Shown here: positions 1 through 64,000 of the stretch, piece by piece
How positions within the stretch are numbered: position 1 is the first letter of the stretch
Layout: the number at the start of each line of letters is the position of its first letter
Origin: Modestobacter lapidis
GTDB taxonomy: Bacteria > Actinomycetota > Actinomycetes > Mycobacteriales > Geodermatophilaceae
Direction of reading: 5' to 3'
Length of the DNA: 64,000 nt
Assembly (NCBI GenBank): GCA_019779905.1
Contig: JABAKE010000001.1
Coordinates: 186,001 to 250,000 of the forward strand
The notes under the pieces: generated by a model
The model's database searches: none
Told to the model about the DNA's origin: nothing
Seen by the model: the letters and a program-made list of their open reading frames with translations, nothing else
Translations under genes and position numbers: made by a program

Positions 1-200
1 CCCGGCTCGCTGCGCCCTCCCGCCGTGGCGCGCTCACGTCGCTGTTCCTCGCCTGTGCCTACGTCGGCTTCGCCGCGCCGTACCTGGTGGCCGAGGCGGC
101 GCGGGCGACCTCGGCCGCGGTGCCCCTGACGGTGGCCGCGGGGCTGACCGCGCTGCTCACCGTGCGGCTGCTGCCGGTGGCCCGTCGCGGCGAGCTGTAG
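1..200 (+). CDS. C-terminal end of a probable MFS-type transporter (5' truncated)
   Basis: The reading frame enters from the window edge (first full codon at 3) and stops with TAG at 198-200. The visible 65 residues contain two hydrophobic stretches (around LTSLFLACAYVGFAAPYLV and VPLTVAAGLTALLTV) joined by a short loop and ending in a basic tail. This is what the last two helices of a major facilitator transporter look like. The substrate cannot be told. The 174 bp to the next gene hold a GGTGATCACC palindrome (213-222) but no clear terminator. Confidence 0.55.
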   Translation, partial: RLAAPSRRGALTSLFLACAYVGFAAPYLVAEAARATSAAVPLTVAAGLTALLTVRLLPVARRGEL

Positions 201-374
201 GGGACGCGCCGCGGTGATCACCCGGCCCGCGGACCGTCGCGCCCAGGAGGAAGCTGGGCCGATGGATGCGCCCAGCGACAGCGATGCCCACGTGCCCGGC
301 CAGGGTCACCGAGCGCTGCGACCGTCCGAGGCCGGCCGGGGCGCGGGGCGCCGGCTGATCCCTGCGTCGACCGG

Positions 375-1181
375 ATGAGCGCCACCACCGACACGGAGCA
401 CCTGGCCACGGGGGTGGGGCGCGCCGTGGGAGGCGCGCTGCTCTTCGCGCTGCCGCTGTTCATGACCATGGAGGTGTGGCGCCTCGGCCACACCGTGGAG
501 CGGTACCGGCTCGCGTTGCTGGTGCTGGCCACGGTGGTCCTGGTGATCGGGCTCGCCCACTACTTCGGTGCCGGCCCCGGCGGGGTGAGCCGGGCCGGTT
601 ACCTGGCCGACGCCGGGGTCGCCCTGGTGGTGGCGCTGCTGACCGCCTCGGTGGTGCTCGTGGTCCTGGCGGTCATCGACCCGGTGCAGGACCGGCAGAG
701 CGCACTCTCGGTGGTCGTGATCGAGATCCTGCCCGCCGCGATCGGCGCGTCGTACGCCCGCAGCCAGCTCGGTGCGGGCAGCCGACGGCCGCAGGCGCCG
801 CGGTACGGCCACGAGGTGTTCCTGATGGCCGCCGGGGCGGTCGTCTTCGCGGCGAACATCGCGCCCACGGAGGAGGTCGTGCTGCTGGCCGCGAAGCTGG
901 GCGAACGCAACGCCGCCGTCCTCGTCGTCCTGAGCCTCGTCCTGATGCACGGCTTCGTGTACTGGGTGGGTTTCGGTGGGCAGGAGGAGGCCACCGGGTT
1001 CCTGCGCTCGTTCCGGAACCTGACCGTGGTCGGCTACGTCGCAGCCTTCGCCGTGTCCGCCTTCCTGTTGTGGACCTTCGGCCGGTTCGACGGTGTCGGC
1101 CTGCCCGTCGTGGTGGGACAGACGGTGGTGCTGGCGTTGCCGGCCAGTGTCGGCGCCGCTGCCGCACGGCTGATCCTGTGA
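375..1181 (+). CDS. TIGR02587/DUF2391 family integral membrane protein
   Basis: 268 aa, mostly hydrophobic with about seven predicted membrane spans. The N-terminal pattern GGALLFALPLFMTMEVW and the segment AANIAPTEEVVLLA are typical of the TIGR02587 (DUF2391) family, whose function is unknown. The ATG at 375 has no good Shine-Dalgarno. It is followed after 12 nt by the TIGR02588 partner, and the two families are normally found as a pair, so a two-component membrane complex is a reasonable inference. Nothing in the sequence identifies a substrate. Confidence 0.8.
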   Translation: MSATTDTEHLATGVGRAVGGALLFALPLFMTMEVWRLGHTVERYRLALLVLATVVLVIGLAHYFGAGPGGVSRAGYLADAGVALVVALLTASVVLVVLAVIDPVQDRQSALSVVVIEILPAAIGASYARSQLGAGSRRPQAPRYGHEVFLMAAGAVVFAANIAPTEEVVLLAAKLGERNAAVLVVLSLVLMHGFVYWVGFGGQEEATGFLRSFRNLTVVGYVAAFAVSAFLLWTFGRFDGVGLPVVVGQTVVLALPASVGAAAARLIL

Positions 1182-1193
1182 GAGGGAGACCGG

Positions 1194-1613
1194 ATGAGTG
1201 AGAGCGACCGGCAGGGCGGCGAGCCGGAGCCGGAGCCGGAGCGGACGAGCACGGGCGAGTACGTCCTGGGCGGCCTGGGCGGCCTGCTCGTGCTGCTGCT
1301 GCTCGGCTTCCTGATCTACCAGGCCGCCGTCGTACGCGACACCGGACCGGAGCTGTCGGTCACCGTGACCGGCGTGGAGACCGCCGGCAATGGCTGGTCG
1401 GTCCACTACCGGATCGCGAACACCGGTGGACAGACGGCCGTGCAGGTGCAGGTCACCGGCGTGCTGTCCCGCGACGGCACCGAGGTCGAGGAGTCCAGTG
1501 CGACGGTGGACTACGTGCCGCCCGGCAGCCGGCGCAGCGGGGCCCTGCTGTTCTCCGAGGATCCCGGCAGCGGTGACCTGCAGGTCCGCCCGTCCGGGTA
1601 CTCGCTGCCCTGA
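1194..1613 (+). CDS. TIGR02588 family membrane-anchored protein
   Basis: 139 aa. An acidic/proline-rich N-terminus of about 20 residues is followed by a single membrane helix (GGLGGLLVLLLLGFLIYQAA) and an external domain of about 90 residues that looks like a beta-sandwich (alternating hydrophobic strands, SVTVTGVE, VQVQVTGVLS). It starts 12 nt after the TIGR02587 gene with GAGGGAG at good spacing, so the two are co-transcribed. The family has no known function; it may be the extracytoplasmic subunit of the TIGR02587 membrane protein. Transcription probably ends at the hairpin just downstream. Confidence 0.8.
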   Translation: MSESDRQGGEPEPEPERTSTGEYVLGGLGGLLVLLLLGFLIYQAAVVRDTGPELSVTVTGVETAGNGWSVHYRIANTGGQTAVQVQVTGVLSRDGTEVEESSATVDYVPPGSRRSGALLFSEDPGSGDLQVRPSGYSLP

Positions 1614-1637
1614 CCGCGGGTGCCCGGCACCGAGCGA

Positions 1638-1672
1638 ACAGCCCCCGCCCGGGCGACCGGGGCGGGGGCTGT
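1638..1672. terminator. Bidirectional hairpin between TIGR02588 and glnA
   Basis: Perfect 13-bp inverted repeat (1638-1650 with 1660-1672, stem acagcccccgccc) around a 9-nt loop. It lies between two convergent genes. There is no long T-run, as is usual for high-GC actinobacterial terminators. Confidence 0.75.
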
Positions 1673-1708
1673 GCGGACGCGCAGCTGCGGGGCCGTGCGG
1701 CCCGCAGC

Positions 1709-3142
1709 TCAGATGTCGTAGTACATCGCGAACTCGTGCGGGTGCGGGCGGAGCCGGATCGGGTCGATCTCGTTCTCGCGCTTGTACTCGATCCAGGTCT
1801 CGATCAGGTCGGGGGTGAACACGCCACCGTCGAGCAGGTAGTCGTGGTCCACCTCGAGCCGGTCGAGGACGGCGTCCAGCGACGCGGGCACCTTCTCGAT
1901 GCCCAGGGCCTCCTCGGGCGGCAGCTCGTAGAGGTCCTTGTCGACCGGGGCGGGGGGCTCGATCTTGTTGCGGACGCCGTCCAGGCCGGCCATCAGCATC
2001 GCCGAGAAGGCGAGGTAGGGGTTGGCCGACGGGTCGGGCACCCGGAACTCGATGCGCTTGGCCTTCGGGTTGTCGCCCGAGATCGGGATGCGCGTGCACG
2101 CCGACCGGTTGCGCGCGGAGTAGACCAGGTTGATCGGGGCCTCGTAGCCGGGCACCAGCCGGTGGTAGCTGTTCACCGTGGGGTTGGTGAAGGCCAGCAG
2201 CGACGGCGCGTGCTTGAGCAGGCCACCGATGTAGTGGCGGGCCATGTCGGACAGGCCCGCGTAGCCGGTCTCGGCGTGGAACAGCGGCTCGCCGTCCTTC
2301 CAGAGGCTCTGGTGGCAGTGCATGCCCGAGCCGTTGTCACCGAACAGCGGCTTGGGCATGAAGGTGGCGCTCTTGCCGGCCGCCCAGGCGGTGTTCTTGA
2401 TGATGTACTTGAACAGCATCAGGCTGTCGGCCGAGCGCAGCAGCGTGTCGAACTTGTAGTTGATCTCGGCCTGACCGCCGGTGCCCACCTCGTGGTGGCC
2501 GCGCTCGAGCTCCAGCCCGGCGTTGGCCAGGTTGACCATCATCGACGCACGCAGGTCGCTCTGGTGGTCGATCGGCTCGACCGGGAAGTACCCGCCCTTG
2601 GTCTGCGTCTTGTAGCCCAGGTTGGGGCCACCGTTCTCCCCGGTCACCGACCCGCTGTTCCAGGAACCCTCGACGGCGTCGATGTGGTAGTAGCCCTCGT
2701 TGATCGAGGTGCTGTGCCGCACCGAGTCGAAGACGTAGAACTCCGCTTCCGGCCCGAAGTAGGCGGTGTCGGCGATTCCCGAGCTGGCCAGGTAGGCCTC
2801 GGCCTTCTTCGCCACGTTGCGCGGGTCGCGGCTGTAGGCCTCACGCGTGATCGGGTCGTGGATGAAGAAGTTGATGTTCAGCGTCTTGTAGGCGCGGAAC
2901 GGGTCCACGTACGCGCTGCTGGCATCGGGCAGCAGCAGCATGTCGGACTCGTTGATCGTCTGGAAACCCCGGATCGACGACCCGTCGAACCCCAGGCCGT
3001 CGGCGAAGGTGTCCGGACCGAAGGTCTGCGCCGGGATGGTGAAGTGCTGCATGACGCCGGGCAGGTCGCAGAACCGGACGTCGACGAACTTCACGTCGTT
3101 GTCGCGGATGTACGCGGTGACCTCGTCGGGACTGTTGAACAT
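1709..3142 (-). CDS. glnA: Type I glutamine synthetase
   Basis: 477 aa, full length for the GSI-beta class. It makes glutamine from glutamate, ammonia and ATP in the cytoplasm. Visible signatures are the N-terminal beta-grasp with [11 protein letters not shown] and [10 protein letters not shown], the metal/ATP motifs [11 protein letters not shown] and [19 protein letters not shown], and NRSACTRIP. Tyr405 in the [11 protein letters not shown] context corresponds to the adenylylated tyrosine of regulated GSI enzymes, so control by GlnE is expected. ATG 3142 is preceded by CGGAGGAT. Upstream lie four GlnR half-sites. The orthologue in M. tuberculosis is glnA1, and the genes after it here keep much of that order. 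Confidence 0.97.
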
Positions 3143-3178
3143 CGATCCTCCGGGAGTGGACGGCCAGGCTCGGACTCG

Positions 3179-3232
3179 AAGCTACGAGCGGGGAGTTGCC
3201 CGGGAGTGACCCCTGTGTTTCGTCGTCGTAAC
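3179..3232 (-). promoter_or_regulatory. glnA promoter with tandem GlnR operator
   Basis: Read on the minus strand, four pentamers follow one another with exactly 6-nt spacers: gttac (3228-3232), gaaac (3217-3221), gtcac (3206-3210) and gcaac (3195-3199). This is two consecutive copies of the actinobacterial GlnR box gTnAc-n6-GaAAc, in 11-bp phase on one face of the helix. A TAGCTT -10 candidate lies at 3179-3184, so the operator covers the -35 region and upstream. GlnR is the global nitrogen regulator of actinobacteria. The base matches are seen; the binding is inferred. Confidence 0.8.
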
Positions 3233-3308
3233 GTCGCGGCCGGCGTGTCGTCGGGTGGAGCAGGGACGTCCGCCGGGGGCCGGCGGTCCGCGTCCTACGC
3301 TGACTCGC

Positions 3309-3728
3309 ATGGCAACCGAGCCGGCACCACCATTCCAGGAGCGGGCCCGGGGCGCAGCGCTGGGGCTTCCGGCCAGCGGCCCGGGGTCGCTGGCCGGCTT
3401 CGGTCAGCGCATCGGGGCCTTCGCCGTCGATGCCATCGCGGCCGCCCTGGTGGCCGGGCTGTTCACCGCCCCGGAGCTCCCCGGCAACTGGAGCCTGCTG
3501 TCGTTCGTGCTGATCACCATCGGCTTCCTGGCCGCCACCGGCCAGACCCCGGGGATGCGGCTGCTGGGCCTGCGGCTGGCCCACCCGCAGGCCGGCCGGC
3601 GGCTGGCGCTGTGGCGGGCCGTCGTCCGCACCGCGCTCCTGGCGCTGCTGGTGCCCGCCCTGGTGGTCGACGTCGACGGCCGTGGCCTGCACGACCGGCT
3701 CACCGCCACGGCCGTCATCCGGGACTGA
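3309..3728 (+). CDS. RDD family membrane protein
   Basis: 139 aa. An Ala/Pro-rich N-terminus leads into the RDD domain: GFGQRIGAFAVDAIAA (first helix with the R..D pattern), a central helix pair, the loop GQTPGMRLLGLRLAH, and the C-terminal LHDRLTATAVI. Function is unknown; such proteins are suspected transporters. ATG 3309 is chosen over an in-frame ATG at 3255 because TACGCT ends 7 nt before it, giving a leaderless start, and no ribosome binding site is present. It is divergent from glnA. The M. tuberculosis region has a comparable RDD gene (Rv2219A) beside glnA1. Confidence 0.85.
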   Translation: MATEPAPPFQERARGAALGLPASGPGSLAGFGQRIGAFAVDAIAAALVAGLFTAPELPGNWSLLSFVLITIGFLAATGQTPGMRLLGLRLAHPQAGRRLALWRAVVRTALLALLVPALVVDVDGRGLHDRLTATAVIRD

Positions 3729-3737
3729 GAAGCGGAA

Positions 3738-3766
3738 AGCCGGTGTCCCGCGAGGGAACACCGGCT
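3738..3766 (+). terminator. Hairpin terminator after the RDD gene
   Basis: Stem agccggtg+tccc (3738-3749) pairs with ggga+caccggct (3754-3766) with one bulged A and a GCGA tetraloop. It begins 10 nt after the stop codon. A second small hairpin (gccgag-cgtg-ctcggc, 3794-3809) follows. Confidence 0.7.
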
Positions 3767-3874
3767 CTCGACGGAGCGGCTGCTTTCATCTACGCCGAGC
3801 GTGCTCGGCTCCGTGGGCCCGGCGCGGGGCCGCAGGCTCCCGCCGGGAACGCGGGCAACGGCTCAGCGGCAGCC

Positions 3875-3919
3875 GGGACGGCACCTGGCCGCGGTGCGAT
3901 CCGGAGGATCGCCATGTCA
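3875..3919 (-). repeat. 45-nt 3'-end module, family B, copy 1
   Basis: On the minus strand this element starts with the TGA stop of the DUF4191 gene and folds as two consecutive hairpins: GCGATCC-TCC-GGATCGC, then GCACC...GGTGC. It matches 40 of 45 positions with the element at 63177-63221, which likewise begins at a stop codon. It probably acts as the transcription terminator or 3' stabiliser of this gene. Confidence 0.65.
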
Positions 3920-4720
3920 CCGCCGCCGCACCTGCCGCTGGCTGACCGACATCTGCCGGCCGCCGGGCATCGGGCCCCCGGGCACCGGCGGCCGGGCCCC
4001 GCCGAGCGCGGACATCCGCTTCGCCAGTGCGTTGACCTCGCCGGCGGAGAGGTTGCGGGGCAGCTTCACCACATGGGTGTTGAGCTTCTTCAGCGGCACC
4101 TGGCCCTCGCCGTCGCCCACGCTGACGTCGTAGATCGGGGTGTCGCCGACGACCTTGGCGATCCGCCGCTTCTCCGCGGCGATCAGCCCGCGCACCCGCT
4201 GAGGTGAGCCCTCACCGACCAGGATCACGCCGGGCCGGCCCAGCACCCGGTGCAGCGCGTCGAGTTCGCGGGTGCCGGCCACCGCCGTGCTGACCCGCCA
4301 GTCACCTCGCATGCCCTCCAGCACCCAGGCCGCGGCGCCCGGCTGCCCCTCCACCTGCCGGTAGGCCGAACCCTGCGCACGCCGGCCGAAGATGACCAGA
4401 GCCGCGAGGAGACCGAGCAGGATCGCGATGGGCAGGACCATGAACGGTGCGTCGAAGACGATGCCGAGCACCTCGACGACGGCGAAGACCGAGACGAAGG
4501 CGATGAGCATCACCCACGGCAGCTTGCGGTCGTTGCGGTAGGTGAGCGAGTAGGCCTGCCGGATCATCCGGGCCTGGGCCTTGACCTTGCTCAGCCGGGA
4601 GACCTTGGGCTTGCCGTCCTTGCCGAGCTTCGGGGCCTTCGCCGCCTTGGCTGCCGTGGCGCCCTTCGGCTCCTTGGCGCCGGCGGGGGCGGAGCTGTCG
4701 GTGGACCTGCTGCGTGCCAT
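3917..4720 (-). CDS. DUF4191 membrane protein
   Basis: 267 aa. A basic, Ala/Lys-rich N-terminus of about 45 residues and a conserved stretch QARMIRQAYSLTYRNDRKLPWVM precede two adjacent membrane helices (about residues 70-115). A cytoplasmic domain follows, with GVILVGEGSPQRVRGLIAAEKRR and VGDTPIYDVSVGDGEGQVPL. This is the actinobacteria-specific DUF4191 family (Rv2219-like), function unknown. The start at 4720 is preferred to 4738 because TATCCT ends 7 nt before it, giving a leaderless start. It lies downstream of lipA on the same strand, as in mycobacteria, with a repeat element between. Confidence 0.85.
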   Translation of the reverse strand: MARSRSTDSSAPAGAKEPKGATAAKAAKAPKLGKDGKPKVSRLSKVKAQARMIRQAYSLTYRNDRKLPWVMLIAFVSVFAVVEVLGIVFDAPFMVLPIAILLGLLAALVIFGRRAQGSAYRQVEGQPGAAAWVLEGMRGDWRVSTAVAGTRELDALHRVLGRPGVILVGEGSPQRVRGLIAAEKRRIAKVVGDTPIYDVSVGDGEGQVPLKKLNTHVVKLPRNLSAGEVNALAKRMSALGGARPPVPGGPMPGGRQMSVSQRQVRRR

Positions 4721-4734
4721 GTCCACGAGGATAG

Positions 4735-4793
4735 TCAAAGGACCCGCTACTCCCCGCCACGCACAAGCTCGCGGCGGGCCCCGGCAGCCGGCC
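4735..4793. repeat. Family A intergenic element, divergent copy beside the DUF4191 promoter
   Basis: On the plus strand it reads tcaaaggacccgct, then the core cacaagctcgcggcgggcc, and ends gccggcc, with self-complementary halves. It shares the AAGGACC start and AAGCTCGCG core with the copies after trpD, leuS and the ROK gene. It fills the gap between the lipA stop and the -10 box of the DUF4191 gene. Confidence 0.5.
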
Positions 4794-4804
4794 GAGGGGC
4801 TACA

Positions 4805-5779
4805 TCACCGTGTCGTAGTCAGACCGCGGGCCTCGGCGGCCTGCTGGTAGAGCCGCCCGGCGCGGTAGGAGCTGCGCACCAGCGGACCGGCCAGCACGCC
4901 GGGGAAGCCGATCCGCTCCGCCTCGGCGGAGAACTCCACGAACTCCTCCGGCTTCACCCACCGGACGACGGGGTGGTGCCGGACGCTGGGCCGCAGGTAC
5001 TGGGTGATGGTGAGCAGGTCGCAGCCGGCCTCGTGCAGGGCCTGCATGGTCTCGACGACCTCGTGCGGCTCCTCGCCCATGCCCAGGATGAGGTTGGACT
5101 TGGTGACGAGGCCGGCCTCGCGGGCGGCGGTGATGACCGACAGCGAGCGCTCGAACCGGAAGCCGGGCCGGATCCGCTTGAAGATGCGGGGGACCGTCTC
5201 GACGTTGTGCGCGAGCACCTCGGGCCGGGACGAGAACACCTCGGCGAGCTGGTCGGGCTCGGCGTTGAAGTCCGGGATGAGCAGCTCGACGCCGCAGCCG
5301 GGGATCTGCTCGTGGATCTGGCGCACCGTCTCGGCGTACAGCCAGGCGCCGCCGTCGGGCAGGTCGTCACGGGCGACGCCGGTGATGGTGGCGTAGCGCA
5401 GGCCCATGGTGGCCACGCTCTCCGCCACCCGCCGCGGCTCGTCGGCGTCGAAGTCGGCGGGCTTGCCGGTGTCGATCTGGCAGAAGTCGCAGCGCCGGGT
5501 GCACTGGTCACCGCCGATGAGGAAGGTGGCCTCGCGGTCCTCCCAGCACTCGTAGATGTTGGGGCAGCCGGCCTCCTCGCACACCGTGTGCAGGCCCTCG
5601 CGGCGGACCAGTGACTTCAGCTCGGTGTACTCCGGGCCGGTCTTCAGCTTGGTCTTGATCCACTCGGGCTTGCGCTCGATCGGGGTCTGGCTGTTGCGCA
5701 CCTCGAGGCGGAGCAGTTTCCGGCCGGCCGGCTCGATGCCGGACGCGGCCCCGGGAATGGTCGTCGGCGCCTCGCTCAT
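4805..5779 (-). CDS. lipA: Lipoyl synthase
   Basis: 324 aa radical-SAM enzyme that inserts two sulphur atoms into protein-bound octanoyl groups. The auxiliary 4Fe-4S ligands are Cys67, Cys72 and Cys78 ([12 protein letters not shown]); the radical-SAM cysteines are Cys93, Cys97 and Cys100 (CTRRCDFC). The C-terminal RSSYRAG carries the conserved serine that binds the auxiliary cluster. The start at ATG 5779 is chosen over an upstream frame because TACCGT ends 7 nt before it and homology begins there. It serves the lipoyl domains of SucB/DlaT and the glycine cleavage system. lipB lies about 10 kb away on the same strand, not adjacent as in M. tuberculosis. Confidence 0.96.
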
Positions 5780-5858
5780 GGTCAGCACGGTACCCCCGAC
5801 GGGCGGAGGAGCCGCCGGGCTCACGACCGCACGGCCGTCCCGGCCCGGAACTGCGAAC

Positions 5859-5900
5859 GGGCCCGGCGCCGCCTCCACGTGCGGAAGCGACGCCGGGCCC
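5859..5900 (-). terminator. Hairpin after the Ala-rich coiled-coil gene
   Basis: Perfect 10-bp outer stem (gggcccggcg 5859-5868 with 5891-5900), continued inward by cgcctcc/ggaagcg with one mismatch. It lies between the stop of the 493-aa gene and the lipA promoter. Confidence 0.65.
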
Positions 5901-5921
5901 GCCGGGGTCCGGAGCGGGTGC

Positions 5922-7403
5922 TCAGGCCTTGCTGCCGCCGTTCCCCGGCTCGACTCCCCGGTCGGCCACCGGGGTGCCGGCCGCGCCGCGGGGAGTGCCG
6001 GTGGCGTTGGTCGCGTCGGTCTCCGGGTCCACGGCGCCGGCGCCCTCCGTGGCGGCGGCGGTACCGCCGGCGGTGGTGACCGGGGCGTCGAACTCGTTGC
6101 TCGACCCGGTGGCGGTGTCCGGCCGGTTGCCGTAGCTGCGGTCCTCGGAGCCGCGGGTCAGCTGCGCCTCCTGGGTGCCCAGGTCGCTGCTGGGCGGCGT
6201 GGCGTCGCCGGGGGCGGACTGGGCGGAGGAGACGGTCTTGCCGCTCTGGGACTGGGCGCTCTCGGTTCCGCCCGCGGGGGCGGCGGGGCTGCTCGGTGCG
6301 CTGGGCACGGGGTCCTCTCGGTAGCTGGGCACGGGGCCGTCGCCGGTCGGCGCGGGCGTCCACGGATCGTCGGCGTTCTTCTTGCGGAGCAGCACGGCCA
6401 CACCGGCCGCGACGACGGCCAGGACGGCGAGCACCCACGGCCAGCGACGGGGCTTCTTCTCCAGCCCCGCACCGCGCCTGACCGTGGTCACCGCCTCCGC
6501 GGTGCGCTTCGCCGCCTGCTTGCGCGCGCGGGCGGCGGCCTTGTCCAGCTCCGCCCGCCGCTTGGCTGCCTGCTTCGACAACATCTCCGCCTTCGCGGCC
6601 AGCTTCTCGGCCTGCTTGCCCGCGGCCCTGCGGTTGGCCTCGGCCGCCGTGCGGAGCGCGGCGACGCGGAGGGCAGCCTGGTCACGGGCCACCTCGGCGG
6701 CCACGGCGGCGTCCCTGCGGACCTTCTCCGTCTGCTGCGCGGCGGTGGCGCCCAGGGCGGCGGCACTGGCCGCCAGCTCGGCACCACGGGCGTCCAGCTG
6801 GGCCCGGGCCGCCTCGACGCCGGAGGCCAGCGACTCCCGGGCGTTCTCCAGCAGCGGGCCGGTGGCGTCGCGGGCGGCGGTCACCCTGGGGCCGTAGGTG
6901 GCGGCAGCGGTCGTGGCTGCCGTCGCGGCGGTGGTGGCGGCCGCGGCGGCCGCCTGGGTGGCGGCCTCGCGGGCCGCCTCCAGCCGGGGCGCGGCGGCGG
7001 CGACGGCGGCCTCCAGTTTCGGGGTGGCGGCCGCGACGGCGGTCTCCAGGTTGGCCAGCGCTGACCTCGTGGCGGCGTCGATCCGCGGGACGACGTCGGC
7101 CTCGTAGACCTTCTGCGCCGCCTCCAGTCGCGGGGCGAGCGTCTTCTGCGCCAGCTCCAGGCGGGGTTCGAGTGCATCGCGGGCGGCCGCCAGGTGCGGG
7201 GCGAGCGCGACGGTAGCCGCCCCCACACGGGGCGCCACCTCGGCCGCGAAGGCCAGCTGGGCGGCCTTGACCGCGGCGTCCACCTGCGGCTTCAGCTGCT
7301 CCGACGTGGCCCGTCTCGCCTCGGTGACCGCGGCGCCGATGTGCGCGAGGCCCTCCTGCAACTCGGCACCGATGACCTCGGCATGGCTCTTCTTGCGGAA
7401 CAC
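5922..7403 (-). CDS. Ala-rich coiled-coil protein with one membrane helix
   Basis: 493 aa, not assigned to a named family. Residues 1-310 are almost entirely helical and Ala/Glu/Arg-rich. They contain irregular repeats of the form AP(R/K)LEAA ([41 protein letters not shown]), reminiscent of apolipoprotein-like amphipathic helices. A basic stretch precedes a single membrane span ([20 protein letters not shown], about 328-348). The last 140 residues are Pro/Ser/Thr/Gly-rich and disordered, starting [10 protein letters not shown]. The architecture resembles actinobacterial DUF5324-like proteins, but I cannot confirm this. GTG 7403 has GGAGG at 7 nt. Possibly a membrane- or nucleoid-associated scaffold; function unknown. 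Confidence 0.75.
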
Positions 7404-7419
7404 TGCAGCACCTCCGAGT

Positions 7420-7436
7420 TGATCGCGTCGCGATCA
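7420..7436. promoter_or_regulatory. 17-bp palindrome upstream of the coiled-coil gene
   Basis: TGATCGCG-T-CGCGATCA is a perfect palindrome with one central base. It sits 17 bp upstream of the GTG start of the 493-aa gene and could be an operator or a 5'-UTR hairpin. No regulator is encoded next to it. Confidence 0.35.
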
Positions 7437-7555
7437 TCCTGCCCGTCAACAGCCGCGAACACACCCCGAGCCCGGGGCAGGGAGCAGGCCCGCACCGCGC
7501 CGGCGCCCACCCGCCCCGGTCCGTCGGGGAGCCCGCCGGACCAGGGCAGCGGTGG

Positions 7556-8374
7556 TCAGGCCAGCTCGTCCAGCGGCTCGAGAGCGGCGCGGGAGCCCAG
7601 CCAGGTGTTCGCCCGGGCGAGGTCGTCGGCGAAGTCGATCTCCACCGCGGAGAAGCGGGAGATGTCCAGCGGCCGGAACCGCAGGCCGGCCTGCTGGATC
7701 GCCGTCTCCATGCCCCGCTCGAAGTAGTCGCTGTCCGCGCACGCCGCGAGGTGCTCGATCAGCACCGGCTTGTCCGCGGCGGCCACGTAGTTGATGCCCA
7801 CCGCCTCGCCCAGCCCACCGACGACGGTCTTGGACAGCTCCCGCACGAACCCGTCGGCGTCGAGGGTGTACTTCACCTCTTCGTCGGCGACGGTGGAGGT
7901 GTCCACGCAGACGAAGCTCTCGTCGGCCTGGACCAGCGGGGCGGCGTGGTCGAGGACGGCCGGGTCGAAGACCACGTCGCCGTTCATCCACAGCACGCCC
8001 CCCGGCTGGGAGGACCGCAGCGCCCGCAGCAGGCTCTGCGAAGTGTTCGTGGTCGCGAAGTCCGGGTTGAATGCGAACAGCAGGTCAGGCTGGGCCCGCA
8101 TGACCGCCTTCGCCCGGTAGCCCACCACCGCGGTCACGGCGGTGCTCCCACCGAAGACGGCCCGGACGCCGTCCAGCTGCTGCCCCATGATGCTGCGCCC
8201 GTCCATCAGGGGCGTCAGCGGCTTGGGCAGCTTGCGGCCCAGGCGGGTGCCCATCCCCGCGGCGAGGATGACCACCTGCGGGGCGCGGGTGTCGGCGGGG
8301 CGGCGGCCGGCGGCCGTGCGCGACCGCCGATCACGTCCCCCGGTCAGGATCGGGTCAGCTGTGCGCATGCTCAT
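7556..8374 (-). CDS. NTP transferase (LicC-like sugar/polyol-phosphate nucleotidyltransferase)
   Basis: 272 aa. After a basic N-terminus of about 33 residues comes the nucleotidyltransferase signature VILAAGMGTRLG with KPLTPL. Further on are the WMNGDVVFD metal/nucleotide motif and the C-terminal VEIDFADDLARAN that closes the fold. COG1213-type enzymes of this length transfer CMP to phosphocholine or polyol phosphates; the exact substrate is not visible. Its ATG overlaps the stop of the upstream glycerophosphotransferase by 4 bp (ATGA), so it is translationally coupled and last in a four-gene operon. I infer that it supplies the CDP-activated donor for that transferase. Confidence 0.85.
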   Translation of the reverse strand: MSMRTADPILTGGRDRRSRTAAGRRPADTRAPQVVILAAGMGTRLGRKLPKPLTPLMDGRSIMGQQLDGVRAVFGGSTAVTAVVGYRAKAVMRAQPDLLFAFNPDFATTNTSQSLLRALRSSQPGGVLWMNGDVVFDPAVLDHAAPLVQADESFVCVDTSTVADEEVKYTLDADGFVRELSKTVVGGLGEAVGINYVAAADKPVLIEHLAACADSDYFERGMETAIQQAGLRFRPLDISRFSAVEIDFADDLARANTWLGSRAALEPLDELA

Positions 8375-9462
8375 CTCCTCGGTTCGGTCGGGGTGGTACG
8401 GGGGAAGAACAGGTCGAGCACCCGGTCGGTGGCGTGGCCGTCCTCCAGCGAGCAGAACGTCTGCCGGAAGGCCGTGTACCGGTCGGTCGGTGCAGGGCCG
8501 GCGTCCCCCAGTGCACGGATCGCGTCCACCACCTCGTCGCTGGTCATGAGCAGCGGGCCGGGCGCGGCCTCGGCCAGGTCGAAGTAGAAGCCGCGCAGCT
8601 CGTCGCGGTAGTACTCCAGGTCGTACGTGAAGTTGATGATCGGGTTCCCGGTGACGGCGAAGTCGAACATCGTCGACGAGTAGTCGGTGACCAGGACGTC
8701 GGCGGCCAGGTAGAGGTGGCTGATGTCCGGGTACCGCGACACGTCGCGGATCGGCGCCCCCTCGGCGACCTCCAGCCGGTCGGAGACCATCGAGTGCAGC
8801 CGGAGCAGCAGGACGTGGTCCTCGCCCAGACCGGTGGCGAAGTCGTGGAGGTCCAGCGGGAAGGCGAAGTCCTTCCGGTCGGCACCGAACACCAGGTCGT
8901 CCCGCCAGGTGGGCGTGTAGAGCACCGCCGTCGCCCCGTCGGCGATGCCGAGCTCGGCCCGCACCTCCGCGCGCAGCCGCTCCCGGTCCGGGGAGCTGAG
9001 CACGTCGTTGCGCGGGTACCCGGTCTCGTGCACCGGGCCGGTGAAGCCGAACGCCTTGCGGAACCGGGGCGTGCTCGCCGCGTTGGGTGACAGCAGGTGG
9101 TCCCAGCGGGCGATGTCGTGCTCGAGGTACGCCAGCCGCCCTTCCGGCGCCCACATGACGTCGTTGTGGATCCGCTTGAGCGGGGTGCCGTGCCAGGTCT
9201 GCAGGTAGGTGGTGCCCGGCGACTTGTCCCAGTCCAGGGCCAGGTGGTCGTTGGAGACGACGACGTCGGCGGACTCCAGGGCGGCGCGGCCCTCGGGCGT
9301 GCCGTGCTCGACCGTCGCGGTTCCGGCCGGGAAGTCGCCGACCCGGTCGGCACGAGCCAGCCAGACGTGCTCCACGTCGTCCCCGCGGCGGCGGAGCGCC
9401 TCGAAGATCGCCCGGGGGCTGTCGGAGTACCGACCGATGAAGCTGTTGTAGACGATCCTCAC
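8371..9462 (-). CDS. CDP-glycerol glycerophosphotransferase family protein (TagB/TagF type)
   Basis: 363 aa, corresponding to the catalytic GT-B-like domain of teichoic-acid polymerases and primases without the long N-terminal extension of TagF. Diagnostic motifs are TYLQTWHGTPLKRI and VTDYSSTMFDFA, the latter binding the CDP moiety. RDELRGFYFDL and NPIINFTYDLEYY are also typical. It starts with GTG overlapping the HAD stop (GTGA) and ends overlapping the nucleotidyltransferase start. It probably transfers a polyol phosphate from a CDP donor onto a surface glycopolymer or lipid. Whether the polyol is glycerol or another alditol cannot be decided from sequence. Confidence 0.88.
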   Translation of the reverse strand: MRIVYNSFIGRYSDSPRAIFEALRRRGDDVEHVWLARADRVGDFPAGTATVEHGTPEGRAALESADVVVSNDHLALDWDKSPGTTYLQTWHGTPLKRIHNDVMWAPEGRLAYLEHDIARWDHLLSPNAASTPRFRKAFGFTGPVHETGYPRNDVLSSPDRERLRAEVRAELGIADGATAVLYTPTWRDDLVFGADRKDFAFPLDLHDFATGLGEDHVLLLRLHSMVSDRLEVAEGAPIRDVSRYPDISHLYLAADVLVTDYSSTMFDFAVTGNPIINFTYDLEYYRDELRGFYFDLAEAAPGPLLMTSDEVVDAIRALGDAGPAPTDRYTAFRQTFCSLEDGHATDRVLDLFFPRTTPTEPRR

Positions 9463-10250
9463 CGGGCCTCACCGGCCCCGGCGGCGGCCAGCGGGGCCCC
9501 GGCGGCGCGGCGCTCCAGCCCCGGCAGCAGCAGGGCGGTGAGCTCCTGCCAGGACGAGACGACGGCGAGCACGCCGGCCTCGCGCAGCTGCGCCGCGCGC
9601 TCGGCGCGCTCGGCCGGGGCGACGAAGCGCAGATTGCCCACGGTCGGGCAACCGGCCCGGACGGCGGACAGCGCGCCGGGCAGGGAGTCCTCCACGGCCA
9701 GCCCCTGCTCCGGGGCGATGCCGAGCGCTGCGCAGGCGTGCAGGTAGACCGCCGGGTCGGGCTTGCTGGTGGGGGTGCCCAGCGAGTCCTCGGCGCTGAA
9801 CCGGCGGACCGCCGGGAGCAGCTCGGCCACCCCGGTGGCGGTGAAGCAGCCGTCGAGTCGGGTGAGCGCGCTGGAGCTGACGACGGCCAGCGTGAGGTGC
9901 CGGCCCAGCGTGCTCAGCGCGACGGTCACCTCGTCGTCGGGCACGAGCACCCGGCTCAGATGGGCGGTCACCTGCTGCTTCTCCTCCGCGACCCACGGAT
10001 CGAGGTCGGGGGCGGGGACGCCGGCGGCGGTGGCCAGGTCGGCCGCCGTCGTCCGGAAGTTCTTGCCCGTCGTGGCCAGGCGCAGTTCCTCGGCGGTGAA
10101 CCGCCGGTCGCTGCCCAGTGCGGCCAGGTACCGGTTGGTGACCTCGGCGGAGGCGACGAAGGCGGGCTCCTCCGAGGGAAAGAGGTTCCCGTCGGCGTCG
10201 CAGAGCAGGGCCTGGAGTCGGTCGACGAGCTCGATGGGGATCTCGGGCAT
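9459..10250 (-). CDS. HAD family hydrolase (beta-phosphoglucomutase-like, subfamily IA)
   Basis: 263 aa. The nucleophile motif is LLCDADGNLFPSE, with a helical cap of about 80 residues inserted after it. Motif II is VVSSSALTRL, the motif III lysine lies in TSKPDPAVYLHA, and the acidic motif IV is VEDSLPGALSAVRAG. The last is typical of sugar-phosphate phosphatases and phosphoglucomutases. ATG 10250 follows GAGGAGGG at 9-10 nt. It lies 41 nt after the polyol dehydrogenase and overlaps the next gene, so the likely substrate is a sugar or polyol phosphate of this pathway. That substrate is an inference from context. Confidence 0.85.
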   Translation of the reverse strand: MPEIPIELVDRLQALLCDADGNLFPSEEPAFVASAEVTNRYLAALGSDRRFTAEELRLATTGKNFRTTAADLATAAGVPAPDLDPWVAEEKQQVTAHLSRVLVPDDEVTVALSTLGRHLTLAVVSSSALTRLDGCFTATGVAELLPAVRRFSAEDSLGTPTSKPDPAVYLHACAALGIAPEQGLAVEDSLPGALSAVRAGCPTVGNLRFVAPAERAERAAQLREAGVLAVVSSWQELTALLLPGLERRAAGAPLAAAGAGEAR

Positions 10251-10291
10251 GGGGGGCACCCTCCTCGGGGGGTCGATGGGACGGGGAGGTG

Positions 10292-12019
10292 TCATGCCGG
10301 CATCAGTGAGCTGCCGGCGACCGTCGCCGCCAGAGTCGTCCCGGTGGGGTCCGGAGTGCGGCGCCGGGCGGACGGCGGGCGGCCCCGGCGGCTCGGTGCC
10401 GGGTTGGCGGCATCGTGGCGGACCGGGTCGGCGGCGTCCAGCCTGGCGGCGAGGGTGGCCCGCACGCCGTCCCGGTCGAGCTGGTGCAGGACGCCGGTGA
10501 GCGCCTCGACGAACTCGGGCCGATCGCCGAGGTCCCCGAAGACGGCCCGGACGCCCAGCAGGGGCCGGGGGTCGGTGCCCCCGGCGACGGCCAGCGCGCG
10601 CAGCTCCTCGGCCCGCTCGTCGTGCAGCGGGAAGGGGCGGCCCTGCAGATCGGTGCCGCGCAGGTACCGGCAGAAGCCGGCGACCGCCAGGGTCAACAGG
10701 TCCGCGCGCCGGCCGGCGTCCAGAGCCGCGCGCAACGAGGGCAGCACGTACAGCGGCATCTTCGACGAACCGCGCCGGCACAGCCGCTCCAGCCGGTCGG
10801 CGATCGCCGGATCGGCGAACCGCGCCAGCAGGGTGCGCTGGTACCGGTCCAGGTCGATGCCCGCCGGGGCGGGCAGGAGCGGGGCGATCTCCTCGGCCAT
10901 CAACCGGGTGACGTACTCGCTCAGGTCGGGGTCGGCCATCACCTCGTCCATCCGGACGTGCCCGGCGAGGCGACCGAGGTGCCCCAGCGCGCTGTGGCCG
11001 GCGTTGAGCAGCCGGGTCTTCATCAACTCGTAGCCGCCGACGTCGGGCACGAACTGCACACCGACGTCCTCCAGCGGGGGACGGCCGTTGCAGAACTCGT
11101 CCTCCATGACCCACTGGGAGAACGGCTCGGTGATGACCGGCCAGCGGTCGTCGACGCCGAACCGGCGTGCGACGTCGTCGCGGTCCTCGAGGCTGGTCGA
11201 TGGCGTGATCCGGTCGACCATGCTGCCGGGGAACGAGACCGAGTCGACGATCCAGCGGGCCAGCACCTCGTCGCGCAGCCCGGCGAAGCCCACCACCGCG
11301 GCCCGGGTGGTCTCGCCGTTCTGCTGCATGTTGTCGCAGGACAGCACGGTGAACGGGGGCTGCCCGGCCCGGCGCCGGCGGTCGAGGCCCTCGACGATGT
11401 ACCCGAACAGCGACCGCGGGTGGTGCGGGTCGTCGAGGTCAGCGCGGACGTCGTCGTCGTCGGGGTCGAACTCGCCGGTGCGGGGGTCGATCCGGTACGC
11501 CGTACCGGTCACCGTCATGGTCACCAGCCGGGTCCGCGGGTCGGTGAGCGCGGCGAGCACGGCGTCGGGGGCTTCCGGGGCGAAGTGGTAGTCGACCATC
11601 GAGCCGACCACGCGGGCGCGCTCGCCGTCCCGGCTGCGCTCGACCACCGTGTACAGGTAGTCCTGCGGCCGCAGGGCGTCGCGCATCGCCGGTGACCGCA
11701 GGCCCACCCCAATGACGCCCCAGCCGGTCTCGCCCTGCTCGGCCAGGTCGTCGAAGTAGACCAACTGGTGCGCGCGGTGGAACCCGCCCACACTGAAGTG
11801 GACGACCGCCGGGGTCAGCGCGGCCCGGTCGTAACCGGGCACCCGGACCCGTTCGGCGTGCCGGGCCAGGGTCTGCTCGGACAGCGGTTCGGGCGAGAGG
11901 GCAGCGGTGTTGCGGGCAGGGACGGAACGCGCGGTGGTGTCCAGAAGGGCCTCTCGGGTCATGGCGGACGTGCCGGGGCGTGCGGGAACGTGTTGCCCGG
12001 GTCGGGCGTGGTCGTTCAT
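10292..12019 (-). CDS. Mannitol dehydrogenase family protein (long-chain polyol 2-dehydrogenase)
   Basis: 575 aa, about 80 longer than Pseudomonas mannitol 2-dehydrogenase because of extra N- and C-terminal tails. The N-terminal NAD-binding region has VVHFSVGGFHRAHQLVYFD. The body has DNMQQNGETTRAA and FPGSMVDRITPSTS. The catalytic helix is MKTRLLNAGHSALGHLG with the Lys/Asn/His set. It interconverts a ketose and an alditol with NAD(P). ATG 12019 has GGAGGAT 7 nt upstream. It is first of the four-gene operon with the HAD, glycerophosphotransferase and nucleotidyltransferase, suggesting that it makes the polyol. A catabolic role is possible, but no transporter or kinase is adjacent. Confidence 0.88.
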   Translation of the reverse strand: MNDHARPGQHVPARPGTSAMTREALLDTTARSVPARNTAALSPEPLSEQTLARHAERVRVPGYDRAALTPAVVHFSVGGFHRAHQLVYFDDLAEQGETGWGVIGVGLRSPAMRDALRPQDYLYTVVERSRDGERARVVGSMVDYHFAPEAPDAVLAALTDPRTRLVTMTVTGTAYRIDPRTGEFDPDDDDVRADLDDPHHPRSLFGYIVEGLDRRRRAGQPPFTVLSCDNMQQNGETTRAAVVGFAGLRDEVLARWIVDSVSFPGSMVDRITPSTSLEDRDDVARRFGVDDRWPVITEPFSQWVMEDEFCNGRPPLEDVGVQFVPDVGGYELMKTRLLNAGHSALGHLGRLAGHVRMDEVMADPDLSEYVTRLMAEEIAPLLPAPAGIDLDRYQRTLLARFADPAIADRLERLCRRGSSKMPLYVLPSLRAALDAGRRADLLTLAVAGFCRYLRGTDLQGRPFPLHDERAEELRALAVAGGTDPRPLLGVRAVFGDLGDRPEFVEALTGVLHQLDRDGVRATLAARLDAADPVRHDAANPAPSRRGRPPSARRRTPDPTGTTLAATVAGSSLMPA

Positions 12020-12020
12020 G

Positions 12021-12355
12021 TCAGATCCTCCACACGTCGGCCGACAGCTCGGCGGGCACGGTCGCGCGGCGGTGCACCACGACGTCGTCCCCGGGCGGCA
12101 CGTCGTCGATCGCGGGCGCGACCGCGGTGCCAGCTCCACCAGAAACGAGGTGCCGACCGGGCCGGCCGCCTACGCGGCGACGGCCCAGGTGCTCCACCGG
12201 CGTCGTGCATCCCGGCCGCGCTGCCGGTCCGCTCCGGCAGCGGGTCGGCGCTGCTGTTGAACGCCGGACGGCTGTGCTTCCCCCGCCTCCACCAGCGCAA
12301 ACCCGGCCCGAGAGGTGACGGGTACCACGCACGGCTGCCGAAGGTCGGCGGCCAC
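12021..12355 (-). pseudogene. Possible decayed or frameshifted small gene before the mannitol dehydrogenase
   Basis: Between the leuS control region and the dehydrogenase lie about 335 bp with coding-like base use that moves between frames on the minus strand. A GTG at 12355 follows TACGCT by 8 nt and opens MAADLRQPCVVPVTSRAGF, which stops at 12170. Good third-position G+C then appears in a second frame (FNSSADPLPERTGSAAGMHD). It returns in a third frame ending IDDVPPGDDVVVHRRATV...VWRI with a TGA 1 nt before the dehydrogenase ATG. This fits a gene broken by indels, or chance open frames in high-GC DNA. No family is recognised. Confidence 0.3.
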
Positions 12356-12393
12356 GCTCCCGCAGCGTACGGGCAGGAGGGGGTCGAGGTCGA

Positions 12394-12428
12394 CGGGGGA
12401 GCGTTCCCCCGCGCGCTAAGCTCGCCCC
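12394..12428 (+). promoter_or_regulatory. leuS promoter with overlapping inverted repeat
   Basis: A TAAGCT -10 hexamer (12417-12422) ends 6 nt before the GTG of the leader peptide, so transcription probably starts at or next to that codon. Just upstream is an inverted repeat, cggggga-gcgt-tcccccg (12394-12411), in the -35/spacer region, which could be an operator. No convincing -35 hexamer is present. Confidence 0.5.
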
Positions 12429-12464
12429 GTGACCGGCGGGCTCCTGCTCCACCAGCCGTGCTGA
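12429..12464 (+). CDS. leuS leader peptide with three consecutive Leu codons
   Basis: An 11-codon frame starting GTG at 12429 encodes MTGGLLLHQPC and stops with TGA at 12462-12464. The Leu codons are CTC CTG CTC. It is immediately preceded by a leaderless-type promoter and followed by an 8-bp stem (gccgtgct 12455-12462 with agcacggc 12481-12488) and then an intrinsic terminator. This is the layout of a classical ribosome-mediated attenuator: charged tRNA-Leu lets the ribosome finish and the terminator form, whereas stalling at the Leu codons would allow read-through into leuS. Attenuators ahead of leuS have been predicted in some Streptomyces. A strong antiterminator pairing was not found by eye. 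Confidence 0.65.
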   Translation: MTGGLLLHQPC

Positions 12465-12489
12465 CCTGATCGACAAGGACAGCACGGCG

Positions 12490-12515
12490 ACCCCTCCTGC
12501 GTGAGGGGTTTTTTT
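12490..12515 (+). terminator. Attenuator terminator upstream of leuS
   Basis: Stem acccctc (12490-12496) pairs with gaggggt (12503-12509) around a 6-nt loop and is followed by a T-run to 12515. This is one of the few U-tract terminators in the window and lies between a leader peptide and leuS, not at a gene end. That placement marks it as conditional. Confidence 0.75.
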
Positions 12516-12552
12516 CTGCCCGCCGCCGGACGAACACCCAGGAGTGCCCACG

Positions 12553-15456
12553 ATGAGCCAGCCGGCCAGCCAGCCGAACCCCGAGACGACCGCGGACGGG
12601 GTGCCACCGCACCGGTACACGCCGGCGTTGGCGCAGTCGATGGAGCTCGCCTGGCAGGACCGCTGGGACGCCGAGGGCACCTTCCACACGCCCAACCCGG
12701 TCGGCGCGCTGAGCGCGGGCTTCGAGCGGGTCGCCGACCGCCCGAAGGCGTTCGTGATGGACATGTTCCCGTACCCCTCGGGTGCCGGGCTGCACGTCGG
12801 GCACCCGCTGGGCTACCTGGGTACCGACGTGACCAGCCGGTTCCTGCGGATGGACGGGCACAACGTGCTGCATCCGATGGGCTACGACGCCTTCGGGCTG
12901 CCCGCGGAGCAGTACGCCGTCCAGACCGGTCAGCACCCTCGGGTCACCACCGAGGCGAACATCGCCGCGATCTCCGCCCAGCTGCGCCGGCTGGGTGTCG
13001 ACCACGACACCCGGCGCACCTTCGCCACCATCGACCCGGGCTACTACCGGTGGACCCAGTGGATCTTCCGGCAGGTCTTCGAGGCCTGGTTCGACACCTC
13101 CGCCGACGGTGGCCGCGGCCGGGCCCGGCGGATCGCCGAGCTGGTCGCCGAACTCGATGCCGGTACCCGCGAGCCCGTGCCGGGCACCAACGACACCGGT
13201 CGCCCCTGGGGCGAGCTGACCGGGATCGAGCGCCGCCGGGTCGTCGACGCGCACCGGCTGGCCTACCGCCACCAGGCCCCGGTCAACTGGTGCCCGGGCC
13301 TGGGAACTGTGCTGTCCAACGAGGAGGTCACCGCCGACGGGCGTTCCGAGCGGGGCAACTTCCCCGTGTTCCGGCGCCCGCTGACCCAGTGGATGATGCG
13401 GATCACGGCCTACGCGGAGCGGTTGCTCGACGACCTGGACCGGTTGGACTGGTCGGATTCGCTCAAGCACATGCAGCGCAACTGGATCGGCCGTTCGACC
13501 GGCGCCCGGATCCGGTTCGCGGCCGGCCGCAGCCGGGACATCGAGGTCTTCACCACCCGCCCCGACACCCTGTTCGGCGCCACCTACCTGGTGCTGGCCC
13601 CGGAGCACCCGCTGGTCGGGACGCTGACCGCGGCCGGCTGGCCCGACGGCGCCGACCCGCGGTGGACCAACGGCGCGGCCACCCCGGCCGCGGCGGTGGC
13701 GGCGTACCAGAAGCAGGCCTCCCGCCGCTCGGAGCTCGACCGGCAGGCCGAGGGCCGGGAGAAGACCGGCGTCTGGCTGGGGACGACGGCGGTCAACCCG
13801 CTGACCGGTGGTGACCTGCCGGTCTTCGTCGCCGACTACGTGCTGACCGGCTACGGAACCGGCGCGATCATGGCCGTGCCCGGCGAGGACGCCCGCGACT
13901 GGGAGTTTGCCCAGACCTTCGGCCTGCCCGTCGTCCGTACCGTGCAGCCACCGGCCGGTTTCGACGGCGGCGCGTACACCGGCTCCGGGCCGATGATCAA
14001 CTCCTCGAACGAGCACCTGTCGCTGGACGGGCTGGACAAGGCCGCGGCCATCGCGACGGTGACGCAGTGGCTGGTCGGGCACGGGCACGGCGAGGCGACG
14101 ACGACCTTCAAGCTGCGCGACTGGCTGTTCAGCCGGCAGCGGTACTGGGGTGAGCCGTTCCCGATTGTCTACGACGCCGACGACCTGCCGGTCGCCGTTC
14201 CGGACTCGATGCTGCCGGTGCTGCTGCCGGAGGTGGACGACTACTCGCCCAAGACCTTCGCCGACGACGACGACACCTCCGCCCCGGAGCCGCCGCTGTC
14301 GCGCGCCACGGAGTGGACGACGGTGACCCTGGACCTGGGCGACGGCCCCCGGGAGTACCGGCGGGAGACCAACACGATGCCCAACTGGGCCGGATCGTGC
14401 TGGTACTACCTGCGCTACCTCGATCCCTCCGACGACGAACGCTTCGTCGACCCGGAGCTGGAGCGCTACTGGATGGGCCCGCGCCGGGACGGCGACACCG
14501 GCGGCGTCGACCTGTACGTCGGCGGTGTCGAGCATGCGGTGCTGCACCTGCTGTACGCCCGGTTCTGGCACAAGGTGCTGTTCGACCTGGGGTACGTCTC
14601 CAGCGAGGAGCCGTTCCGCCGGCTGGTCAACCAGGGCTACATCTCTGCCTACGCCTACACCGACGCCCGCGGCTTCTACGTGCCGGCGGCCGAGGTGGAG
14701 GAGCGCGACGGACGGTTCGTCCACGACGGGGAATCGGTCGACCGCGAGTACGGGAAGATGGGCAAGAGCCTGAAGAACGTGGTGACGCCGGACGAGATGG
14801 TCGCGGCGTTCGGCGCGGACACCTTCCGGGTCTACGAGATGTCCACCGGCCCGCTCGACCAGTCCCGCCCGTGGGAGACCAAGGCGGTGGTCGGTGCGCA
14901 GCGGCTGCTGCAGCGGATCTGGCGGGTGGTGGTCGACGAGGAGTCCGGTGCCGTGCGGGCCGCCGACGTCGAGCCGGACGACGCCACCTCGCGGGCGCTG
15001 CACCGGGCGATCGAGGCCGTCCGGGACGGCATGGCGACGCTGCGGTTCAACATCGCGATCGCCCGGATCACCGAGCTGACCAACCACCTGACCACGGCGT
15101 ATCCGCCCGGGACGGCGGTGCCCCGCCCGGTCGCCGAGACCCTGGTCCTGTTGCTGGCGCCGCTGGCCCCCCACGTGGCCGAGGAGATGTGGTCACGGCT
15201 GGGTCACCCGGACTCGCTGGCATGGCACCCCTTCCCGGTGGCCGAGCAGCGCTGGCTGGTCGACGAGACCGTGCAGGTGGCGGTCCAGGTCAACGGCAAG
15301 GTGCGCGCCCAGGTGTCGGTGCCGGCCGGCGCGGACGCCGCTGCGCTGGAGGCCGCCGCGCGCGCCGACGAGCGGATCGCGGGATACCTGCTGGATGCGA
15401 CCGTGCGCCGGGTCGTGGCCGTGCCCGGCCGGCTGGTCAACTTCGTCCTGGGGTGA
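12553..15456 (+). CDS. leuS: Leucyl-tRNA synthetase
   Basis: 967 aa class Ia synthetase that charges tRNA-Leu. The nucleotide-binding HIGH motif is HVGHP (81-85) after [14 protein letters not shown] is KMGKS (about 735-739). Between them lies the CP1 editing domain with [14 protein letters not shown] and the [14 protein letters not shown] motif. A C-terminal anticodon-binding region ends in the [14 protein letters not shown] domain. ATG 12553 is preceded by CAGGAG. A GTG three codons upstream is in frame but worse placed. Expression is probably controlled by the leader peptide and terminator upstream. Its stop is followed directly by a family A repeat and a terminator shared with lipB. Confidence 0.97.
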
Positions 15457-15516
15457 TGAAGGACCCCCTCGCCCCCCACCGCTCGCAGGCTCGCGGCGGG
15501 GCCCTGCGAGGGGGCC
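15457..15516 (+). repeat. Family A 3'-end element after leuS
   Basis: It begins TGAAGGACCCCC directly after the leuS TGA, giving tandem stops, and folds into a long two-part hairpin. The outer stem is ccccctcgc/gcgaggggg; the inner stem is ccccaccgc/gcggcgggg with one mismatch; the loop carries the CTCGCAGGCTCG-type core. It is closely related to the copies at 41027, 52724 and 28938 (minus strand). Confidence 0.65.
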
Positions 15517-15518
15517 GG

Positions 15519-15544
15519 GCCGTCCCGGCTTAGGCCGGGACGGC
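15519..15544. terminator. Hairpin shared by convergent leuS and lipB, overlapping the lipB stop
   Basis: Perfect 11-bp stem gccgtcccggc (15519-15529) pairs with gccgggacggc (15534-15544), with loop TTAG. The loop contains part of the lipB TAA stop codon, so the stem includes the last lipB codons. Confidence 0.7.
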
Positions 15545-16177
15545 CTGCGTTCCTGTGAGCACCGCGCGCATCGCCTTCTCGACCGGGTCGATGGCCTCGG
15601 CGACGGTCACGTCGCGGTCGAGCTCGGCGCTGAGCGAGGTCGCCCCGGCATCGACGATGCCGCAGGGGACCATGTTGGCGAACGCCGACATGTCGGGGTC
15701 GCAGTTGAGTGCGAAGCCGTGCATCGTCACCCCCCGGGCCACCCGGACGCCGATGGCGGCGACCTTCCGGTCGGGACCGCGCTCATCGGCCCGTACCCAC
15801 ACGCCGCTGCGGCCCTCCACCTGCTCGGTGGTCAGGCCGAAGCCGGCGCAGACTCCGATGAGCGCGGTCTCCATCCGGCGGACGTGCGCGACGACGTCGA
15901 CCGGGTCGGGCAGCGCCACGATCGGATAGCCGACCAGCTGCCCCGGTCCGTGCCAGGTGATCTTCCCACCGCGGTCGACGTCGACCACGGGGGTGCCGTC
16001 GAAGGGCCGCTCGTGTGGCTCGGTCCGCTTGCCCGCGGTGTACACCGGCGGGTGCTCGAGCAGCAGCAGCGTGTCGGGGCCGGTGCCGGCCACCCGGGCC
16101 TCGTGGACCTCGCGTTGCTGCGCCCAGGCCTGCTCGTAGGGCACCAGACCCGCGCGGACCACCACCAGCTCGTTCAT
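15530..16177 (-). CDS. lipB: Octanoyltransferase (lipoyl pathway)
   Basis: 215 aa. It moves octanoyl groups from acyl carrier protein to lipoyl domains before LipA acts. Signatures are [18 protein letters not shown] (residues 70-87), the catalytic Lys138 in [13 protein letters not shown], and the thioester Cys172 in [14 protein letters not shown] 16177 is used because TAGGCT ends 7 nt before it; an earlier in-frame start would be non-homologous. It is divergent from the membrane kinase. The lipA-lipB pairing of mycobacteria is broken here by about 10 kb containing the polyol operon and leuS. Confidence 0.95.
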
Positions 16178-16334
16178 GGCCCTGAGCCTATGCCGGGCCA
16201 CCCCCGCATCAGGCGGCACCGGCCATGCCTGTGCGCCGGGTCCGGCGGTTCCGCGCCGCGACCCGGTCGCGGTTGCTCCGGCCGGGCTGTGGACAACGCC
16301 GGACGGGGACGACGGATCGCTCTACCGTCCGGGT

Positions 16335-18044
16335 ATGCCCGTCGATCCACCCCGTCCGGCCGCACCCGTGGTGCCCGGCTACGTCCTGGAGGAGTTGCTC
16401 GGCCGCGGCGGGTCCGGGCAGGTGTGGCGGGCCCGTCCGCGGGGCGGTGGCGACCCGGTGGCGGTGAAGGTGCTGGTCCGCGGCGATCCGGCCCGCCAGG
16501 TCCGCGAGGCCGCACTGCTGGCCGAGCTGGATCATCCGCACCTGGTCCGGTTGCACCGGGTGGTGCGCCGGGAGGTCCGCGGTGGGCCGGCCGAGGTGTC
16601 GCTCGTGCTCGACCTGCTGGCCGGCGGCAGTCTGGCCGCGTTGCTGTCCCGCCGCGGCCGGCTGCGGCCGGGTGAGGTGGTCACCGCGATCGCCCCGGTC
16701 GCCGCCGCGCTGGCCCAGGCGCACGAGCACGGCATCGTGCACGGAGACCTGTCCCCGGGCAACATCGTGTTCACCGCCGAGGGGCGGCCGGTGCTCACCG
16801 ACCTCGGTACCGCCCGGCTGGTGGGGGAAGCGGGCCGCGCCGAGGTCACGCCCGCCTACGTCGACCCGGTGGTCGCGCGCGGTGGGGCGCCCGGTCCCGC
16901 CTCCGACGTCTTCGGGGTGGCGGCGGCCGCGTTCCACGCGCTCACCGGGATCGCGCCGTGGAACGCCGCCGAGCCGGGCGGTGCGCTGGGGGTGGCCGCC
17001 GGGGGACACCTGCCCGACCTCGCCCTGCTGGCGCCGGACGCCTCCGAGGAACTGGTCCGGGTGGTGCGACGGGGGCTGTCCGCCGAACCCCACCTGCGCG
17101 GCTCCGCCGCTGCGTTCGCCCTCGATCTGCGCCATGCCTGCCGGCCTGAACCGGTCCGGTTGCCGGCTTCCGGGGTGCCGGACGAGGTCCTCGGTGAGAC
17201 CGGCCGGGGCCCGCGGACCGAGCTCACCCACCAGGTCGCCGAGCGGCGAGCCCGTGCCGCGCATGCGGCGCCGGCGGCGGAGAGCCGGCTGGCCCGGGCG
17301 TGGGCAGCCCTGGCACGCCGCCGGGAGGAGCTCGTTCCGGCGGGCGCCGGGGCGGCGGGGAACCTGCTGCGCCGCTGGGCGGTGTCGGTCGCCGCCCTGC
17401 TCGCGCTGGCCGGTGGGCTGGTGGGAGCCGCCTGGGTGGGGGCGAACTGGGGGAGCGAGGGGGGTGACGGGGCGGTTCCGATGGCGGACTCCGGCAGCGT
17501 CGCAGTGGGTGAGGTACCCGGCGAGGTGGGGGAGGGGAGCTCGGCGCCGGTCGCACCGCAGCGCGTCCCGGCGGACCCGGAACCACCAGTGCCGACGCCG
17601 ACAGCCGAACCCGAGCCCGGGCCGGTCCCCGTCTCCGGTCCTCCTGCAGGAGACGCCGACGGATGGGCCGCCGTGGTCCGGCAGCTGTACACGCAGCGGG
17701 CCCGGGCCTATGCGGCCGGGGACGGCGCCCTCCTGGCCGCCGTCTACACCCCGGGTAGCGCGCTACTGGAGCGGGACGCCGAACAGATCGCGCAGCTGGC
17801 CCGGGCCGGACGGTCGGTGGCCGGCTTCGAGCCGACGGTGCTCCGGGTGACCTCGGTGACCGGCGACGCCGAACGCGTGGTGGTCGACCTCGTCGACGAG
17901 ATCCCGGACCACCGGGTCGGTGCCGTCGGATCTCCGCCGTCGGCGGCACAGCTGGTGGCCGGTCGAGGACCGACGGAGGTGCAGATGACCTTGGAGCGGA
18001 CGGCCGACGGCTGGCGGATCGGCGACGCCTCCCGTGCCCGGTGA
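16335..18044 (+). CDS. Membrane-bound serine/threonine protein kinase-like protein
   Basis: 569 aa. Residues 10-275 form a Hanks-type kinase domain: Gly-rich loop GRGGSGQVW, ATP lysine in VAVKVLV, catalytic loop HGDLSPGNIVF (HGD in place of HRD, Asn retained), and metal motif DLGTAR in place of DFG. The activation segment TPAYVDPV lacks the usual APE glutamate. A single membrane helix follows at about 355-375, then a Pro/Glu-rich linker, then an extracytoplasmic domain of about 130 residues beginning GWAAVVRQLYTQRARAYAAGD, resembling SnoaL/NTF2-like sensor folds. ATG 16335 lies 6 nt after TACCGT (leaderless). Its signal and targets are unknown. Activity is plausible but the motif changes leave doubt. 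Confidence 0.82.
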   Translation: MPVDPPRPAAPVVPGYVLEELLGRGGSGQVWRARPRGGGDPVAVKVLVRGDPARQVREAALLAELDHPHLVRLHRVVRREVRGGPAEVSLVLDLLAGGSLAALLSRRGRLRPGEVVTAIAPVAAALAQAHEHGIVHGDLSPGNIVFTAEGRPVLTDLGTARLVGEAGRAEVTPAYVDPVVARGGAPGPASDVFGVAAAAFHALTGIAPWNAAEPGGALGVAAGGHLPDLALLAPDASEELVRVVRRGLSAEPHLRGSAAAFALDLRHACRPEPVRLPASGVPDEVLGETGRGPRTELTHQVAERRARAAHAAPAAESRLARAWAALARRREELVPAGAGAAGNLLRRWAVSVAALLALAGGLVGAAWVGANWGSEGGDGAVPMADSGSVAVGEVPGEVGEGSSAPVAPQRVPADPEPPVPTPTAEPEPGPVPVSGPPAGDADGWAAVVRQLYTQRARAYAAGDGALLAAVYTPGSALLERDAEQIAQLARAGRSVAGFEPTVLRVTSVTGDAERVVVDLVDEIPDHRVGAVGSPPSAAQLVAGRGPTEVQMTLERTADGWRIGDASRAR

Positions 18045-18092
18045 GCGTCCCGGAGGAGCCGACCGGCGGGCAGGGGCCGCTGAGCGTGGGCG

Positions 18093-18998
18093 TCAGCCGG
18101 TGGACAGGGCGATCCGGAGGGCCGACTCGAGGTCCTGGTCGGTGTGCTGGAACCCCGCCGCCGTGAGGGCCGTGGGCACTGCCCGCTGACCGGCCAGCAC
18201 GCCCACCCGGGCGAAGCCCCCGAGCGCGACCGACAGCGCGGTGCCCGGCACCGGCAGCACCGCGGGGCGATGCACCAGCCGGCTCAGCGTCCGGGTGAAC
18301 TCGGCATTGGTCACCGGGTCGGGGCCGGTCAGGTTCACCGGACCGGAGACGTCACCGGTCAGCAGGAAGCGGATGGCGTCGACCTCGTCACGCAGGCTGA
18401 TCCACGGCCAGTACTGCTTTCCCGAGCCGAGCTTGCCGCCCAGCCCGAGCCGGAACAGCGGCCGGATCCGGCTCATCATGCCGCCCTCGGCCAGCACCAG
18501 CCCGGTGCGCAGCAGCACCACCCGCACACCCGCATCGGCTGCGGGCGCGGTGGCCGCCTCCCACTGCCGGCATACGTCGGCGAGGAAGTCCGCACCGGCG
18601 GGCGCGGACTCGTCGACCGGGCGGTCGCCGGTGTCGCCGTAGTACCCGACCCCCGAGGCGGACAGCAGCACCCGGGGGCGGCCGGGGTCGGCCGCGGCAG
18701 CGTCGGCCAGGGCCTCGCTGACCGTGGCGGTGCTGTCCACCCGGCTGGCCACGACCTGCCGCTGATAGGCCGCGGTCCACCGGCGGTCCCCGATGCCCAC
18801 GCCGGCCAGGTTGACCACCGCATCGACGTCCGCGAGGACCGAGACGTCGATCCGTCGATGGTCGGGAGCCCAGCGGTGCTCGTCGGCGGTCCGCGGGGTA
18901 CGCCGGACCAGCCGCAGCACCTCGTGGCCGTCCGAGCGGAGCGCGGGAACCAGTGCGGTGCCGATCAGTCCCGAGGACCCGGTGATGGCGACCTTCAT
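18093..18998 (-). CDS. TIGR01777 family NAD(P)-binding epimerase-like protein
   Basis: 301 aa. The N-terminal dinucleotide-binding motif is VAITGSSGLIGTALVPAL. Also seen are NLAGVGIGDRRW, the family segment SASGVGYYGDTGDRPVDE with the YxxxD-type active-site region, and the C-terminal PWISLRDEVDAIRFLL followed by GPVNLTGPDPVTN. This SDR-superfamily group (SDR39U1/YfcH-like) has no settled function. ATG 18998 has AGGAG at 8 nt. It lies downstream of sucB on the same strand, the same neighbourhood as Rv2216 next to dlaT in M. tuberculosis, but two hairpins separate it from sucB. Confidence 0.9.
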   Translation of the reverse strand: MKVAITGSSGLIGTALVPALRSDGHEVLRLVRRTPRTADEHRWAPDHRRIDVSVLADVDAVVNLAGVGIGDRRWTAAYQRQVVASRVDSTATVSEALADAAAADPGRPRVLLSASGVGYYGDTGDRPVDESAPAGADFLADVCRQWEAATAPAADAGVRVVLLRTGLVLAEGGMMSRIRPLFRLGLGGKLGSGKQYWPWISLRDEVDAIRFLLTGDVSGPVNLTGPDPVTNAEFTRTLSRLVHRPAVLPVPGTALSVALGGFARVGVLAGQRAVPTALTAAGFQHTDQDLESALRIALSTG

Positions 18999-19045
18999 GT
19001 GCTGCGCTCCTGTCGGCCGGGCGGTTGCCGGGGTCGGACGAACGG

Positions 19046-19079
19046 CGAAGGGCCCCGGCACGGGTGCCGGGGCCCTTCG
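19046..19079 (-). terminator. Strong hairpin terminator after sucB
   Basis: Perfect 15-bp inverted repeat (19046-19060 with 19065-19079) closed by a CGGG tetraloop. It lies between the sucB 3' element and the start of the TIGR01777 gene. Confidence 0.75.
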
Positions 19080-19081
19080 GT

Positions 19082-19143
19082 GGCCCCGTCCAGCGGATCG
19101 TCCCCGAGCTTGCGAGGAACGATGAGGACGGGGTCGTTGCTCA
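19082..19143 (-). repeat. Family A subtype 2 element after sucB
   Basis: On the minus strand it starts at the sucB TGA: TGAGCAACGACCCCGTCC, core CCTCGCAAGCTCGG, closing half GGACGGGGCC. The same GGCCCCGTCC / CTCGCAxGCTCGG pattern follows the phosphofructokinase stop at 60669. Confidence 0.6.
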
Positions 19144-20982
19144 GGAGAGGCCGAGCTCACCCTGGAACTGCCCGGCTTCCAGCCGCTCCCGGACCGTGGT
19201 CAGGAACCGGGCGGCGTCGGCGCCGTCGACGATGCGGTGGTCGTAGGTCAGGGCCAGGTAGACCATCGACCGGACGGCGATGACCTCGCCGAGCTCCGGG
19301 TCCTGGACCACGACCGGGCGCTTGACCACCGACCCGACGCCGAGGATCGCCACCTGCGGCTGGTTGATGATCGGGGTGTCGAACAGCGCACCCCGGCTGC
19401 CGGTGTTGGTCAGCGTGAACGTGCCGCCACCGAGCTCATCGGGGGTGACCTTGTTCGACCGGGTCCGCTCCGCCAGGTCGGCGATCTTGCGGGCGATCCC
19501 GGCGAGGCTGAGGTCGCCGGCGCCCTGGATCACCGGGACGAGCAGGCCGCGCTCGGTGTCGACGGCGACGCCCAGGTTCTCGCTGTCGTGGTAGGTGACC
19601 GTCCCGCCCTGGAGGTCGACCGAGGAGTTCACCATCGGATGGGCCTTCAGCGCCTCGACCGAGGCCTTGGCGAAGAAGGGCAGGAACGAGAGCTTGACGC
19701 CCTCCCGGGCGGCGAAGTCGTTCTTCACCTGGTTGCGCAGGTTCGCGATCCGGGTGACGTCGGCCTCGACGACGGTGGTGAGCTGGGCGCTGATCTCCAG
19801 CGACTCCACCATGCGCTTGGCGATGACGGTGCGCAGCCGGGACAGCTTCTCGGTGCGCCCGCGCAGCGCCGAGCTCGCGGCCGGCGACGGGGTGCGGGCC
19901 GCGGCCGGCGCCCCACCGGATGCAGCCGCCGGCGCGGCCTTGGCGGCGGCGGCCTGCACGTCCTGCTTGCGGATCCGGCCACCGACACCGGTGCCCTGCA
20001 CGCTGGACAGGTCGACGCCGGACTCCGCGGCAAGCCGGCGGACCAGGGGGGTGACGTAGGCGGCCGCACCCTGAGGTGCGCTGGCCGGTGCGGGGGACGA
20101 CTGCGGTCCGACGGCCTCGGCAGGGGACGGCCGCGACGTCGGCGACTGGGTGGGCATGGCGCCACCCGATCCGTAGTCGGCGCCGGGCTGGCCGGTGTCG
20201 GTGTTCGCCTCGGCAGGGGTGGGCCGGGCCTGCTCGGGGGCCGGCTGCTTCTTCGGCGCGGGTTCATCCTTGGGGGCAGGAGCCTCAGCAGGGGCCTCAG
20301 CGGGGGCCTCGGCCGGGGCGGCCGGCGCAGACGACGGGGCGCCACCGGCGGCGCCGATCACGGCCAGCTCGGCGCCGACGTCGACGGTCTCGTCCTCCTG
20401 CACGCTGATCGACAGCAGCGTGCCGGCGACAGGTGCGGGGATCTCGGTGTCGACCTTGTCGGTGGACACCTCCAGCAGCGGCTCGTCGGCGGCGACCTCG
20501 TCGCCCACGGCCTTCAGCCACCGGGTGACGGTGCCCTCGGTGACGCTCTCGCCGAGCGCCGGCATGGTCACCGAGGTGCCCTCGCCACCACCGGAGCCAC
20601 CGTCCTGGGCCGCCGGCTGCTCGGCAGCGGGCTCGGACTGCTCGGTCGGAGACTCCGGGGCGGGCGCCTCCGCAGCCGGTTCAGTCTCGGCGGGCGCCTC
20701 CTCCGCGGGGGCCTGCCCGGCGGCGCCACCGCCGTCCCCGTCGCCCTCGCCGCCGATCACCGCGAGCTCGGCGCCGACGTCGACGGTTTCGTCCTCGGCG
20801 ACGACGATCTTGGTGAGCACGCCGGCCGCGGGGGAGGGGATCTCGGTGTCGACCTTGTCGGTCGACACCTCCAGGAGGGGCTCGTCGACCTCGACCTGGT
20901 CACCCTCCTGCTTCAACCAGCGGGTGACCGTGCCCTCGGTGACGCTCTCGCCCAGGGCGGGCATGGTGACGGACGTCGGCAT
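19141..20982 (-). CDS. sucB: Dihydrolipoamide acyltransferase E2 (2-oxoglutarate/pyruvate dehydrogenase complex)
   Basis: 613 aa. Two N-terminal lipoyl domains (about 1-80 and 138-215) each carry the lipoylation motif [12 protein letters not shown] and are joined by Ala/Pro/Glu-rich linkers. A peripheral subunit-binding domain follows ([22 protein letters not shown], about 315-350), then the catalytic acyltransferase domain ending in [14 protein letters not shown] with His582 and Asp586. In M. tuberculosis the equivalent protein, DlaT, serves the pyruvate dehydrogenase complex. LpdA (E3) is encoded just upstream on the same strand and lipA/lipB are nearby, so enzyme and cofactor genes are clustered. 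ATG 20982 follows GAGGAGAC. Confidence 0.95.
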
Positions 20983-21052
20983 CGAAGACAGGTCTCCTCA
21001 GGTCGTGGCGGTACGGGATGGTGGGGGTCGACCGGGCCGGTCGGCCCGATGA

Positions 21053-22435
21053 TCAGCTGTGGGAGTGCAGCGGCTTGCCGGCCAGCGCCAGGTGCGCCTC
21101 GCCGAGGGCCTCGCTCTGCGTCGGGTGCGGGTGGATCAGCTGGGCGACCTCGTCGGGCAGCGCCTCCCAGTTGTAGATCAGCTGGGCCTCGGCGATGAGC
21201 TCACCGACGCGACTGCCGACCATGTGCACGCCGACCACCGGGCCGTCGACGGCGCGGACCAGCTTCACCGCACCGGCGGTCTTGAGGATCTGGCTGCGGC
21301 CGTTGCCACCCAGGTCGTAGGTGAGCACCTCGACGCCGTCGCCGTACTTCTCCTTGGCCTGGGCCTCGGTGAGGCCGACCGAGGCGACCTCCGGGTCGGA
21401 GTAGGTGATCCGGGGAACCCCGGCGTAGTCGATCGGGACCACCGGCAGGCCGGCGAGCCGCTCGGCGACCAGGATGCCCTCGCCGAAGCCCACGTGGGCC
21501 AGCTGCAAGGTGGGGATAAGGTCTCCGACGGCCGAGACGGTCGGCACGTTCGTCTGGCAGTACTCGTCGACCAGGACGTAGCCGCGGTCCATGGCCACGC
21601 CCGCCTCCTCGTAGCCCAGGCCCTGGCTCGTCGGGCCCCGGCCCACCGCCACCAGGACGAGCTCGGCCTCGTACTCCTTGCCGTTCTCCAGGCTCACCTT
21701 GACACCGTCGGTGGTGGTGGTGACGGAGGCGACCCGGCTGCCCAGCGAGAAGTCGATCTTGCGACGGCGGAACGCCCGCTCCAGCAGCTTGGAGGACGAC
21801 TCGTCCTCCAGTGGCACCAGGTGCGGAAGGCCCTCGACGACGGTGACGTCCACGCCGAAGGACTTCCAGGCGCTGGCGAACTCGCACCCGATCACCCCAC
21901 CGCCGAGGACGATCGCCGACGTCGGGACGCGGTCGAGCTGCAGCGCGTGGTCGCTGGTGATGACCTTGGTGCCGTCGATCTCGATGCCGGGCAGCGAACG
22001 GGCGTACGAGCCGGTGGCCAGCAGCACGTGCTTGCCCTCGTACCGTTCGCCGCCGACCTCGACGGTGGTGGGCGAGACGAGCTTCCCGGCGCCCTCGACA
22101 TAGGTGATCTTGCGGCTCTTGATCAGGCCCTGCAGGCCCTTGTAGAGCTTGCTGATCACGCCGTCCTTGTAGGCGTTGACGCCGTCCATGTCGATCCCGG
22201 CCAGGGACGTCTTGACGCCGAACTGCTCGCCCTCGCGTGCGCTGTCGGCGACCTCGCCGCTGTGCAGCAGGGCCTTGGTGGGGATGCACCCGCGGTGCAG
22301 GCACGTTCCGCCGACCTTGTCCTTCTCGATCAGGACGACGGACAGGCCGAGTTCCGCGGCGCGCAGCGCGGCGGCGTAGCCACCGGAGCCGCCACCGAGG
22401 ATGACCAGGTCAGCGGGGTTCGTCGGGGCGCTCAC
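21053..22435 (-). CDS. lpdA: Dihydrolipoyl dehydrogenase (E3)
   Basis: 460 aa FAD-dependent disulfide oxidoreductase that reoxidises dihydrolipoyl groups. N-terminal FAD motif LVILGGGSGGYAAALRAAELG; redox-active disulfide in GGTCLHRGCIPTKALLH; NAD motif IVLGGGVIGCEFASAW; second FAD motif VSAVGDLI; C-terminal catalytic pair in HPHPTQSE. GTG 22435 has GAGG at 7 nt; in-frame codons further upstream are not homologous. It is 70 bp upstream of sucB and probably in the same transcript. The region upstream (22436-22671) holds the divergent promoter with the small conserved gene and a G+C-rich stretch that looks repeat-like but has no second copy in this window. Confidence 0.95.
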   Translation of the reverse strand: MSAPTNPADLVILGGGSGGYAAALRAAELGLSVVLIEKDKVGGTCLHRGCIPTKALLHSGEVADSAREGEQFGVKTSLAGIDMDGVNAYKDGVISKLYKGLQGLIKSRKITYVEGAGKLVSPTTVEVGGERYEGKHVLLATGSYARSLPGIEIDGTKVITSDHALQLDRVPTSAIVLGGGVIGCEFASAWKSFGVDVTVVEGLPHLVPLEDESSSKLLERAFRRRKIDFSLGSRVASVTTTTDGVKVSLENGKEYEAELVLVAVGRGPTSQGLGYEEAGVAMDRGYVLVDEYCQTNVPTVSAVGDLIPTLQLAHVGFGEGILVAERLAGLPVVPIDYAGVPRITYSDPEVASVGLTEAQAKEKYGDGVEVLTYDLGGNGRSQILKTAGAVKLVRAVDGPVVGVHMVGSRVGELIAEAQLIYNWEALPDEVAQLIHPHPTQSEALGEAHLALAGKPLHSHS

Positions 22436-22632
22436 CTGGCCACCTCGCCGAGGCTCGTCAGCCGCGTTCGCCGCGCTGCTGTGCTCCTGCGTTCGCTCGC
22501 GAGCTGGCTCACGGGTGCTCCTCACGTGCTGGGTCGCCCGGATGTCGGCCGGGCTCGGTGATCGGGCGCCCGCTCATCCTGCCACTCCCGGGAACAGCGC
22601 GTCGGGACGGCACGTTGGGGTGCGGAGAACCT

Positions 22633-22648
22633 CCCGGTGATCACCGGG
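22633..22648. promoter_or_regulatory. 16-bp palindrome in the lpdA/small-gene divergent promoter region
   Basis: CCCGGTGA-TCACCGGG is a perfect 16-bp palindrome, 24 bp before the ATG of the small plus-strand gene. Its core GGTGATCACC also occurs at 213-222. It could be an operator for a dimeric regulator; none is identified. Confidence 0.35.
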
Positions 22649-22671
22649 ACGACCAGCGACGGGAGCGCGGT

Positions 22672-23025
22672 ATGGGCCTGTTCGACCGGTTGCGCGGCCG
22701 ACGGTCCGCGGCGCCGTCCAGAGGTGCGCCCCGGGGCACGCTGGACCGCGCCTCGGGCAAGGCCGACCTGAGCCATCTCGAGCAGTTCGTGGCGACCCGG
22801 CGGGGCGTCGAGGGGTACGTGGAGCCGCGGACAGCGGTCACCGAGACGACGATCCTGCTGGTCGCCGCGGACGGGGAATGGACCCGGCGACGCATCGACG
22901 GCCCGGACACCGCCCGCAAGCTGTCCCGCGACCTGAGCGTGCCCGTCTACGACGCCCAGGTCACCGGCTACCCGCAACGGATGCGCGACTGGAGCGCCCG
23001 ACAGCGGACCAACCGGCTCGATTGA
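22672..23025 (+). CDS. Conserved actinobacterial hypothetical protein
   Basis: 117 aa, cytoplasmic. A basic N-terminus (GLFDRLRGRRS) is followed by a compact domain: HLEQFVATRRGVEGYVEPRTAV, then LLVAADGEWTRRRIDGP and YDAQVTGYPQRMRDWSARQR. Short proteins with the ending GYPxRMRDY/W are found near lpdA/pepA genes in other actinobacteria. No catalytic motif is evident. ATG 22672 has GGGAG 7 nt upstream. It is convergent with pepA, and 44 bp separate the stops. Confidence 0.75.
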   Translation: MGLFDRLRGRRSAAPSRGAPRGTLDRASGKADLSHLEQFVATRRGVEGYVEPRTAVTETTILLVAADGEWTRRRIDGPDTARKLSRDLSVPVYDAQVTGYPQRMRDWSARQRTNRLD

Positions 23026-23069
23026 CCGTCCGGGGCGGGCCCTTCTGCTGACGGGGGCCGTTCCAGGTG

Positions 23070-24590
23070 TCACCCGGCGATGAGGTCCTCGATGGTCGCC
23101 AGCAGGGTGCGGACCGGGACGCCGGTGCCGCCCCTGGGCGTGTAGCCCCACGGCGCACCGGTGTTGTAGGCCGGCCCGGCCACGTCGATGTGCGCCCAGG
23201 GCAGCCCGGCGGGGACGAACTCGGCCAGGAAGTGCCCGCCCACGAGCATGCCGCCCATCCGATCTGCATTGGCGTTGACGAGGTCGGCGACGGGGGAGTC
23301 CAGCCCGCGGCGCAGCTCCGGCGGCAGGGGCATGCCCCACATCGGCTCGCCGCTGCGGCGGCTGGCGGCGACCACGGCCTCCCGCAGGTCGTCGCTGCCC
23401 ATGACCCCGGAGGTACGGGTGCCCAGGGCCACCAGCTGCGCCCCGGTCAGCGTGGACGTCTCGAGCAGGTGCGTGGGGGAGTCCTCGACCGCGCGGGCGA
23501 TCGCATCGGCGAGCACGACGCGGCCCTCGGCGTCGGTGTTGGTGATCTCGGCCTTCTTCCCGTTGCGGAAGGTGACCACGTCGGCCGGGCGGTAGGCGGT
23601 GCCGCTGGGCAGGTTCTCCGCCATCGGCACGGTGGCGGTGACGTCGACCGGCAGGCCGAGCTCGGCGACCAGGCAGACGGTCGCGATCACGGCCGCGGCG
23701 CCGGCCATGTCGCTCTTCATGTCCTCCATCTTCGCGGCGGGCTTGATCGAGATGCCGCCGCTGTCGAAGGTGATCCCCTTGCCGACCAGCGCGATGCTCG
23801 GCGTCCCCTTGCCGGTCTTCTTCCCGCGGTAGGTCAGCCGCAGCAGCCGTGGCGGGCGCACCGAACCCCCACCGACGGCCAGGATCCCGCCGTACCCGCC
23901 GGCCGCCAGGGCCTGCTCGTCGAGGACCTCGACAGACAGACCCGCCTTCTTGCCCGCGGCCGCCCCGCGCTCGGCGAAGGAAGCGGGGAAGAGGTCGTTG
24001 GGCGGTGCGTTGACGAGGTCGCGCACCAGGGCGACGGCATCGGCCACCGCGCGCACCCGGATCAGCGGCGCCTTGGCCGCCCCGGCGTCAGGGACGATGA
24101 CCTGGAAGGACCGCGGTGGCGCCGACCGGTCGGCCGGCAGGTCGGACTTGTAGGCGGTGAACTCGTAGGAGCCCAGCAGGGCGCCCTCGCCGACGGCGTG
24201 CAGCCGGTCGGCGTCCGGGGCGCCACCGACGGCGGCGAGCAGGCTGACCACGGCGTCGCGGCCGGTCAGGGCACGGCTCGCGGCGCCGGCGGCCCGGCGC
24301 ACCGCCTCCGGGCTGTACCCGCCGCCGTGGGAGGGGGCGCCGAGGCCGGCGACGGCGACGACCGGGAACGGGCCCTGCCCGAACGTGGGCAGCCGGGTGA
24401 CCTCGTCATCGGCACCGCGGGCGCCCAGGTCGGCCAGTGCGGTCATCAACCGGCCGCCCAGGAGGCGATCGAGCGCATCGGCGCCGGGGGTGCTCAGCAG
24501 CCCGTCGGGGCCTGTGCCCACGCCGACGACCACGGCATCGGCGGAGAGCTTCTCGAGCGGGCGGTCGGTGGCGGAGATCGTCGGCGGCAC
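23070..24590 (-). CDS. pepA: Leucyl aminopeptidase (M17 family)
   Basis: 506 aa, full length. The N-terminal domain is variable. The catalytic domain has the metal-binding [16 protein letters not shown], the lysine-containing [15 protein letters not shown], and the signature [13 protein letters not shown]. It releases N-terminal residues, Leu preferentially, using two metal ions in the cytoplasm; hexameric in known members. The M. tuberculosis orthologue is Rv2213 (pepB), also near gcvT. A TAGGAT hexamer lies about 20 nt before ATG 24590. The gap to the divergent gcvT is filled by a family A repeat copy. The 3' end carries a short GGCCC...GGGCC hairpin. Confidence 0.95.
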
Positions 24591-24603
24591 GGTCCGATCC
24601 TAG

Positions 24604-24662
24604 TCAAGGGCCGCGCTGCCCCCGCGCCTCGCACGCTCCGCGCGGGCCCCGGCAGCGCGGCC
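24604..24662. repeat. Family A intergenic element, divergent copy between pepA and gcvT promoters
   Basis: It reads tcaagggccgcgctgc, core ctcgcacgctccgcgcggg, and ends cagcgcggcc, so the outer halves ggccgcgctgc/gcagcgcggcc are complementary. Like the copy at 4735 it follows tag and lies against a promoter rather than a stop codon. Confidence 0.5.
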
Positions 24663-24679
24663 ACGCTAGCGTCCTCGGG

Positions 24680-25798
24680 GTGACCGCGCTGACCTCCCCG
24701 CTGCACGACCGGCACGTCGCCGCGGGCGCCAAGTTCGCCGACTTCGGTGGCTGGTCCATGCCCGTCGAGTACGCCGGCGGTGGCGTGCTCGCCGAGCACG
24801 CCGCCGTCCGCGACAGGGTCGGCCTGTTCGACGTCTCGCACCTGGGGACGGCGACCGTCCGCGGCCCCGGGGCGGCGGCGTTCGTCGACTCCTGCCTGAC
24901 CAACGACCTGTCCCGGATCGGCGCCGGCCAGGCGCAGTACACGCTGTGCTGCCTGCCGGACGGCGAGGACGGCGCCGGCGGCGTGGTCGACGACCTGATC
25001 GTCTATCTGCGCGGCCCCGACGACGTGCTGCTGGTGCCGAACGCGGCGAACGCCGCGGAGGTGCTGGCCCGGCTGTCCGCCGCGGCCCCGGCCGGGGTCA
25101 CCGTCACCGACCGGCACACCGAGGTGGCGGTCCTGGCGGTGCAGGGTCCCCGCTCCGCGGAGGTGCTCGCCGCCGCCGGGCTGCCCGGCGAGTTGCCGTA
25201 CATGTCCTTCGCGGGGATCCGGGACCGCGACGGGGCCGAGGTCACCGTCTGCCGCACGGGTTACACCGGCGAGCACGGCTACGAGCTCCTCGTCGCCGCC
25301 GAGCAGGCCGGTGAGCTCTGGGACGCCGTGCTCGTCGCGGGGCAGCGGGAGCAGATCCGGCCCTGCGGGCTGGGCGCCCGCGACACGCTGCGCACCGAGA
25401 TGGGATACCCGCTGCACGGCCACGAGCTGTCTCGGGAGATCACCCCCAACCAGGCGCGCGCGGGCTGGGCGGTGGGCTGGCGGAAACCGGCGTTCTGGGG
25501 GCGGGCGGCCCTGCTGGCCGAGAAGGAGGCCCGGCCCGCCCGGCTGCTGTGGGGGCTGCAGGCGCTCGGCCGCGGGATCCCGCGGCCGGGCATGGCCGTG
25601 CTGGGCGCCGACGGTGCGCGGATCGGGGAGGTCACCAGCGGGACGTTCTCCCCGACCCTGCGCACGGGCGTCGCGCTCGCGCTGCTGGACACCGCGGCCG
25701 CGGTGGCGGAGGGGGACGAGGTCGCCGTCGATGTCCGGGGCCGCCCCCAGCCGGTGACGGTCCGCCGTCCCCCGTTCGTCGAGTCCCAGGTGAAGTAG
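24680..25798 (+). CDS. gcvT: Aminomethyltransferase / glycine cleavage T-protein family
   Basis: 372 aa. Typical signatures: [43 protein letters not shown], and [13 protein letters not shown]. The folate-binding region has [19 protein letters not shown], and the C-terminal barrel has [14 protein letters not shown]-protein transfers the methylene group from the lipoyl-bound intermediate on H-protein to tetrahydrofolate. GTG 24680 lies 7 nt after TAGCGT (leaderless). gcvH and gcvP are not in the window. Placement near lipA/lipB/lpdA fits the need for lipoyl cofactor and E3. The M. tuberculosis order pepB...gcvT is similar. Confidence 0.93.
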
Positions 25799-25818
25799 CA
25801 GGAGGACGCCCCTTCGGC

Positions 25819-26991
25819 TCAGGGCTTCTGCTTGCTCTCCTTGGTGGGTGCCGGCGGGTCGGGCAGCTCGTCGGCGACCATGGCGTCGCGCCGGCCCATC
25901 GGCTGCGGATCGCCCTCAGTGGTGTCGGTGGACGTCTGATGCTCGGTCTCGGAGTTGATCTCCGCGCCGAGCAGCACCAGGTAGCAGGTCAGGTACAGCC
26001 ACAGCATCAACACGATGACCCCGGCGATCGCACCGTAGGTCTTGTCGTAGGACCCGAAGTTGTCGACGTAGAAGCTGAACAGCAGGCTGACCCCCGCCCA
26101 GATCACGGTGACGACGACCGAGCCGAGGCTGACCCACCGCATCTTCGGGGCGTCCCGGTCCGGAGCCAGCCGGTACAGCACGGCGAGAGAGCCGGCGACC
26201 ACCCCGAGCAGCAGCGCCCAGCGCACCACCTGGGCGAGGACCGTGCCGAAGATCCCCAACGGCAGCGCCTCGAGGACCACCGGCACGACGGCGATCAGAC
26301 CGAAGGTGATCAGCACGAAGAGGATGGCGCCGAGGGTGAGGCCCAGGGCGAGCGCCTTGCGCTTGAGGAAGCTGCGCGTCTCCACCTCGTCGTAGGCGAT
26401 GTTCACGGCGCTGATCAGGTTTCCGGTGCCGCCCGCCGCGCTCCACAGGGCAGCGAGGATCGAGATGATCAGGCTGAGGGTCAGCGCCCCGCCGCTGTTC
26501 TCGGTGATGTTGGTCAGCTGCGTCTGGAGGAGTGACTGGGCGTCCTCGGGCAGCTGGGCGGACAGCGACTCGATCTGGGCGGCCACCTGCTCCGGGGACG
26601 CGACCAGGCCGTAGATCGAAATGGTGGCGATCAGCGCCGGAAAGACCGCCAGGAACGCGAAGAAGGCGACTCCGGCGCCGATGATCGGCATCTGATCGGC
26701 GTTGTGCTCGGCCCACGAGCGCTTGACGATCTGCAGCCAACCGCGCGCCGGGATGTCCGTGGGCTTCTCGGCGTGCACCCCTGGCATCACCGACTCGCTG
26801 GGCACCTCCGGCGCCGGTCGGGCGGCCTCCCGCCGTTCGGTCGCCACGACGGTCGCCGACGTCGCCCCGGTGCGCGGGGTGTCGCCGGCGCGCTGCCCGG
26901 CCACCCGGGCGGCGGCCCGCCGTTCGGCCTTCTCCTGCACACGCTGCCGGATCCGCTCCACGGCGCTCTCGGGCCGCTTGGTGTCGGCCAT
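25819..26991 (-). CDS. YihY/BrkB family inner-membrane protein
   Basis: 390 aa. About 95 hydrophilic N-terminal residues, rich in Arg/Ala, precede the BrkB-like domain with six membrane spans. Conserved pieces are RSWAEHNADQMPIIGAGVAFFAFLAVFPAL, LWSAAGGTGNLISAVNIAYD, and the late SYDKTYGAIAGVIVLMLWLYL. The last motif is the family hallmark. Formerly misassigned as ribonuclease BN; suggested roles in transport remain unproven. ATG 26991 has GAGGAG just upstream. It is followed on the minus strand only by the convergent gcvT end, 20 bp away. It is preceded by DUF4235 and DUF3618 genes, probably co-transcribed. Confidence 0.92.
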   Translation of the reverse strand: MADTKRPESAVERIRQRVQEKAERRAAARVAGQRAGDTPRTGATSATVVATERREAARPAPEVPSESVMPGVHAEKPTDIPARGWLQIVKRSWAEHNADQMPIIGAGVAFFAFLAVFPALIATISIYGLVASPEQVAAQIESLSAQLPEDAQSLLQTQLTNITENSGGALTLSLIISILAALWSAAGGTGNLISAVNIAYDEVETRSFLKRKALALGLTLGAILFVLITFGLIAVVPVVLEALPLGIFGTVLAQVVRWALLLGVVAGSLAVLYRLAPDRDAPKMRWVSLGSVVVTVIWAGVSLLFSFYVDNFGSYDKTYGAIAGVIVLMLWLYLTCYLVLLGAEINSETEHQTSTDTTEGDPQPMGRRDAMVADELPDPPAPTKESKQKP

Positions 26992-27023
26992 GGGGCTCCT
27001 CGTATCGCTGATGGATGGTGGTG

Positions 27024-27296
27024 TCAGTCGCCGGGCCAGTTGCCGGTCAGCTTGGTGAAGCCCCGCGCGCCGGCTCGGTCGATGGCCGCCTTGGTGGCCG
27101 CGAAGATGGCCCCCTGGATCGCCGCGGCGAGCACGACCTCGCGCATCGAGTACTCGCTCTGCAGAGCCCCGGGGGCGTCGTCCTCGTCGGCGAGGCGCTT
27201 CCAGACCTGCTTGAACACCGCCCCGGACACCATGCCGGCGAGGACGCCGCCCAGTAGTCCGATCGGCCGGTAGGCGAGCGTGGCGCCCTTGCTCAT
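27024..27296 (-). CDS. DUF4235 small membrane protein
   Basis: 90 aa. Two hydrophobic helices (IGLLGGVLAGMVSGAVFKQVWK and VVLAAAIQGAIFAATKAAI) separated by an acidic loop DEDDAPGALQSEYSMREV, ending in RAGARGFTKLTGNWPGD. This is the DUF4235 pattern, common next to DUF3618 in actinobacteria; function unknown. Its ATG overlaps the DUF3618 stop by 4 bp, so the two are translationally coupled. It is followed after 32 bp by the YihY gene. Confidence 0.88.
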   Translation of the reverse strand: MSKGATLAYRPIGLLGGVLAGMVSGAVFKQVWKRLADEDDAPGALQSEYSMREVVLAAAIQGAIFAATKAAIDRAGARGFTKLTGNWPGD

Positions 27297-27541
27297 CGTC
27301 TCCTCCTCCAGATGACCAGGCCGGCGGCGGCCGAGACGAGAGCTGCAGCCCCGAGGACCAGGGGCGGGCTCTCCCGATAGGTCTCGACGACGGTGTCCCG
27401 GACGCGGAAGAGGTGCTCACGGGCCTTGCCGCGCAGGTCGAGTCGGGTGCCGATCTCGTCGATGGTGCGGCCGAGGTGCTCGCGGGTGCGGTCGATGTCG
27501 GCCTGGATGGCGGCTGGATCGGGGGCTCGTGACCCGCTCAT
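27293..27541 (-). CDS. DUF3618 small membrane protein
   Basis: 82 aa. The N-terminal amphipathic helix carries the family motif ADIDRTREHLGRTIDEIGTRLD (residues 14-35). A C-terminal membrane helix ends in WRRRR. ATG 27541 has GGAGG 4-5 nt upstream, so the start is well supported. It overlaps DUF4235 by 4 bp and starts the DUF3618-DUF4235-YihY unit. The 127 bp upstream are a divergent promoter region shared with a 70-aa gene. Confidence 0.88.
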   Translation of the reverse strand: MSGSRAPDPAAIQADIDRTREHLGRTIDEIGTRLDLRGKAREHLFRVRDTVVETYRESPPLVLGAAALVSAAAGLVIWRRRR

Positions 27542-27668
27542 CGGACCTCCGGCTCGGGTGCGGGCAGTGGGCCCTCTACATGCCCCCACGCCGGCAGCGG
27601 GTAAACCAAGATCACCGGGTGGGGGCGGTGCGCCCCCGACCCCCGGGCCGGGCGTTAGCCTCGCCGTC

Positions 27669-27881
27669 ATGAGCTGGACCTGGCAGCTGGAAGACCCCTC
27701 GGGTGCCGTCGTCGACCCGGCCACGCTGGGGGTGGAGGTGCCGGAGTCGGAGAACCAGGGCGACGCGGAGTCGTGGCTCGGGGAGACCTGGCGCGACCTG
27801 CTGGAGCAGGGCATCGCCGGCGTGACGCTGTTCTCGGGGCAGGATCGCGTCTACGGACCGATGGGGCTGGCCCCGAACTAG
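27669..27881 (+). CDS. Small acidic conserved protein
   Basis: 70 aa, pI clearly acidic, no membrane segment. The sequence SWTWQLEDPSGAVVDP ... FPT-free acidic middle ... ESWLGETWRDLLEQGIAGVTLFSG ends QDRVYGPMGLAPN. I recognise it as a type of short hypothetical protein common in actinobacteria but cannot name a function. ATG 27669 lies exactly 7 nt after TAGCCT, so the message is probably leaderless. It is a single-gene unit ending at a palindromic hairpin before the convergent aldo/keto reductase. Confidence 0.72.
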   Translation: MSWTWQLEDPSGAVVDPATLGVEVPESENQGDAESWLGETWRDLLEQGIAGVTLFSGQDRVYGPMGLAPN

Positions 27882-27888
27882 CCGGGGC

Positions 27889-27904
27889 GCGCCGCATGCG
27901 GCGC
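27889..27904. terminator. Palindromic hairpin between convergent genes
   Basis: gcgccgca-tgcggcgc is a perfect 16-bp palindrome, 7 bp after the small gene and 9 bp before the aldo/keto reductase stop. It may terminate both, but it has no loop and no U-tract. Confidence 0.45.
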
Positions 27905-27913
27905 ACCCGCCGC

Positions 27914-28897
27914 TCAGCCGCGCGAGGTCTTCGCCGGGTCGCGCTCGACCACGTCACCGAGGACCTCGTCGATCCGGGTCATCACCTCGGCGGGCAGCTG
28001 GACGCCGGCTGCCGCGACGTTCTCGGTGACCTGCTCGGGCCGGCTGGCGCCGATGATGGCCGCCGCCACGTTGGGGTTCTGCAGCACCCAGGCGATGGAC
28101 AGCTGGGCCATCGACAGGCCGACCTCGTCGGCGACCGGGCGCAGCTGCTGGACCCGGGTCAGGACGTCGTCGCGCAGGAAGCCCTGGATGGAGCCGGACA
28201 CCGCGTCGGTCCCGGCGCGGGTGCCGGCCGCCGGCTGCTGGCCGGGCAGGTACTTGCCGGACAGGACGCCCTGCGCCATCGGTGACCAGACGATCTGGGC
28301 GAGGCCCTCCTGCTCGCTGGTCGGCACCACCTCGGCCTCGATGACCCGCCACAACATCGAGTACTGCGGCTGGTTGCTGATCAGCTGCACCTTGAGCTCG
28401 CGGGCCAGCTCGGCGGCCGCGGCGATCTCCTCGGCGCGCCACTCCGAGACCCCGATGTAGAGCACCTTGCCGGCCCGGACCAGGTCGGCGAAGGCGGTCA
28501 TCGTCTCCTCGAGCGGGACCGTCGCGTCGTAGCGGTGGGCCTGGTAGAGGTCGACGTAGTCGGTCTGCAGCCGCCTGAGCGAGGCATGGCAGCTCTCGGT
28601 GATGTGCTTGCGGGACAACCCGCGGTCGTTCGCACCGGGGCCGGTGGGCCAGTAGACCTTGGTGAAGATTTCCAGCCCCTCGCGGCGCTGACCGGCCAGC
28701 GCGCGTCCCAGGACCGACTCGGCCACGGTGGCGGCGTAGACGTCGGCGGTGTCGAAGGTGGTGATCCCGGCGTCGAGCGCGGCCTGCACGCAGGCGTGCG
28801 CGGCGTCCTCCTCGACCTGGCTGCCGTGGGTGAGCCAGTTGCCGTAGGCGATCTCGGAGATGGTCAGGCCGGAACGGCCGAGGCGTCGAGTCTGCAC
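27914..28897 (-). CDS. Aldo/keto reductase (AKR6/voltage-gated K-channel beta-like group)
   Basis: 327 aa TIM-barrel oxidoreductase. Catalytic tetrad pieces are visible: FDTADVYA (Asp, Tyr), the lysine in EIFTKVYW, and the histidine in DLYQAHRYD. The C-terminal NADPH-binding segment is AIIGASRPEQVTENV. Segment YNWLTHG-like GNWLTHGSQVEED and LQTDYVDLYQAHRYD resemble the KCNAB/YghZ branch. The GTG at 28897 lies 6 nt after TAGCGT (leaderless). The physiological aldehyde substrate cannot be predicted. Confidence 0.92.
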   Translation of the reverse strand: MQTRRLGRSGLTISEIAYGNWLTHGSQVEEDAAHACVQAALDAGITTFDTADVYAATVAESVLGRALAGQRREGLEIFTKVYWPTGPGANDRGLSRKHITESCHASLRRLQTDYVDLYQAHRYDATVPLEETMTAFADLVRAGKVLYIGVSEWRAEEIAAAAELARELKVQLISNQPQYSMLWRVIEAEVVPTSEQEGLAQIVWSPMAQGVLSGKYLPGQQPAAGTRAGTDAVSGSIQGFLRDDVLTRVQQLRPVADEVGLSMAQLSIAWVLQNPNVAAAIIGASRPEQVTENVAAAGVQLPAEVMTRIDEVLGDVVERDPAKTSRG

Positions 28898-28937
28898 GAG
28901 CAGACGCTAGTCCTCAGCATCGCTAATGACCTCTCGC

Positions 28938-29000
28938 GGCCCTCCTGCAGGGGCCCGCCGCGAGCGGGCGAGTGGTGGGGCGCAGGAGGGGCCTTCTTCA
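28938..29000 (-). repeat. Family A 3'-end element after the DUF3043 gene
   Basis: On the minus strand it begins with the gene's own stop: TGAAGAAGGCCCCTCCTG, then core CTCGCCCGCTCGCGGCGGG, then CCCCTGCAGGAGGGCC. The outer halves cctcctg/caggagg are complementary. It is nearly the same as the copy after the ROK gene (52724). Confidence 0.65.
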
Positions 29001-29606
29001 GTACTGGTCGTTGGGCCCGAGCTGCGGCTTGGGGAACCGCCAACGGCGGACCATGGTGGCCCGGCTGACGCCGTACCAGACCAGCGTGCGGGTCTTCTCC
29101 TTGTGGTCGGGCTGCCGCTCGGCGAGCACCCGCGAGATCTTGCGGCCCAGCACGAAGGAGTCGGCCAGGATGACGATGAAGAAGGCGAACCAGACGAACA
29201 CCGTGTAGCTCTGCACGGTCGGCGAGGGGATGAAGTAGCCGAGCAGGACCAGCGCGGCCACGATCAGGAAGGCGCTGCCCGCGTTGCGGCGGGTGTCGAC
29301 GATGTCGCGGACCAGGCGGCGCGCGGGGCCTCGGTCGCGGACGGGGAGGGCGCTCTCGTCGCCGGACAGCACCGCGGCGCGCTGGCTGCCCCGCGCGGCG
29401 AGCTGCTGCTCACGGCTGCGCTTGTAGGCCTCCCTGCGCGTGGTGGGCGGCGGCGGGGGAGGCCCCTGCCGGCGGCCCTGCGCCTCGGCCCGCCTCGGCG
29501 TCGGCCGCCCCTTGCCCACGCCGGTGGCGAATGGGGCACTGAGGTCGGCGGACGGGGCCGGCGTCGTCTCGGGCTGGCTGCGGCGGCCGGGCAGACGGAG
29601 CTTCAC
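28998..29606 (-). CDS. DUF3043 membrane protein
   Basis: 202 aa. About 115 hydrophilic, Pro/Arg-rich residues include PPPPPPTTRREAYKRSREQQ and the conserved RDRGPARRLVRDIVDTRRN. Two membrane helices follow (about 115-133 and 140-160). A basic C-terminus KEKTRTLVWYGVSRATMVRRWRFPKP completes it. This is the actinobacteria-specific DUF3043 family, function unknown. GTG 29606 lies 8 nt after TAGACT. It is divergent from erpA, matching the M. tuberculosis pair Rv2203/Rv2204c in content. Confidence 0.88.
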   Translation of the reverse strand: MKLRLPGRRSQPETTPAPSADLSAPFATGVGKGRPTPRRAEAQGRRQGPPPPPPTTRREAYKRSREQQLAARGSQRAAVLSGDESALPVRDRGPARRLVRDIVDTRRNAGSAFLIVAALVLLGYFIPSPTVQSYTVFVWFAFFIVILADSFVLGRKISRVLAERQPDHKEKTRTLVWYGVSRATMVRRWRFPKPQLGPNDQY

Positions 29607-29817
29607 GGCTGGGCAGTCTACGTGGGCCGAACGCCTCCCCGGCCCGATCGCGGGACGCGCCCCCCATCCCGGGGTGCACCGGGACCCGCCGCGCGGTGGT
29701 TCGCCGTACAGTGGGAAGCAGCTCCGCCACGGCGGTGTTGGTCCTTGCGATGGCCCGTCGTACGGGTCCAGTCAGGACACCGCAGGGACGTTCCTCGAGT
29801 GTGGGAGGACCACAGAC

Positions 29818-30174
29818 ATGACCGTGCAGGACACGCAGGCCCCCGGTACCACCGGCGTCATCCTCAGCGACGCCGCCGCCCTCAAGGTGAAGACGCTGCT
29901 GGACCAGGAGGGGCGTGACGACCTGCGGCTGCGGATCGCCGTGCAGCCGGGCGGATGCTCGGGCCTCCGCTACCAGCTCTTCTTCGACGAGCGATTCCTG
30001 GACGGCGACCAGACCCACGAGTTCGGTGGGGTCGAGGTCATCGTCGACCGGATGAGCGGTCCCTACCTCGGGGGCGCGACGATCGACTTCGTCGACACCA
30101 TCGAGAAGCAGGGCTTCACGATCGACAACCCGAACGCAGGCGGCTCCTGCGCCTGCGGGGATTCGTTCTCCTGA
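29818..30174 (+). CDS. erpA: HesB/IscA/ErpA-type iron-sulfur carrier protein
   Basis: 118 aa A-type carrier that delivers Fe-S clusters to apo-proteins. Family cysteines are Cys47 (PGGCSGLRY) and Cys111/Cys113 (GGSCACGDSF). ATG 29818 has GGGAGG at 9 nt. A TACAGT hexamer at 29708-29713 suggests a 5' leader of about 100 nt with partial complementarity (ggtcc ... ggac), whose role is unknown. Likely clients in this window include LipA and the Rieske protein. Orthologue Rv2204c lies in the same region of M. tuberculosis. Confidence 0.92.
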   Translation: MTVQDTQAPGTTGVILSDAAALKVKTLLDQEGRDDLRLRIAVQPGGCSGLRYQLFFDERFLDGDQTHEFGGVEVIVDRMSGPYLGGATIDFVDTIEKQGFTIDNPNAGGSCACGDSFS

Positions 30175-30197
30175 CCGGAGGCTGACCGAGTACACGG

Positions 30198-30233
30198 ACG
30201 GCGCCCGGCACCCGAGAGGGTGCCGGGCGCCGT
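30198..30233. terminator. Bidirectional terminator between erpA and asnB
   Basis: Perfect 16-bp stem (30198-30213 with 30218-30233) and a GAGA tetraloop, followed by TTTCGCGTT. It sits between the convergent erpA and asnB 3' ends. Confidence 0.85.
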
Positions 30234-30264
30234 TTCGCGTTCCCGGGGTGGTCCGGCTCCGAGG

Positions 30265-32199
30265 TCAGAGCCGCACGGGGTAGTGGGTCTCCGGGATGAC
30301 CGGCGTGATCCGCTCCTCGACGAAGATGCCGTGCCACACCATGAAGATCAGCACCTCCCACAGCTGGCGCGCGGTGCGCTTGCTGGGCTGCTCGGCTGTG
30401 CGCATGGACGACAGCAGGTCGTTCACCCGGCCACGATCCAGCCATTCGTCGGTCTGGCTCTCGGCGACGATGTCGCGGGCCCACTCGTGCAGCGGGCCCG
30501 CCAGGAACTCCGCCGTCGGCACCGGGAAGCCGAGCTTGCGCCGGTGCAGGATCGGCGCCGGGACGATCTGCTCCATCGCCCGCCGCAGCGCGTACTTGGT
30601 GGCGTCGCTGCCGCGGGGGACCCGCTGCTCGAGGGGGATGGTGCTGGCCAGGGCGAACACCTCGGGGTCGAGGAACGGGACGCGCAGTTCCAGCGAGTTG
30701 GCCATCGTGACCTTGTCGGCCTTGACCAGGATGTCGCCGCGCAGCCAGGTGAACAGGTCGACGTACTGCATGGCGGTGACGTCGTCGTAGCCGGCCTCGC
30801 GGGTCTGCCGGTACAGGTCCTCGGTCACGGTGACGTGGGACATGTCCGGGTCGTGGCCACGCAGCAACCGGGCCAGCTCGGACCCGGAGAAGTTCCGGGC
30901 GTTGCCGTAGTACCGCTCCTCGAGGGGGATCGCGGCCCGGCGGAGCAGGTCCTTGCCGCGCAGCCCGTCGGGCAGCAGCGCCGACAGGGCGCCCATCGCG
31001 CGGCGTCCCACCTTCGGCACGCGCTGCGCCCAGGCCAGGCTGATCGGCTCCCGGTAGATCGTGTAGCCGCCGAACAGCTCGTCGGCGCCCTCGCCGGAGA
31101 GCACCACCTTGACGTGCTTACGCGCTTCGCGGGCCACGAAGTACAGCGGCACGAGCGCCGGGTCGGCGACCGGGTCATCGAGATACCAGACCACCTCGGG
31201 GATCGCGGCGGCGAACTGTTCGGCGGTGATGACCACCGGGACGTGGGCGACCCCCAGCTCGGCCGCGGACTCCGCGGCGATGTCGACCTCCGAGGTCGAC
31301 TCCCGCTCGAAACCGACCGTGAAGGTCATCAGGTCGGGGTTGTACCGCTTGGCCAGTGCGGCGATCGCGGTCGAGTCGATCCCGCTGGAGAGGAAGGAGC
31401 CCACGGTGACGTCGGCGCGCATGTGCTTGGCGACCGAGTCGTCGAGAGCGGCGGCGATCCGGTCGTAGAGCTCCTGTTCGCGCCCGGCCGGCACCGGCTG
31501 CGGCCGGAAGGTCGGATGGAAGTACCGGGTGGTGTGCAGCTCGCCGTCGACGACGGTGAACGTCGTCCCGCTCTCGATCCGGCGGATACCGCGGTGCAGG
31601 GTGGCCGGCTCGGGAACGTACTGCAGGGTCAGATAGTGCTGCAGGGACGCCGGGTCCACGCCGCCGGCGCCGGCGCTGCCGCCGAGCAGCTCCAGGACGG
31701 CCTTCTTCTCCGAGCTGAAGACCAGTCCGCCGTCGGCCAGCCGGGCGGTGAACAGTGGCTTGATCCCGAACGGATCGCGGGCGCCGAAGGCCGTGTTGGT
31801 CCGGGTGTCCCAGATCACGAAGGAGAACATCCCGCGCAGCTTCGGCACGATGGCCTCGCCCCACAGGTGGTAGCCGGCGACGATCGCCTCGGTGTCGCCC
31901 CCGGTGGCGAAAGTGGCACCCGCGGCCTTCAGCTCCTCGCGGAGCTCCAGGTAGTTGTAGATCTCACCGTTGAACAGGATCCGGTAGCGGTCGCCGGCGT
32001 AGGCCAGGGGTTGCGGGCTGCCCTCGACGTCGATGATCGACAGCCGGTTGAACCCGAGCACGACCCGGGCATCGGACCACACGGCGGTGTCGTCGGGGCC
32101 GCGGTGGTGCAGGCAGTGCAGCGCCTGCCGCACCTCGTCCACCGTCTTCTCCTCGACCCGGTCGGCATCGGTGGACAGGTAGGCCAGCAGGCCGCACAT
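30265..32199 (-). CDS. asnB: Asparagine synthase, glutamine-hydrolysing
   Basis: 644 aa. N-terminal class II glutaminase with catalytic Cys2 (MCGLLAYL) and the HHRGPDD, LGFNRLSIID and FNGEIYNYLELR motifs. C-terminal synthetase domain with the PP-loop SSGIDSTAIAALA, LSGEGADELFGGY and LRVPFLDPEVF. It converts aspartate plus glutamine to asparagine. Related enzymes amidate cell-wall precursors; the M. tuberculosis orthologue, Rv2201 (asnB), lies beside ctaC as here. ATG 32199 has GGAGA at 8 nt. It is last in a minus-strand unit with two small membrane-protein genes. Confidence 0.94.
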   Translation of the reverse strand: MCGLLAYLSTDADRVEEKTVDEVRQALHCLHHRGPDDTAVWSDARVVLGFNRLSIIDVEGSPQPLAYAGDRYRILFNGEIYNYLELREELKAAGATFATGGDTEAIVAGYHLWGEAIVPKLRGMFSFVIWDTRTNTAFGARDPFGIKPLFTARLADGGLVFSSEKKAVLELLGGSAGAGGVDPASLQHYLTLQYVPEPATLHRGIRRIESGTTFTVVDGELHTTRYFHPTFRPQPVPAGREQELYDRIAAALDDSVAKHMRADVTVGSFLSSGIDSTAIAALAKRYNPDLMTFTVGFERESTSEVDIAAESAAELGVAHVPVVITAEQFAAAIPEVVWYLDDPVADPALVPLYFVAREARKHVKVVLSGEGADELFGGYTIYREPISLAWAQRVPKVGRRAMGALSALLPDGLRGKDLLRRAAIPLEERYYGNARNFSGSELARLLRGHDPDMSHVTVTEDLYRQTREAGYDDVTAMQYVDLFTWLRGDILVKADKVTMANSLELRVPFLDPEVFALASTIPLEQRVPRGSDATKYALRRAMEQIVPAPILHRRKLGFPVPTAEFLAGPLHEWARDIVAESQTDEWLDRGRVNDLLSSMRTAEQPSKRTARQLWEVLIFMVWHGIFVEERITPVIPETHYPVRL

Positions 32200-32248
32200 G
32201 CGTGGGTCTCCAAGCGGTGGGGGACGGGGTGGGGCGGCGCGCCCCAGG

Positions 32249-32623
32249 TCAGACGCGCTCGCCGGCGCGGGTCCTGCGGGTGGCGATCCGCTCGGCCACG
32301 AACGACACGATCGGGATGGTTCCTCCGACCAGCACGAGCACTGTGCCCTTGAGGGTCCACCGGGCGCGCAGTGCCAGGTCGCAGGCGGTGAGGAAGAAGA
32401 TGAAGTACAGCCAGCCGTGCGCGGTGCCGATGACGGCCACCGGCCCGCCCTCGCCGGCGAGGTACTTCAGGGGGACGGCGACCAGGACCAGGGCGGCCAG
32501 CAGGACGCCGACGACCCAGGCCATCACCCGGTAGCGCACCAGCGCAGCGGGTACGTCCTGACCGACCCGGCGGGCCAGGGCGCGCGGCAGCCCCGAGGAG
32601 GCTGCGGTGCGGTCAGCCACCAT
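32249..32623 (-). CDS. DUF3817 membrane protein
   Basis: 124 aa with three predicted helices. The family core is YRVMAWVVGVLLAALVLVAVPLKYLAG, then IGTAHGWLYFIFFLTACDLALRARW, then a final helix VLVLVGGTIPIVSFVAERI. DUF3817 proteins are small membrane proteins of unknown role, often encoded near respiratory or transporter genes. It starts inside the 3' end of the upstream gene (11-bp overlap) and lies 49 bp before asnB. Confidence 0.88.
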   Translation of the reverse strand: MVADRTAASSGLPRALARRVGQDVPAALVRYRVMAWVVGVLLAALVLVAVPLKYLAGEGGPVAVIGTAHGWLYFIFFLTACDLALRARWTLKGTVLVLVGGTIPIVSFVAERIATRRTRAGERV

Positions 32624-32978
32624 TGCCGGTCCGCTGGCCGAGGGCCTTGGCGTTGAGCTCGGCCAGGTAGGCGTTGTACGCGGCCAGCTCCGGGTCGCCC
32701 GTGGTGTCGATCCGCGGCCGCTGGTACAGCACCACGGCGTTGCCCGGTTCGTCGGCGTCGGGGTCGCGAGCCAGCTCGTCGCGGCACATGCGGACGTAGA
32801 ACCACAGGCCCATGAAGCCGTAGAGCGGCCACTGCAGGGCGTAGCTCCAGTTGACCGGGCCGCCGCCGTCCTCGGCCTTGGCGAGCTGCCAGCTGCCCAG
32901 GTAGAAGGTGCCCACGAACAGGGCCGCGACCACCAGGTGGAGCAGCACCCAGTTGCGGGTCAACAGCCGTCGGTACAC
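32613..32978 (-). CDS. Small two-helix membrane protein near the oxidase genes
   Basis: 121 aa. The N-terminal helix is VYRRLLTRNWVLLHLVVAALFVGTFYLGSWQLAKAED. Its W..xH...LGxWQL pattern resembles the first helix of SURF1 haem-oxidase assembly factors, but the SURF1 domain is missing. A second helix (WPLYGFMGLWFYVRMCRDEL) and a hydrophilic tail with AAYNAYLAELNAKALG follow. GTG 32978 lies 7 nt after TACAGT; in-frame codons upstream are outside the promoter and rejected. It is divergent from ctaC. A role in oxidase assembly is speculation from position and motif. Confidence 0.72.
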   Translation of the reverse strand: MYRRLLTRNWVLLHLVVAALFVGTFYLGSWQLAKAEDGGGPVNWSYALQWPLYGFMGLWFYVRMCRDELARDPDADEPGNAVVLYQRPRIDTTGDPELAAYNAYLAELNAKALGQRTGNGG

Positions 32979-33262
32979 GCCCCCGACTGTAACCGGCGAG
33001 GTGCTGGGGGCGGGGTGTGATGTTGGGACCACGAGCTGGCGGTGGACGCCCGCACTGCGGGCGGTGTGGATCGTCGCGCGGGTGGGCGCGGATATCCGGG
33101 GCGCGCCGCCGCGCACCCGCTCCCGGGGCCGGGATGCCGGGCGGGGTCGGCTAGTCTCGGCCAGACTGTGGTGGGCGTGACCGGTTCTCCCGAGAGGGCT
33201 GGACGAGCCTGCAGGTGAGACCGCGTGGTGCCGCCACGTGGGGGATGAGGAGGCAGCGGGCA

Positions 33263-34138
33263 GTGGCTCGACGCAGCAAGCTCGCGCGGGTGGCCGCGCT
33301 CGGTCTCCTGGGGGCGCTCACGCTCAGCGGGTGTTCGGTGGACCAACTGTTCGCCATCGGCTGGCCGGACGGCATCACCGACGAGGCAGAGCTGATGCGC
33401 GACCTCTGGATCGGGTCCGGCATCACCGCGATGGTCGTCGGTGTGGCGGTGTGGGTGCTGATCGCCTGGGCGGCGATCCGGTACCGCAAGCGCGGCAACG
33501 AGCTCCCGCGCCAGACGGCCTACAACCTGCCGTTGGAGATCGTCTACACGATCATCCCGTTCATCATCATCGCGGGGCTGTTCTTCTACACCGTGACGGT
33601 GCAGAACCGGGTGCAGCAGCGCAGCGACGACCCGGACGTGACCGTCGCGGTCAACGCATTCAAGTGGAACTGGCAGTTCGTCTACCCCGACACCACCGAC
33701 GCCAACGGCGGCGAGCCGGTGTCCACGGTCGGAACGAGCACCGAGATCCCGATCCTGGTGCTGCCGGTCGACCAGACGATCCGCTTCGAGCTGGCCTCGG
33801 CCGACGTCATCCACTCCTTCTGGGTGCCGGAGTTCCTCTTCAAGCTCGACATCATCCCGGGCAACGAGAACGGCCGGGACAACGTCTTCGAGGTGACCGT
33901 CCGCGAGGAGGGTTCCTACGTGGGCCGGTGCGCCGAGCTGTGCGGTACCTACCACGCGTTCATGAACTTCGAGGTCCGCTCGGTCTCCGCGGCCGACTAC
34001 GAGGACTACATCGATGCCCGCGAGGACGGCCTGACGACCTTCGAGGCGCTGGAGAGCATCGGCCAGGAGGGCACGGCGACCACGACCCGCCCCTTCCTGC
34101 TCGACCGGCAGCAGCAATCGGCACTGCAAGGTGACTGA
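33263..34138 (+). CDS. ctaC: Cytochrome c oxidase subunit II (lipoprotein)
   Basis: 291 aa. Signal peptide with lipobox LTLSGC, then two membrane helices (about 45-70 and 88-110) joined by KRGNELPRQTAYNLPLEIVYT. The periplasmic cupredoxin carries the CuA motif CAELCGTYHAFMNFEV plus HSFWVPEFLFKLD. It receives electrons from the cytochrome bcc complex. I chose GTG 33263 because GAGGAGG lies 9 nt before it; ATG 33245 is possible. A TAGTCT hexamer near 33152 is a promoter candidate. It is followed after 39 nt by ctaF. The usual actinobacterial ctaD partner is not between them. Confidence 0.95.
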   Translation: MARRSKLARVAALGLLGALTLSGCSVDQLFAIGWPDGITDEAELMRDLWIGSGITAMVVGVAVWVLIAWAAIRYRKRGNELPRQTAYNLPLEIVYTIIPFIIIAGLFFYTVTVQNRVQQRSDDPDVTVAVNAFKWNWQFVYPDTTDANGGEPVSTVGTSTEIPILVLPVDQTIRFELASADVIHSFWVPEFLFKLDIIPGNENGRDNVFEVTVREEGSYVGRCAELCGTYHAFMNFEVRSVSAADYEDYIDAREDGLTTFEALESIGQEGTATTTRPFLLDRQQQSALQGD

Positions 34139-34177
34139 CCCGACCACGCCCCAGCACCAGCACCAGGAGGAGCGGCC

Positions 34178-34579
34178 GTGAAGGTCGAAGCACTCATCTT
34201 CAACTTGCTCACGGTGTTCTGCATCGTGACCGCGATCATCTACGGGTTCTGGGCGCGGGAGCCCATCGGCACCACCGCCCTCGCCCTCTCCGGCGGCCTG
34301 ACCCTGCTCATCGGTGGGTTCTTCTGGTTCGTCAGCCGGCGCATCGACGACCGGCCGGAGGACAGCAAGGACGCCGAGATCGCGGACGGCGCAGGGGAGC
34401 TGGGGTTCTTCAGCCCGGGCAGCTACTGGCCGTTCGGACTCGCCTTCGCTGCCGGGCTGATGGGCCTGGCGCTGGCCTTCTGGTACCCGTGGCTGGTGCT
34501 CATCGCCGGTGCGGCCCTGATCCTGACCATCGGCGGGTTGCTCTTCGAGTACTACGTCGGGCAGAACGCGCACAGCTGA
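34178..34579 (+). CDS. ctaF: Cytochrome c oxidase subunit 4 (actinobacterial CtaF)
   Basis: 133 aa with four helices. MKVEALIFNLLTVFCIVTAIIYGFWAREPIGT is followed by a second helix, the acidic loop RRIDDRPEDSKDAEIADGAGELGFFSPGSYWPFGLA and two further helices. This is the actinobacterial oxidase subunit of the bcc-aa3 supercomplex. GTG 34178 has AGGAGGAG at good spacing. It is in an operon with ctaC. A weak hairpin follows. Confidence 0.93.
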   Translation: MKVEALIFNLLTVFCIVTAIIYGFWAREPIGTTALALSGGLTLLIGGFFWFVSRRIDDRPEDSKDAEIADGAGELGFFSPGSYWPFGLAFAAGLMGLALAFWYPWLVLIAGAALILTIGGLLFEYYVGQNAHS

Positions 34580-34599
34580 CGACGCGCTCCACGACGCGA

Positions 34600-34633
34600 C
34601 AGGGTCTCTTCCGCTCCGGCGGGAGGGACCCTG
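34600..34633 (+). terminator. Possible terminator after ctaF
   Basis: cagggtc (34600-34606) pairs with gaccctg (34627-34633) around a 20-nt loop, starting 20 nt after the ctaF stop. The loop is long, so this is only moderately convincing. Confidence 0.4.
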
Positions 34634-34745
34634 CTTGCGTGTGGAGTCCGCGGGGCAGGAACCCCGGGCGTTCCCGGTGCCGGCGCGACCACACCGGGTG
34701 AACGCGACCTGCCGCCTGGTGGTGACCGTCACCACCCACCCGGCG

Positions 34746-34762
34746 CCGGTTGTGACAACCGG
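34746..34762. promoter_or_regulatory. 17-bp palindrome ahead of a small membrane-protein gene
   Basis: CCGGTTGT-G-ACAACCGG is a perfect palindrome with one central base. It touches the GTG at 34762 and lies 41 bp before the alternative ATG 34804. It looks like an operator for a dimeric regulator. Confidence 0.4.
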
Positions 34763-34998
34763 TGGCACCCGCCGCCGTCTTCAGCGCCGCCCCCGCCGCC
34801 AGCATGGCCGGGCTGGCCTACTACGCGATGCGCGGCGGGCGGCCGCTCGGTACTGCGTATGCCGTCTGGGTGGACATCGGCGCCGTCATGACGGCCGGCT
34901 ACGCGATGTGGTCAGGGCAGGAGCCGGTGTCGACGGTCCGGGGCCTCCTGCTGGCCGGCATCGTCGGCTGCGTCATCGGACTTGAGCTCGCTCACTGA
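34762..34998 (+). CDS. Small membrane protein downstream of ctaF
   Basis: 78 aa from GTG 34762, or 64 aa from ATG 34804. The second start is attractive because the palindrome overlaps the first. Two or three hydrophobic helices are visible (MAGLAYYAMRGG..., VWVDIGAVMTAGYAMW, GLLLAGIVGCVIGLEL). Third-position G+C is high throughout, which supports coding. No family is recognised. It is followed by a strong terminator facing qcrB. Confidence 0.55.
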   Translation: MAPAAVFSAAPAASMAGLAYYAMRGGRPLGTAYAVWVDIGAVMTAGYAMWSGQEPVSTVRGLLLAGIVGCVIGLELAH

Positions 34999-35080
34999 CC
35001 GGTCGGACCGGCGGACAGCAGGATGCGAGGACGCGGTGCTGCTGATCGCCCGGGCACCTGGCTGCACCGGGGCGGATACG

Positions 35081-35120
35081 ACAGAGGGGCCCTGACGGAT
35101 GTCCGCCAGGGCCCCTCTGT
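35081..35120. terminator. Bidirectional terminator between the small membrane gene and qcrB
   Basis: Perfect 14-bp stem acagaggggccctg (35081-35094) with 35107-35120, extended inside by cgga/tccg. It is followed on either strand by short T-rich tracts and lies between convergent units. Confidence 0.85.
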
Positions 35121-35133
35121 CGTGTCGTGCCGA

Positions 35134-36819
35134 TCAGTCGCGCGGCTCCTGGGGTCGCCCGCCCTCGGAGGGGCGCCCGCCCTCGGAGGGGCGTCCCGAT
35201 CCGGTGAGCTCGCGGCGGGCGGCCTCGGTGGCCTCCAGCCCGCGCGCCTCGTGCTCGGCCTCGGCCTGCACCGCGGCGGGCTCCTCCACGGGGGAGAAGA
35301 AGCCCTTGATCGCGCGGCGCGCACCACCGACCTGGTTCATCTTCTTCGGTACCGAGGCGCCGCCGTAGGCGAGCTGGCCGTGGCCGTGCTCATCGACGGG
35401 ACCGAGGGGCTGGTGCACCTCGATGAACTCGCCGCTGGGCAGCCGCCGGATGACGCCGGTCTCGATGCCGTGCTCGAGCACCTCACGGTCGTGCCGCTCG
35501 AGGCCCAGGCAGATCCGGTACGTCAGCACGTACACGATCGGCGGGATGAGGATCATCCCGATCCGGCCGAACCAGGTCATCGCGTTGAGGCTGATGTCGA
35601 ACTTGTCCGCGATGAGGTCGTTGCCGCCGGAGATCCACAGCACGATGTAGAACGACAGCGCCATGGCACCGATCGACGTGCGCACGGGCACGTCGCGCGG
35701 CCGCTGCAGCAGGTGGTGCGAGGCGGTGTCGCCGGTCAGCTTCCGCTCGATCATCGGGTACAGCGCGAGCACCGTGAACATCGCACCGGCGATGACCACG
35801 GTCGGCCAGAAGAGCGCCGGGATGACGTAGCCACCGGGCAGGTTGATGTCCCAGGCGGGGAACAGCCGTGTCGACCCGTCCAGGAATCCGATGTACCAGT
35901 CCGGCTGCGAGCCGGCGGAAACCTGCGCCGGGTTGTACGGCCCCCACAGCCAGACGGGGTTGATCTGCACGAGGCCACCGAGCGCGGCGCAGACCCCGAA
36001 GACGATGAAGAACAGCGCCGTCGCCTTGCCGGCGAACGTCGGGAACAGCCGGTTGCCGACCACGTTGTGCTCGGTCCGACCCGCGCCGGGGAACTGGGTG
36101 TGCTTCTGCTTGACCAGGACCAGCAGGTGCACGGCGATCAGGCCGAGGACGATCGCCGGCAGGATCAGCACGTGGACGATGTAGAAGCGTCCGATGATGT
36201 CCATGCCGACGAAGTCACCGTTGAAGACCGCCCAGTGCACCCAGGTGCCGACGACCGGGATGGAGAGCAGGATCGCGCTGATGATCCGCAGGCCCGTTCC
36301 GGAGAGCAGGTCGTCGGGCAGGGTGTAGCCGGTCACGCCCATGAGCAGGGCGAGGACCAGGAGCCCCACCCCGATCAGCCAGTTGCTCTCGCGCGGCCGG
36401 CGGAAGGCACCGGTGAAGAAGATCCGCAGCAGGTGCACGACGATCGCGGCCACGAACAGCAGGGCGGCCCAGTGGTGGATCTGCCGGATCAGCAGCCCGC
36501 CGCGCACGTCGAAGGACAGCGCCAGCGTGGACTCGTACGCCGCGGACATCTCCACGCCGCGCAGCGGTGCGTAGCCGCCCTCGTAGATGACCTCCTGCAT
36601 GGTCGCGTCGAAGAAGAACGTCAGGTAGGTGCCCGAGAGCAGCAGGATGACGAAGCAGTAGAGCGCGATCTCGCCGAGCAGGAACGACCAGTGGTCGGGA
36701 AAGACCTTGTTCAGCGTCCGGCGCAGGGGGCCGGCGACGATGAGTCGGTCGTCGACCTCGAAAGCTGCTCGGCCGATGCGGGTCGCCGGTGCGGCCGGCG
36801 CAGCCGTGGAGGTGGCCAT
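35134..36819 (-). CDS. qcrB: Cytochrome bc1/bcc complex cytochrome b subunit
   Basis: 561 aa. Eight or nine helices with the paired histidines for two b haems in the second and fourth helices ([24 protein letters not shown] and [25 protein letters not shown]). The Qo-site PDWY motif is present as [11 protein letters not shown]. The C-terminal 60 residues, Glu/Gly/Arg-rich, are an actinobacterial extension with a GRPSEG repeat. The enzyme oxidises menaquinol. Its ATG overlaps the qcrA TGA by 1 nt. It is the last gene of ctaE-qcrC-qcrA-qcrB. Confidence 0.96.
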
Positions 36820-37934
36820 CAGATGCTTTCCCGGTTCCAGTAGGTGGGGCCGACCGGCTCAATGTAGTCACTGCGTGCGACGAAGTAACCCTCGTCGTCC
36901 ACAGTGATCGGCAGCTGGGGCAGCGGCCGGGTGGCCGGGCCGAAGACCGGCTTCGCACCTTCCGTCACCTGGAACTGGGACTGATGGCACGGGCAGAGAA
37001 TCCGGCCGGTCTCCTGCTCGTAGAGCGAGACCGGGCAACCGGCGTGCGTGCAGATCTTGGAGTAGGCGACGTAGTCGCCGTAGCCGAAGTCCTCCTGGCC
37101 GGTGGGCGTCTGGAGATTCTGGAGCTGCGCCGGACGCAGCCGGATCAGCATGGTGGCGGCATCGGCGGCACGGTTCCCGCCGGTCACCGCGGGGAAGACG
37201 GTCTCCAGGGAGCCCGGCTGCTGGTCACCGGGGCGGATCGGGGTGCCGTCGTTCCGCACGAGGCGAATGCCCTCGGCCCACGGGGTCGTGCCGAGCGGGT
37301 TGCCCTTGTTCGGGTTCTTGATCAGTCCACCGAGCGGGGCGATGAGCATCGCCCCGAAAGCCAAAGCCATGAAGCCCAGCGTGCCGGTGAGGAGCTTGCG
37401 ACGGCGGAGCCCGGAGTTGTCCAGGCCGCCGAGCAGGGTGGCGGAGGTGGTCACGCGGTCGAAGTGCGAGCCGTCGTGCTTGTCCTGCACCGCGGTCTCG
37501 TGAGGCATGAGCTTCTTGACGAACACCACCAGTCCGATGCCGACCGAGGTGAGGGCAAGGCCCATGAACAGGCCGGTGAGAGGGGTGAAGGCGGCGCTCC
37601 AGGCGCTACCGCCCACCGTCCACTGCCAGTCCGGCAGGAACCAGCCGGACCCGACGTAGACGACCAGGAAGGCCAACGACAGCAGAGCGGCCAGCAAGAA
37701 CCAGAAGGTCACCAGGCGGGTGGCCTGCTTCTCCAGCTTCGAGCCGGGCGTGGGGCCGGGCTCCACGTGCAGGACCTCGACACCGTCGTAGCGGGCACCC
37801 AGCCGGTCCCGCTCGACGCGGTCCATCGCGGCCAGCTGCTCGGGCGTGTGGTCCTCGTCCGGCCCGCCGTGCGCGGGGCCCGCCTCGTCGGAGCCACCGG
37901 CCGAGCCGGGGCGCTGGTGGTCAGTCGTGCTCAC
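36819..37934 (-). CDS. qcrA: Rieske iron-sulfur subunit of the bcc complex
   Basis: 371 aa. Three N-terminal membrane helices (about 72-95, 112-135, 185-205) are typical of actinobacterial QcrA. The C-terminal Rieske domain has CTHAGCP and CPCHQSQF, providing the two Cys and two His cluster ligands and the disulfide. The GTG start overlaps the qcrC stop (GTGA), so synthesis is coupled. The Fe-S cluster supply could involve the ErpA-type protein encoded about 7 kb away. Confidence 0.96.
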
Positions 37935-38812
37935 GCCTTCGTCCCCATCCAGAAGATCCCGAACAGCAGAGCGCCCATGCCGGCCACCCAGATGACCAGA
38001 CCCTCGGCCACCGGACCGGCCCGGCCGATGGCGGCGCCGCCGGGATCGGCCTGTGCGTCGATCGTCTGCACGTAGTTGATGATCGCGCGCTTCTCGTCCG
38101 GGGTGAGCTGGTTGTCACCGAACACCGGCATGTTCTCCGGGCCGGTGAGCATCGCGGTGTAGATCTGCAGGTCGTTCGAGTCGCCCAGCGAGGGAGCGCG
38201 CTTGCCGGACGAGAGGGCGCCCCCCTCCCCGACGAAGTTGTGGCAGGAGGCGCAGTTGAGCCGGAACAGCTCACCGCCCTCGGCCAGGTCACCGTCCCGC
38301 AGGTCGCCCGACGGCAGGGTCGGCCCGCCGCCGTTCGCCTGGACGTAGGCCATGAGCTGGTCGATCTCCTCGTCGGAGAACAACACCGGATGCTCGGGGG
38401 CCTGGGCCTCCTGGCGCACCAGCGGCATGCGGCCGGTGGACACCTGGAAGTAGACCGAGGCCGCGCCGACCCCGATGAGCGAGGGACCGCGGTCCTCGAC
38501 GCCCTGCAGGTTCGAACCGTGGCAGGTGATGCAGCTGCGCGTGTAGAGCTCCTCGCCGGCCTCGACGGCCGACGAGACGACGCCCGGCGGATCCTCGGCG
38601 GCATTGGCGCCCGGCGCGAGCGTCGAGTAGCCCACACCGGTGAGCACCAGCGCGGCCATCAGACCGGCGACGTTCGCCACCCGACGGCGTTGCTTGGAGC
38701 GTCGCCGGTCGAGGGCGGCGGCGGCCGGCGAGCCGGCGACCGGGCGCCGGCGCAGCAGCCTGCGACGGCCGCTCTCGAGGGGAGCAGCGGATTCGGGGTT
38801 CGTGGTGGACAC
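37931..38812 (-). CDS. qcrC: Dihaem cytochrome c subunit of the bcc complex
   Basis: 293 aa. A basic N-terminus and a membrane anchor/signal ([21 protein letters not shown]) precede two c-type haem domains with CITCH (94-98) and CASCH (187-191). A C-terminal membrane helix ([20 protein letters not shown]) closes the protein. Two fused haem domains are the actinobacterial solution that replaces a soluble cytochrome c. GTG 38812 follows ctaE by 7 nt. Confidence 0.96.
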
Positions 38813-38819
38813 CGGTTCC

Positions 38820-39434
38820 CTAGCGGATCAGGTAGATCGTGGCGAAGAGCCCGACCCACACGACGTCGACGAAGTGCCAGTAGTAGGAGACCACGATCGC
38901 CGAGGTCGCCTGTGCTGGCGTGAACCGGCCCATGGTGGACCGGATGAGCACGAACACGAAGGCCACCAGGCCGCCGATGACGTGCAGCGCGTGGAAGCCG
39001 GTCGTGAGGTAGAACACCGAGCCGTAGGCCGACGAGGCGATCGTCGTCCCGTGCTCGGTGACCAGGACCCGGTACTCGTTGAACTGGGCCACGGTGAAGA
39101 TCAGGCCCATCGCGAACGTGATCGTGAACCAGCGCCGCAGCCCGTACACGTTGCCCGTCTCGGCGGCGAAGACGCCGATCTGGCAGGTGACCGATGACGC
39201 GACCAGGATCAGCGTGAAGAAGGTCGCGTACGGCAGGTTCAGCTCGGTTGGCTCCGGCGGCCAGCCATCGGTGGCCCGGGCGCGCGCGGTGAAGTACATG
39301 GCGAAGAGTCCGGCGAAGAACATCAGCTCGCTGGCGAGCCAGACGATCGTGCCGACGCTGACCATGTTCGGTCGGGTCAGGGAGTGCACCCGCGAGGTGT
39401 CGAAGGTGCTGCTCGCCACGGGGGCCGTTGTCAC
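38820..39434 (-). CDS. ctaE: Cytochrome c oxidase subunit III
   Basis: 204 aa with five helices, a short form typical of actinobacteria. Conserved pieces: [60 protein letters not shown] and the end [22 protein letters not shown] place the start at GTG 39434 ([17 protein letters not shown]); the upstream extension is not conserved-looking. It heads the minus-strand operon with qcrCAB. It is divergent from the receiver-like gene; the promoter lies in the 122 bp between. Confidence 0.95.
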
Positions 39435-39556
39435 CTGGTCATCATGGCATCGGGACGGCCCTGCCACGACGTGGGGTGGGTGGGCGTGGCGCGGCCCGGT
39501 GTGGGCGGCGCGGCGCGGCGACGTGGGCGTCGCGTCGTGCCACTAGGCTCGCCCGG

Positions 39557-39976
39557 GTGAGCGACGCCGCCGTACCGGCCACCGTGCTGGTCTTCAGCCA
39601 TCGGGCCGAGGTCCGCGCCGCCGTCCGCACCGCCCTGGGGCGCTCGCCGGCGGCCGACGTCGGTCCGTTGACCTACGTCGAGTGCGCCACCGGCGACGAG
39701 GTCGTGGCTGCGGTCGACGCCGGCGGCATCGACCTGTGCGTCCTGGACGGCGAGGCGCAGCCGACCGGTGGGATGGGGATCAGCCGGCAGCTCACGGACG
39801 AGATCGCCGATCGTCCCGCCCTGGTGCTGCTCATCGCGCGCCAGGCCGATCGCTGGCTCGCCCACTGGTCGCTCGCCGACGCCTCGCTCGGTTACCCGAT
39901 CGATCCGCTGACCGCAGCCGACGTGGTGGCCGGGCTGTTGCGCGACCGCGCCTCCCGCCGCCCCGCCCGGCGCTGA
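39557..39976 (+). CDS. Receiver-like (response regulator fold) protein without output domain
   Basis: 139 aa. The Rossmann-like beta/alpha pattern VLVFSHRAEVRAAVRTAL, LCVLDGEAQPTGGMGISRQL, ALVLLIARQADRWLAHWSLADASLGYPIDPLTAADVVAGLL matches a receiver domain. The phosphoacceptor position is LDGEA, but the paired acidic residues after strand 1 are replaced (FSHR), so phosphorylation is doubtful. GTG 39557 follows TAGGCT by 7 nt (leaderless). The stop is 3 nt before trpD, so they are co-transcribed. Partner unknown. Confidence 0.78.
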   Translation: MSDAAVPATVLVFSHRAEVRAAVRTALGRSPAADVGPLTYVECATGDEVVAAVDAGGIDLCVLDGEAQPTGGMGISRQLTDEIADRPALVLLIARQADRWLAHWSLADASLGYPIDPLTAADVVAGLLRDRASRRPARR

Positions 39977-39979
39977 CCG

Positions 39980-41029
39980 GTGGCCACCGCCACCCCGACG
40001 TGGTCCGGGCTGATCTCCCGCCTGATCCGTCGCGAGGACCTCAGCGCCGACGACACCCGGTGGGCGATGCGCCAGGTGATGACCGGGGAGGCGTCCCCGG
40101 CCCAGGTGGCGGGCTTCCTCGTGGCGTTGCGGGCGAAGGGCGAGTCACCGGAGGAGGTGGCCGGGCTGGCGGCCACCATGGTCGACCTCGCCACGCCGGT
40201 GAGCCTGCCGGTCGACTGCGTGGACATCGTCGGCACCGGTGGTGACGGCGCCCAGACGGTCAACATCTCCACGATGGCCGCAATCGTCACGGCCGCTGCC
40301 GGCGTGCCCATCGCCAAGCACGGCAACCGGGCGGCGTCGTCGGCGTCCGGCACCGCGGACGTCCTGGAGGCCCTCGGCGTCGTGATCGACCTGCCGGCCC
40401 CGGCCGTCGCCCGGTGCGTCCGGGAGGCGGGCATCGGTTTCTTCTTCGCCCCGGTCTTCCACCCCGGGTTCCGGCACGCCGCGGTTCCGCGCCGGGAGCT
40501 CGGGATCGGCACGGTCTTCAACTTCCTGGGGCCGCTGACCAACCCGGCCCGCCCGGTCGCCGGAGCCATCGGGTGCGCCGACAGCCGGATGGCACCGGTC
40601 ATGGCGGCGGTGCTCGCCGCGCGCGGCACGCGGGCGCTGGTCTTCCGGGGCGACGACGGACTGGACGAGCTGACCACCGCCACGACCTCGTCGGTGTGGA
40701 TCGTGCGTGCCGGCGAGGTCGTCGCAGATCACCTGGACCCCACCGCGCTGGGCATCCCGGTGTCCGCACCGGGTGCGCTGCGCGGGGGCGGTCCGCAGGT
40801 CAACGCCGAGGTGGTCCGCCGGCTGCTCGCCGGCGAGCGGGGCCCGGTGCGCGATGCCGTGCTGCTCAACGCCGCCGGGGCGCTGATGGCGTTCGACGAG
40901 CACGGTGCCCGGCTGCACGACGGGCTGGCCGCCGGGCTGGAACGAGCGGCCGCGGCCGTCGACGACGGTCGGGCCGCCGCGAAGCTCGAGCAGTGGGTGC
41001 GGGTCAGCCAGGCGGCGCGCGACCGGTGA
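39980..41029 (+). CDS. trpD: Anthranilate phosphoribosyltransferase
   Basis: 349 aa. It transfers phosphoribose from PRPP to anthranilate in tryptophan synthesis. Motifs: [15 protein letters not shown] (PRPP loop), [56 protein letters not shown] 39980 lies 3 nt after the receiver gene. The other trp genes are not in the window; trpD beside ctaE is also the arrangement in M. tuberculosis (Rv2192c/Rv2193). Its TGA forms the first bases of a family A repeat. Confidence 0.95.
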
Positions 41030-41084
41030 AGGACCCACTGCCCCCCAACGCTCGCAAGCTCGCGTCGGACCCCTGCAGGGGGCC
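41027..41084 (+). repeat. Family A 3'-end element starting at the trpD stop codon
   Basis: TGAAGGACCCACTGCCCC, core CGCTCGCAAGCTCGCG, then CCCCTGCAGGGGGCC. The trpD stop is the first triplet of the element. Halves are partly complementary. It probably acts as the terminator of the receiver-trpD unit. Confidence 0.65.
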
Positions 41085-41093
41085 GAAAGGCCG

Positions 41094-41381
41094 CTAGGCG
41101 CCGGACTCGAAGCCGATCGAGAAGGCCGCCTCCAGGTCGTGCCGGGAGTACGCGCGGAAGGCGACGTGGGTGGCCGTGTCGAGTACGCCGGGGACCTTGT
41201 TGATGCGCCCGGCGACGACGGCGGCGATGTCGTCGAACTCGTGCACCCGCACGAGCGCGACCAGGTCGACGTCGCCGGCGACGGAATAGACCTCGCTGAC
41301 CCCGGGGAGGTCGGCCACGGCCTCGGCGACCTCACCGATCGAGTCGGTGGCGGCGTCGATCATCACGATGGCGGTGATCAC
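41094..41381 (-). CDS. Stand-alone AsnC/Lrp ligand-binding (RAM) domain protein
   Basis: 95 aa, with only the effector-binding half of an Lrp/AsnC regulator and no helix-turn-helix. The pattern AIVMIDAATDSIGEVAEAVADLPGVSEVYSVAGDVDLVALVRV, then VAGRINKVPGVLDTATHVAFRAYS, matches the RAM fold. It could form mixed oligomers with full-length regulators or act as an amino-acid sensor. GTG 41381 lies 7 nt after TAGCAT. It overlaps the stop of the exonuclease gene by 4 bp (GTGA). Confidence 0.85.
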   Translation of the reverse strand: MITAIVMIDAATDSIGEVAEAVADLPGVSEVYSVAGDVDLVALVRVHEFDDIAAVVAGRINKVPGVLDTATHVAFRAYSRHDLEAAFSIGFESGA

Positions 41382-43285
41382 GCGGGCGATGCTAGTCGGG
41401 TCGGCGGCCGGCCGCGCCGGTCCGCCGCGCGCTCCGGCCGGCCCGGCGCCACCCGCTCGGGCTGGCTGCGGGTGCTCAGCGCCCGGTTGTCGGCGAACGG
41501 GTCGCGGCCGGCCCGGCCGGCCTCCACCCGGGCGAGGAAGTCGCTGTACCCGCCGGTGCCAGGGGTGCGGCTGGCCAGCGTGCCGGTGAGCTCGACGAGC
41601 CGCGTACCCGGCTTCTCCATCCAGCGCAGCACCAGCTCGGTCTCGTCCACCGACGCCGCGAGCTCGCCGTCCGGGCCGCTGGTCGTCTCAGCCGTCGTCC
41701 TGAGGTCGGCGAGGTGGGCCCGGACCGAACGGCCGCGCTCGGCGACCCCGGCAGCCACCAGCCGGCCCCGTCGCACCACGGACAGCTGCCAGCCGCCCGC
41801 ACCGTCGGGCCGGGCGAGCACCAGTTCGGGCACGGCGGCCAGCGATTCCAGCCGCTGTCGTCGCCGGATCGCGCGCACCAGTACCGCGGTGCGGTCGCGC
41901 AGGACCGCAGCGTCCTCGTAGCGCCCCTCGGTGGCCAGTCTCTCGACCCGCCCGAGCAGGGGTGCGACCACGGCGCGAGGGTCGCGTTCGACCAGGGCGC
42001 GGAACACCGCGGCCACGGCGGCGTACTCCTCTCGGCTCTGCGCGCCGGTGCAGGGTGCTCCGCAGCGGCCCATGTCGGCCAGCGCGCAGGCGCTGCCGGA
42101 GGCGCTGAGCGTCAACCGGGTCGTGCACTGGCGCAGCGGCAGCGACTCGTGCACCGCGGCCATCGCGGCATCCGCGGCCCGGCGGTCGGGGAACGGGCCG
42201 AGGAACACCCCGGCGCCGGGCCGGACGCGGCGCACCACCGACAGGCGGGGGAAGGGCTCGTCGGTGAGGCGCACCCACAGGGCGCGCTCGGGGAAGCGGG
42301 AACGCCGGTTGTAGCGCGGCTTGTGCTCGGCGATCAGCCGCAGCTCGCGCACCGCCGCCTCCAGGTCGTGTGCGCACGGCAGGGCATCGACCCGCTCGGC
42401 GAGCCGGACCATCTCGGTCATCCGGCTGCGCTGCTCGCCGGCGGTGAAGTAGCTCCGCACCCGGCTGCGGAGGTCGGTGGAGGTGCCCACGTAGAGAGGC
42501 TCGTCCCGAGCGCCGCGGAAGACGTAGACGCCCGGTCCGCGCGGGACGGAGGCCGCCAGGTGCCGTTTGCGCCGACGCTGCGGGTCGACCTGGCTGGTGA
42601 GACCGCTGAGCTCCTCCAGCGAGGTCACTCCGAGCGGGCCGAGGCGCTCGAACAGGCCGTGGAGGACGTCGACGGTGGCGCGGGCGTCGTCCAGTGCGCG
42701 GTGGCAGGGCTGGGTGGTGGTGGAGAAGAAGGGGGCGAGGGTGCCGAGCTTGCAGTTGGGCACCTCGTCCCGGGTGAGCAGCCGGCGGGCCAGGACGGCG
42801 GTGTCGACCGCGGCGAACGCCGGCCAGGCGACCCCCGAGGCCTCGCACGCCGCCCTGAGGAAGCCGAGGTCGAACGGCGCGTTGTGGGCCACCAGCACCG
42901 CGCCGCGGGCGAACTCGAGGAAGGCCGGCAGCACCGAGTCGATCCGGGGGGCGGCCGCGACCATCATCGAGGTGATGCCGGTCAGCACGCTGATGTAGGG
43001 CGGGATCTCCTGGCCGGGGTCGACGAGGGTCTGGAACTCGCCGAGCACCTCACCGGCCCGGACCTTGACCGCACCGATCTCGGTGATCGCGCTGTCCTTG
43101 GGGGAGCCGCCGGTGGTCTCCAGGTCGACCACCACGAACGTGATGTCGGCCAGCGGGGTGCCCAGGTCGTCGATCGTGGCCTGCTCGAACCGCACCAGCG
43201 CGCCGGGGGAGGCGGTGCCGGGCGGCAGCGCGGGGAACCCCGCGGAAGGCATCGGCGCGGACGGCGGGAGGGGAGGGGGTGGCAC
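41378..43285 (-). CDS. DEDDh exonuclease fused to a UvrC/Cho-type GIY-YIG endonuclease
   Basis: 635 aa. Residues about 45-215: epsilon-type 3'-5' exonuclease (VVDLETTGGSP, AHNAPFDLGFLRAACE, CHRALDDARATVDVL). Residues about 255-340: GIY-YIG nuclease (PRGPGVYVFRGARDEPLYVGTSTDLRSRVRSYF). The remainder has a UvrC-like Cys-rich stretch (CTTRLTLSASGSACALADMGRCGAPCTG) and a UVR-like helix pair. Such fusions are widespread in actinobacteria (Rv2191-like) and are thought to act in DNA repair. The start at GTG 43285 is chosen because TAGCGT ends 7 nt before it. It overlaps the downstream AsnC-domain gene. Confidence 0.9.
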   Translation of the reverse strand: MPPPPLPPSAPMPSAGFPALPPGTASPGALVRFEQATIDDLGTPLADITFVVVDLETTGGSPKDSAITEIGAVKVRAGEVLGEFQTLVDPGQEIPPYISVLTGITSMMVAAAPRIDSVLPAFLEFARGAVLVAHNAPFDLGFLRAACEASGVAWPAFAAVDTAVLARRLLTRDEVPNCKLGTLAPFFSTTTQPCHRALDDARATVDVLHGLFERLGPLGVTSLEELSGLTSQVDPQRRRKRHLAASVPRGPGVYVFRGARDEPLYVGTSTDLRSRVRSYFTAGEQRSRMTEMVRLAERVDALPCAHDLEAAVRELRLIAEHKPRYNRRSRFPERALWVRLTDEPFPRLSVVRRVRPGAGVFLGPFPDRRAADAAMAAVHESLPLRQCTTRLTLSASGSACALADMGRCGAPCTGAQSREEYAAVAAVFRALVERDPRAVVAPLLGRVERLATEGRYEDAAVLRDRTAVLVRAIRRRQRLESLAAVPELVLARPDGAGGWQLSVVRRGRLVAAGVAERGRSVRAHLADLRTTAETTSGPDGELAASVDETELVLRWMEKPGTRLVELTGTLASRTPGTGGYSDFLARVEAGRAGRDPFADNRALSTRSQPERVAPGRPERAADRRGRPPTRLASPA

Positions 43286-43465
43286 GGGTCGGACGCTAGG
43301 TCGGACCTCCGACAGTCCCGGGGAGGCCACGCCGCCCCGGGTCGGGCCCGACCGCCGCCGACCCGGGGGCCCTGCCGGGATCCTCCGCGGCCACGGGGGA
43401 CGGAACTGTCGGTGGCCCCTCCTACGGTCCGCAGGCGTTGGACCACAGGAGAGAGGAGAGCCGGC

Positions 43466-43858
43466 GTGCTCATCGATTGCGACACCTGCACCGTCCGCGG
43501 GGACGGCTGCGCCGATTGCGTCGTCACGGTCCTGCTCGGCGCCCCACCGGGCTGGCAGGAGACCGGACCGACGGTCGTGCCCCTCACCCGGCGCGTCCGC
43601 TCAGCCACCGGCGAGGTGCAGCCGGCAACCGTCCGTGCCGACGCGCCGGACGCGCCCGGGCAGGAGGTTGCGTTCTGTGATGTGCCGCACCTTGACAGTG
43701 ACGGGGTGGCCGCCCGGCCGGTAGTCGAGCTCGACGATGTCGAGCGGAGGGCCGTCCGGGCCTTGGCAGACTTCGGACTGGTTCCGCCGTTGCGTCATCA
43801 GGATGCGTCGCTGCCGGCTCCCCCGCGTCAGGCGGACGGCGACCGCCACGTGAGTTGA
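43466..43858 (+). CDS. Cys-rich conserved actinobacterial small protein
   Basis: 130 aa. The N-terminus LIDCDTCTVRGDGCADCVVTVLLGAPP holds two CxxC pairs, suggesting a zinc site. An acidic/hydrophobic middle VVELDDVERRAVRALADFGLVPPLR is conserved-looking, while a Pro-rich tail is not. Similar proteins are encoded just upstream of NlpC/P60 genes in other actinobacteria; function unknown. GTG 43466 has GAGGAG at 7 nt; a TACGGT hexamer near 43423 is a promoter candidate. The 343 bp after it carry the promoter and riboswitch of the hydrolase gene. Confidence 0.78.
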   Translation: MLIDCDTCTVRGDGCADCVVTVLLGAPPGWQETGPTVVPLTRRVRSATGEVQPATVRADAPDAPGQEVAFCDVPHLDSDGVAARPVVELDDVERRAVRALADFGLVPPLRHQDASLPAPPRQADGDRHVS

Positions 43859-43917
43859 CGAATTCCAGCACTGTGATTCGTCAGCTGCTGTCGCGCTCTG
43901 GGCGTCCGACAGGGCTT

Positions 43918-43946
43918 TGTCTCGGTCTGATCACGGCCCTACTGTT
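43918..43946 (+). promoter_or_regulatory. Promoter of the c-di-AMP riboswitch/NlpC transcript
   Basis: TTGTCT (43918-43923) and TACTGT (43941-43946) are separated by exactly 17 bp, giving a housekeeping-type promoter. The start of transcription would be near 43953, about 48 nt before the riboswitch. Confidence 0.6.
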
Positions 43947-44000
43947 TCCCTCGTTCGGGAGAGTGGTCGTCACCGCACAGAGGGTGACCTCGTTCCGAAC

Positions 44001-44171
44001 ACCGCCGAATCAGCCGGCCACTTCCCTGGCCGGGTGAACCGGGGACCCACCGCAGCACTGGGGTGAGTTCTCACGCGGCCGGGCAACCGGACCGCACGCG
44101 CCGGCGACGGCGCGCAGAGATAGGGCGATCTTCTTCCTCGCCCGAACCCGTCAGCTAACTCGGTAGGCGGT
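44001..44171 (+). promoter_or_regulatory. Cyclic di-AMP (ydaO-yuaA class) riboswitch
   Basis: The sequence matches the ydaO-yuaA consensus as I know it from actinobacteria: ACCGCCGAATC at the 5' side, GGCCGGGTGAACCGGGGACCC (44028-44048), GGGGTGAG, and the 3' block CGAACCCGTCAGCTAAC followed by GGTAGGCGG. The closing stem pairs accgcc (44001-44006) with ggcggt (44166-44171). This class binds c-di-AMP and in actinobacteria typically controls cell-wall hydrolases such as the NlpC/P60 gene 30 nt downstream. No U-tract terminator is seen, so the expression platform is unresolved. Confidence 0.88.
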
Positions 44172-44201
44172 CGATGTGGAGGAAATGGAGCCGCGCCGAC
44201 C

Positions 44202-45341
44202 GTGGCGAGCCCTCACCTGTCCGTCCGTCCTGCCCGCACCGGGTCCGCGACCCGGCCCGAAACCCCGTCGGCCCCGGCGACGGCTGTCCGCCGACCCCGG
44301 CTGGTCGGCCGGCTCGGTACCGCCGTCCTGCTGGCCGCGGCCGCCGGCCTCGCCGTGACCGTGCTGCCCGGTGCCGCGAGCGCCGCACCGGCGCCCCAGG
44401 CCGCCTCGCCGCAGGAGGCCACGGAGCTGGTCGCCCAGGCCGATCACGAGCTCGAGGCGGTCACCGAAGAGGTGAACGACGCGCGTGTGCAGTTGACGGA
44501 GCAGCAGGCTGCCGCCGCCACCGCCGGTGAAGCCGTCGCCGCGGCCCAGGCCCAGTTGGCCGCGCTGGACGGGCAGATGCGCCAGGTGGCGCGCAGCGCC
44601 TTCACCGGGGAGAACCTCTCCCACTTCAACGCCCTGATGACCAGCGGCTCGGCCGACGAGTTCCTCGCCCAGGTGAACATGCTCGACGCCATCGCCGGCC
44701 ACACCAACGACGTCCTCGCCCAGGTGGCCGCCGCGTCCGCGGCAGCGCAGGAGGCCAAGGCGACCGCGGACGCGGCCGCCGCCACCGCCCAGCAGACCCT
44801 CGACGCGGTCACCGCCCGGCAGGCCGTCCTCACGGGGCAGATCTCCGATTACCAGGCCCAGTACGCGGCGCTGACCGCCGCCCAGCAGGAGCAGGTCAAC
44901 CGGACCCACGCCGGCCCCGCGCTCCCCGCGCCCGGCGCCGGCGCGTCGCGGAACGTCGCCCCGTCGGCCGGCGCGGTGCTGGCGCCCAGCGCGGCCGCGC
45001 AGGTGGCCGTCGACACGGCGCTGGCCCAGCTCGGCGATCCCTACGTCTGGGCTGCCGGCGGCCCCGACGCGTTCGACTGCTCGGGTCTGACCCAGTACGC
45101 CTACGCCGCCGCCGGGGTGCGCCTGCCGCACTCCAGCAAGGCGCAGTCCACGATGGGCACCGCGGTGTCCCGCGGCGACCTGCAGCCCGGTGACCTGGTC
45201 TTCTTCCGCAGCCCGGTGAGCCATGTGGGCATGTACATCGGTGGTGGCCGGATGGTGCACGCCGCCACCTTCGGTGTCCCGGTGCAGATCACCAGCGTGG
45301 ACATGGCCGGCTACGCCGGTGCCCGCCGCTACGCCGGCTGA
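44202..45341 (+). CDS. Secreted NlpC/P60 peptidoglycan endopeptidase with coiled-coil
   Basis: 379 aa. A long signal peptide (hydrophobic core LGTAVLLAAAAGLAVTVLPGAASA, cleavage after ASA near residue 61) leads to a coiled-coil of about 160 residues. The C-terminal NlpC/P60 domain (about 265-379) has the catalytic Cys in FDCSGLTQYAYAAAG and His in SHVGMYIGGG, with a third polar residue in MVHAATFG. It probably cuts stem peptides during growth or division. GTG 44202 gives the signal peptide; nearer ATGs are in other frames. Expression is controlled by the c-di-AMP riboswitch upstream. The orthologue Rv2190c lies in the same place in M. tuberculosis. Confidence 0.93.
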   Translation: MASPHLSVRPARTGSATRPETPSAPATAVRRPRLVGRLGTAVLLAAAAGLAVTVLPGAASAAPAPQAASPQEATELVAQADHELEAVTEEVNDARVQLTEQQAAAATAGEAVAAAQAQLAALDGQMRQVARSAFTGENLSHFNALMTSGSADEFLAQVNMLDAIAGHTNDVLAQVAAASAAAQEAKATADAAAATAQQTLDAVTARQAVLTGQISDYQAQYAALTAAQQEQVNRTHAGPALPAPGAGASRNVAPSAGAVLAPSAAAQVAVDTALAQLGDPYVWAAGGPDAFDCSGLTQYAYAAAGVRLPHSSKAQSTMGTAVSRGDLQPGDLVFFRSPVSHVGMYIGGGRMVHAATFGVPVQITSVDMAGYAGARRYAG

Positions 45342-45389
45342 CCGCACGGGCCCAGGGACCTGCCAGCCGGTCGGCCTAAGCTCCTGCGC

Positions 45390-46655
45390 GTGAGTGCCCG
45401 ACGCCTCGCCCTGCTCGTGGCGCTGGTCCTGGGGGTCGCCGTCCTCGCCGTGATCGTCGTGGTCACGCCGGGCGAGCTGATCCCCACCCCGCCGGGCGGC
45501 CGCACCCCGGTCGACCCGTCGGCCACCTTCTCCCCGGCCGAGATGGAGCGCGCGAACTCCTTCGCCGCCGCACGGCGACCGGCATCCCTGGCCGCGCTGC
45601 TGCTCAGCCTGCTGGTCTCGGCCGTGTTCGGTCTCACCCGGGCCGGCGCAGCCGTCATCCGGGCGGTGGCGCGGCCGCTCGGCGGCGGCTGGGCCTGGCA
45701 GGCGCTGCTGGGCACGGTGGCCCTGGTGGTGATCGGCCGGCTGGCCACGCTGCCGCTGTCGGCCTACGGCGAGGTGGTCCGGCACCGCTACGGCCTGTCC
45801 ACCCGCAGCTGGGGCCTGTGGGTGCGGGACGTCGCCACGTCCACGGCCATCTCCGCCGGTGTCACCGCGCTGGTCGTGCTGGCCGTCGTCGCCCTGGCCC
45901 GGTGGGCTCCGCGGACCTGGTGGGCCTGGGCGGCGGCCGGCACCGCCGGCCTCGTGGTGGCCGGGTCGTTCCTCTACCCGCTGGTGATCGAGCCGGCGTT
46001 CAACCGCTTCGAGCCGATGCCGCCCAGTGCGCTGCGCAGTGAGCTGTTCGCCCTCGCCGAGCGCAGCGGCACCCCGGTGGACGACGTCCTGGTGGCCGAC
46101 GCCAGCCGGCGCACCACCGCGCTGAACGCCTACGTCTCCGGCTTCGGCTCCTCGCGGCGCATCGTCGTCTACGACACGCTGCTGGACCGGCTGCCCGACG
46201 CGCAGATCGAGTCGATCGTCGCCCACGAGCTCGGTCACGTCGCCAACCGCGACGTGCTCACCGGCACGCTCATCGGCGCGCTCGGGTCGGCGGCCGCGGT
46301 CGCGCTGCTGGGCTGGCTGCTCGGCTGGACGCCGCTGCTCCGCCGGGCCGGCGCCGACGGGCCCGGCGACCCCCGGATCATCGGACTGCTGCTGTTCCTG
46401 GTCGCCGCGGGGACGTTGCTGTCCACCCCGGTGCAGGACGGCGTCTCCCGGCGGGTCGAGGCCCGGGCCGACCTCCACGCGCTGGACCTGACCGGGGACC
46501 CCGCGGGGTTCGCGGGGGTGCAGCGCGAGCTGGGCGTGGCCAACCTCTCCGATCCCGACCCGCCGGCGGCATGGCAGTGGTTCTTCGGGACCCATCCCAC
46601 GACCGCGCAGCGGGTCGCCTTCGCCACCGACTGGACCCGGGTCCACGGCCGGTGA
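45390..46655 (+). CDS. M48 family membrane metalloprotease (Ste24-like)
   Basis: 421 aa with several membrane helices. The zinc motif is VAHELGHVANRDV, with the third ligand in SRRVEARADLHALDL. YGLSTRSWGLWVRD and YPLVIEPAFNRFEPM are typical of the CAAX-protease/Ste24 branch. Substrates are probably membrane or envelope proteins; prenylated substrates are not expected. GTG 45390 lies 7 nt after TAAGCT. Its stop overlaps the glycosyltransferase start (GTGA). Confidence 0.9.
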   Translation: MSARRLALLVALVLGVAVLAVIVVVTPGELIPTPPGGRTPVDPSATFSPAEMERANSFAAARRPASLAALLLSLLVSAVFGLTRAGAAVIRAVARPLGGGWAWQALLGTVALVVIGRLATLPLSAYGEVVRHRYGLSTRSWGLWVRDVATSTAISAGVTALVVLAVVALARWAPRTWWAWAAAGTAGLVVAGSFLYPLVIEPAFNRFEPMPPSALRSELFALAERSGTPVDDVLVADASRRTTALNAYVSGFGSSRRIVVYDTLLDRLPDAQIESIVAHELGHVANRDVLTGTLIGALGSAAAVALLGWLLGWTPLLRRAGADGPGDPRIIGLLLFLVAAGTLLSTPVQDGVSRRVEARADLHALDLTGDPAGFAGVQRELGVANLSDPDPPAAWQWFFGTHPTTAQRVAFATDWTRVHGR

Positions 46656-47773
46656 ACCGCACGCTCGTCGTCACCAACGACTTCCCGCCCCGGCAGGGCG
46701 GCATCCAGACCTTCGTCGCCGCGCTGCTCGCCCGCCGGCCGCCGGAGTCCCTCGTCGTCCTCGCCTCCGACCACCCCGGCTCGGCCGAGCACGACGCGGG
46801 GCTGCCCTACCCGGTGGTCCGGGCGCCCACCGGGATGCTGCTGCCGACGCCGGCCGTGGCGCGCACCGCGGCGCGGCTGGCCGGTGACCACGGCTGCCGG
46901 ACGGCGTTCTTCGGCGCCGCCGCCCCGCTGGGCCTGCTCGCCCCGGCTCTGCGGCGGGCCGGCGTGGAGCACCTGGTGGGCGCCACCCACGGGCACGAGA
47001 CCGGCTGGGTGGCGCTGCCGGGAGCTCGGTCGATGATGCGCCGCATCGCCGCTGGCCTGGACGTGCTGACCTACATCAGCGAGTACACGCACGGGCGGCT
47101 GGCGCCGGCGCTGGCCGACCGGGTGGCGATGGCCCAGCTGTCCCCGGGCGTCGACGTCGAGGCCTTCACGCCGCGCGCCGACGGCGCCGCCGTCCGGGCC
47201 CGCTACGGGCTGGGCGACGCCCCGGTCGTCGTCTGCGTCTCCCGGCTGGTGCCGCGCAAGGGGCAGGACGTCCTGGTCGAGGCGTGGCCGCGGGTGGTGG
47301 ACCGGCACCCGTCGGCGCGGCTGCTGCTGGTCGGCGGTGGCCCGTCGGAGGCCGCGCTGCGCCGGGCGGTGGCCGCCCGGGGGCTGGGGGAGTCCGTCGT
47401 CCTGACCGGCGGGGTGGCCGCGCCGGACCTGCCGGCGCACTACGCGGCCGGCGACGTCTTCGCGATGCCCTGCCGGACCCGCCGGGGCGGCCTGGACGTC
47501 GAGGGGCTGGGCATGGTGTTCCTGGAGGCCGCCGCCTGCGGGAAACCGGTGGTGGCCGGCACCTCCGGGGGCGCGCCGGAAACCGTGCAGGAGGGCGTGA
47601 CCGGGCACGTGGTGGACCCGCGCTCGCCGGCCGCGGTGGCCCGGGTGCTCACCGGCCTGCTCGACGACCCGCAACGGGCCCGCGCCATGGGTGCGGCCGG
47701 CCGCCGGTGGGTCGAGGAGCGCTGGTCGTGGGCCACCGTCGCGGCGACCTTCGACCGGCTCCTCGACCCCTAG
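46652..47773 (+). CDS. pimB: GT4 glycosyltransferase, PimB-like (phosphatidylinositol mannoside mannosyltransferase)
   Basis: 373 aa GT-B enzyme. The N-terminal domain has VTNDFPPRQGGIQTFV and GATHGHETGWVALPG. The donor-binding domain has VCVSRLVPRKGQDVLVEAW, then EGLGMVFLEAAACGKPVVAG with the GT4 EX7E pattern. The same motif layout is seen in GDP-mannose-dependent PimB of mycobacteria (Rv2188c), whose neighbours Rv2190c and Rv2187 are matched here. It would act on the cytoplasmic face of the membrane. Specificity is inferred from synteny and motifs. It is translationally coupled to the protease gene and convergent with the ligase gene, 10 bp away. Confidence 0.85.
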   Translation: MNRTLVVTNDFPPRQGGIQTFVAALLARRPPESLVVLASDHPGSAEHDAGLPYPVVRAPTGMLLPTPAVARTAARLAGDHGCRTAFFGAAAPLGLLAPALRRAGVEHLVGATHGHETGWVALPGARSMMRRIAAGLDVLTYISEYTHGRLAPALADRVAMAQLSPGVDVEAFTPRADGAAVRARYGLGDAPVVVCVSRLVPRKGQDVLVEAWPRVVDRHPSARLLLVGGGPSEAALRRAVAARGLGESVVLTGGVAAPDLPAHYAAGDVFAMPCRTRRGGLDVEGLGMVFLEAAACGKPVVAGTSGGAPETVQEGVTGHVVDPRSPAAVARVLTGLLDDPQRARAMGAAGRRWVEERWSWATVAATFDRLLDP

Positions 47774-47783
47774 GGCCCTTCTC

Positions 47784-49577
47784 CTACGGTTGGTAGAGGG
47801 CTTCCACCTCGTCGCCGAACTCCTTCATCACCACGGCCCGCTTGAGCTTCAGGCTCGGGGTGAGGGTGCCGTTCTCCTCGGTGAAGTCGTCGGCCAGCAC
47901 CCGGAACTTCTTGATCGCCTCGGCGTGCGAGACGGCCTTGTTCGCGTCGGCCACCGCGGCGTCGAGCTCGGCGATCAGGTCGGGGTCGTCGCGGAGCCCG
48001 GCGGCGGTGAGCGACTCGCTCTTGCCGGTGGCCTTCAGCCAGGCGGGGAGGGCCTCGGCGTCCAGGGTGACCAGCGCCGCGATGAACGGCCGCTGGTCGC
48101 CGACGACGATGCACTGGCTGACCAGCTTGTGCGCGCGCAGCCGATCCTCGAGCACCGCGGGGGCGACGTTCTTGCCGGCGGCGGTCACCAGGATCTCCTT
48201 CTTCCGCCCGGTGATCGACAGGAAGCCCTGGGTGTCGAGCTCGCCGAGGTCGCCGGTGTGGAACCAGCCGTGCTCGTCGATCGCCTCGCGGGTGGCCTGC
48301 TCGTTGCGCCAGTAGCCGCGCATCACGATCCCGCCGCGCAGCAGGACCTCGCCGTCGTCGGCGATGGCGGCGTCCACCCCGGGCAGTGGACGGCCGACGG
48401 TGCCGATGCGCAGCGCGGCGTCGTGGTTGACCGCGGCCGCGGCGGTGGTCTCGGTGAGGCCGTAGCCCTCGAAGATCGTCACGCCCAGGCCGCGGAAGAA
48501 GTGGCCCAGCCGCTCGCCCAGCGGGGCGCCACCGGAGATGGCGCCACCGCAGCGCCCGCCGAGGGCGGCCCGTAGCTTGCCGTAGACCAGCTTGTCGAAC
48601 AGGGCGTGCTGCAGGCGCAGCGCGATCCCCGGGCCGCCGGTGTCCTGCGCGCGGGACCAGTCGATGGCCACCTGGGCGGCCCGGTCGAAGATCTTGCCCT
48701 TGCCGTCGGCCTCCGCCTTGGCCTTGGCGCCGTTGTAGACCTTCTCGAACACCCGCGGGACGGCCAGTACGAACGTGGGCTGGAACCGGCCGAGGTCGGC
48801 GACCAGGTCCTTCACGTCGGCGGTGTGGCCGATGACGGTGCGGGTGTAGATCGCCCCCACCTGCAGCACCCGGGCCAGCACGTGCGCCAGCGGGATGAAC
48901 AGCAGCAGCGAGCCGTCGGGGTTCATGAACCGGGTGAGCAGGCTCATCCCGTTGCGGATCTCGAGCAGGAAGTTGGCGTGGGTCAGCTCGCAGCCCTTGG
49001 GCCGACCGGTGGTGCCGCTGGTGTAGATCAGCGTGGCCAGGCTGTCGGCGTTCAGGGTGGCGCGGCGGGCGGTCAGCTCGCTGTCGGGGACGTCGGCCCC
49101 GGCGGTGGTGAGCTGCTCCAGGGCCCCGTCCTCGATCGTCCAGACCGACGCCAGGTCAGGGGCTTGGTCACGGACGGAGTCGACGGACGCCGCGTGCTCG
49201 GGGCGCTCCACCACGATGGCGCGCGCGCCGGAGTCGGCGAGGATCCAGGCGATCTGATCGGCGCTGGACGTCTCGTAGATGGGCACGACGACGGCGCCGG
49301 CGGTCCAGATCGCGTAGTCCAGGACGGTCCACTCGTAGCGGGTATTGGCCAGCAGGGCGACGCGGTCGCCGGCCTGGACGCCACCGGCGATCAGGCCCTT
49401 GGCCGCCCCGGCGACCTGCGCGGCGAACGCGGCGTGGGTGACGTCGGTCCAGCGGCCGCCGCGCTGCACGCGCAGCCCGACGTCGCCGGGGTGCTCCGTC
49501 GCGTTGCGGGTGACCATGTCCGTCAGGGCCTCGTCGGGTCCTACGGTGGCGGTGGGGGGAACGCTCAGCTCGCGCAC
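47784..49577 (-). CDS. Long-chain acyl-CoA synthetase (FadD15-like AMP-dependent ligase)
   Basis: 597 aa ANL-superfamily enzyme. ATP/AMP motif LIYTSGTTGRPKGCELTH; adenylation motifs GYGLTETTAA, WFHTGDLGELD and GRKKEILVTAAGKNVAP, the last containing the hinge. Length and motif set match bacterial long-chain fatty acyl-CoA synthetases; the synteny equivalent is fadD15 (Rv2187). GTG 49577 is preceded by GAGAGGACC. An upstream in-frame extension of 47 codons lacks homology-like character. Confidence 0.93.
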   Translation of the reverse strand: MRELSVPPTATVGPDEALTDMVTRNATEHPGDVGLRVQRGGRWTDVTHAAFAAQVAGAAKGLIAGGVQAGDRVALLANTRYEWTVLDYAIWTAGAVVVPIYETSSADQIAWILADSGARAIVVERPEHAASVDSVRDQAPDLASVWTIEDGALEQLTTAGADVPDSELTARRATLNADSLATLIYTSGTTGRPKGCELTHANFLLEIRNGMSLLTRFMNPDGSLLLFIPLAHVLARVLQVGAIYTRTVIGHTADVKDLVADLGRFQPTFVLAVPRVFEKVYNGAKAKAEADGKGKIFDRAAQVAIDWSRAQDTGGPGIALRLQHALFDKLVYGKLRAALGGRCGGAISGGAPLGERLGHFFRGLGVTIFEGYGLTETTAAAAVNHDAALRIGTVGRPLPGVDAAIADDGEVLLRGGIVMRGYWRNEQATREAIDEHGWFHTGDLGELDTQGFLSITGRKKEILVTAAGKNVAPAVLEDRLRAHKLVSQCIVVGDQRPFIAALVTLDAEALPAWLKATGKSESLTAAGLRDDPDLIAELDAAVADANKAVSHAEAIKKFRVLADDFTEENGTLTPSLKLKRAVVMKEFGDEVEALYQP

Positions 49578-49753
49578 GCCGGTCCTCTCTGTCCTGCCCG
49601 GTCCGGAGCGCCGTCGCCCCGCAGACCCGGGCGCGGGGTCCAGCACCGAATCTAGCCCGGCGGGCCCCCGACAGGAGGCGAACTCCCCCCGCGAGGGGCA
49701 GCCGGTTCCGCAGGGCACCGGGCGCGCCGGGCCCAGCGACTACCCTCCCGCCC

Positions 49754-50185
49754 ATGGCCGACCAGTCCACCCAGTCGATCGTGATCGACGCTCCTGCGGC
49801 CGACGTGATGGCCGTGATCGCCGACTTCCCGGCCTATCCGCAGTGGGTCGCCGCGGCCCGGACCGTCGAGGTCGTCGAGACCGGGCCCGGCGGGCGCGCC
49901 CGCCGCGTGCACTTCGTCATCGAGCAGGCCGCGATCAAGGACGACTACGTCCTCGAGTACACCTGGGACGGCGACTCCCGGGTGAGCTGGACCCTCGTGC
50001 AGGGCCAGATGCAGAAGTCGCAGGAGGGCTCCTACGTCCTGCGCGACGTCGGCGGCGCCACCGAGGTCACCTACGCCATCACCATCGACCTGGCCATCCC
50101 GATGCTGGGGCTGATCAAGCGCCGGGCGGAGAAGGTCATCCTCGACACCGCGCTCAAGGAGCTCAAGAAGCGCGTCGAGGGCTGA
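49754..50185 (+). CDS. SRPBCC (polyketide cyclase/START-like) family protein
   Basis: 143 aa helix-grip protein. It opens with SIVIDAPAADVMAVIADFPAYPQWVAA, then VEVVETGPGGRARRVHFVIEQAAIKDDYVLEYTWDG, and ends with the long C-terminal helix KRRAEKVILDTALKELKKRVEG. It probably binds a hydrophobic ligand; Rv2185c is the positional equivalent. ATG 49754 lies 7 nt after TACCCT (leaderless). It is first in a four-gene unit with near-zero spacing (2 nt to the next gene). Confidence 0.9.
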   Translation: MADQSTQSIVIDAPAADVMAVIADFPAYPQWVAAARTVEVVETGPGGRARRVHFVIEQAAIKDDYVLEYTWDGDSRVSWTLVQGQMQKSQEGSYVLRDVGGATEVTYAITIDLAIPMLGLIKRRAEKVILDTALKELKKRVEG

Positions 50186-50187
50186 TC

Positions 50188-51357
50188 GTGCAGATCCTCC
50201 TCGTCACCGGGCCGGGGGGCGCCGGCTCGTCCACGGTGGCCGCGGCGACCGCGCTGCAGGTGGCCGCCTCCGGGGCGCGCTGCGTCCTGCTCACCGCCCG
50301 CGGGCCGGCCGTCGCCGGGCTCGACGCCGCGGTCCGGGTGGAGGTCGTCGAGCCGCAGCGTGCGCTCGAGGACGTGTGGGGACGGCACGCCGACGCGCTC
50401 GCCGCGGCACTGCCGGTGCTCACCGTCCCGCCGGCCAGCTCGGTGGTCGCCGTCCCCGGGGTGCCGGAACTCGCGCTGCTGGCCGCTCTCGCCGGACACG
50501 CCGCGTCGGGCGAGTCCGACGTCGTCGTGCTCGACGCCGGCCCCCTCCCCGTGGCCGTGGCACTGCTGGCCCTCCCCGGCACGCTGCGCTGGTGGCTGGC
50601 GCAGGCGGTGCCGCAGCGGCTGCGGGTGCTCGCCACCTTGCGCGCGGCCGTGGTGCCCGGGCGCCCGGGGGGCGTCGCCACCGCCCTGGCCGGCGTTGCC
50701 GGCCTGGAGGCCCTGCTGGACCGGGTGCACCTCGCCGACCCCGATCGGACGGCGGTGCACCTGGTGCTGCGGCCCGAGCCGTCCGCCGTCGAGGACCTGC
50801 GCGCGGCCGGCACCGGGCTGGCGGTGCTCGGTCAGCGGGTGGCGTCGGTGACGGTCGGCCGGCTGCTGCCGGCGGGAGCGGGGGAGTGGGCCGCCCGGCG
50901 GGCCGCCGTGCAGCGTGCCGCCGTGGCCGGCGTCCGCGGTCTGCTGGACGGGACGGGAACGGTCCGTGAGGTCGTCGAGGCCGCGGTGCCACCGGCCGAC
51001 GTCGCCGGTCTCCGGGCCCTGGACGCCGCGGTTCCGGCGGCGTCCACGGCGGCGTCCGGGCCGGCGGCCGCCGCGCCGGTGCCGCACCGCGACGGCGGTG
51101 GCTGGCTGCTGGCCCTGCCACTGCCGTTCGCCCGCCGCGGCGAGGTCGAGCTGACCCGGTGGGGTGACGACCTGGTGGTCACCGCCGCCGGACGACGCCG
51201 GTCCCTGCCGCTGGACCCGCTGCTGCGCCGCTGCACCGTGGCCGGTGGCCGGCTCGTCGGGCCCGGCACCGCCGCCGCCACCCTGGACATCCGCTTCACC
51301 CCCGACCCGGCCCAGTGGCCGGCCGGGCTGCTCGACACCGAGGAGAGCACCGCATGA
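50188..51357 (+). CDS. ArsA/GET3-like protein with degenerate P-loop
   Basis: 389 aa. The N-terminus LLVTGPGGAGSSTVAAATALQVA aligns with the deviant Walker A of ArsA ATPases (GKGGVGKTT), but both lysines are absent: Pro and Ser take their places (residues 8-16, GPGGAGSST). A switch-like LDAGPLPVAVALLALPG is also present, then a C-terminal ArsA-HSP20-like beta domain (LALPLPFARRGEVELTRWGDDLVVTAAGRRRSLPL). It is therefore probably unable to hydrolyse ATP. The positional counterpart in mycobacteria is Rv2184c. The GTG is 2 nt after the SRPBCC stop, and the ATGA overlap with the next gene shows coupling. Confidence 0.82.
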   Translation: MQILLVTGPGGAGSSTVAAATALQVAASGARCVLLTARGPAVAGLDAAVRVEVVEPQRALEDVWGRHADALAAALPVLTVPPASSVVAVPGVPELALLAALAGHAASGESDVVVLDAGPLPVAVALLALPGTLRWWLAQAVPQRLRVLATLRAAVVPGRPGGVATALAGVAGLEALLDRVHLADPDRTAVHLVLRPEPSAVEDLRAAGTGLAVLGQRVASVTVGRLLPAGAGEWAARRAAVQRAAVAGVRGLLDGTGTVREVVEAAVPPADVAGLRALDAAVPAASTAASGPAAAAPVPHRDGGGWLLALPLPFARRGEVELTRWGDDLVVTAAGRRRSLPLDPLLRRCTVAGGRLVGPGTAAATLDIRFTPDPAQWPAGLLDTEESTA

Positions 51358-51716
51358 CCAGCCCGGAACCCGACTGGGTCGAGCAGGCCCGCCGGTTCGT
51401 GGTCAGCTCCGGGCTGGCGGAAGCGCTCGGCTCCGGTCGCCCCGACGGCGCGGGGCCGACCGGCGAGCACCCTGCCGACCATGCTGCGGAGTGCCGGTGG
51501 TGCCCGGTCTGCGCCGGGCTCGCGGCGGTGCGCGGCCGCCGTCCCGACCTGGTCGAGGGGCTCGCCGACCTGCTGGGCACGGCGGCCACCGTCCTGCGCA
51601 CGCACGCGGGCGCCCCGGCCGGCGACGCTCCCGACCGCACCGGCCCGCCGCCGGCCGACCGCGCCGAGCCCGCACCCCCGGCCCCGGCCCCGGTCCAGCG
51701 GATCGACGTCGCGTGA
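51354..51716 (+). CDS. Small CxxC protein in the ArsA-like operon
   Basis: 120 aa, cytoplasmic. A helix WVEQARRFVVSSGLAEAL is followed by HAAECRWCPVCAGLAAVRGRRPDLVEGLADLLGTAATVLRTHA, where the CxxCxxC arrangement with nearby His suggests a metal-binding knuckle. The C-terminal third is Pro/Ala-rich. It occupies the place of Rv2183c. It overlaps its neighbours by 4 bp on both sides (ATGA, GTGA), so it is likely to act with the ArsA-like protein. Function unknown. Confidence 0.78.
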   Translation: MTSPEPDWVEQARRFVVSSGLAEALGSGRPDGAGPTGEHPADHAAECRWCPVCAGLAAVRGRRPDLVEGLADLLGTAATVLRTHAGAPAGDAPDRTGPPPADRAEPAPPAPAPVQRIDVA

Positions 51717-52726
51717 GGGACGCGCTGATCCCGCCGGTGCCCGACGCCGGTGCCGCCACGCTGCCGGCGCTGGGCATCGACATCGGCGGCACGAAGGTCG
51801 CCGGCGGCATCGTCGCCCCCGACGGGACCATCCTCGACACCGCCCGCCGGGCGACGCCGGGCCGCTCGGTGGAGGCCACCGAGGACGCGATCGTCGCCGT
51901 GGTCCAGGAGCTGGCCGGTCGCTCCGGGGAGCAGCTGGTCGGCGTCGGCGTGGGTGCGGCCGGCTGGTTCGACCGCACCGGTGACACGGTGCTGTTCAGC
52001 CCGCACCTGGCGTGGCGCAACCACTCGCTGCGCAAGGACCTCGAGGGGCGGCTGCAGCGCCCGCTCTGGGTCGGCAACGACGCCGACGCGGCCGCCTGGG
52101 CCGAGTACCGCTACGGGGCCGCGCGGGGCAGCGACCTGGCCCTGGTGATCACCCTGGGCACGGGCATCGGCGGGGGCATCGTCCTCGGCGGCCGGCTGCA
52201 GCGCGGCGCGCACGGCGTGGCCGGCGAGTGGGGGCACATGCGGGTGGTGCCCGACGGCCGGCTGTGCGCGTGCGGCAACCGCGGCTGCTGGGAGCAGTAC
52301 GCCAGCGGGAACGCGCTGGGGCAGACCGCCCGGGAGGTCGCCCGCTCGTCCCCGGCCGCGGCGGCGCTCCTGCTGGACCGGGTGGACGGTGAGGCCGACC
52401 GGTTGACCGGTGAGCACGTGGCCACCGCCGCGGCGGCCGGCGACCCGCTGGCGGTGGAGCTGCTGTGCGAGGTGGGTGCGTGGCTGGGGCAGGGCATCGC
52501 CGATCTGGCCGCCGTCCTGGACCCGGAGGTCGTCGTCATCGGCGGCGGGGTCAGCGTGCTCGGTGAGATGGTGCTCGCCCCGGCGCGCGAGCGGCTGGAG
52601 CGGGCGCTGCCGGGGCGGGGGTTCCGGCCCGGCCCGCGGGTGGTGGTCGCGCAGCTGGGTGCGCAGGCGGGGCTCGTCGGTGCGGCGGACCTGGTGCGGT
52701 CGGCCGTCGGCGAGGGCTCGGCGTGA
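51713..52726 (+). CDS. ROK family glucokinase
   Basis: 337 aa. Phosphate-binding motif GIDIGGTKVAGGIV; catalytic Asp in VGNDADAAAWAEYRYG; glycine-rich TLGTGIGGGIV; ROK signature with the zinc ligands GEWGHMRVVPDGRLCACGNRGCWEQYASG. This matches actinobacterial glucose kinases of the GlkA type rather than ROK repressors, since no DNA-binding domain is present. The GTG overlaps the previous stop (GTGA). The gene's stop opens a family A repeat. Confidence 0.9.
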   Translation: MRDALIPPVPDAGAATLPALGIDIGGTKVAGGIVAPDGTILDTARRATPGRSVEATEDAIVAVVQELAGRSGEQLVGVGVGAAGWFDRTGDTVLFSPHLAWRNHSLRKDLEGRLQRPLWVGNDADAAAWAEYRYGAARGSDLALVITLGTGIGGGIVLGGRLQRGAHGVAGEWGHMRVVPDGRLCACGNRGCWEQYASGNALGQTAREVARSSPAAAALLLDRVDGEADRLTGEHVATAAAAGDPLAVELLCEVGAWLGQGIADLAAVLDPEVVVIGGGVSVLGEMVLAPARERLERALPGRGFRPGPRVVVAQLGAQAGLVGAADLVRSAVGEGSA

Positions 52727-52786
52727 AGAAGGACCCTCCTGTCCCCCGGACCTCGCAAGCTCGCTCCGGGCCCCTGCAGGAGGGCC
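52724..52786 (+). repeat. Family A 3'-end element starting at the ROK stop codon
   Basis: TGAAGAAGGACCCTCCTG, core CCTCGCAAGCTCGCTCCGGG, then CCCCTGCAGGAGGGCC. Outer stem ccctcctg/caggaggg; inner cccgga/tccggg. The ROK TGA is the first triplet, as in the copy at 28938-29000 on the other strand. Confidence 0.65.
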
Positions 52787-52824
52787 GTTCGAGTGGATCG
52801 CCGGGGACGGCAGCTGGTCGCGGT

Positions 52825-52842
52825 GTCGGCCGGTAGGCCGAC
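52825..52842 (-). terminator. Hairpin directly after the TIGR00300 gene
   Basis: gtcggcc (52825-52831) pairs perfectly with ggccgac (52836-52842) around a GGTA tetraloop, 2 nt beyond the minus-strand stop codon. Confidence 0.55.
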
Positions 52843-52844
52843 GA

Positions 52845-54095
52845 TCAGCAGAGCTCGCGGGCCAGCTGCTCCAGGAACAGCCCGATGTCGGTGATGATCC
52901 CCATCGCCTGGGCGCTGCCGCGGTCGGCGAGCTTGGTCACCGTCGCCGGGTTGATGTCCACCGAGACCAGCGGCACCGACGCCGGCAGGATGTTCCCGGT
53001 CGCGATCGAGTGCAGCATGGTGGCCACCATGATCGCGAAGCCCACGTCGGGCAGCTGGGCGCGCATCGCCCGCTGACCCTCGATCACGTCGGTGTACACG
53101 TCGGGCAGCGGGCCGTCGTCGCGGACCGAGCCGACCAGCACGAACGGCTTGTCCTCCTGCACCATCGCGTGCATCACCCCGCCGGTCAGCACGCCGGACG
53201 CCACGGCCTCGGCGATCGACCCGGACGCCCGGATGGTGTTGATCGCCCGGATGTGGTGCTCGTGCCCGTGCGGGACCCCGGAGCCCTTGGCCAGGTCGAC
53301 GCCCAGCGAGGTGCCGAACAGCGAGGACTCGATGTCGTGGGTGGCCAGCGCGTTCCCGGCGAACAGCACGTCGACGTAGCCGGCACGGACCAGGCGGACC
53401 ATCGCCGGGGCCGCCCCGGTGTGCACGACCGCCGGACCGCCGACCCACAGGATCCGCTTCCCGGCGGCCTTGACATCCCGCATGCGCTCGGCGATCTGGC
53501 GCACCAGCAGCGCCTGTGGCTTCTCGCTGGACACCGACGAGGACATGAAGCCGAAGTCGTCCTCCTCGCCGCGCGGCGCCTGCAGGGGCAGTTCCACCCG
53601 AACCCCCGCGGCGCCGCAGACGACCGCCTCGCCGGCCCGCACGTCGCTGACCGGGACGGTGCGGACGACGACTCGCCCGCCCGCCCCAGCGCCGCCCTCC
53701 TCGACCACCACGAGCCCGCAGTCCATCTCCGGTCGTTCGACCCGGAGCCAGTCGCCGGCCAGCCGGACCAGCGTCTCCAGATTGGTGGTCGAGTAGAAGT
53801 CGTCGGGGAAGACGCCGTCGGCCGGCGCCGGGCGGGTGGTCGCCGTTCCCGGGTCGACGGCGTTGGCGCCGTGCACCTGGACCCGCATGAGGATGCGCTC
53901 CAGCTGCTCGGCCTCGTCGGCGCTGACCTCGATGAGCGCCCGCGACGCGTCCTCGTGCTGGCGGCCGAGGTCGAGGCGGTCGATCCGGTAGTCGCCGCCG
54001 TACTCCAGGACGTCGTCGAGCACCCGGGCCAGGATGCCGGTGTCCATCAGGTGCCCGGTCACGGTGACCATGGTGCGGTGCGGAAGGGCGCTCAC
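52845..54095 (-). CDS. TIGR00300 (LOR/SDH-like) protein, possible archaeal-type ornithine cyclodeaminase
   Basis: 416 aa. N-terminal domain of about 110 residues (VTGHLMDTGILARVLDDVLEYGGDYRIDRLDLGR) with the HEDAS motif, a middle region, and a C-terminal NAD-binding domain (RILWVGGPAVVHTGAAPAMVRLVRAGYVDVLFAGNALATHDIE, SLGVDLAKGSGVPHGHEHHIRAIN). The family includes a methanogen enzyme described as ornithine cyclodeaminase and is related to the C-terminal half of cyanobacterial AgrE/ArgZ, so ornithine to proline conversion is a fair guess. GTG 54095 lies 7 nt after TAACGT. No arginine-pathway gene is adjacent. Confidence 0.85.
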   Translation of the reverse strand: MSALPHRTMVTVTGHLMDTGILARVLDDVLEYGGDYRIDRLDLGRQHEDASRALIEVSADEAEQLERILMRVQVHGANAVDPGTATTRPAPADGVFPDDFYSTTNLETLVRLAGDWLRVERPEMDCGLVVVEEGGAGAGGRVVVRTVPVSDVRAGEAVVCGAAGVRVELPLQAPRGEEDDFGFMSSSVSSEKPQALLVRQIAERMRDVKAAGKRILWVGGPAVVHTGAAPAMVRLVRAGYVDVLFAGNALATHDIESSLFGTSLGVDLAKGSGVPHGHEHHIRAINTIRASGSIAEAVASGVLTGGVMHAMVQEDKPFVLVGSVRDDGPLPDVYTDVIEGQRAMRAQLPDVGFAIMVATMLHSIATGNILPASVPLVSVDINPATVTKLADRGSAQAMGIITDIGLFLEQLARELC

Positions 54096-54167
54096 CCCGC
54101 AGACGTTAGTAGCAGGGCTCCCCGCCGCCCCGCCCCTCGCCTGCTCGGTGCGGGTCAGTGCAGCTCT

Positions 54168-54857
54168 CTAGACGACGGCACCGTCGTCGTCGTCGTCCGA
54201 GCGCTCCCGCATCCGCGACACCAGCAGCACGACGCCGCCGATCACGGCGGCCGCGCCCAGGACCAGCCCGACGTCGCCCGGCAGGCCCAGCGTGCCCGGC
54301 CGGAAGAACAGCACCAGCCCGGCGATGACGAGCACGAGTGAGTAGAGGGTGCTGGGGGCCAGCACCGGCAGCGGCGGGGGCGGTGGGGGCTCGTAGTGGT
54401 CGAGGGCGTCCAGGGTGTCGAGCACGGAGCGCTCCGCCGGCGGGGGCGGCGGGTCGTTGCGCGGTTCCTCGGCCGGGGAGACCGCCGTCGCCCCGTGCTC
54501 GGCCTCGAAGGCGGCCACGATCCGGGCGAACTCGGCGTCCTCGTCGGTCAGCGGTGGCGCGGCCGGCGGCGGCGCCACCGGCTCGGCGAGTGTGTCGGCG
54601 TGCTGCGCGAGCAGCGTCCGGGCGTCGCCGCGCCGGGTGCGGTCGACGTAGAGCCGGTCCGACGGCGGGCTGGGGAGGAAGACGGTGCGCGTGTACGGGC
54701 CCACGTCCGCGGCCGGCTCGAGGTAGGCGGCGATGCCCTGGGTGGCGAGCAGGTCCAGCAGGTGCTCCCCGACCCGCGGGTCGACGTCCCGCAACGGTGA
54801 CCACAGCGTGGCGTCCAGTCCGTTGTCGCGGCGGCCGCGGCCGCCCGGGCGCGTCAT
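54168..54857 (-). CDS. Membrane-anchored conserved hypothetical protein
   Basis: 229 aa. N-terminal soluble part of about 160 residues starts with a folded-looking segment (WSPLRDVDPRVGEHLLDLLATQGIAAYLEPAADVGPYTRTVFLP..DRLYVDRTRRGDARTLLAQH), followed by a long Pro-rich linker with PPPPPP tracts. Two C-terminal helices (LYSLVLVIAGLVLFF, VGLVLGAAAVIGGVVLLVS) and an acidic tail DDDDD complete it. No known function. Its ATG overlaps the stop of the hydrolase gene by 4 bp, so it may work with that enzyme at the membrane. Confidence 0.8.
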   Translation of the reverse strand: MTRPGGRGRRDNGLDATLWSPLRDVDPRVGEHLLDLLATQGIAAYLEPAADVGPYTRTVFLPSPPSDRLYVDRTRRGDARTLLAQHADTLAEPVAPPPAAPPLTDEDAEFARIVAAFEAEHGATAVSPAEEPRNDPPPPPAERSVLDTLDALDHYEPPPPPPLPVLAPSTLYSLVLVIAGLVLFFRPGTLGLPGDVGLVLGAAAVIGGVVLLVSRMRERSDDDDDGAVV

Positions 54858-55639
54858 GATCCCTCGACCGACGGGGCGGCGGCCGGCACCCGCTCGCGGA
54901 TCCAGCGCACCGAGCCGGCGAAGATCTGCGGGGCGTCGTTGTCCAGGGTCGCGACGTGGAAACTGTCGGGCAGCAGCATCTCGGTGACGTCGGTGCTCGA
55001 GACGCCGGCCAGCAGCGCCCGGCCCGAGACCGGCTCCACCACGTGGTCGACGGTGCTCCGGAACACCAGCAGCGGCGCCCGCACGCGGTGCAGGTCGGCG
55101 CGGACCGCGGCCCACAGCCGGCGCAGCGCCAGCGCCGCCCGGGTCGGCAGCCGGTCGTAGGCCAGCTCCGTGGTGCCCGGCTTCTTGATGTCGCTGGCGA
55201 TCGGCGCCCAGGACGGGGTCAGCCGGGCGATCAGTGGCAGCAGCCTCGCGTCGCGGCGCTCGGTGAGCAGCGAGGTGTTCACCAGCACCAGGGCGGCCAC
55301 GTCGGCCGGGCGCTGCTCGGCCAGCCGCAGCGCCAGCGTGCCGCCCATCGACAGCCCGGCCACCACCACAGCGGCACACTGCGCGGTCAGCTCGTCGAGG
55401 GCGGCCGACAGCTCCCCGTACCAGTCCTCCTCGGTGCTGGCGTTGCACTCCTGCCAGCGCGTGCCGTGGCCGGGCAGCAGCGGGCAGCGCACGGTGAACC
55501 CGGCAGCGGCCAGGTGCTCACCCCAGGGGCGCATGCTCTGCGGCGTGCCGGTGAAGCCGTGGCACAGCAGGACGCCGACCGGACCGTCGCCCAGCGCGAA
55601 GGGCTCCGCCCCCGCCATCACCGGCGTGGCCTGCGTCAT
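54854..55639 (-). CDS. Alpha/beta hydrolase (carboxylesterase/monoacylglycerol lipase type)
   Basis: 261 aa. Oxyanion motif LLCHGFTGTPQSM; nucleophile elbow VAGLSMGGTLAL; acid residue in FRSTVDHVVEP; catalytic His in DSFHVATLDND. The short form with a small cap and the GFTGTP motif is like Est30-type carboxylesterases and bacterial monoacylglycerol lipases. ATG 55639 has GGAGG at 5 nt. It is divergent from the PlsC acyltransferase, so the two may be part of the same lipid metabolism. Confidence 0.9.
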   Translation of the reverse strand: MTQATPVMAGAEPFALGDGPVGVLLCHGFTGTPQSMRPWGEHLAAAGFTVRCPLLPGHGTRWQECNASTEEDWYGELSAALDELTAQCAAVVVAGLSMGGTLALRLAEQRPADVAALVLVNTSLLTERRDARLLPLIARLTPSWAPIASDIKKPGTTELAYDRLPTRAALALRRLWAAVRADLHRVRAPLLVFRSTVDHVVEPVSGRALLAGVSSTDVTEMLLPDSFHVATLDNDAPQIFAGSVRWIRERVPAAAPSVEGS

Positions 55640-55756
55640 CGGTCCTCCGGGGGTCGGTGCTCGGGGTGGTGCTCGGGGTGGTGCAGCGGCGCGGTCGGGG
55701 ACCGCGATTGTCCTGCGGGCGCGCCCTTCCCTAGTCTGACAGTCCCTGAGGGAGGC

Positions 55757-56530
55757 ATGTTGTTCTACTGGTTCCTCAAGTTCGTGGCCGTGGGGCCGAT
55801 CGCCAGGCTCGTGTTCCGGCCGCAGGCCCACGGCCGGGAGCACGTGCCGGCCGGCGGTGCCGCCATCCTGGCGAGCAACCACCTGTCCGCCGCCGACTGG
55901 GTGTTCATGCCGTTGTCGCTGCGCCGGCGGGTCACCTTCCTGGCCAAGTCCGAGTACTTCACCGGTGCGGGCGTCAAGGGTTCCCTGCAGCGGCTGTTCT
56001 TCGCCGGCAGCGGCCAGGTGCCCATCGACCGCACCAGCGGCACCGCCGCCGAGGACGCCATCCGCACCGGCATGCGCATCCTGCGCGAGGGCAAGCTGCT
56101 GGGCATCTACCCGGAGGGCACCCGCTCCCCGGACGGCCGGCTGTTCCGCGGCAAGACCGGGGTGGCCCGGATGACACTGGAGACCGGCGCCCCCGTCGTC
56201 CCGGTCGCGATGGTCTACACGCCGCGGTCGCTCCCGCTGGTGGGTGACCTGGGCGGGCGGCTGCTGCGGGTCACGGTGCGCTTCGGCGAGCCGCTGGACT
56301 TCTCCCGCTACGACGGACTGTCCGGTGACCGGTTCGTCGAGCGGTCGATCACCGACGAGATCATGTACGAGATCATGACGCTGTCCGGTCAGGAGTACGT
56401 CGACCTGTACGGCGCCATGGTGAAGAAGTCGATGGACGCCACCGGCGCCAGCGCGGTCGAGGTGATCGGTCAGCTGCAGCCCCCGCCGCAGGAGTCCGCC
56501 GACCGGTTGCCCAGCTCGCTGGCCGGCTGA
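55757..56530 (+). CDS. plsC: 1-acyl-sn-glycerol-3-phosphate acyltransferase (PlsC family)
   Basis: 257 aa. Acyltransferase block 1 is NHLSAADWVFMPL (HX4D), block 2 VPIDRTSG, block 3 YPEGTRSPDGRLFRGKTGVARM and block 4 VPVAMVYTP. An N-terminal hydrophobic segment FYWFLKFVAVGPIARLVF anchors it at the membrane. It would make phosphatidic acid from lysophosphatidic acid. A TAGTCT hexamer near 55731 and GGAGG just before ATG 55757 define the start. Rv2182c is the positional equivalent in M. tuberculosis. Confidence 0.92.
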   Translation: MLFYWFLKFVAVGPIARLVFRPQAHGREHVPAGGAAILASNHLSAADWVFMPLSLRRRVTFLAKSEYFTGAGVKGSLQRLFFAGSGQVPIDRTSGTAAEDAIRTGMRILREGKLLGIYPEGTRSPDGRLFRGKTGVARMTLETGAPVVPVAMVYTPRSLPLVGDLGGRLLRVTVRFGEPLDFSRYDGLSGDRFVERSITDEIMYEIMTLSGQEYVDLYGAMVKKSMDATGASAVEVIGQLQPPPQESADRLPSSLAG

Positions 56531-56556
56531 CCCGCTCGGTCGGTCCGCGGCCGGCC

Positions 56557-58056
56557 TCACGCCGGCGTCCCGACGTAGTTCTCCCGGTCCAGCCGCCGGG
56601 TCAGCGCCCGGAAGCGGAAGGTGAAGTCCGGCCACAGCGTGGTGTTGTGCCCGTGCCGGTCGAGGTACCAGCTCCGGCATCCGCCCGACGTCCAGACCGT
56701 GCCGCGGGAGCGGCGGGCGATCAGGTCGCGATAGGCGGCCATGGCCGTCGGCGTGGTCTCCAGCACCGCCAGCCCCTCGTCGCCCATGGTCTGCAGCGCA
56801 TCCAGGACGTAGGCCAGTTGCGACTCGATCATGTAGACCATCGAGGTGTGCCCGACCCCGACGTTGGGACCGACCAGCAGGAACAGGTTGGGGAAGTCGG
56901 CCACGGTGCAGCCGCGGTTGGTGACCATGCCCGCGTCCCACACCTCGGCGAGGGTGCGGCCGTCCCGGCCGGCGATGCGGTGCGCGATGGGCAGGTCGGT
57001 GACGGCGAACCCGGTGGCCAGCACGATCGTGTCGGTGGGCCGCTCCACGCCGTCGGCGGTGACGATCGAGTGCGGCCGCACCTCGGCGATCCCGGCGGGA
57101 ACCAGCTCGGCGTTGGGCGCGCCGAGCGCCAGGTACCAGTCGTTGCTGATCAGGATGCGCTTGCAGCCGATCGTGTAGTCGGGGGTCAGTGCGGCGCGCA
57201 GCTGCGGGTCGCGGACCTGCCGCTCGAGGTGGGCGCGGGCGAGCTTCGCGACCGGCCGCAGGAACCGCCGCTGCTTGGCCATGCCGAGGACGAGCACCTC
57301 GCGGGCGGCGTACACCGCGCCGCGGACCGCGCGCTGGACGGCGGGTAGCCGGCGGTACAGCCGCCGGGCGACCGGGTTCACCGGCCGGTCCCGGCGCGGG
57401 ACGACCCAGGCGGGTGTGCGCTGGTACACCGTCACGCTCGCCACCTGCGGCTGGATTGCCGGCACGATCTGGACGGCCGAGGCGCCGGTGCCGACGACGG
57501 CCACCCGCTCGCCGGTCAGGTCGTGGCCGCCGTTCCAGCGGGCGGAGTGCATCACCGTGCCGGCGAAGTCGGCCAGCCCCGGGAGGTCGGGGTACGCCGG
57601 GTCGGCCAGGGCGCCGGCCGCCGACACCAGGACCCGCGCGCGGAACGCGCCGGCGGTGGTCTGCACGTGCCACCGTGCGGCGGCGTCGTCCCAGCGGGCG
57701 CCGGTGACGGCGGCGCCGAACACGCAGTGCTCCCGGACGCCGAACCGGTCGGCGGTGTCGCGCAGGTATGCCTGGATCTCCGGCTGGCCGGAGTAGGTGC
57801 GCGGCCAGTCGGGGTTGGGCGCGAAGGAGAAGGAGTAGAGGTTGGACTGCACGTCGCAGGCCGCGCCGGGATAGGTGTTGTCCCGCCAGGTCCCCCCGAC
57901 GTCCGGGCCCCGCTCCAGGACGACGAAGCTCCGCTCGCCCCGTTGCCGCAGCCGGATCGCCAGCCCCAGCCCGGCGAACCCGGCACCGATCACCGCCACA
58001 CCCACCTCGACCGCCGGGCGGGCGGTGCGGTCGGCGTCCTCGAGCGGGGTGGTCAC
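56557..58056 (-). CDS. Flavin-containing monooxygenase, Baeyer-Villiger type
   Basis: 499 aa. FAD motif VIGAGFAGLGLAIRLRQRG; the type I Baeyer-Villiger fingerprint as FAGTVMHSARW (FxGxxxHxxxW); NADPH motif VAVVGTGASAVQIVPAI; a late ATG-containing motif TIVLATGFAVTD. It oxidises ketones to esters with NADPH and O2; the natural substrate is unknown. GTG 58056 has GGAGG 7 nt upstream. It interrupts the PlsC-exoribonuclease neighbourhood known from mycobacteria, so it may be an accessory insertion; its base composition is like the neighbours. Confidence 0.92.
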   Translation of the reverse strand: MTTPLEDADRTARPAVEVGVAVIGAGFAGLGLAIRLRQRGERSFVVLERGPDVGGTWRDNTYPGAACDVQSNLYSFSFAPNPDWPRTYSGQPEIQAYLRDTADRFGVREHCVFGAAVTGARWDDAAARWHVQTTAGAFRARVLVSAAGALADPAYPDLPGLADFAGTVMHSARWNGGHDLTGERVAVVGTGASAVQIVPAIQPQVASVTVYQRTPAWVVPRRDRPVNPVARRLYRRLPAVQRAVRGAVYAAREVLVLGMAKQRRFLRPVAKLARAHLERQVRDPQLRAALTPDYTIGCKRILISNDWYLALGAPNAELVPAGIAEVRPHSIVTADGVERPTDTIVLATGFAVTDLPIAHRIAGRDGRTLAEVWDAGMVTNRGCTVADFPNLFLLVGPNVGVGHTSMVYMIESQLAYVLDALQTMGDEGLAVLETTPTAMAAYRDLIARRSRGTVWTSGGCRSWYLDRHGHNTTLWPDFTFRFRALTRRLDRENYVGTPA

Positions 58057-58174
58057 GGGCTGCTCCTCCGCAGACGGGCCGGTGCCGGATGGCGCCCCAT
58101 GCTGGCAGCCGCTCGGCCGCCACCGCGGCGCGGACGGCGTCGTCCGGCTGCCCGGCGTGCGTACGGTGATCCAC

Positions 58175-58666
58175 GTGGCTGTGCGGCGGTTCTTCTACGA
58201 CACCGAGTTCATCGAGGACGGGACCACGATCGACCTGGTCTCCATCGGGGTGGTGGACGAGACCGGCCGGGAGTTCTACGCCGTCAGCACCGAGTTCGAC
58301 CCCGACCGGGCCATCCCGTGGGTGCGCCGCAACGTGCTCGACCAGCTGCCGCCGCCGGCGGACGCGGCCTGGCGCAGCCGGCAGCGGATCCGCGAGGAGC
58401 TGCTGTCCTTCCTCACCGCGCCCGGCCTGGAGATCGAGCTGTGGGCCTGGTTCGCCGCCTACGACCACGTGGCGCTGGCCCAGCTGTGGGGAGCGATGCC
58501 CGCGCTGCCGCGACCCATCCCGCGTTTCACCCGCGAGCTGCGCCAGCGCTGGGACGACGTCGGCCGCCCGGAACTGCCCCCCAAGCCCAGCGGCACCCAC
58601 GACGCCCTGGTCGACGCCCGCTACAACCTGCTCCGCTGGAACGCGATGGGGCCGGCCCGGGGCTGA
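58175..58666 (+). CDS. 3'-5' exoribonuclease AS (Rv2179c family, DEDDh-like RNase T superfamily)
   Basis: 163 aa. Catalytic acidic motif FFYDTEFIEDGTTIDLVSIGVV (Asp, Glu), ELWAWFAAYDHVALAQLWG (Asp) and THDALVDARYNLLRW (His, Asp). Close resemblance along its whole length to Rv2179c, described as a 3'-exoribonuclease active on polyadenylated RNA. The GTG at 58175 is chosen because TACGGT ends 7 nt before it. An earlier in-frame GTG (58166) overlaps that hexamer, and GTG 58181 is also possible. It is convergent with the SDR gene, 6 bp apart. Confidence 0.92.
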   Translation: MAVRRFFYDTEFIEDGTTIDLVSIGVVDETGREFYAVSTEFDPDRAIPWVRRNVLDQLPPPADAAWRSRQRIREELLSFLTAPGLEIELWAWFAAYDHVALAQLWGAMPALPRPIPRFTRELRQRWDDVGRPELPPKPSGTHDALVDARYNLLRWNAMGPARG

Positions 58667-58672
58667 CCCGGC

Positions 58673-59569
58673 TCAGGCGCGCAGCGCCTCCCAGAGCTCG
58701 GGATGCTCGCGCAGCACGGTCGCCAGCGACCGGGCCGGGTGCCCGGTCAGGGCGGGGACGACGTCGCTCACCGCGGCCAGCTCGCCGGCGGCGATCGCGG
58801 TGTAGCTGGTCACCCACCCCTCCACCTCCCAGTCGGGGTGCCCGGAGGGACGGCGGGTGGCCCATGCCTGCGCCACCGTCTGCGGCCGGTACCGGACCGG
58901 CCGCCCGCACACCTCGCCCAGCACGGCGGCGGCCTCGGCGAGGGTCAGGGCCTGCGGGCCGGTGACGTCCAGGGCGCGGCCGTCGAGCCCCGGGTCGTCC
59001 GAACGCAGCACGGCAGCGGCCACGTCGCCGGCATCGTCCCGGCCGACGAACGCTGCGGCGCCGTCTCCCGCCGGGGCGGCGATCACCGCGGCGCCGTCCT
59101 CGACCGTGGCGAAGAACGGCACGAAGTCGGCGTACATCGCGTTGCGCAGCGCCGTCCAGCGGACCCCGGCCGCCGTCAGCCGCTCCTCGGTCGCGGCGTG
59201 CTGCCGGGCGAGGGTGAACGTGGCGTCGGGCGACGCGCCGAGGAACGAGGTGTAGACGATCCGCGCCACCCCGGCGGCGGCCGCCGCGTCGACGGCGGTG
59301 AAGTGCTGGGCCAGCCGGTCCTCGGCCTCGGCGGCCGACACCAGGAACAGGCCGTCCACCCCCGCCAGGGCGGCGGTCAGGCCGGGCCCGTCGGCGTAGC
59401 CGGCCGGCACCTCGACCACTTCGGTGGCGGGCAGGGCCGGCGCCCGGTCGGCGTCGCGCACCACCAGCCGGAGGGTGATGTCGTCGTCGGCGGCGGTGCG
59501 GGCCAGCCCGGCGGCGACCCGCCCGCCGAGTGCGCCGGTCACGCCGGTGAGCGCGAGCACGCGGGTCAT
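58673..59569 (-). CDS. NmrA/SDR-type NAD(P)H-binding protein (quinone reductase-like)
   Basis: 298 aa atypical short-chain dehydrogenase. Nucleotide motif LALTGVTGALGGRVAAGLA; GVDGLFLVSAAEAEDRL; VARIVYTSFLGASPDATFTLARQHAATEERL; LRNAMYADFVPFF; substrate side FVGRDDAGDVAAAVL and LDVTGPQALTLAEAAAVL. This pattern is found in QorB-like NAD(P)H:quinone oxidoreductases and NmrA-like sensors. Which role applies cannot be decided. No Shine-Dalgarno is obvious before ATG 59569. It is divergent from the phosphofructokinase gene. Confidence 0.88.
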   Translation of the reverse strand: MTRVLALTGVTGALGGRVAAGLARTAADDDITLRLVVRDADRAPALPATEVVEVPAGYADGPGLTAALAGVDGLFLVSAAEAEDRLAQHFTAVDAAAAAGVARIVYTSFLGASPDATFTLARQHAATEERLTAAGVRWTALRNAMYADFVPFFATVEDGAAVIAAPAGDGAAAFVGRDDAGDVAAAVLRSDDPGLDGRALDVTGPQALTLAEAAAVLGEVCGRPVRYRPQTVAQAWATRRPSGHPDWEVEGWVTSYTAIAAGELAAVSDVVPALTGHPARSLATVLREHPELWEALRA

Positions 59570-59645
59570 GACTGGATTCGCGTCCGTTGGGCCATCATGT
59601 GCTCCGACAACCACCCGACCACGGGCACTGCTTCCCGGAGGCGTC

Positions 59646-62141
<2,496 letters not shown>

Positions 62142-62142
<1 letters not shown>

Positions 62143-63179
62143 TGTACGGGATCAACACCGACGATCCGGCCACCCACAGCGGTGCCGTCGACCTCCGCTC
62201 GGACACCCTGACCCGCCCCACGGCGGCCATGCGCCGCGCGATGGCCGAAGCCGAGGTGGGCGACGACGTCTACCGCGAGGACCCCACGGTCAACGCGCTG
62301 GAGGAGCGGGTCGCCGACCTGTTCGGCCACGAGGCGGCCCTCTTCGTCCCCTCCGGGACGATGGGCAACCAGATCGGCCTGCGGCTGGTCTGCGAGCCCG
62401 GCCAGGAGGTGCTGGGCGACGCCGACTGCCACGTGCTCACCTACGAGATGGGCGCCGCGGCCGCGCTGTTCGGGTTGTCCAGCCGCACCGTCGTGTCCGA
62501 TGGCGGGCGGTTGTCGGCCGACCAGCTGATCGCCCAGGTGCGCCCGCACGGCGACTGGCACCTCACCGCCACCGCCGCCATCGCCGTGGAGAACACGCAC
62601 AACCGGGGCGGTGGCCTGGTCCAGCCGCTGGCCGAGCTGGAGAAGCTGTTCGAGTGGTCGCGCGGGGCCGGGGTCAACGTGCACCTGGACGGCGCGCGCA
62701 TCTTCAACGCGCACGTGGCCTCCGGCGTGGCCCTGTCCACCTACGGGGGGCTGGCCGATACGGCGTCGGTCTGCCTGTCCAAGGGCCTGGGCGCGCCGAT
62801 CGGCTCGGTCCTGGTGGCCGGGGCCGAGCGGATCGCCGCCGCCCGGCTGTGGCGCAAGCGGCTCGGCGGCGGCATGCGCCAGGTCGGCGTGCTGGCCGCG
62901 GCCGCCCAGTACGCCCTCGACCACCACCTCGAGCGGCTGGCCGAGGACCACGAGCACGCCCGGCTGCTCGCCGAGCGGCTCGGGGTCGACCCGGCGACGG
63001 TGGAGACGAACATCGTCGTCGTCGAGGGCGTCCAGGCCCCGCTGGTCGCCGAGGTCGCCAAGGCCCAGGGCGTGCTGGTCGGCCAGGTCAGCCCCACCCG
63101 GATCCGGCTGGTCACCCACCTCGGCGTCGACCGGGCCGGCGTCGAGCACGCGGCGAAGGTGGTCGGCGAGCTGCTGTGA
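62142..63179 (+). CDS. Low-specificity L-threonine aldolase (beta-eliminating lyase family)
   Basis: 345 aa fold-type I PLP enzyme. Motifs [80 protein letters not shown] and the PLP lysine in [14 protein letters not shown]. It splits threonine or allo-threonine into glycine and acetaldehyde, which links to the glycine cleavage T-protein in the window. Its ATG overlaps the aroG TGA by 1 nt, so translation is coupled. Confidence 0.93.
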
Positions 63180-63221
63180 CATCGCGACCCTTCGGGCCGC
63201 ACCGCGGCCAGGTGCCGTCCC
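63177..63221 (+). repeat. 45-nt 3'-end module, family B, copy 2
   Basis: It starts with the aldolase TGA. Compared with the copy at 3875-3919, 40 of 45 positions agree. In the first hairpin one U-A pair is replaced by C-G (both bases changed), a compensatory change, while one A-U becomes A.C. The second hairpin, GCACC...GGTGC, is identical. Confidence 0.65.
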
Positions 63222-63250
63222 CCGGTCTGGGCTGAGCCGCTGCGCCGGTC

Positions 63251-63282
63251 CCGGTCGGGGAGCCTCCGCCCCCCGCGACCGG
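63251..63282. terminator. Possible second hairpin after threonine aldolase
   Basis: ccggtc-gggg (63251-63260) pairs with cccc-gc-gaccgg (63271-63282) with a 2-nt bulge. It lies in the 221-bp gap before the gluconate permease gene; the rest of that gap holds no recognised signal apart from its own promoter, which I could not place. Confidence 0.35.
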
Positions 63283-63400
63283 TCCCGGCAGCGCCTGCCG
63301 GCGCGGCCGTGGGCGCTTTTCCGGTGCCCGGCCTCCCATGGCCACGGCGCAGCCGACATGCTGTGCGGTACCTGAGCCCGTCGACGGAAAGAGGCTCGCC

Positions 63401-64000
63401 GTGGAGGAAGTCGTCCCCGCCCTGGGTACCGCCCCGCTGCTGCTGATCGCGGTGGCGGCGGTCGCCGTCCTGCTCGTCTTGATCATGAAGTTCAAGGTCC
63501 ACGCCTTTGTGGCCCTGGTCCTGGTCAGCCTGCTCACCGCGCTGGCCACCCGGATCCCGGTCGGTGAGGTCATCGACACCATGCTGGCCGGCTTCGGCTC
63601 CACCCTGGCCAGCGTCGCGCTGCTCGTCGGCCTGGGCGCGATGATCGGGAAGCTGCTGGAGGTCACCGGCGGCGCCACCGTCCTGGCCGACTCGCTGATC
63701 AACCGGTTCGGCGAACGCCGCGCACCGCTCGCCCTCGGGGTGGCCTCGCTGCTGTTCGGCTTCCCGATCTTCTTCGATGCCGGCCTGGTCGTCTTCCTGC
63801 CAATCATCTTCAGCGTCGCCCGGCGCTTCGGCGGGTCGGTGCTGCTCTACGCGCTGCCGGCGGCCGGCGCCTTCGCGGTCATGCACGCCTTCGTGCCGCC
63901 GCACCCGGGGCCGGTGGGTGCCGGTGACATCCTCGGCGCCGACATCGGCCTGCTGGTCGTCGTCGGGCTCGTCATCGGGGTGCCCACCTGGTTCATCGCC
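63401..64000 (+). CDS. gntP: GntP family gluconate:H+ symporter (3' truncated by window)
   Basis: The first 200 codons are visible; the gene runs off the window. Hydrophobic helices with GntP signatures: VLIMKFKVHAFVALVLVSLLTALAT, LASVALLVGLGAMIGKLLEVTGGATVLA, GFPIFFDAGLVVFLPIIFSVA and HAFVPPHPGPVGAGDILGAD. Family members import gluconate or related sugar acids; substrate is inferred from family. GTG 63401 has AGAGG at 6-7 nt. No gluconate kinase is within view. Confidence 0.92.
   Translation, partial: MEEVVPALGTAPLLLIAVAAVAVLLVLIMKFKVHAFVALVLVSLLTALATRIPVGEVIDTMLAGFGSTLASVALLVGLGAMIGKLLEVTGGATVLADSLINRFGERRAPLALGVASLLFGFPIFFDAGLVVFLPIIFSVARRFGGSVLLYALPAAGAFAVMHAFVPPHPGPVGAGDILGADIGLLVVVGLVIGVPTWFIA

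Follow-up and report, generated by a model that had tools for sequence, protein, structure and literature searches.

A conserved leucine-codon leader ahead of leuS in Modestobacter and other Actinobacteria: a predicted transcription attenuator whose stop-codon hairpin lies flush with the terminator

The leuS gene of Modestobacter lapidis was analyzed together with its upstream region in a 64,000-nucleotide stretch of contig JABAKE010000001.1 (positions 186,001 to 250,000), referred to here as the window, which also supplies the coordinates used below. The gene lies on the + strand at 12553-15456, begins with the ATG at 12553, and encodes leucine--tRNA ligase (TIGR00396 match, 876.4 bits). It is preceded on the same strand by the parts of an attenuator, which would place leuS under its control. 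Reading of the sequence identifies a -10 box, TAAGCT (12417-12422), located 6 nt 5' of a GTG codon, which is the spacing of a leaderless transcript. The GTG opens a leader frame at 12429-12464 (GTG ACC GGC GGG CTC CTG CTC CAC CAG CCG TGC TGA, encoding MTGGLLLHQPC*) in which the Leu codons CTC CTG CTC occupy 12441-12449. The stop codon of the leader (12462-12464) overlaps the 5' strand of a hairpin stem, here called P1, whose strands are at 12455-12463 and 12480-12488. An intrinsic terminator follows at 12489-12515, with its stem at 12489-12496/12503-12510 and its T-run at 12509-12515, and the leuS Shine-Dalgarno sequence AGGAG was located by eye at 12540-12544. A first-pass annotation of this DNA had named the -10 box, frame, stem and terminator before leuS, and all of these parts are present, including the 11-aa leaderless-type frame with its three consecutive Leu codons. 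The stem overlaps the end of the frame as it had described but is 9 bp long and not 8 bp, and the terminator with its T-run is also present, but its stem begins at 12489 and not at 12490. The agreement it had drawn between the regulatory codons and the controlled gene is borne out by the Leu codons before leuS.

In the predicted fold of the leader the 9-bp P1 and the terminator stem touch, with zero bases between them. The folding energy of the leader is -44.3 kcal/mol, compared with -29.5 +/- 3.2 kcal/mol for shuffled sequences (z -4.62; 0 of 200 shuffles were as good), and a terminator scan of the leader returned 2 overlapping matches against a mean of 0.2 in shuffles. The 5' neighbour is a mannitol dehydrogenase gene on the opposite strand (ORF 10292-12139), so the + strand terminator belongs to the leuS leader and does not close a + strand gene located 5' of it. 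No Rfam family, including riboswitches and the T-box, reached its gathering score at the leuS leader. The sole Rfam threshold match in the window is a c-di-AMP riboswitch (RF00379, 66.7 bits) on the + strand at 43993-44186.

The element is conserved throughout the genus. The -10 box, the leaderless-type 11-codon frame, the Leu run, P1 and the terminator are kept in 23 of 23 genomes (that of the window and 22 more), with TANNNT 6-7 nt before the GTG and a run that comprises two to four Leu codons. The sequence GCCGTGCTGA is unchanged in 22 of the 23 and carries one change in the other (L019). A strict terminator pattern is present in 20 genomes, and the remaining three have variant T-runs by eye. 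The first-pass annotation had made the presence of the Leu codons and terminator in close relatives one test of its proposal, and this test was passed in all 23 genomes.

Two covariance models were used to follow the element beyond the genus: R1, built from 24 sequences, and R2, built from 91. R1 matched 168 of 394 genomes of the class, and R2 matched 167 of 249 genomes of the order and 15 of 296 genomes drawn across the phylum; these tallies include some matches to leaders of ilvB and cimA, which were not purged. R2 matched each of the 39 genomes listed for the family of the window. One of the 15 phylum matches lies outside the class (G507), where reading of the sequence gives the leader MAAALLLSPPR* and then leuS. 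Genomes of the order that R2 did not match number 82, and the 20 of these that are listed begin with other families. Neither model matched any of the genomes listed for one family of the same order (f8), whereas matches occur in many of the order's other families; this family may have lost the element, or may possess another kind of leuS control.

The detailed analysis covered 109 loci, of which 99 are leuS-type leaders and 10 are leaders of other genes. Nine other fetched loci (L047, L048, L055-L061) are outside this set, as are many further matching genomes, mostly from the two most-sampled genera. By tblastn, leuS is downstream in 98 of the 99 leuS-type loci, and the other (L062) stops at a contig end. 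A hand count gives some 29 family labels for the leuS-type loci. TANNNT precedes an in-frame start codon in 98 of the 99, at exactly 6 nt (65 loci) or 7 nt (33 loci), and the start codon is ATG in 56 and GTG in 42, the exception (L070) being cut by a contig end. From this spacing, transcripts of the leuL-leuS leaders are predicted to be leaderless.

A pattern scan of named genomes that was blind to leuS gave 46 matches, 43 of which have leuS downstream. Among the named hosts are Micromonospora, Jiangella, Amycolatopsis, Kineosporia, Actinopolymorpha, Saccharomonospora, Kutzneria and Streptacidiphilus. The other three are L156, where the DNA ends at once, L144, which looks like chance, and L159. 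By eye, the L159 leader (from 1986) is followed at once by the final codons of a leuS-like frame; this locus comes from a MAG and may represent a deletion or a misassembly. L144 and L148 are labelled as other phyla, and L148, whose leuS is 65% identical to that of the window, may be misbinned. In addition, Actinopolymorpha pittospori (L172) possesses two different leuS genes approximately 2.8 kb apart, each with its own leaderless-type Leu leader (MRVALLLTEPR* and MQPVALLLTWPR*) and flush hairpin pair (about 545-650 and 3360-3460). Two distinct LeuS types also share the leader element (for example at L036, L037 and L049), with approximately 33-48% versus 58-100% identity to the window's LeuS over the stretches compared.

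The distances between the parts of the element are nearly constant. The start of P1 lies 12-15 nt beyond Leu codon 1 in 95 of 96 leuS leaders, and exactly 14 nt beyond it in 65. The gap between P1 and the terminator falls within -2 to +1 nt in 91 of the 96, and is 0 or 1 in 78. The 96 leaders in these counts are the 99 leuS-type leaders minus three (L111, L122 and L140) that have no perfect terminator stem under the strict rule. P1 contains or borders the leader stop codon, which lies 21 nt past Leu codon 1 in 78 of 98 leaders and 12 nt past it in 14. The P1 loop, the terminator sequence and the length of the leader vary. A flush helix of at least 9 bp adjoins 66 of 73 leuS-type terminators, compared with 4 of the 32 remaining terminator-like sites in the DNA that was retrieved, and three of those four sites are leaders of the same kind that the filter had missed (two by reading, one by position). 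CTT serves as the third Leu codon in 87 of 99 leaders, but it accounts for 12 of the 1674 Leu codons counted in leuS coding regions; the window, with CTC, departs from this pattern, as do 10 others. E. coli leuL likewise has a rare sensing codon. Beyond the terminator, counting from the last G of the stem, T is frequent at +9 (84%) and G at +10 (73%) among 95 loci (12517-12518 in the window), and a C-rich, TCCGG-like sequence follows. This T and G resemble the motif of an RNA polymerase pause site.

Both helices are supported by covariation. In an alignment of 91 sequences (A4), 98.1% of cells pair and both sides change at 11 pairs; there are 118 doubly changed cells, compared with 25.3 in shuffles, and slid registers reduce pairing to 41-53%. 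Because this alignment had been fitted to the model, the strands were also compared side by side, placed by codon and terminator position. In this structure-free comparison of 54 distinct strand pairs, whose register was set on pairs 1-4, nearly invariant and therefore uninformative, pairs 5-11 form 5.907 of 7 on average, versus 5.255 +/- 0.079 of 7 for partner-swapped strands (best of 2000 swaps, 5.537). P1 and the terminator are real helices and both covary. A further 8-bp helix is possible between leader codons at 12434-12441 and sequence after the T-run at 12518-12525, and it is strong in the genus. Own versus swapped partners give z 6.2 over 95 loci and 2.8 over 45 cluster representatives, and z falls to 1.6 over the 42 representatives outside the window's family; its formation would require readthrough. 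Base pairing between the 3' strand of P1 and the terminator loop (CACG/CGTG) was also considered by eye and dropped, as it comprises 3-4 bp and is missing in some lineages.

It is improbable that the terminator is constant, or that the element yields a small RNA, with no control by leucine. Such a function does not account for the joint conservation of the frame, the Leu run, the stop codon at the stem, the spacing and the terminator across many families, nor for the genome in which each of two different leuS genes has its own copy of the leader. The window element belongs to the known leuL-leuS leader family, in which a Leu-run frame is followed by a U-tract terminator. A comparative study of such operons (Lopatovskaya 2010, cited in PMC4833913) may already list more leuS cases. 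Classical attenuators were predicted at leuS of S. avermitilis and S. coelicolor in 2005 (Seliverstov, PMC1262725), as the first-pass annotation had noted for some Streptomyces. The leuL2 leader of S. lividans TK24 was mapped in 2021 as leaderless, with a hairpin and U-stretch (PMC8079986), and five of our loci encode the same peptide, MRAVRLLLSEPR. These Streptomyces elements resemble ours in having a Leu-run leader, which in ours is predicted to be leaderless, together with a hairpin and a U-stretch before leuS. We consider a transcription attenuator of some sort ahead of leuS highly probable, and the proposal of ribosome-mediated attenuation with a leaderless Leu leader peptide gains support from conservation, covariation and the mapped S. 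lividans case. The element is very probably a leucine-sensing RNA brake, widely kept, that is released at low Leu-tRNA.

How the brake is released is a separate question. A textbook attenuator requires an antiterminator that takes bases from the terminator, so we determined whether the 5' arm of the terminator is paired upstream before its 3' arm emerges. The E. coli controls gave the expected difference between a stalled ribosome and one at the stop codon (thrL 0.75/0.04, trpL 0.71/0.05 and leuL 0.60/0.13). For the leuS leaders, mean pre-pairing was 0.15 stalled and 0.38 at the stop (n=89; the 96 leaders minus seven with short upstream sequence or without a stop at +12 or +21), and in the window it was 0.03 and 0.28. 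Folding detected no stall-dependent base-sharing antiterminator, defined by a stalled-minus-stop difference above 0.3, in any of the 89, whereas the difference was below -0.3 in 32. One leader alone (L068) exceeded 0.5 when stalled, but its stalled-minus-stop difference did not pass 0.3. The statement of the first-pass annotation that the region has the full layout of a classical attenuator is not supported: the antiterminator, which that annotation had also failed to see by eye, was detected in 0 of 89 leaders against 3 of 3 controls. Higher pre-pairing at the stop is the reverse of a classical switch. Equilibrium folding with a ribosome block was also performed, and it gave a terminator probability of 0.97-0.98 in every state; since it missed the switches of thrL, trpL and leuL, its terminator result was discarded and only the state of P1 was kept.

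In that folding model, P1 is the part that responds to the ribosome. Its mean probability falls from 0.99 for a ribosome at Leu codon 1 to 0.46 at Leu codon 3 and 0.0 at the stop. As only P1 shifts with ribosome position, and would be present when leucine is short, it would then have to permit readthrough. We propose the following switch. Transcription would begin at or beside the GTG at 12429, and a ribosome would read the 11-codon frame as P1 and the terminator emerge from RNA polymerase. When Leu-tRNA is plentiful, the ribosome would reach the stop codon in the P1 5' strand and keep P1 open, so that the terminator could form and transcription would stop before leuS. With scarce Leu-tRNA, the ribosome would stall on the Leu codons; from general knowledge of ribosome footprints, its front edge during a stall on Leu codon 1 would be at about 12453, just short of P1 at 12455, and P1 would form. 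Closure of an intrinsic terminator at the polymerase should need a single-stranded 5' flank, which a flush helix would oppose. P1, abutting the terminator base without a spacer, would therefore leave closure at the polymerase incomplete, and leuS would be transcribed. P1 would thus act as an antiterminator by adjacency, taking no bases from the terminator.

Provided that an attenuator exists, we assign this adjacency switch a probability of about 0.5. The value was lowered from 0.55-0.6 because of the result for Leu codon 3, where P1 exceeded 0.5 in 0 of 95 leaders under the assumed footprint. With P1 half open at that codon, adjacency needs stalls at codons 1-2 or a footprint shorter by a few nt. 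If stalls at codon 3 are the most frequent and the footprint is right, they would speak against adjacency. The adjacency model also does not predict the higher pre-pairing at the stop. In addition, altered regulatory codons are reported to have had no effect in the related S. coelicolor ilvB leader (PMC1262725), which also counts against the proposal.

The first alternative is a textbook attenuator whose base-sharing antiterminator was missed by energy folding, for example through non-standard pairs, a triplex, an overlap of 1-3 nt or a protein factor. There are several precedents. Antiterminator hairpins are named for both Streptomyces leuS leaders in PMC1262725, a model for S. venezuelae trpE that needs RNA triplexes is cited in PMC4833913, and switching in C. 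glutamicum ilvBNC occurs via a 3-nt overlap according to PMC11857589. An overlap of 1-2 nt between P1 and the terminator is allowed in 13 of our 96 leaders, so base sharing is not zero everywhere. However, the best P1 stays outside the terminator in the other 83, and the expected stall-dependent pairing was found only in the E. coli controls. We consider this alternative unlikely.

Hairpin 1:2 of the trp attenuator is a pause hairpin, and P1 could likewise be a pause or helper hairpin, which slows the polymerase for the ribosome or aids termination within a hairpin cluster, the switch then being a matter of timing or of the ribosome itself. The half-open P1 at Leu codon 3 fits this function, as do the T and G that are common 9-10 nt past the stem, and hairpin clusters are argued to terminate transcription in PMC8355165. 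A pause hairpin alone, however, leaves the fixed distance of P1 from the terminator in 91 of 96 leaders unexplained, and a helper P1 implies that, with leucine plentiful, a ribosome at the stop codon would promote leuS expression, contrary to the usual logic. We regard this function as rather unlikely.

A third alternative is control of translation, in which the Leu codons pair with the leuS Shine-Dalgarno sequence and a stalled ribosome frees it. CTCCTG (12441-12446) is complementary by eye to CAGGAG (12539-12544), and the actinobacterial leuA LEU element is a precedent: it too has a leader frame with a Leu run, and PMC1262725 presents it either as a pseudoknot or as an alternative hairpin, with the Leu codons bound to the Shine-Dalgarno sequence in the base stem. 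However, the Leu codons CTC and CTT are complementary to any Shine-Dalgarno sequence, the rare GTA and ATT codons of the ilvB and cimA leaders are not, and the terminator is left without a role. This alternative is very improbable.

The adjacency switch may also be considered in the leaders of other genes. Among the non-leuS leaders, two precede acetolactate synthase (ilvB; L127 and L137) and two precede citramalate synthase (cimA; L130 and L138), assignments based on 110-aa N-terminal pieces that score below the curated full-length cut-offs. Five more (L129, L131, L134, L136 and L141) have a citramalate-synthase-like start by eye, and L139 was left unassigned. The genome of the window itself contains two candidate attenuators of this kind. 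The cimA leader, MSAPDTIIII* (L200, about 1345-1450), has a 10-bp P1 that starts 14 nt after the first Ile codon and is 1 nt from the terminator; neither a TANNNT nor a CANNNT box was detected by the scan 6-7 nt upstream of its frame. The ilvB leader, MRRTLLVVIA* (L201, about 1130-1240), for which the same scan gave the box CACAGT, has a P1 of 5 perfect pairs followed, by eye, by a mismatch and 5 more, which starts 14 nt after the GTA codon and is 1 nt from the terminator. In the 10 other non-leuS leaders the gap between P1 and the terminator is 0 in 10 of 10; the 14-nt distance falls in frame in five of these, and in the other five the run's first Ile or Leu codon starts 13 nt before P1. The pre-pairing test detected no stall-dependent rise in these leaders either. 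The sequences of their stems are unlike those of leuS, so shared sequence alone would fail to explain the geometry. The leuS, ilvB and cimA attenuators of Actinobacteria might thus share one switch without alternative base pairing, in which a stop-codon hairpin flush on the terminator and a stall approximately 14 nt upstream produce a physical block at the polymerase exit channel, with stems and codons varying while the geometry remains constant. This generalization is tentative and somewhat doubtful.

The nearest tested precedent for an adjacent-hairpin switch is C. glutamicum ilvBNC, which PMC11857589 describes as a 'fast' attenuator: neighbouring antiterminator and terminator hairpins contend for a boundary of three bases, where point mutations alter expression. 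According to the same text, it resembles the leuS element in its leader, leaderless there and predicted to be so at leuS, in its rare and conserved control codons, CUU and GUA, and in an antiterminator hairpin that adjoins the terminator. It differs in that its hairpins share a GCC boundary, while the gap is 0 in the window and most leuS leaders have no overlap, and in that it controls another gene. The E. coli trp, thr and leu attenuators also have regulatory codons in a leader peptide and a terminator before the gene, but a base-sharing antiterminator was detected by the same test in all three and in none of the leuS leaders. The Streptomyces leuS attenuators were described as classical with an antiterminator in 2005, or as a hairpin with a U-stretch in 2021, whereas no base-sharing antiterminator was detected here. 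Overall, the element is real and, with high likelihood, regulatory; its kind is known, and its switching step appears to depart from the textbook. We present three aspects as new: how widely the element occurs, its use of a rare codon, and the combination of a constant flush geometry with the absence of a base-sharing antiterminator.

Textbook accounts present attenuation as a decision between two alternative base-paired folds. If the adjacency switch is correct, contact between adjacent helices at RNA polymerase would be enough to decide termination, through a fixed geometry of 14 nt and zero nt kept in many actinobacterial families, and there would be grounds to re-examine the S. coelicolor ilvB leader, in which codon changes were reported as ineffective. 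If the switch is wrong, the Streptomyces leuS attenuator would still be extended to many other families, mostly with a rare Leu codon.
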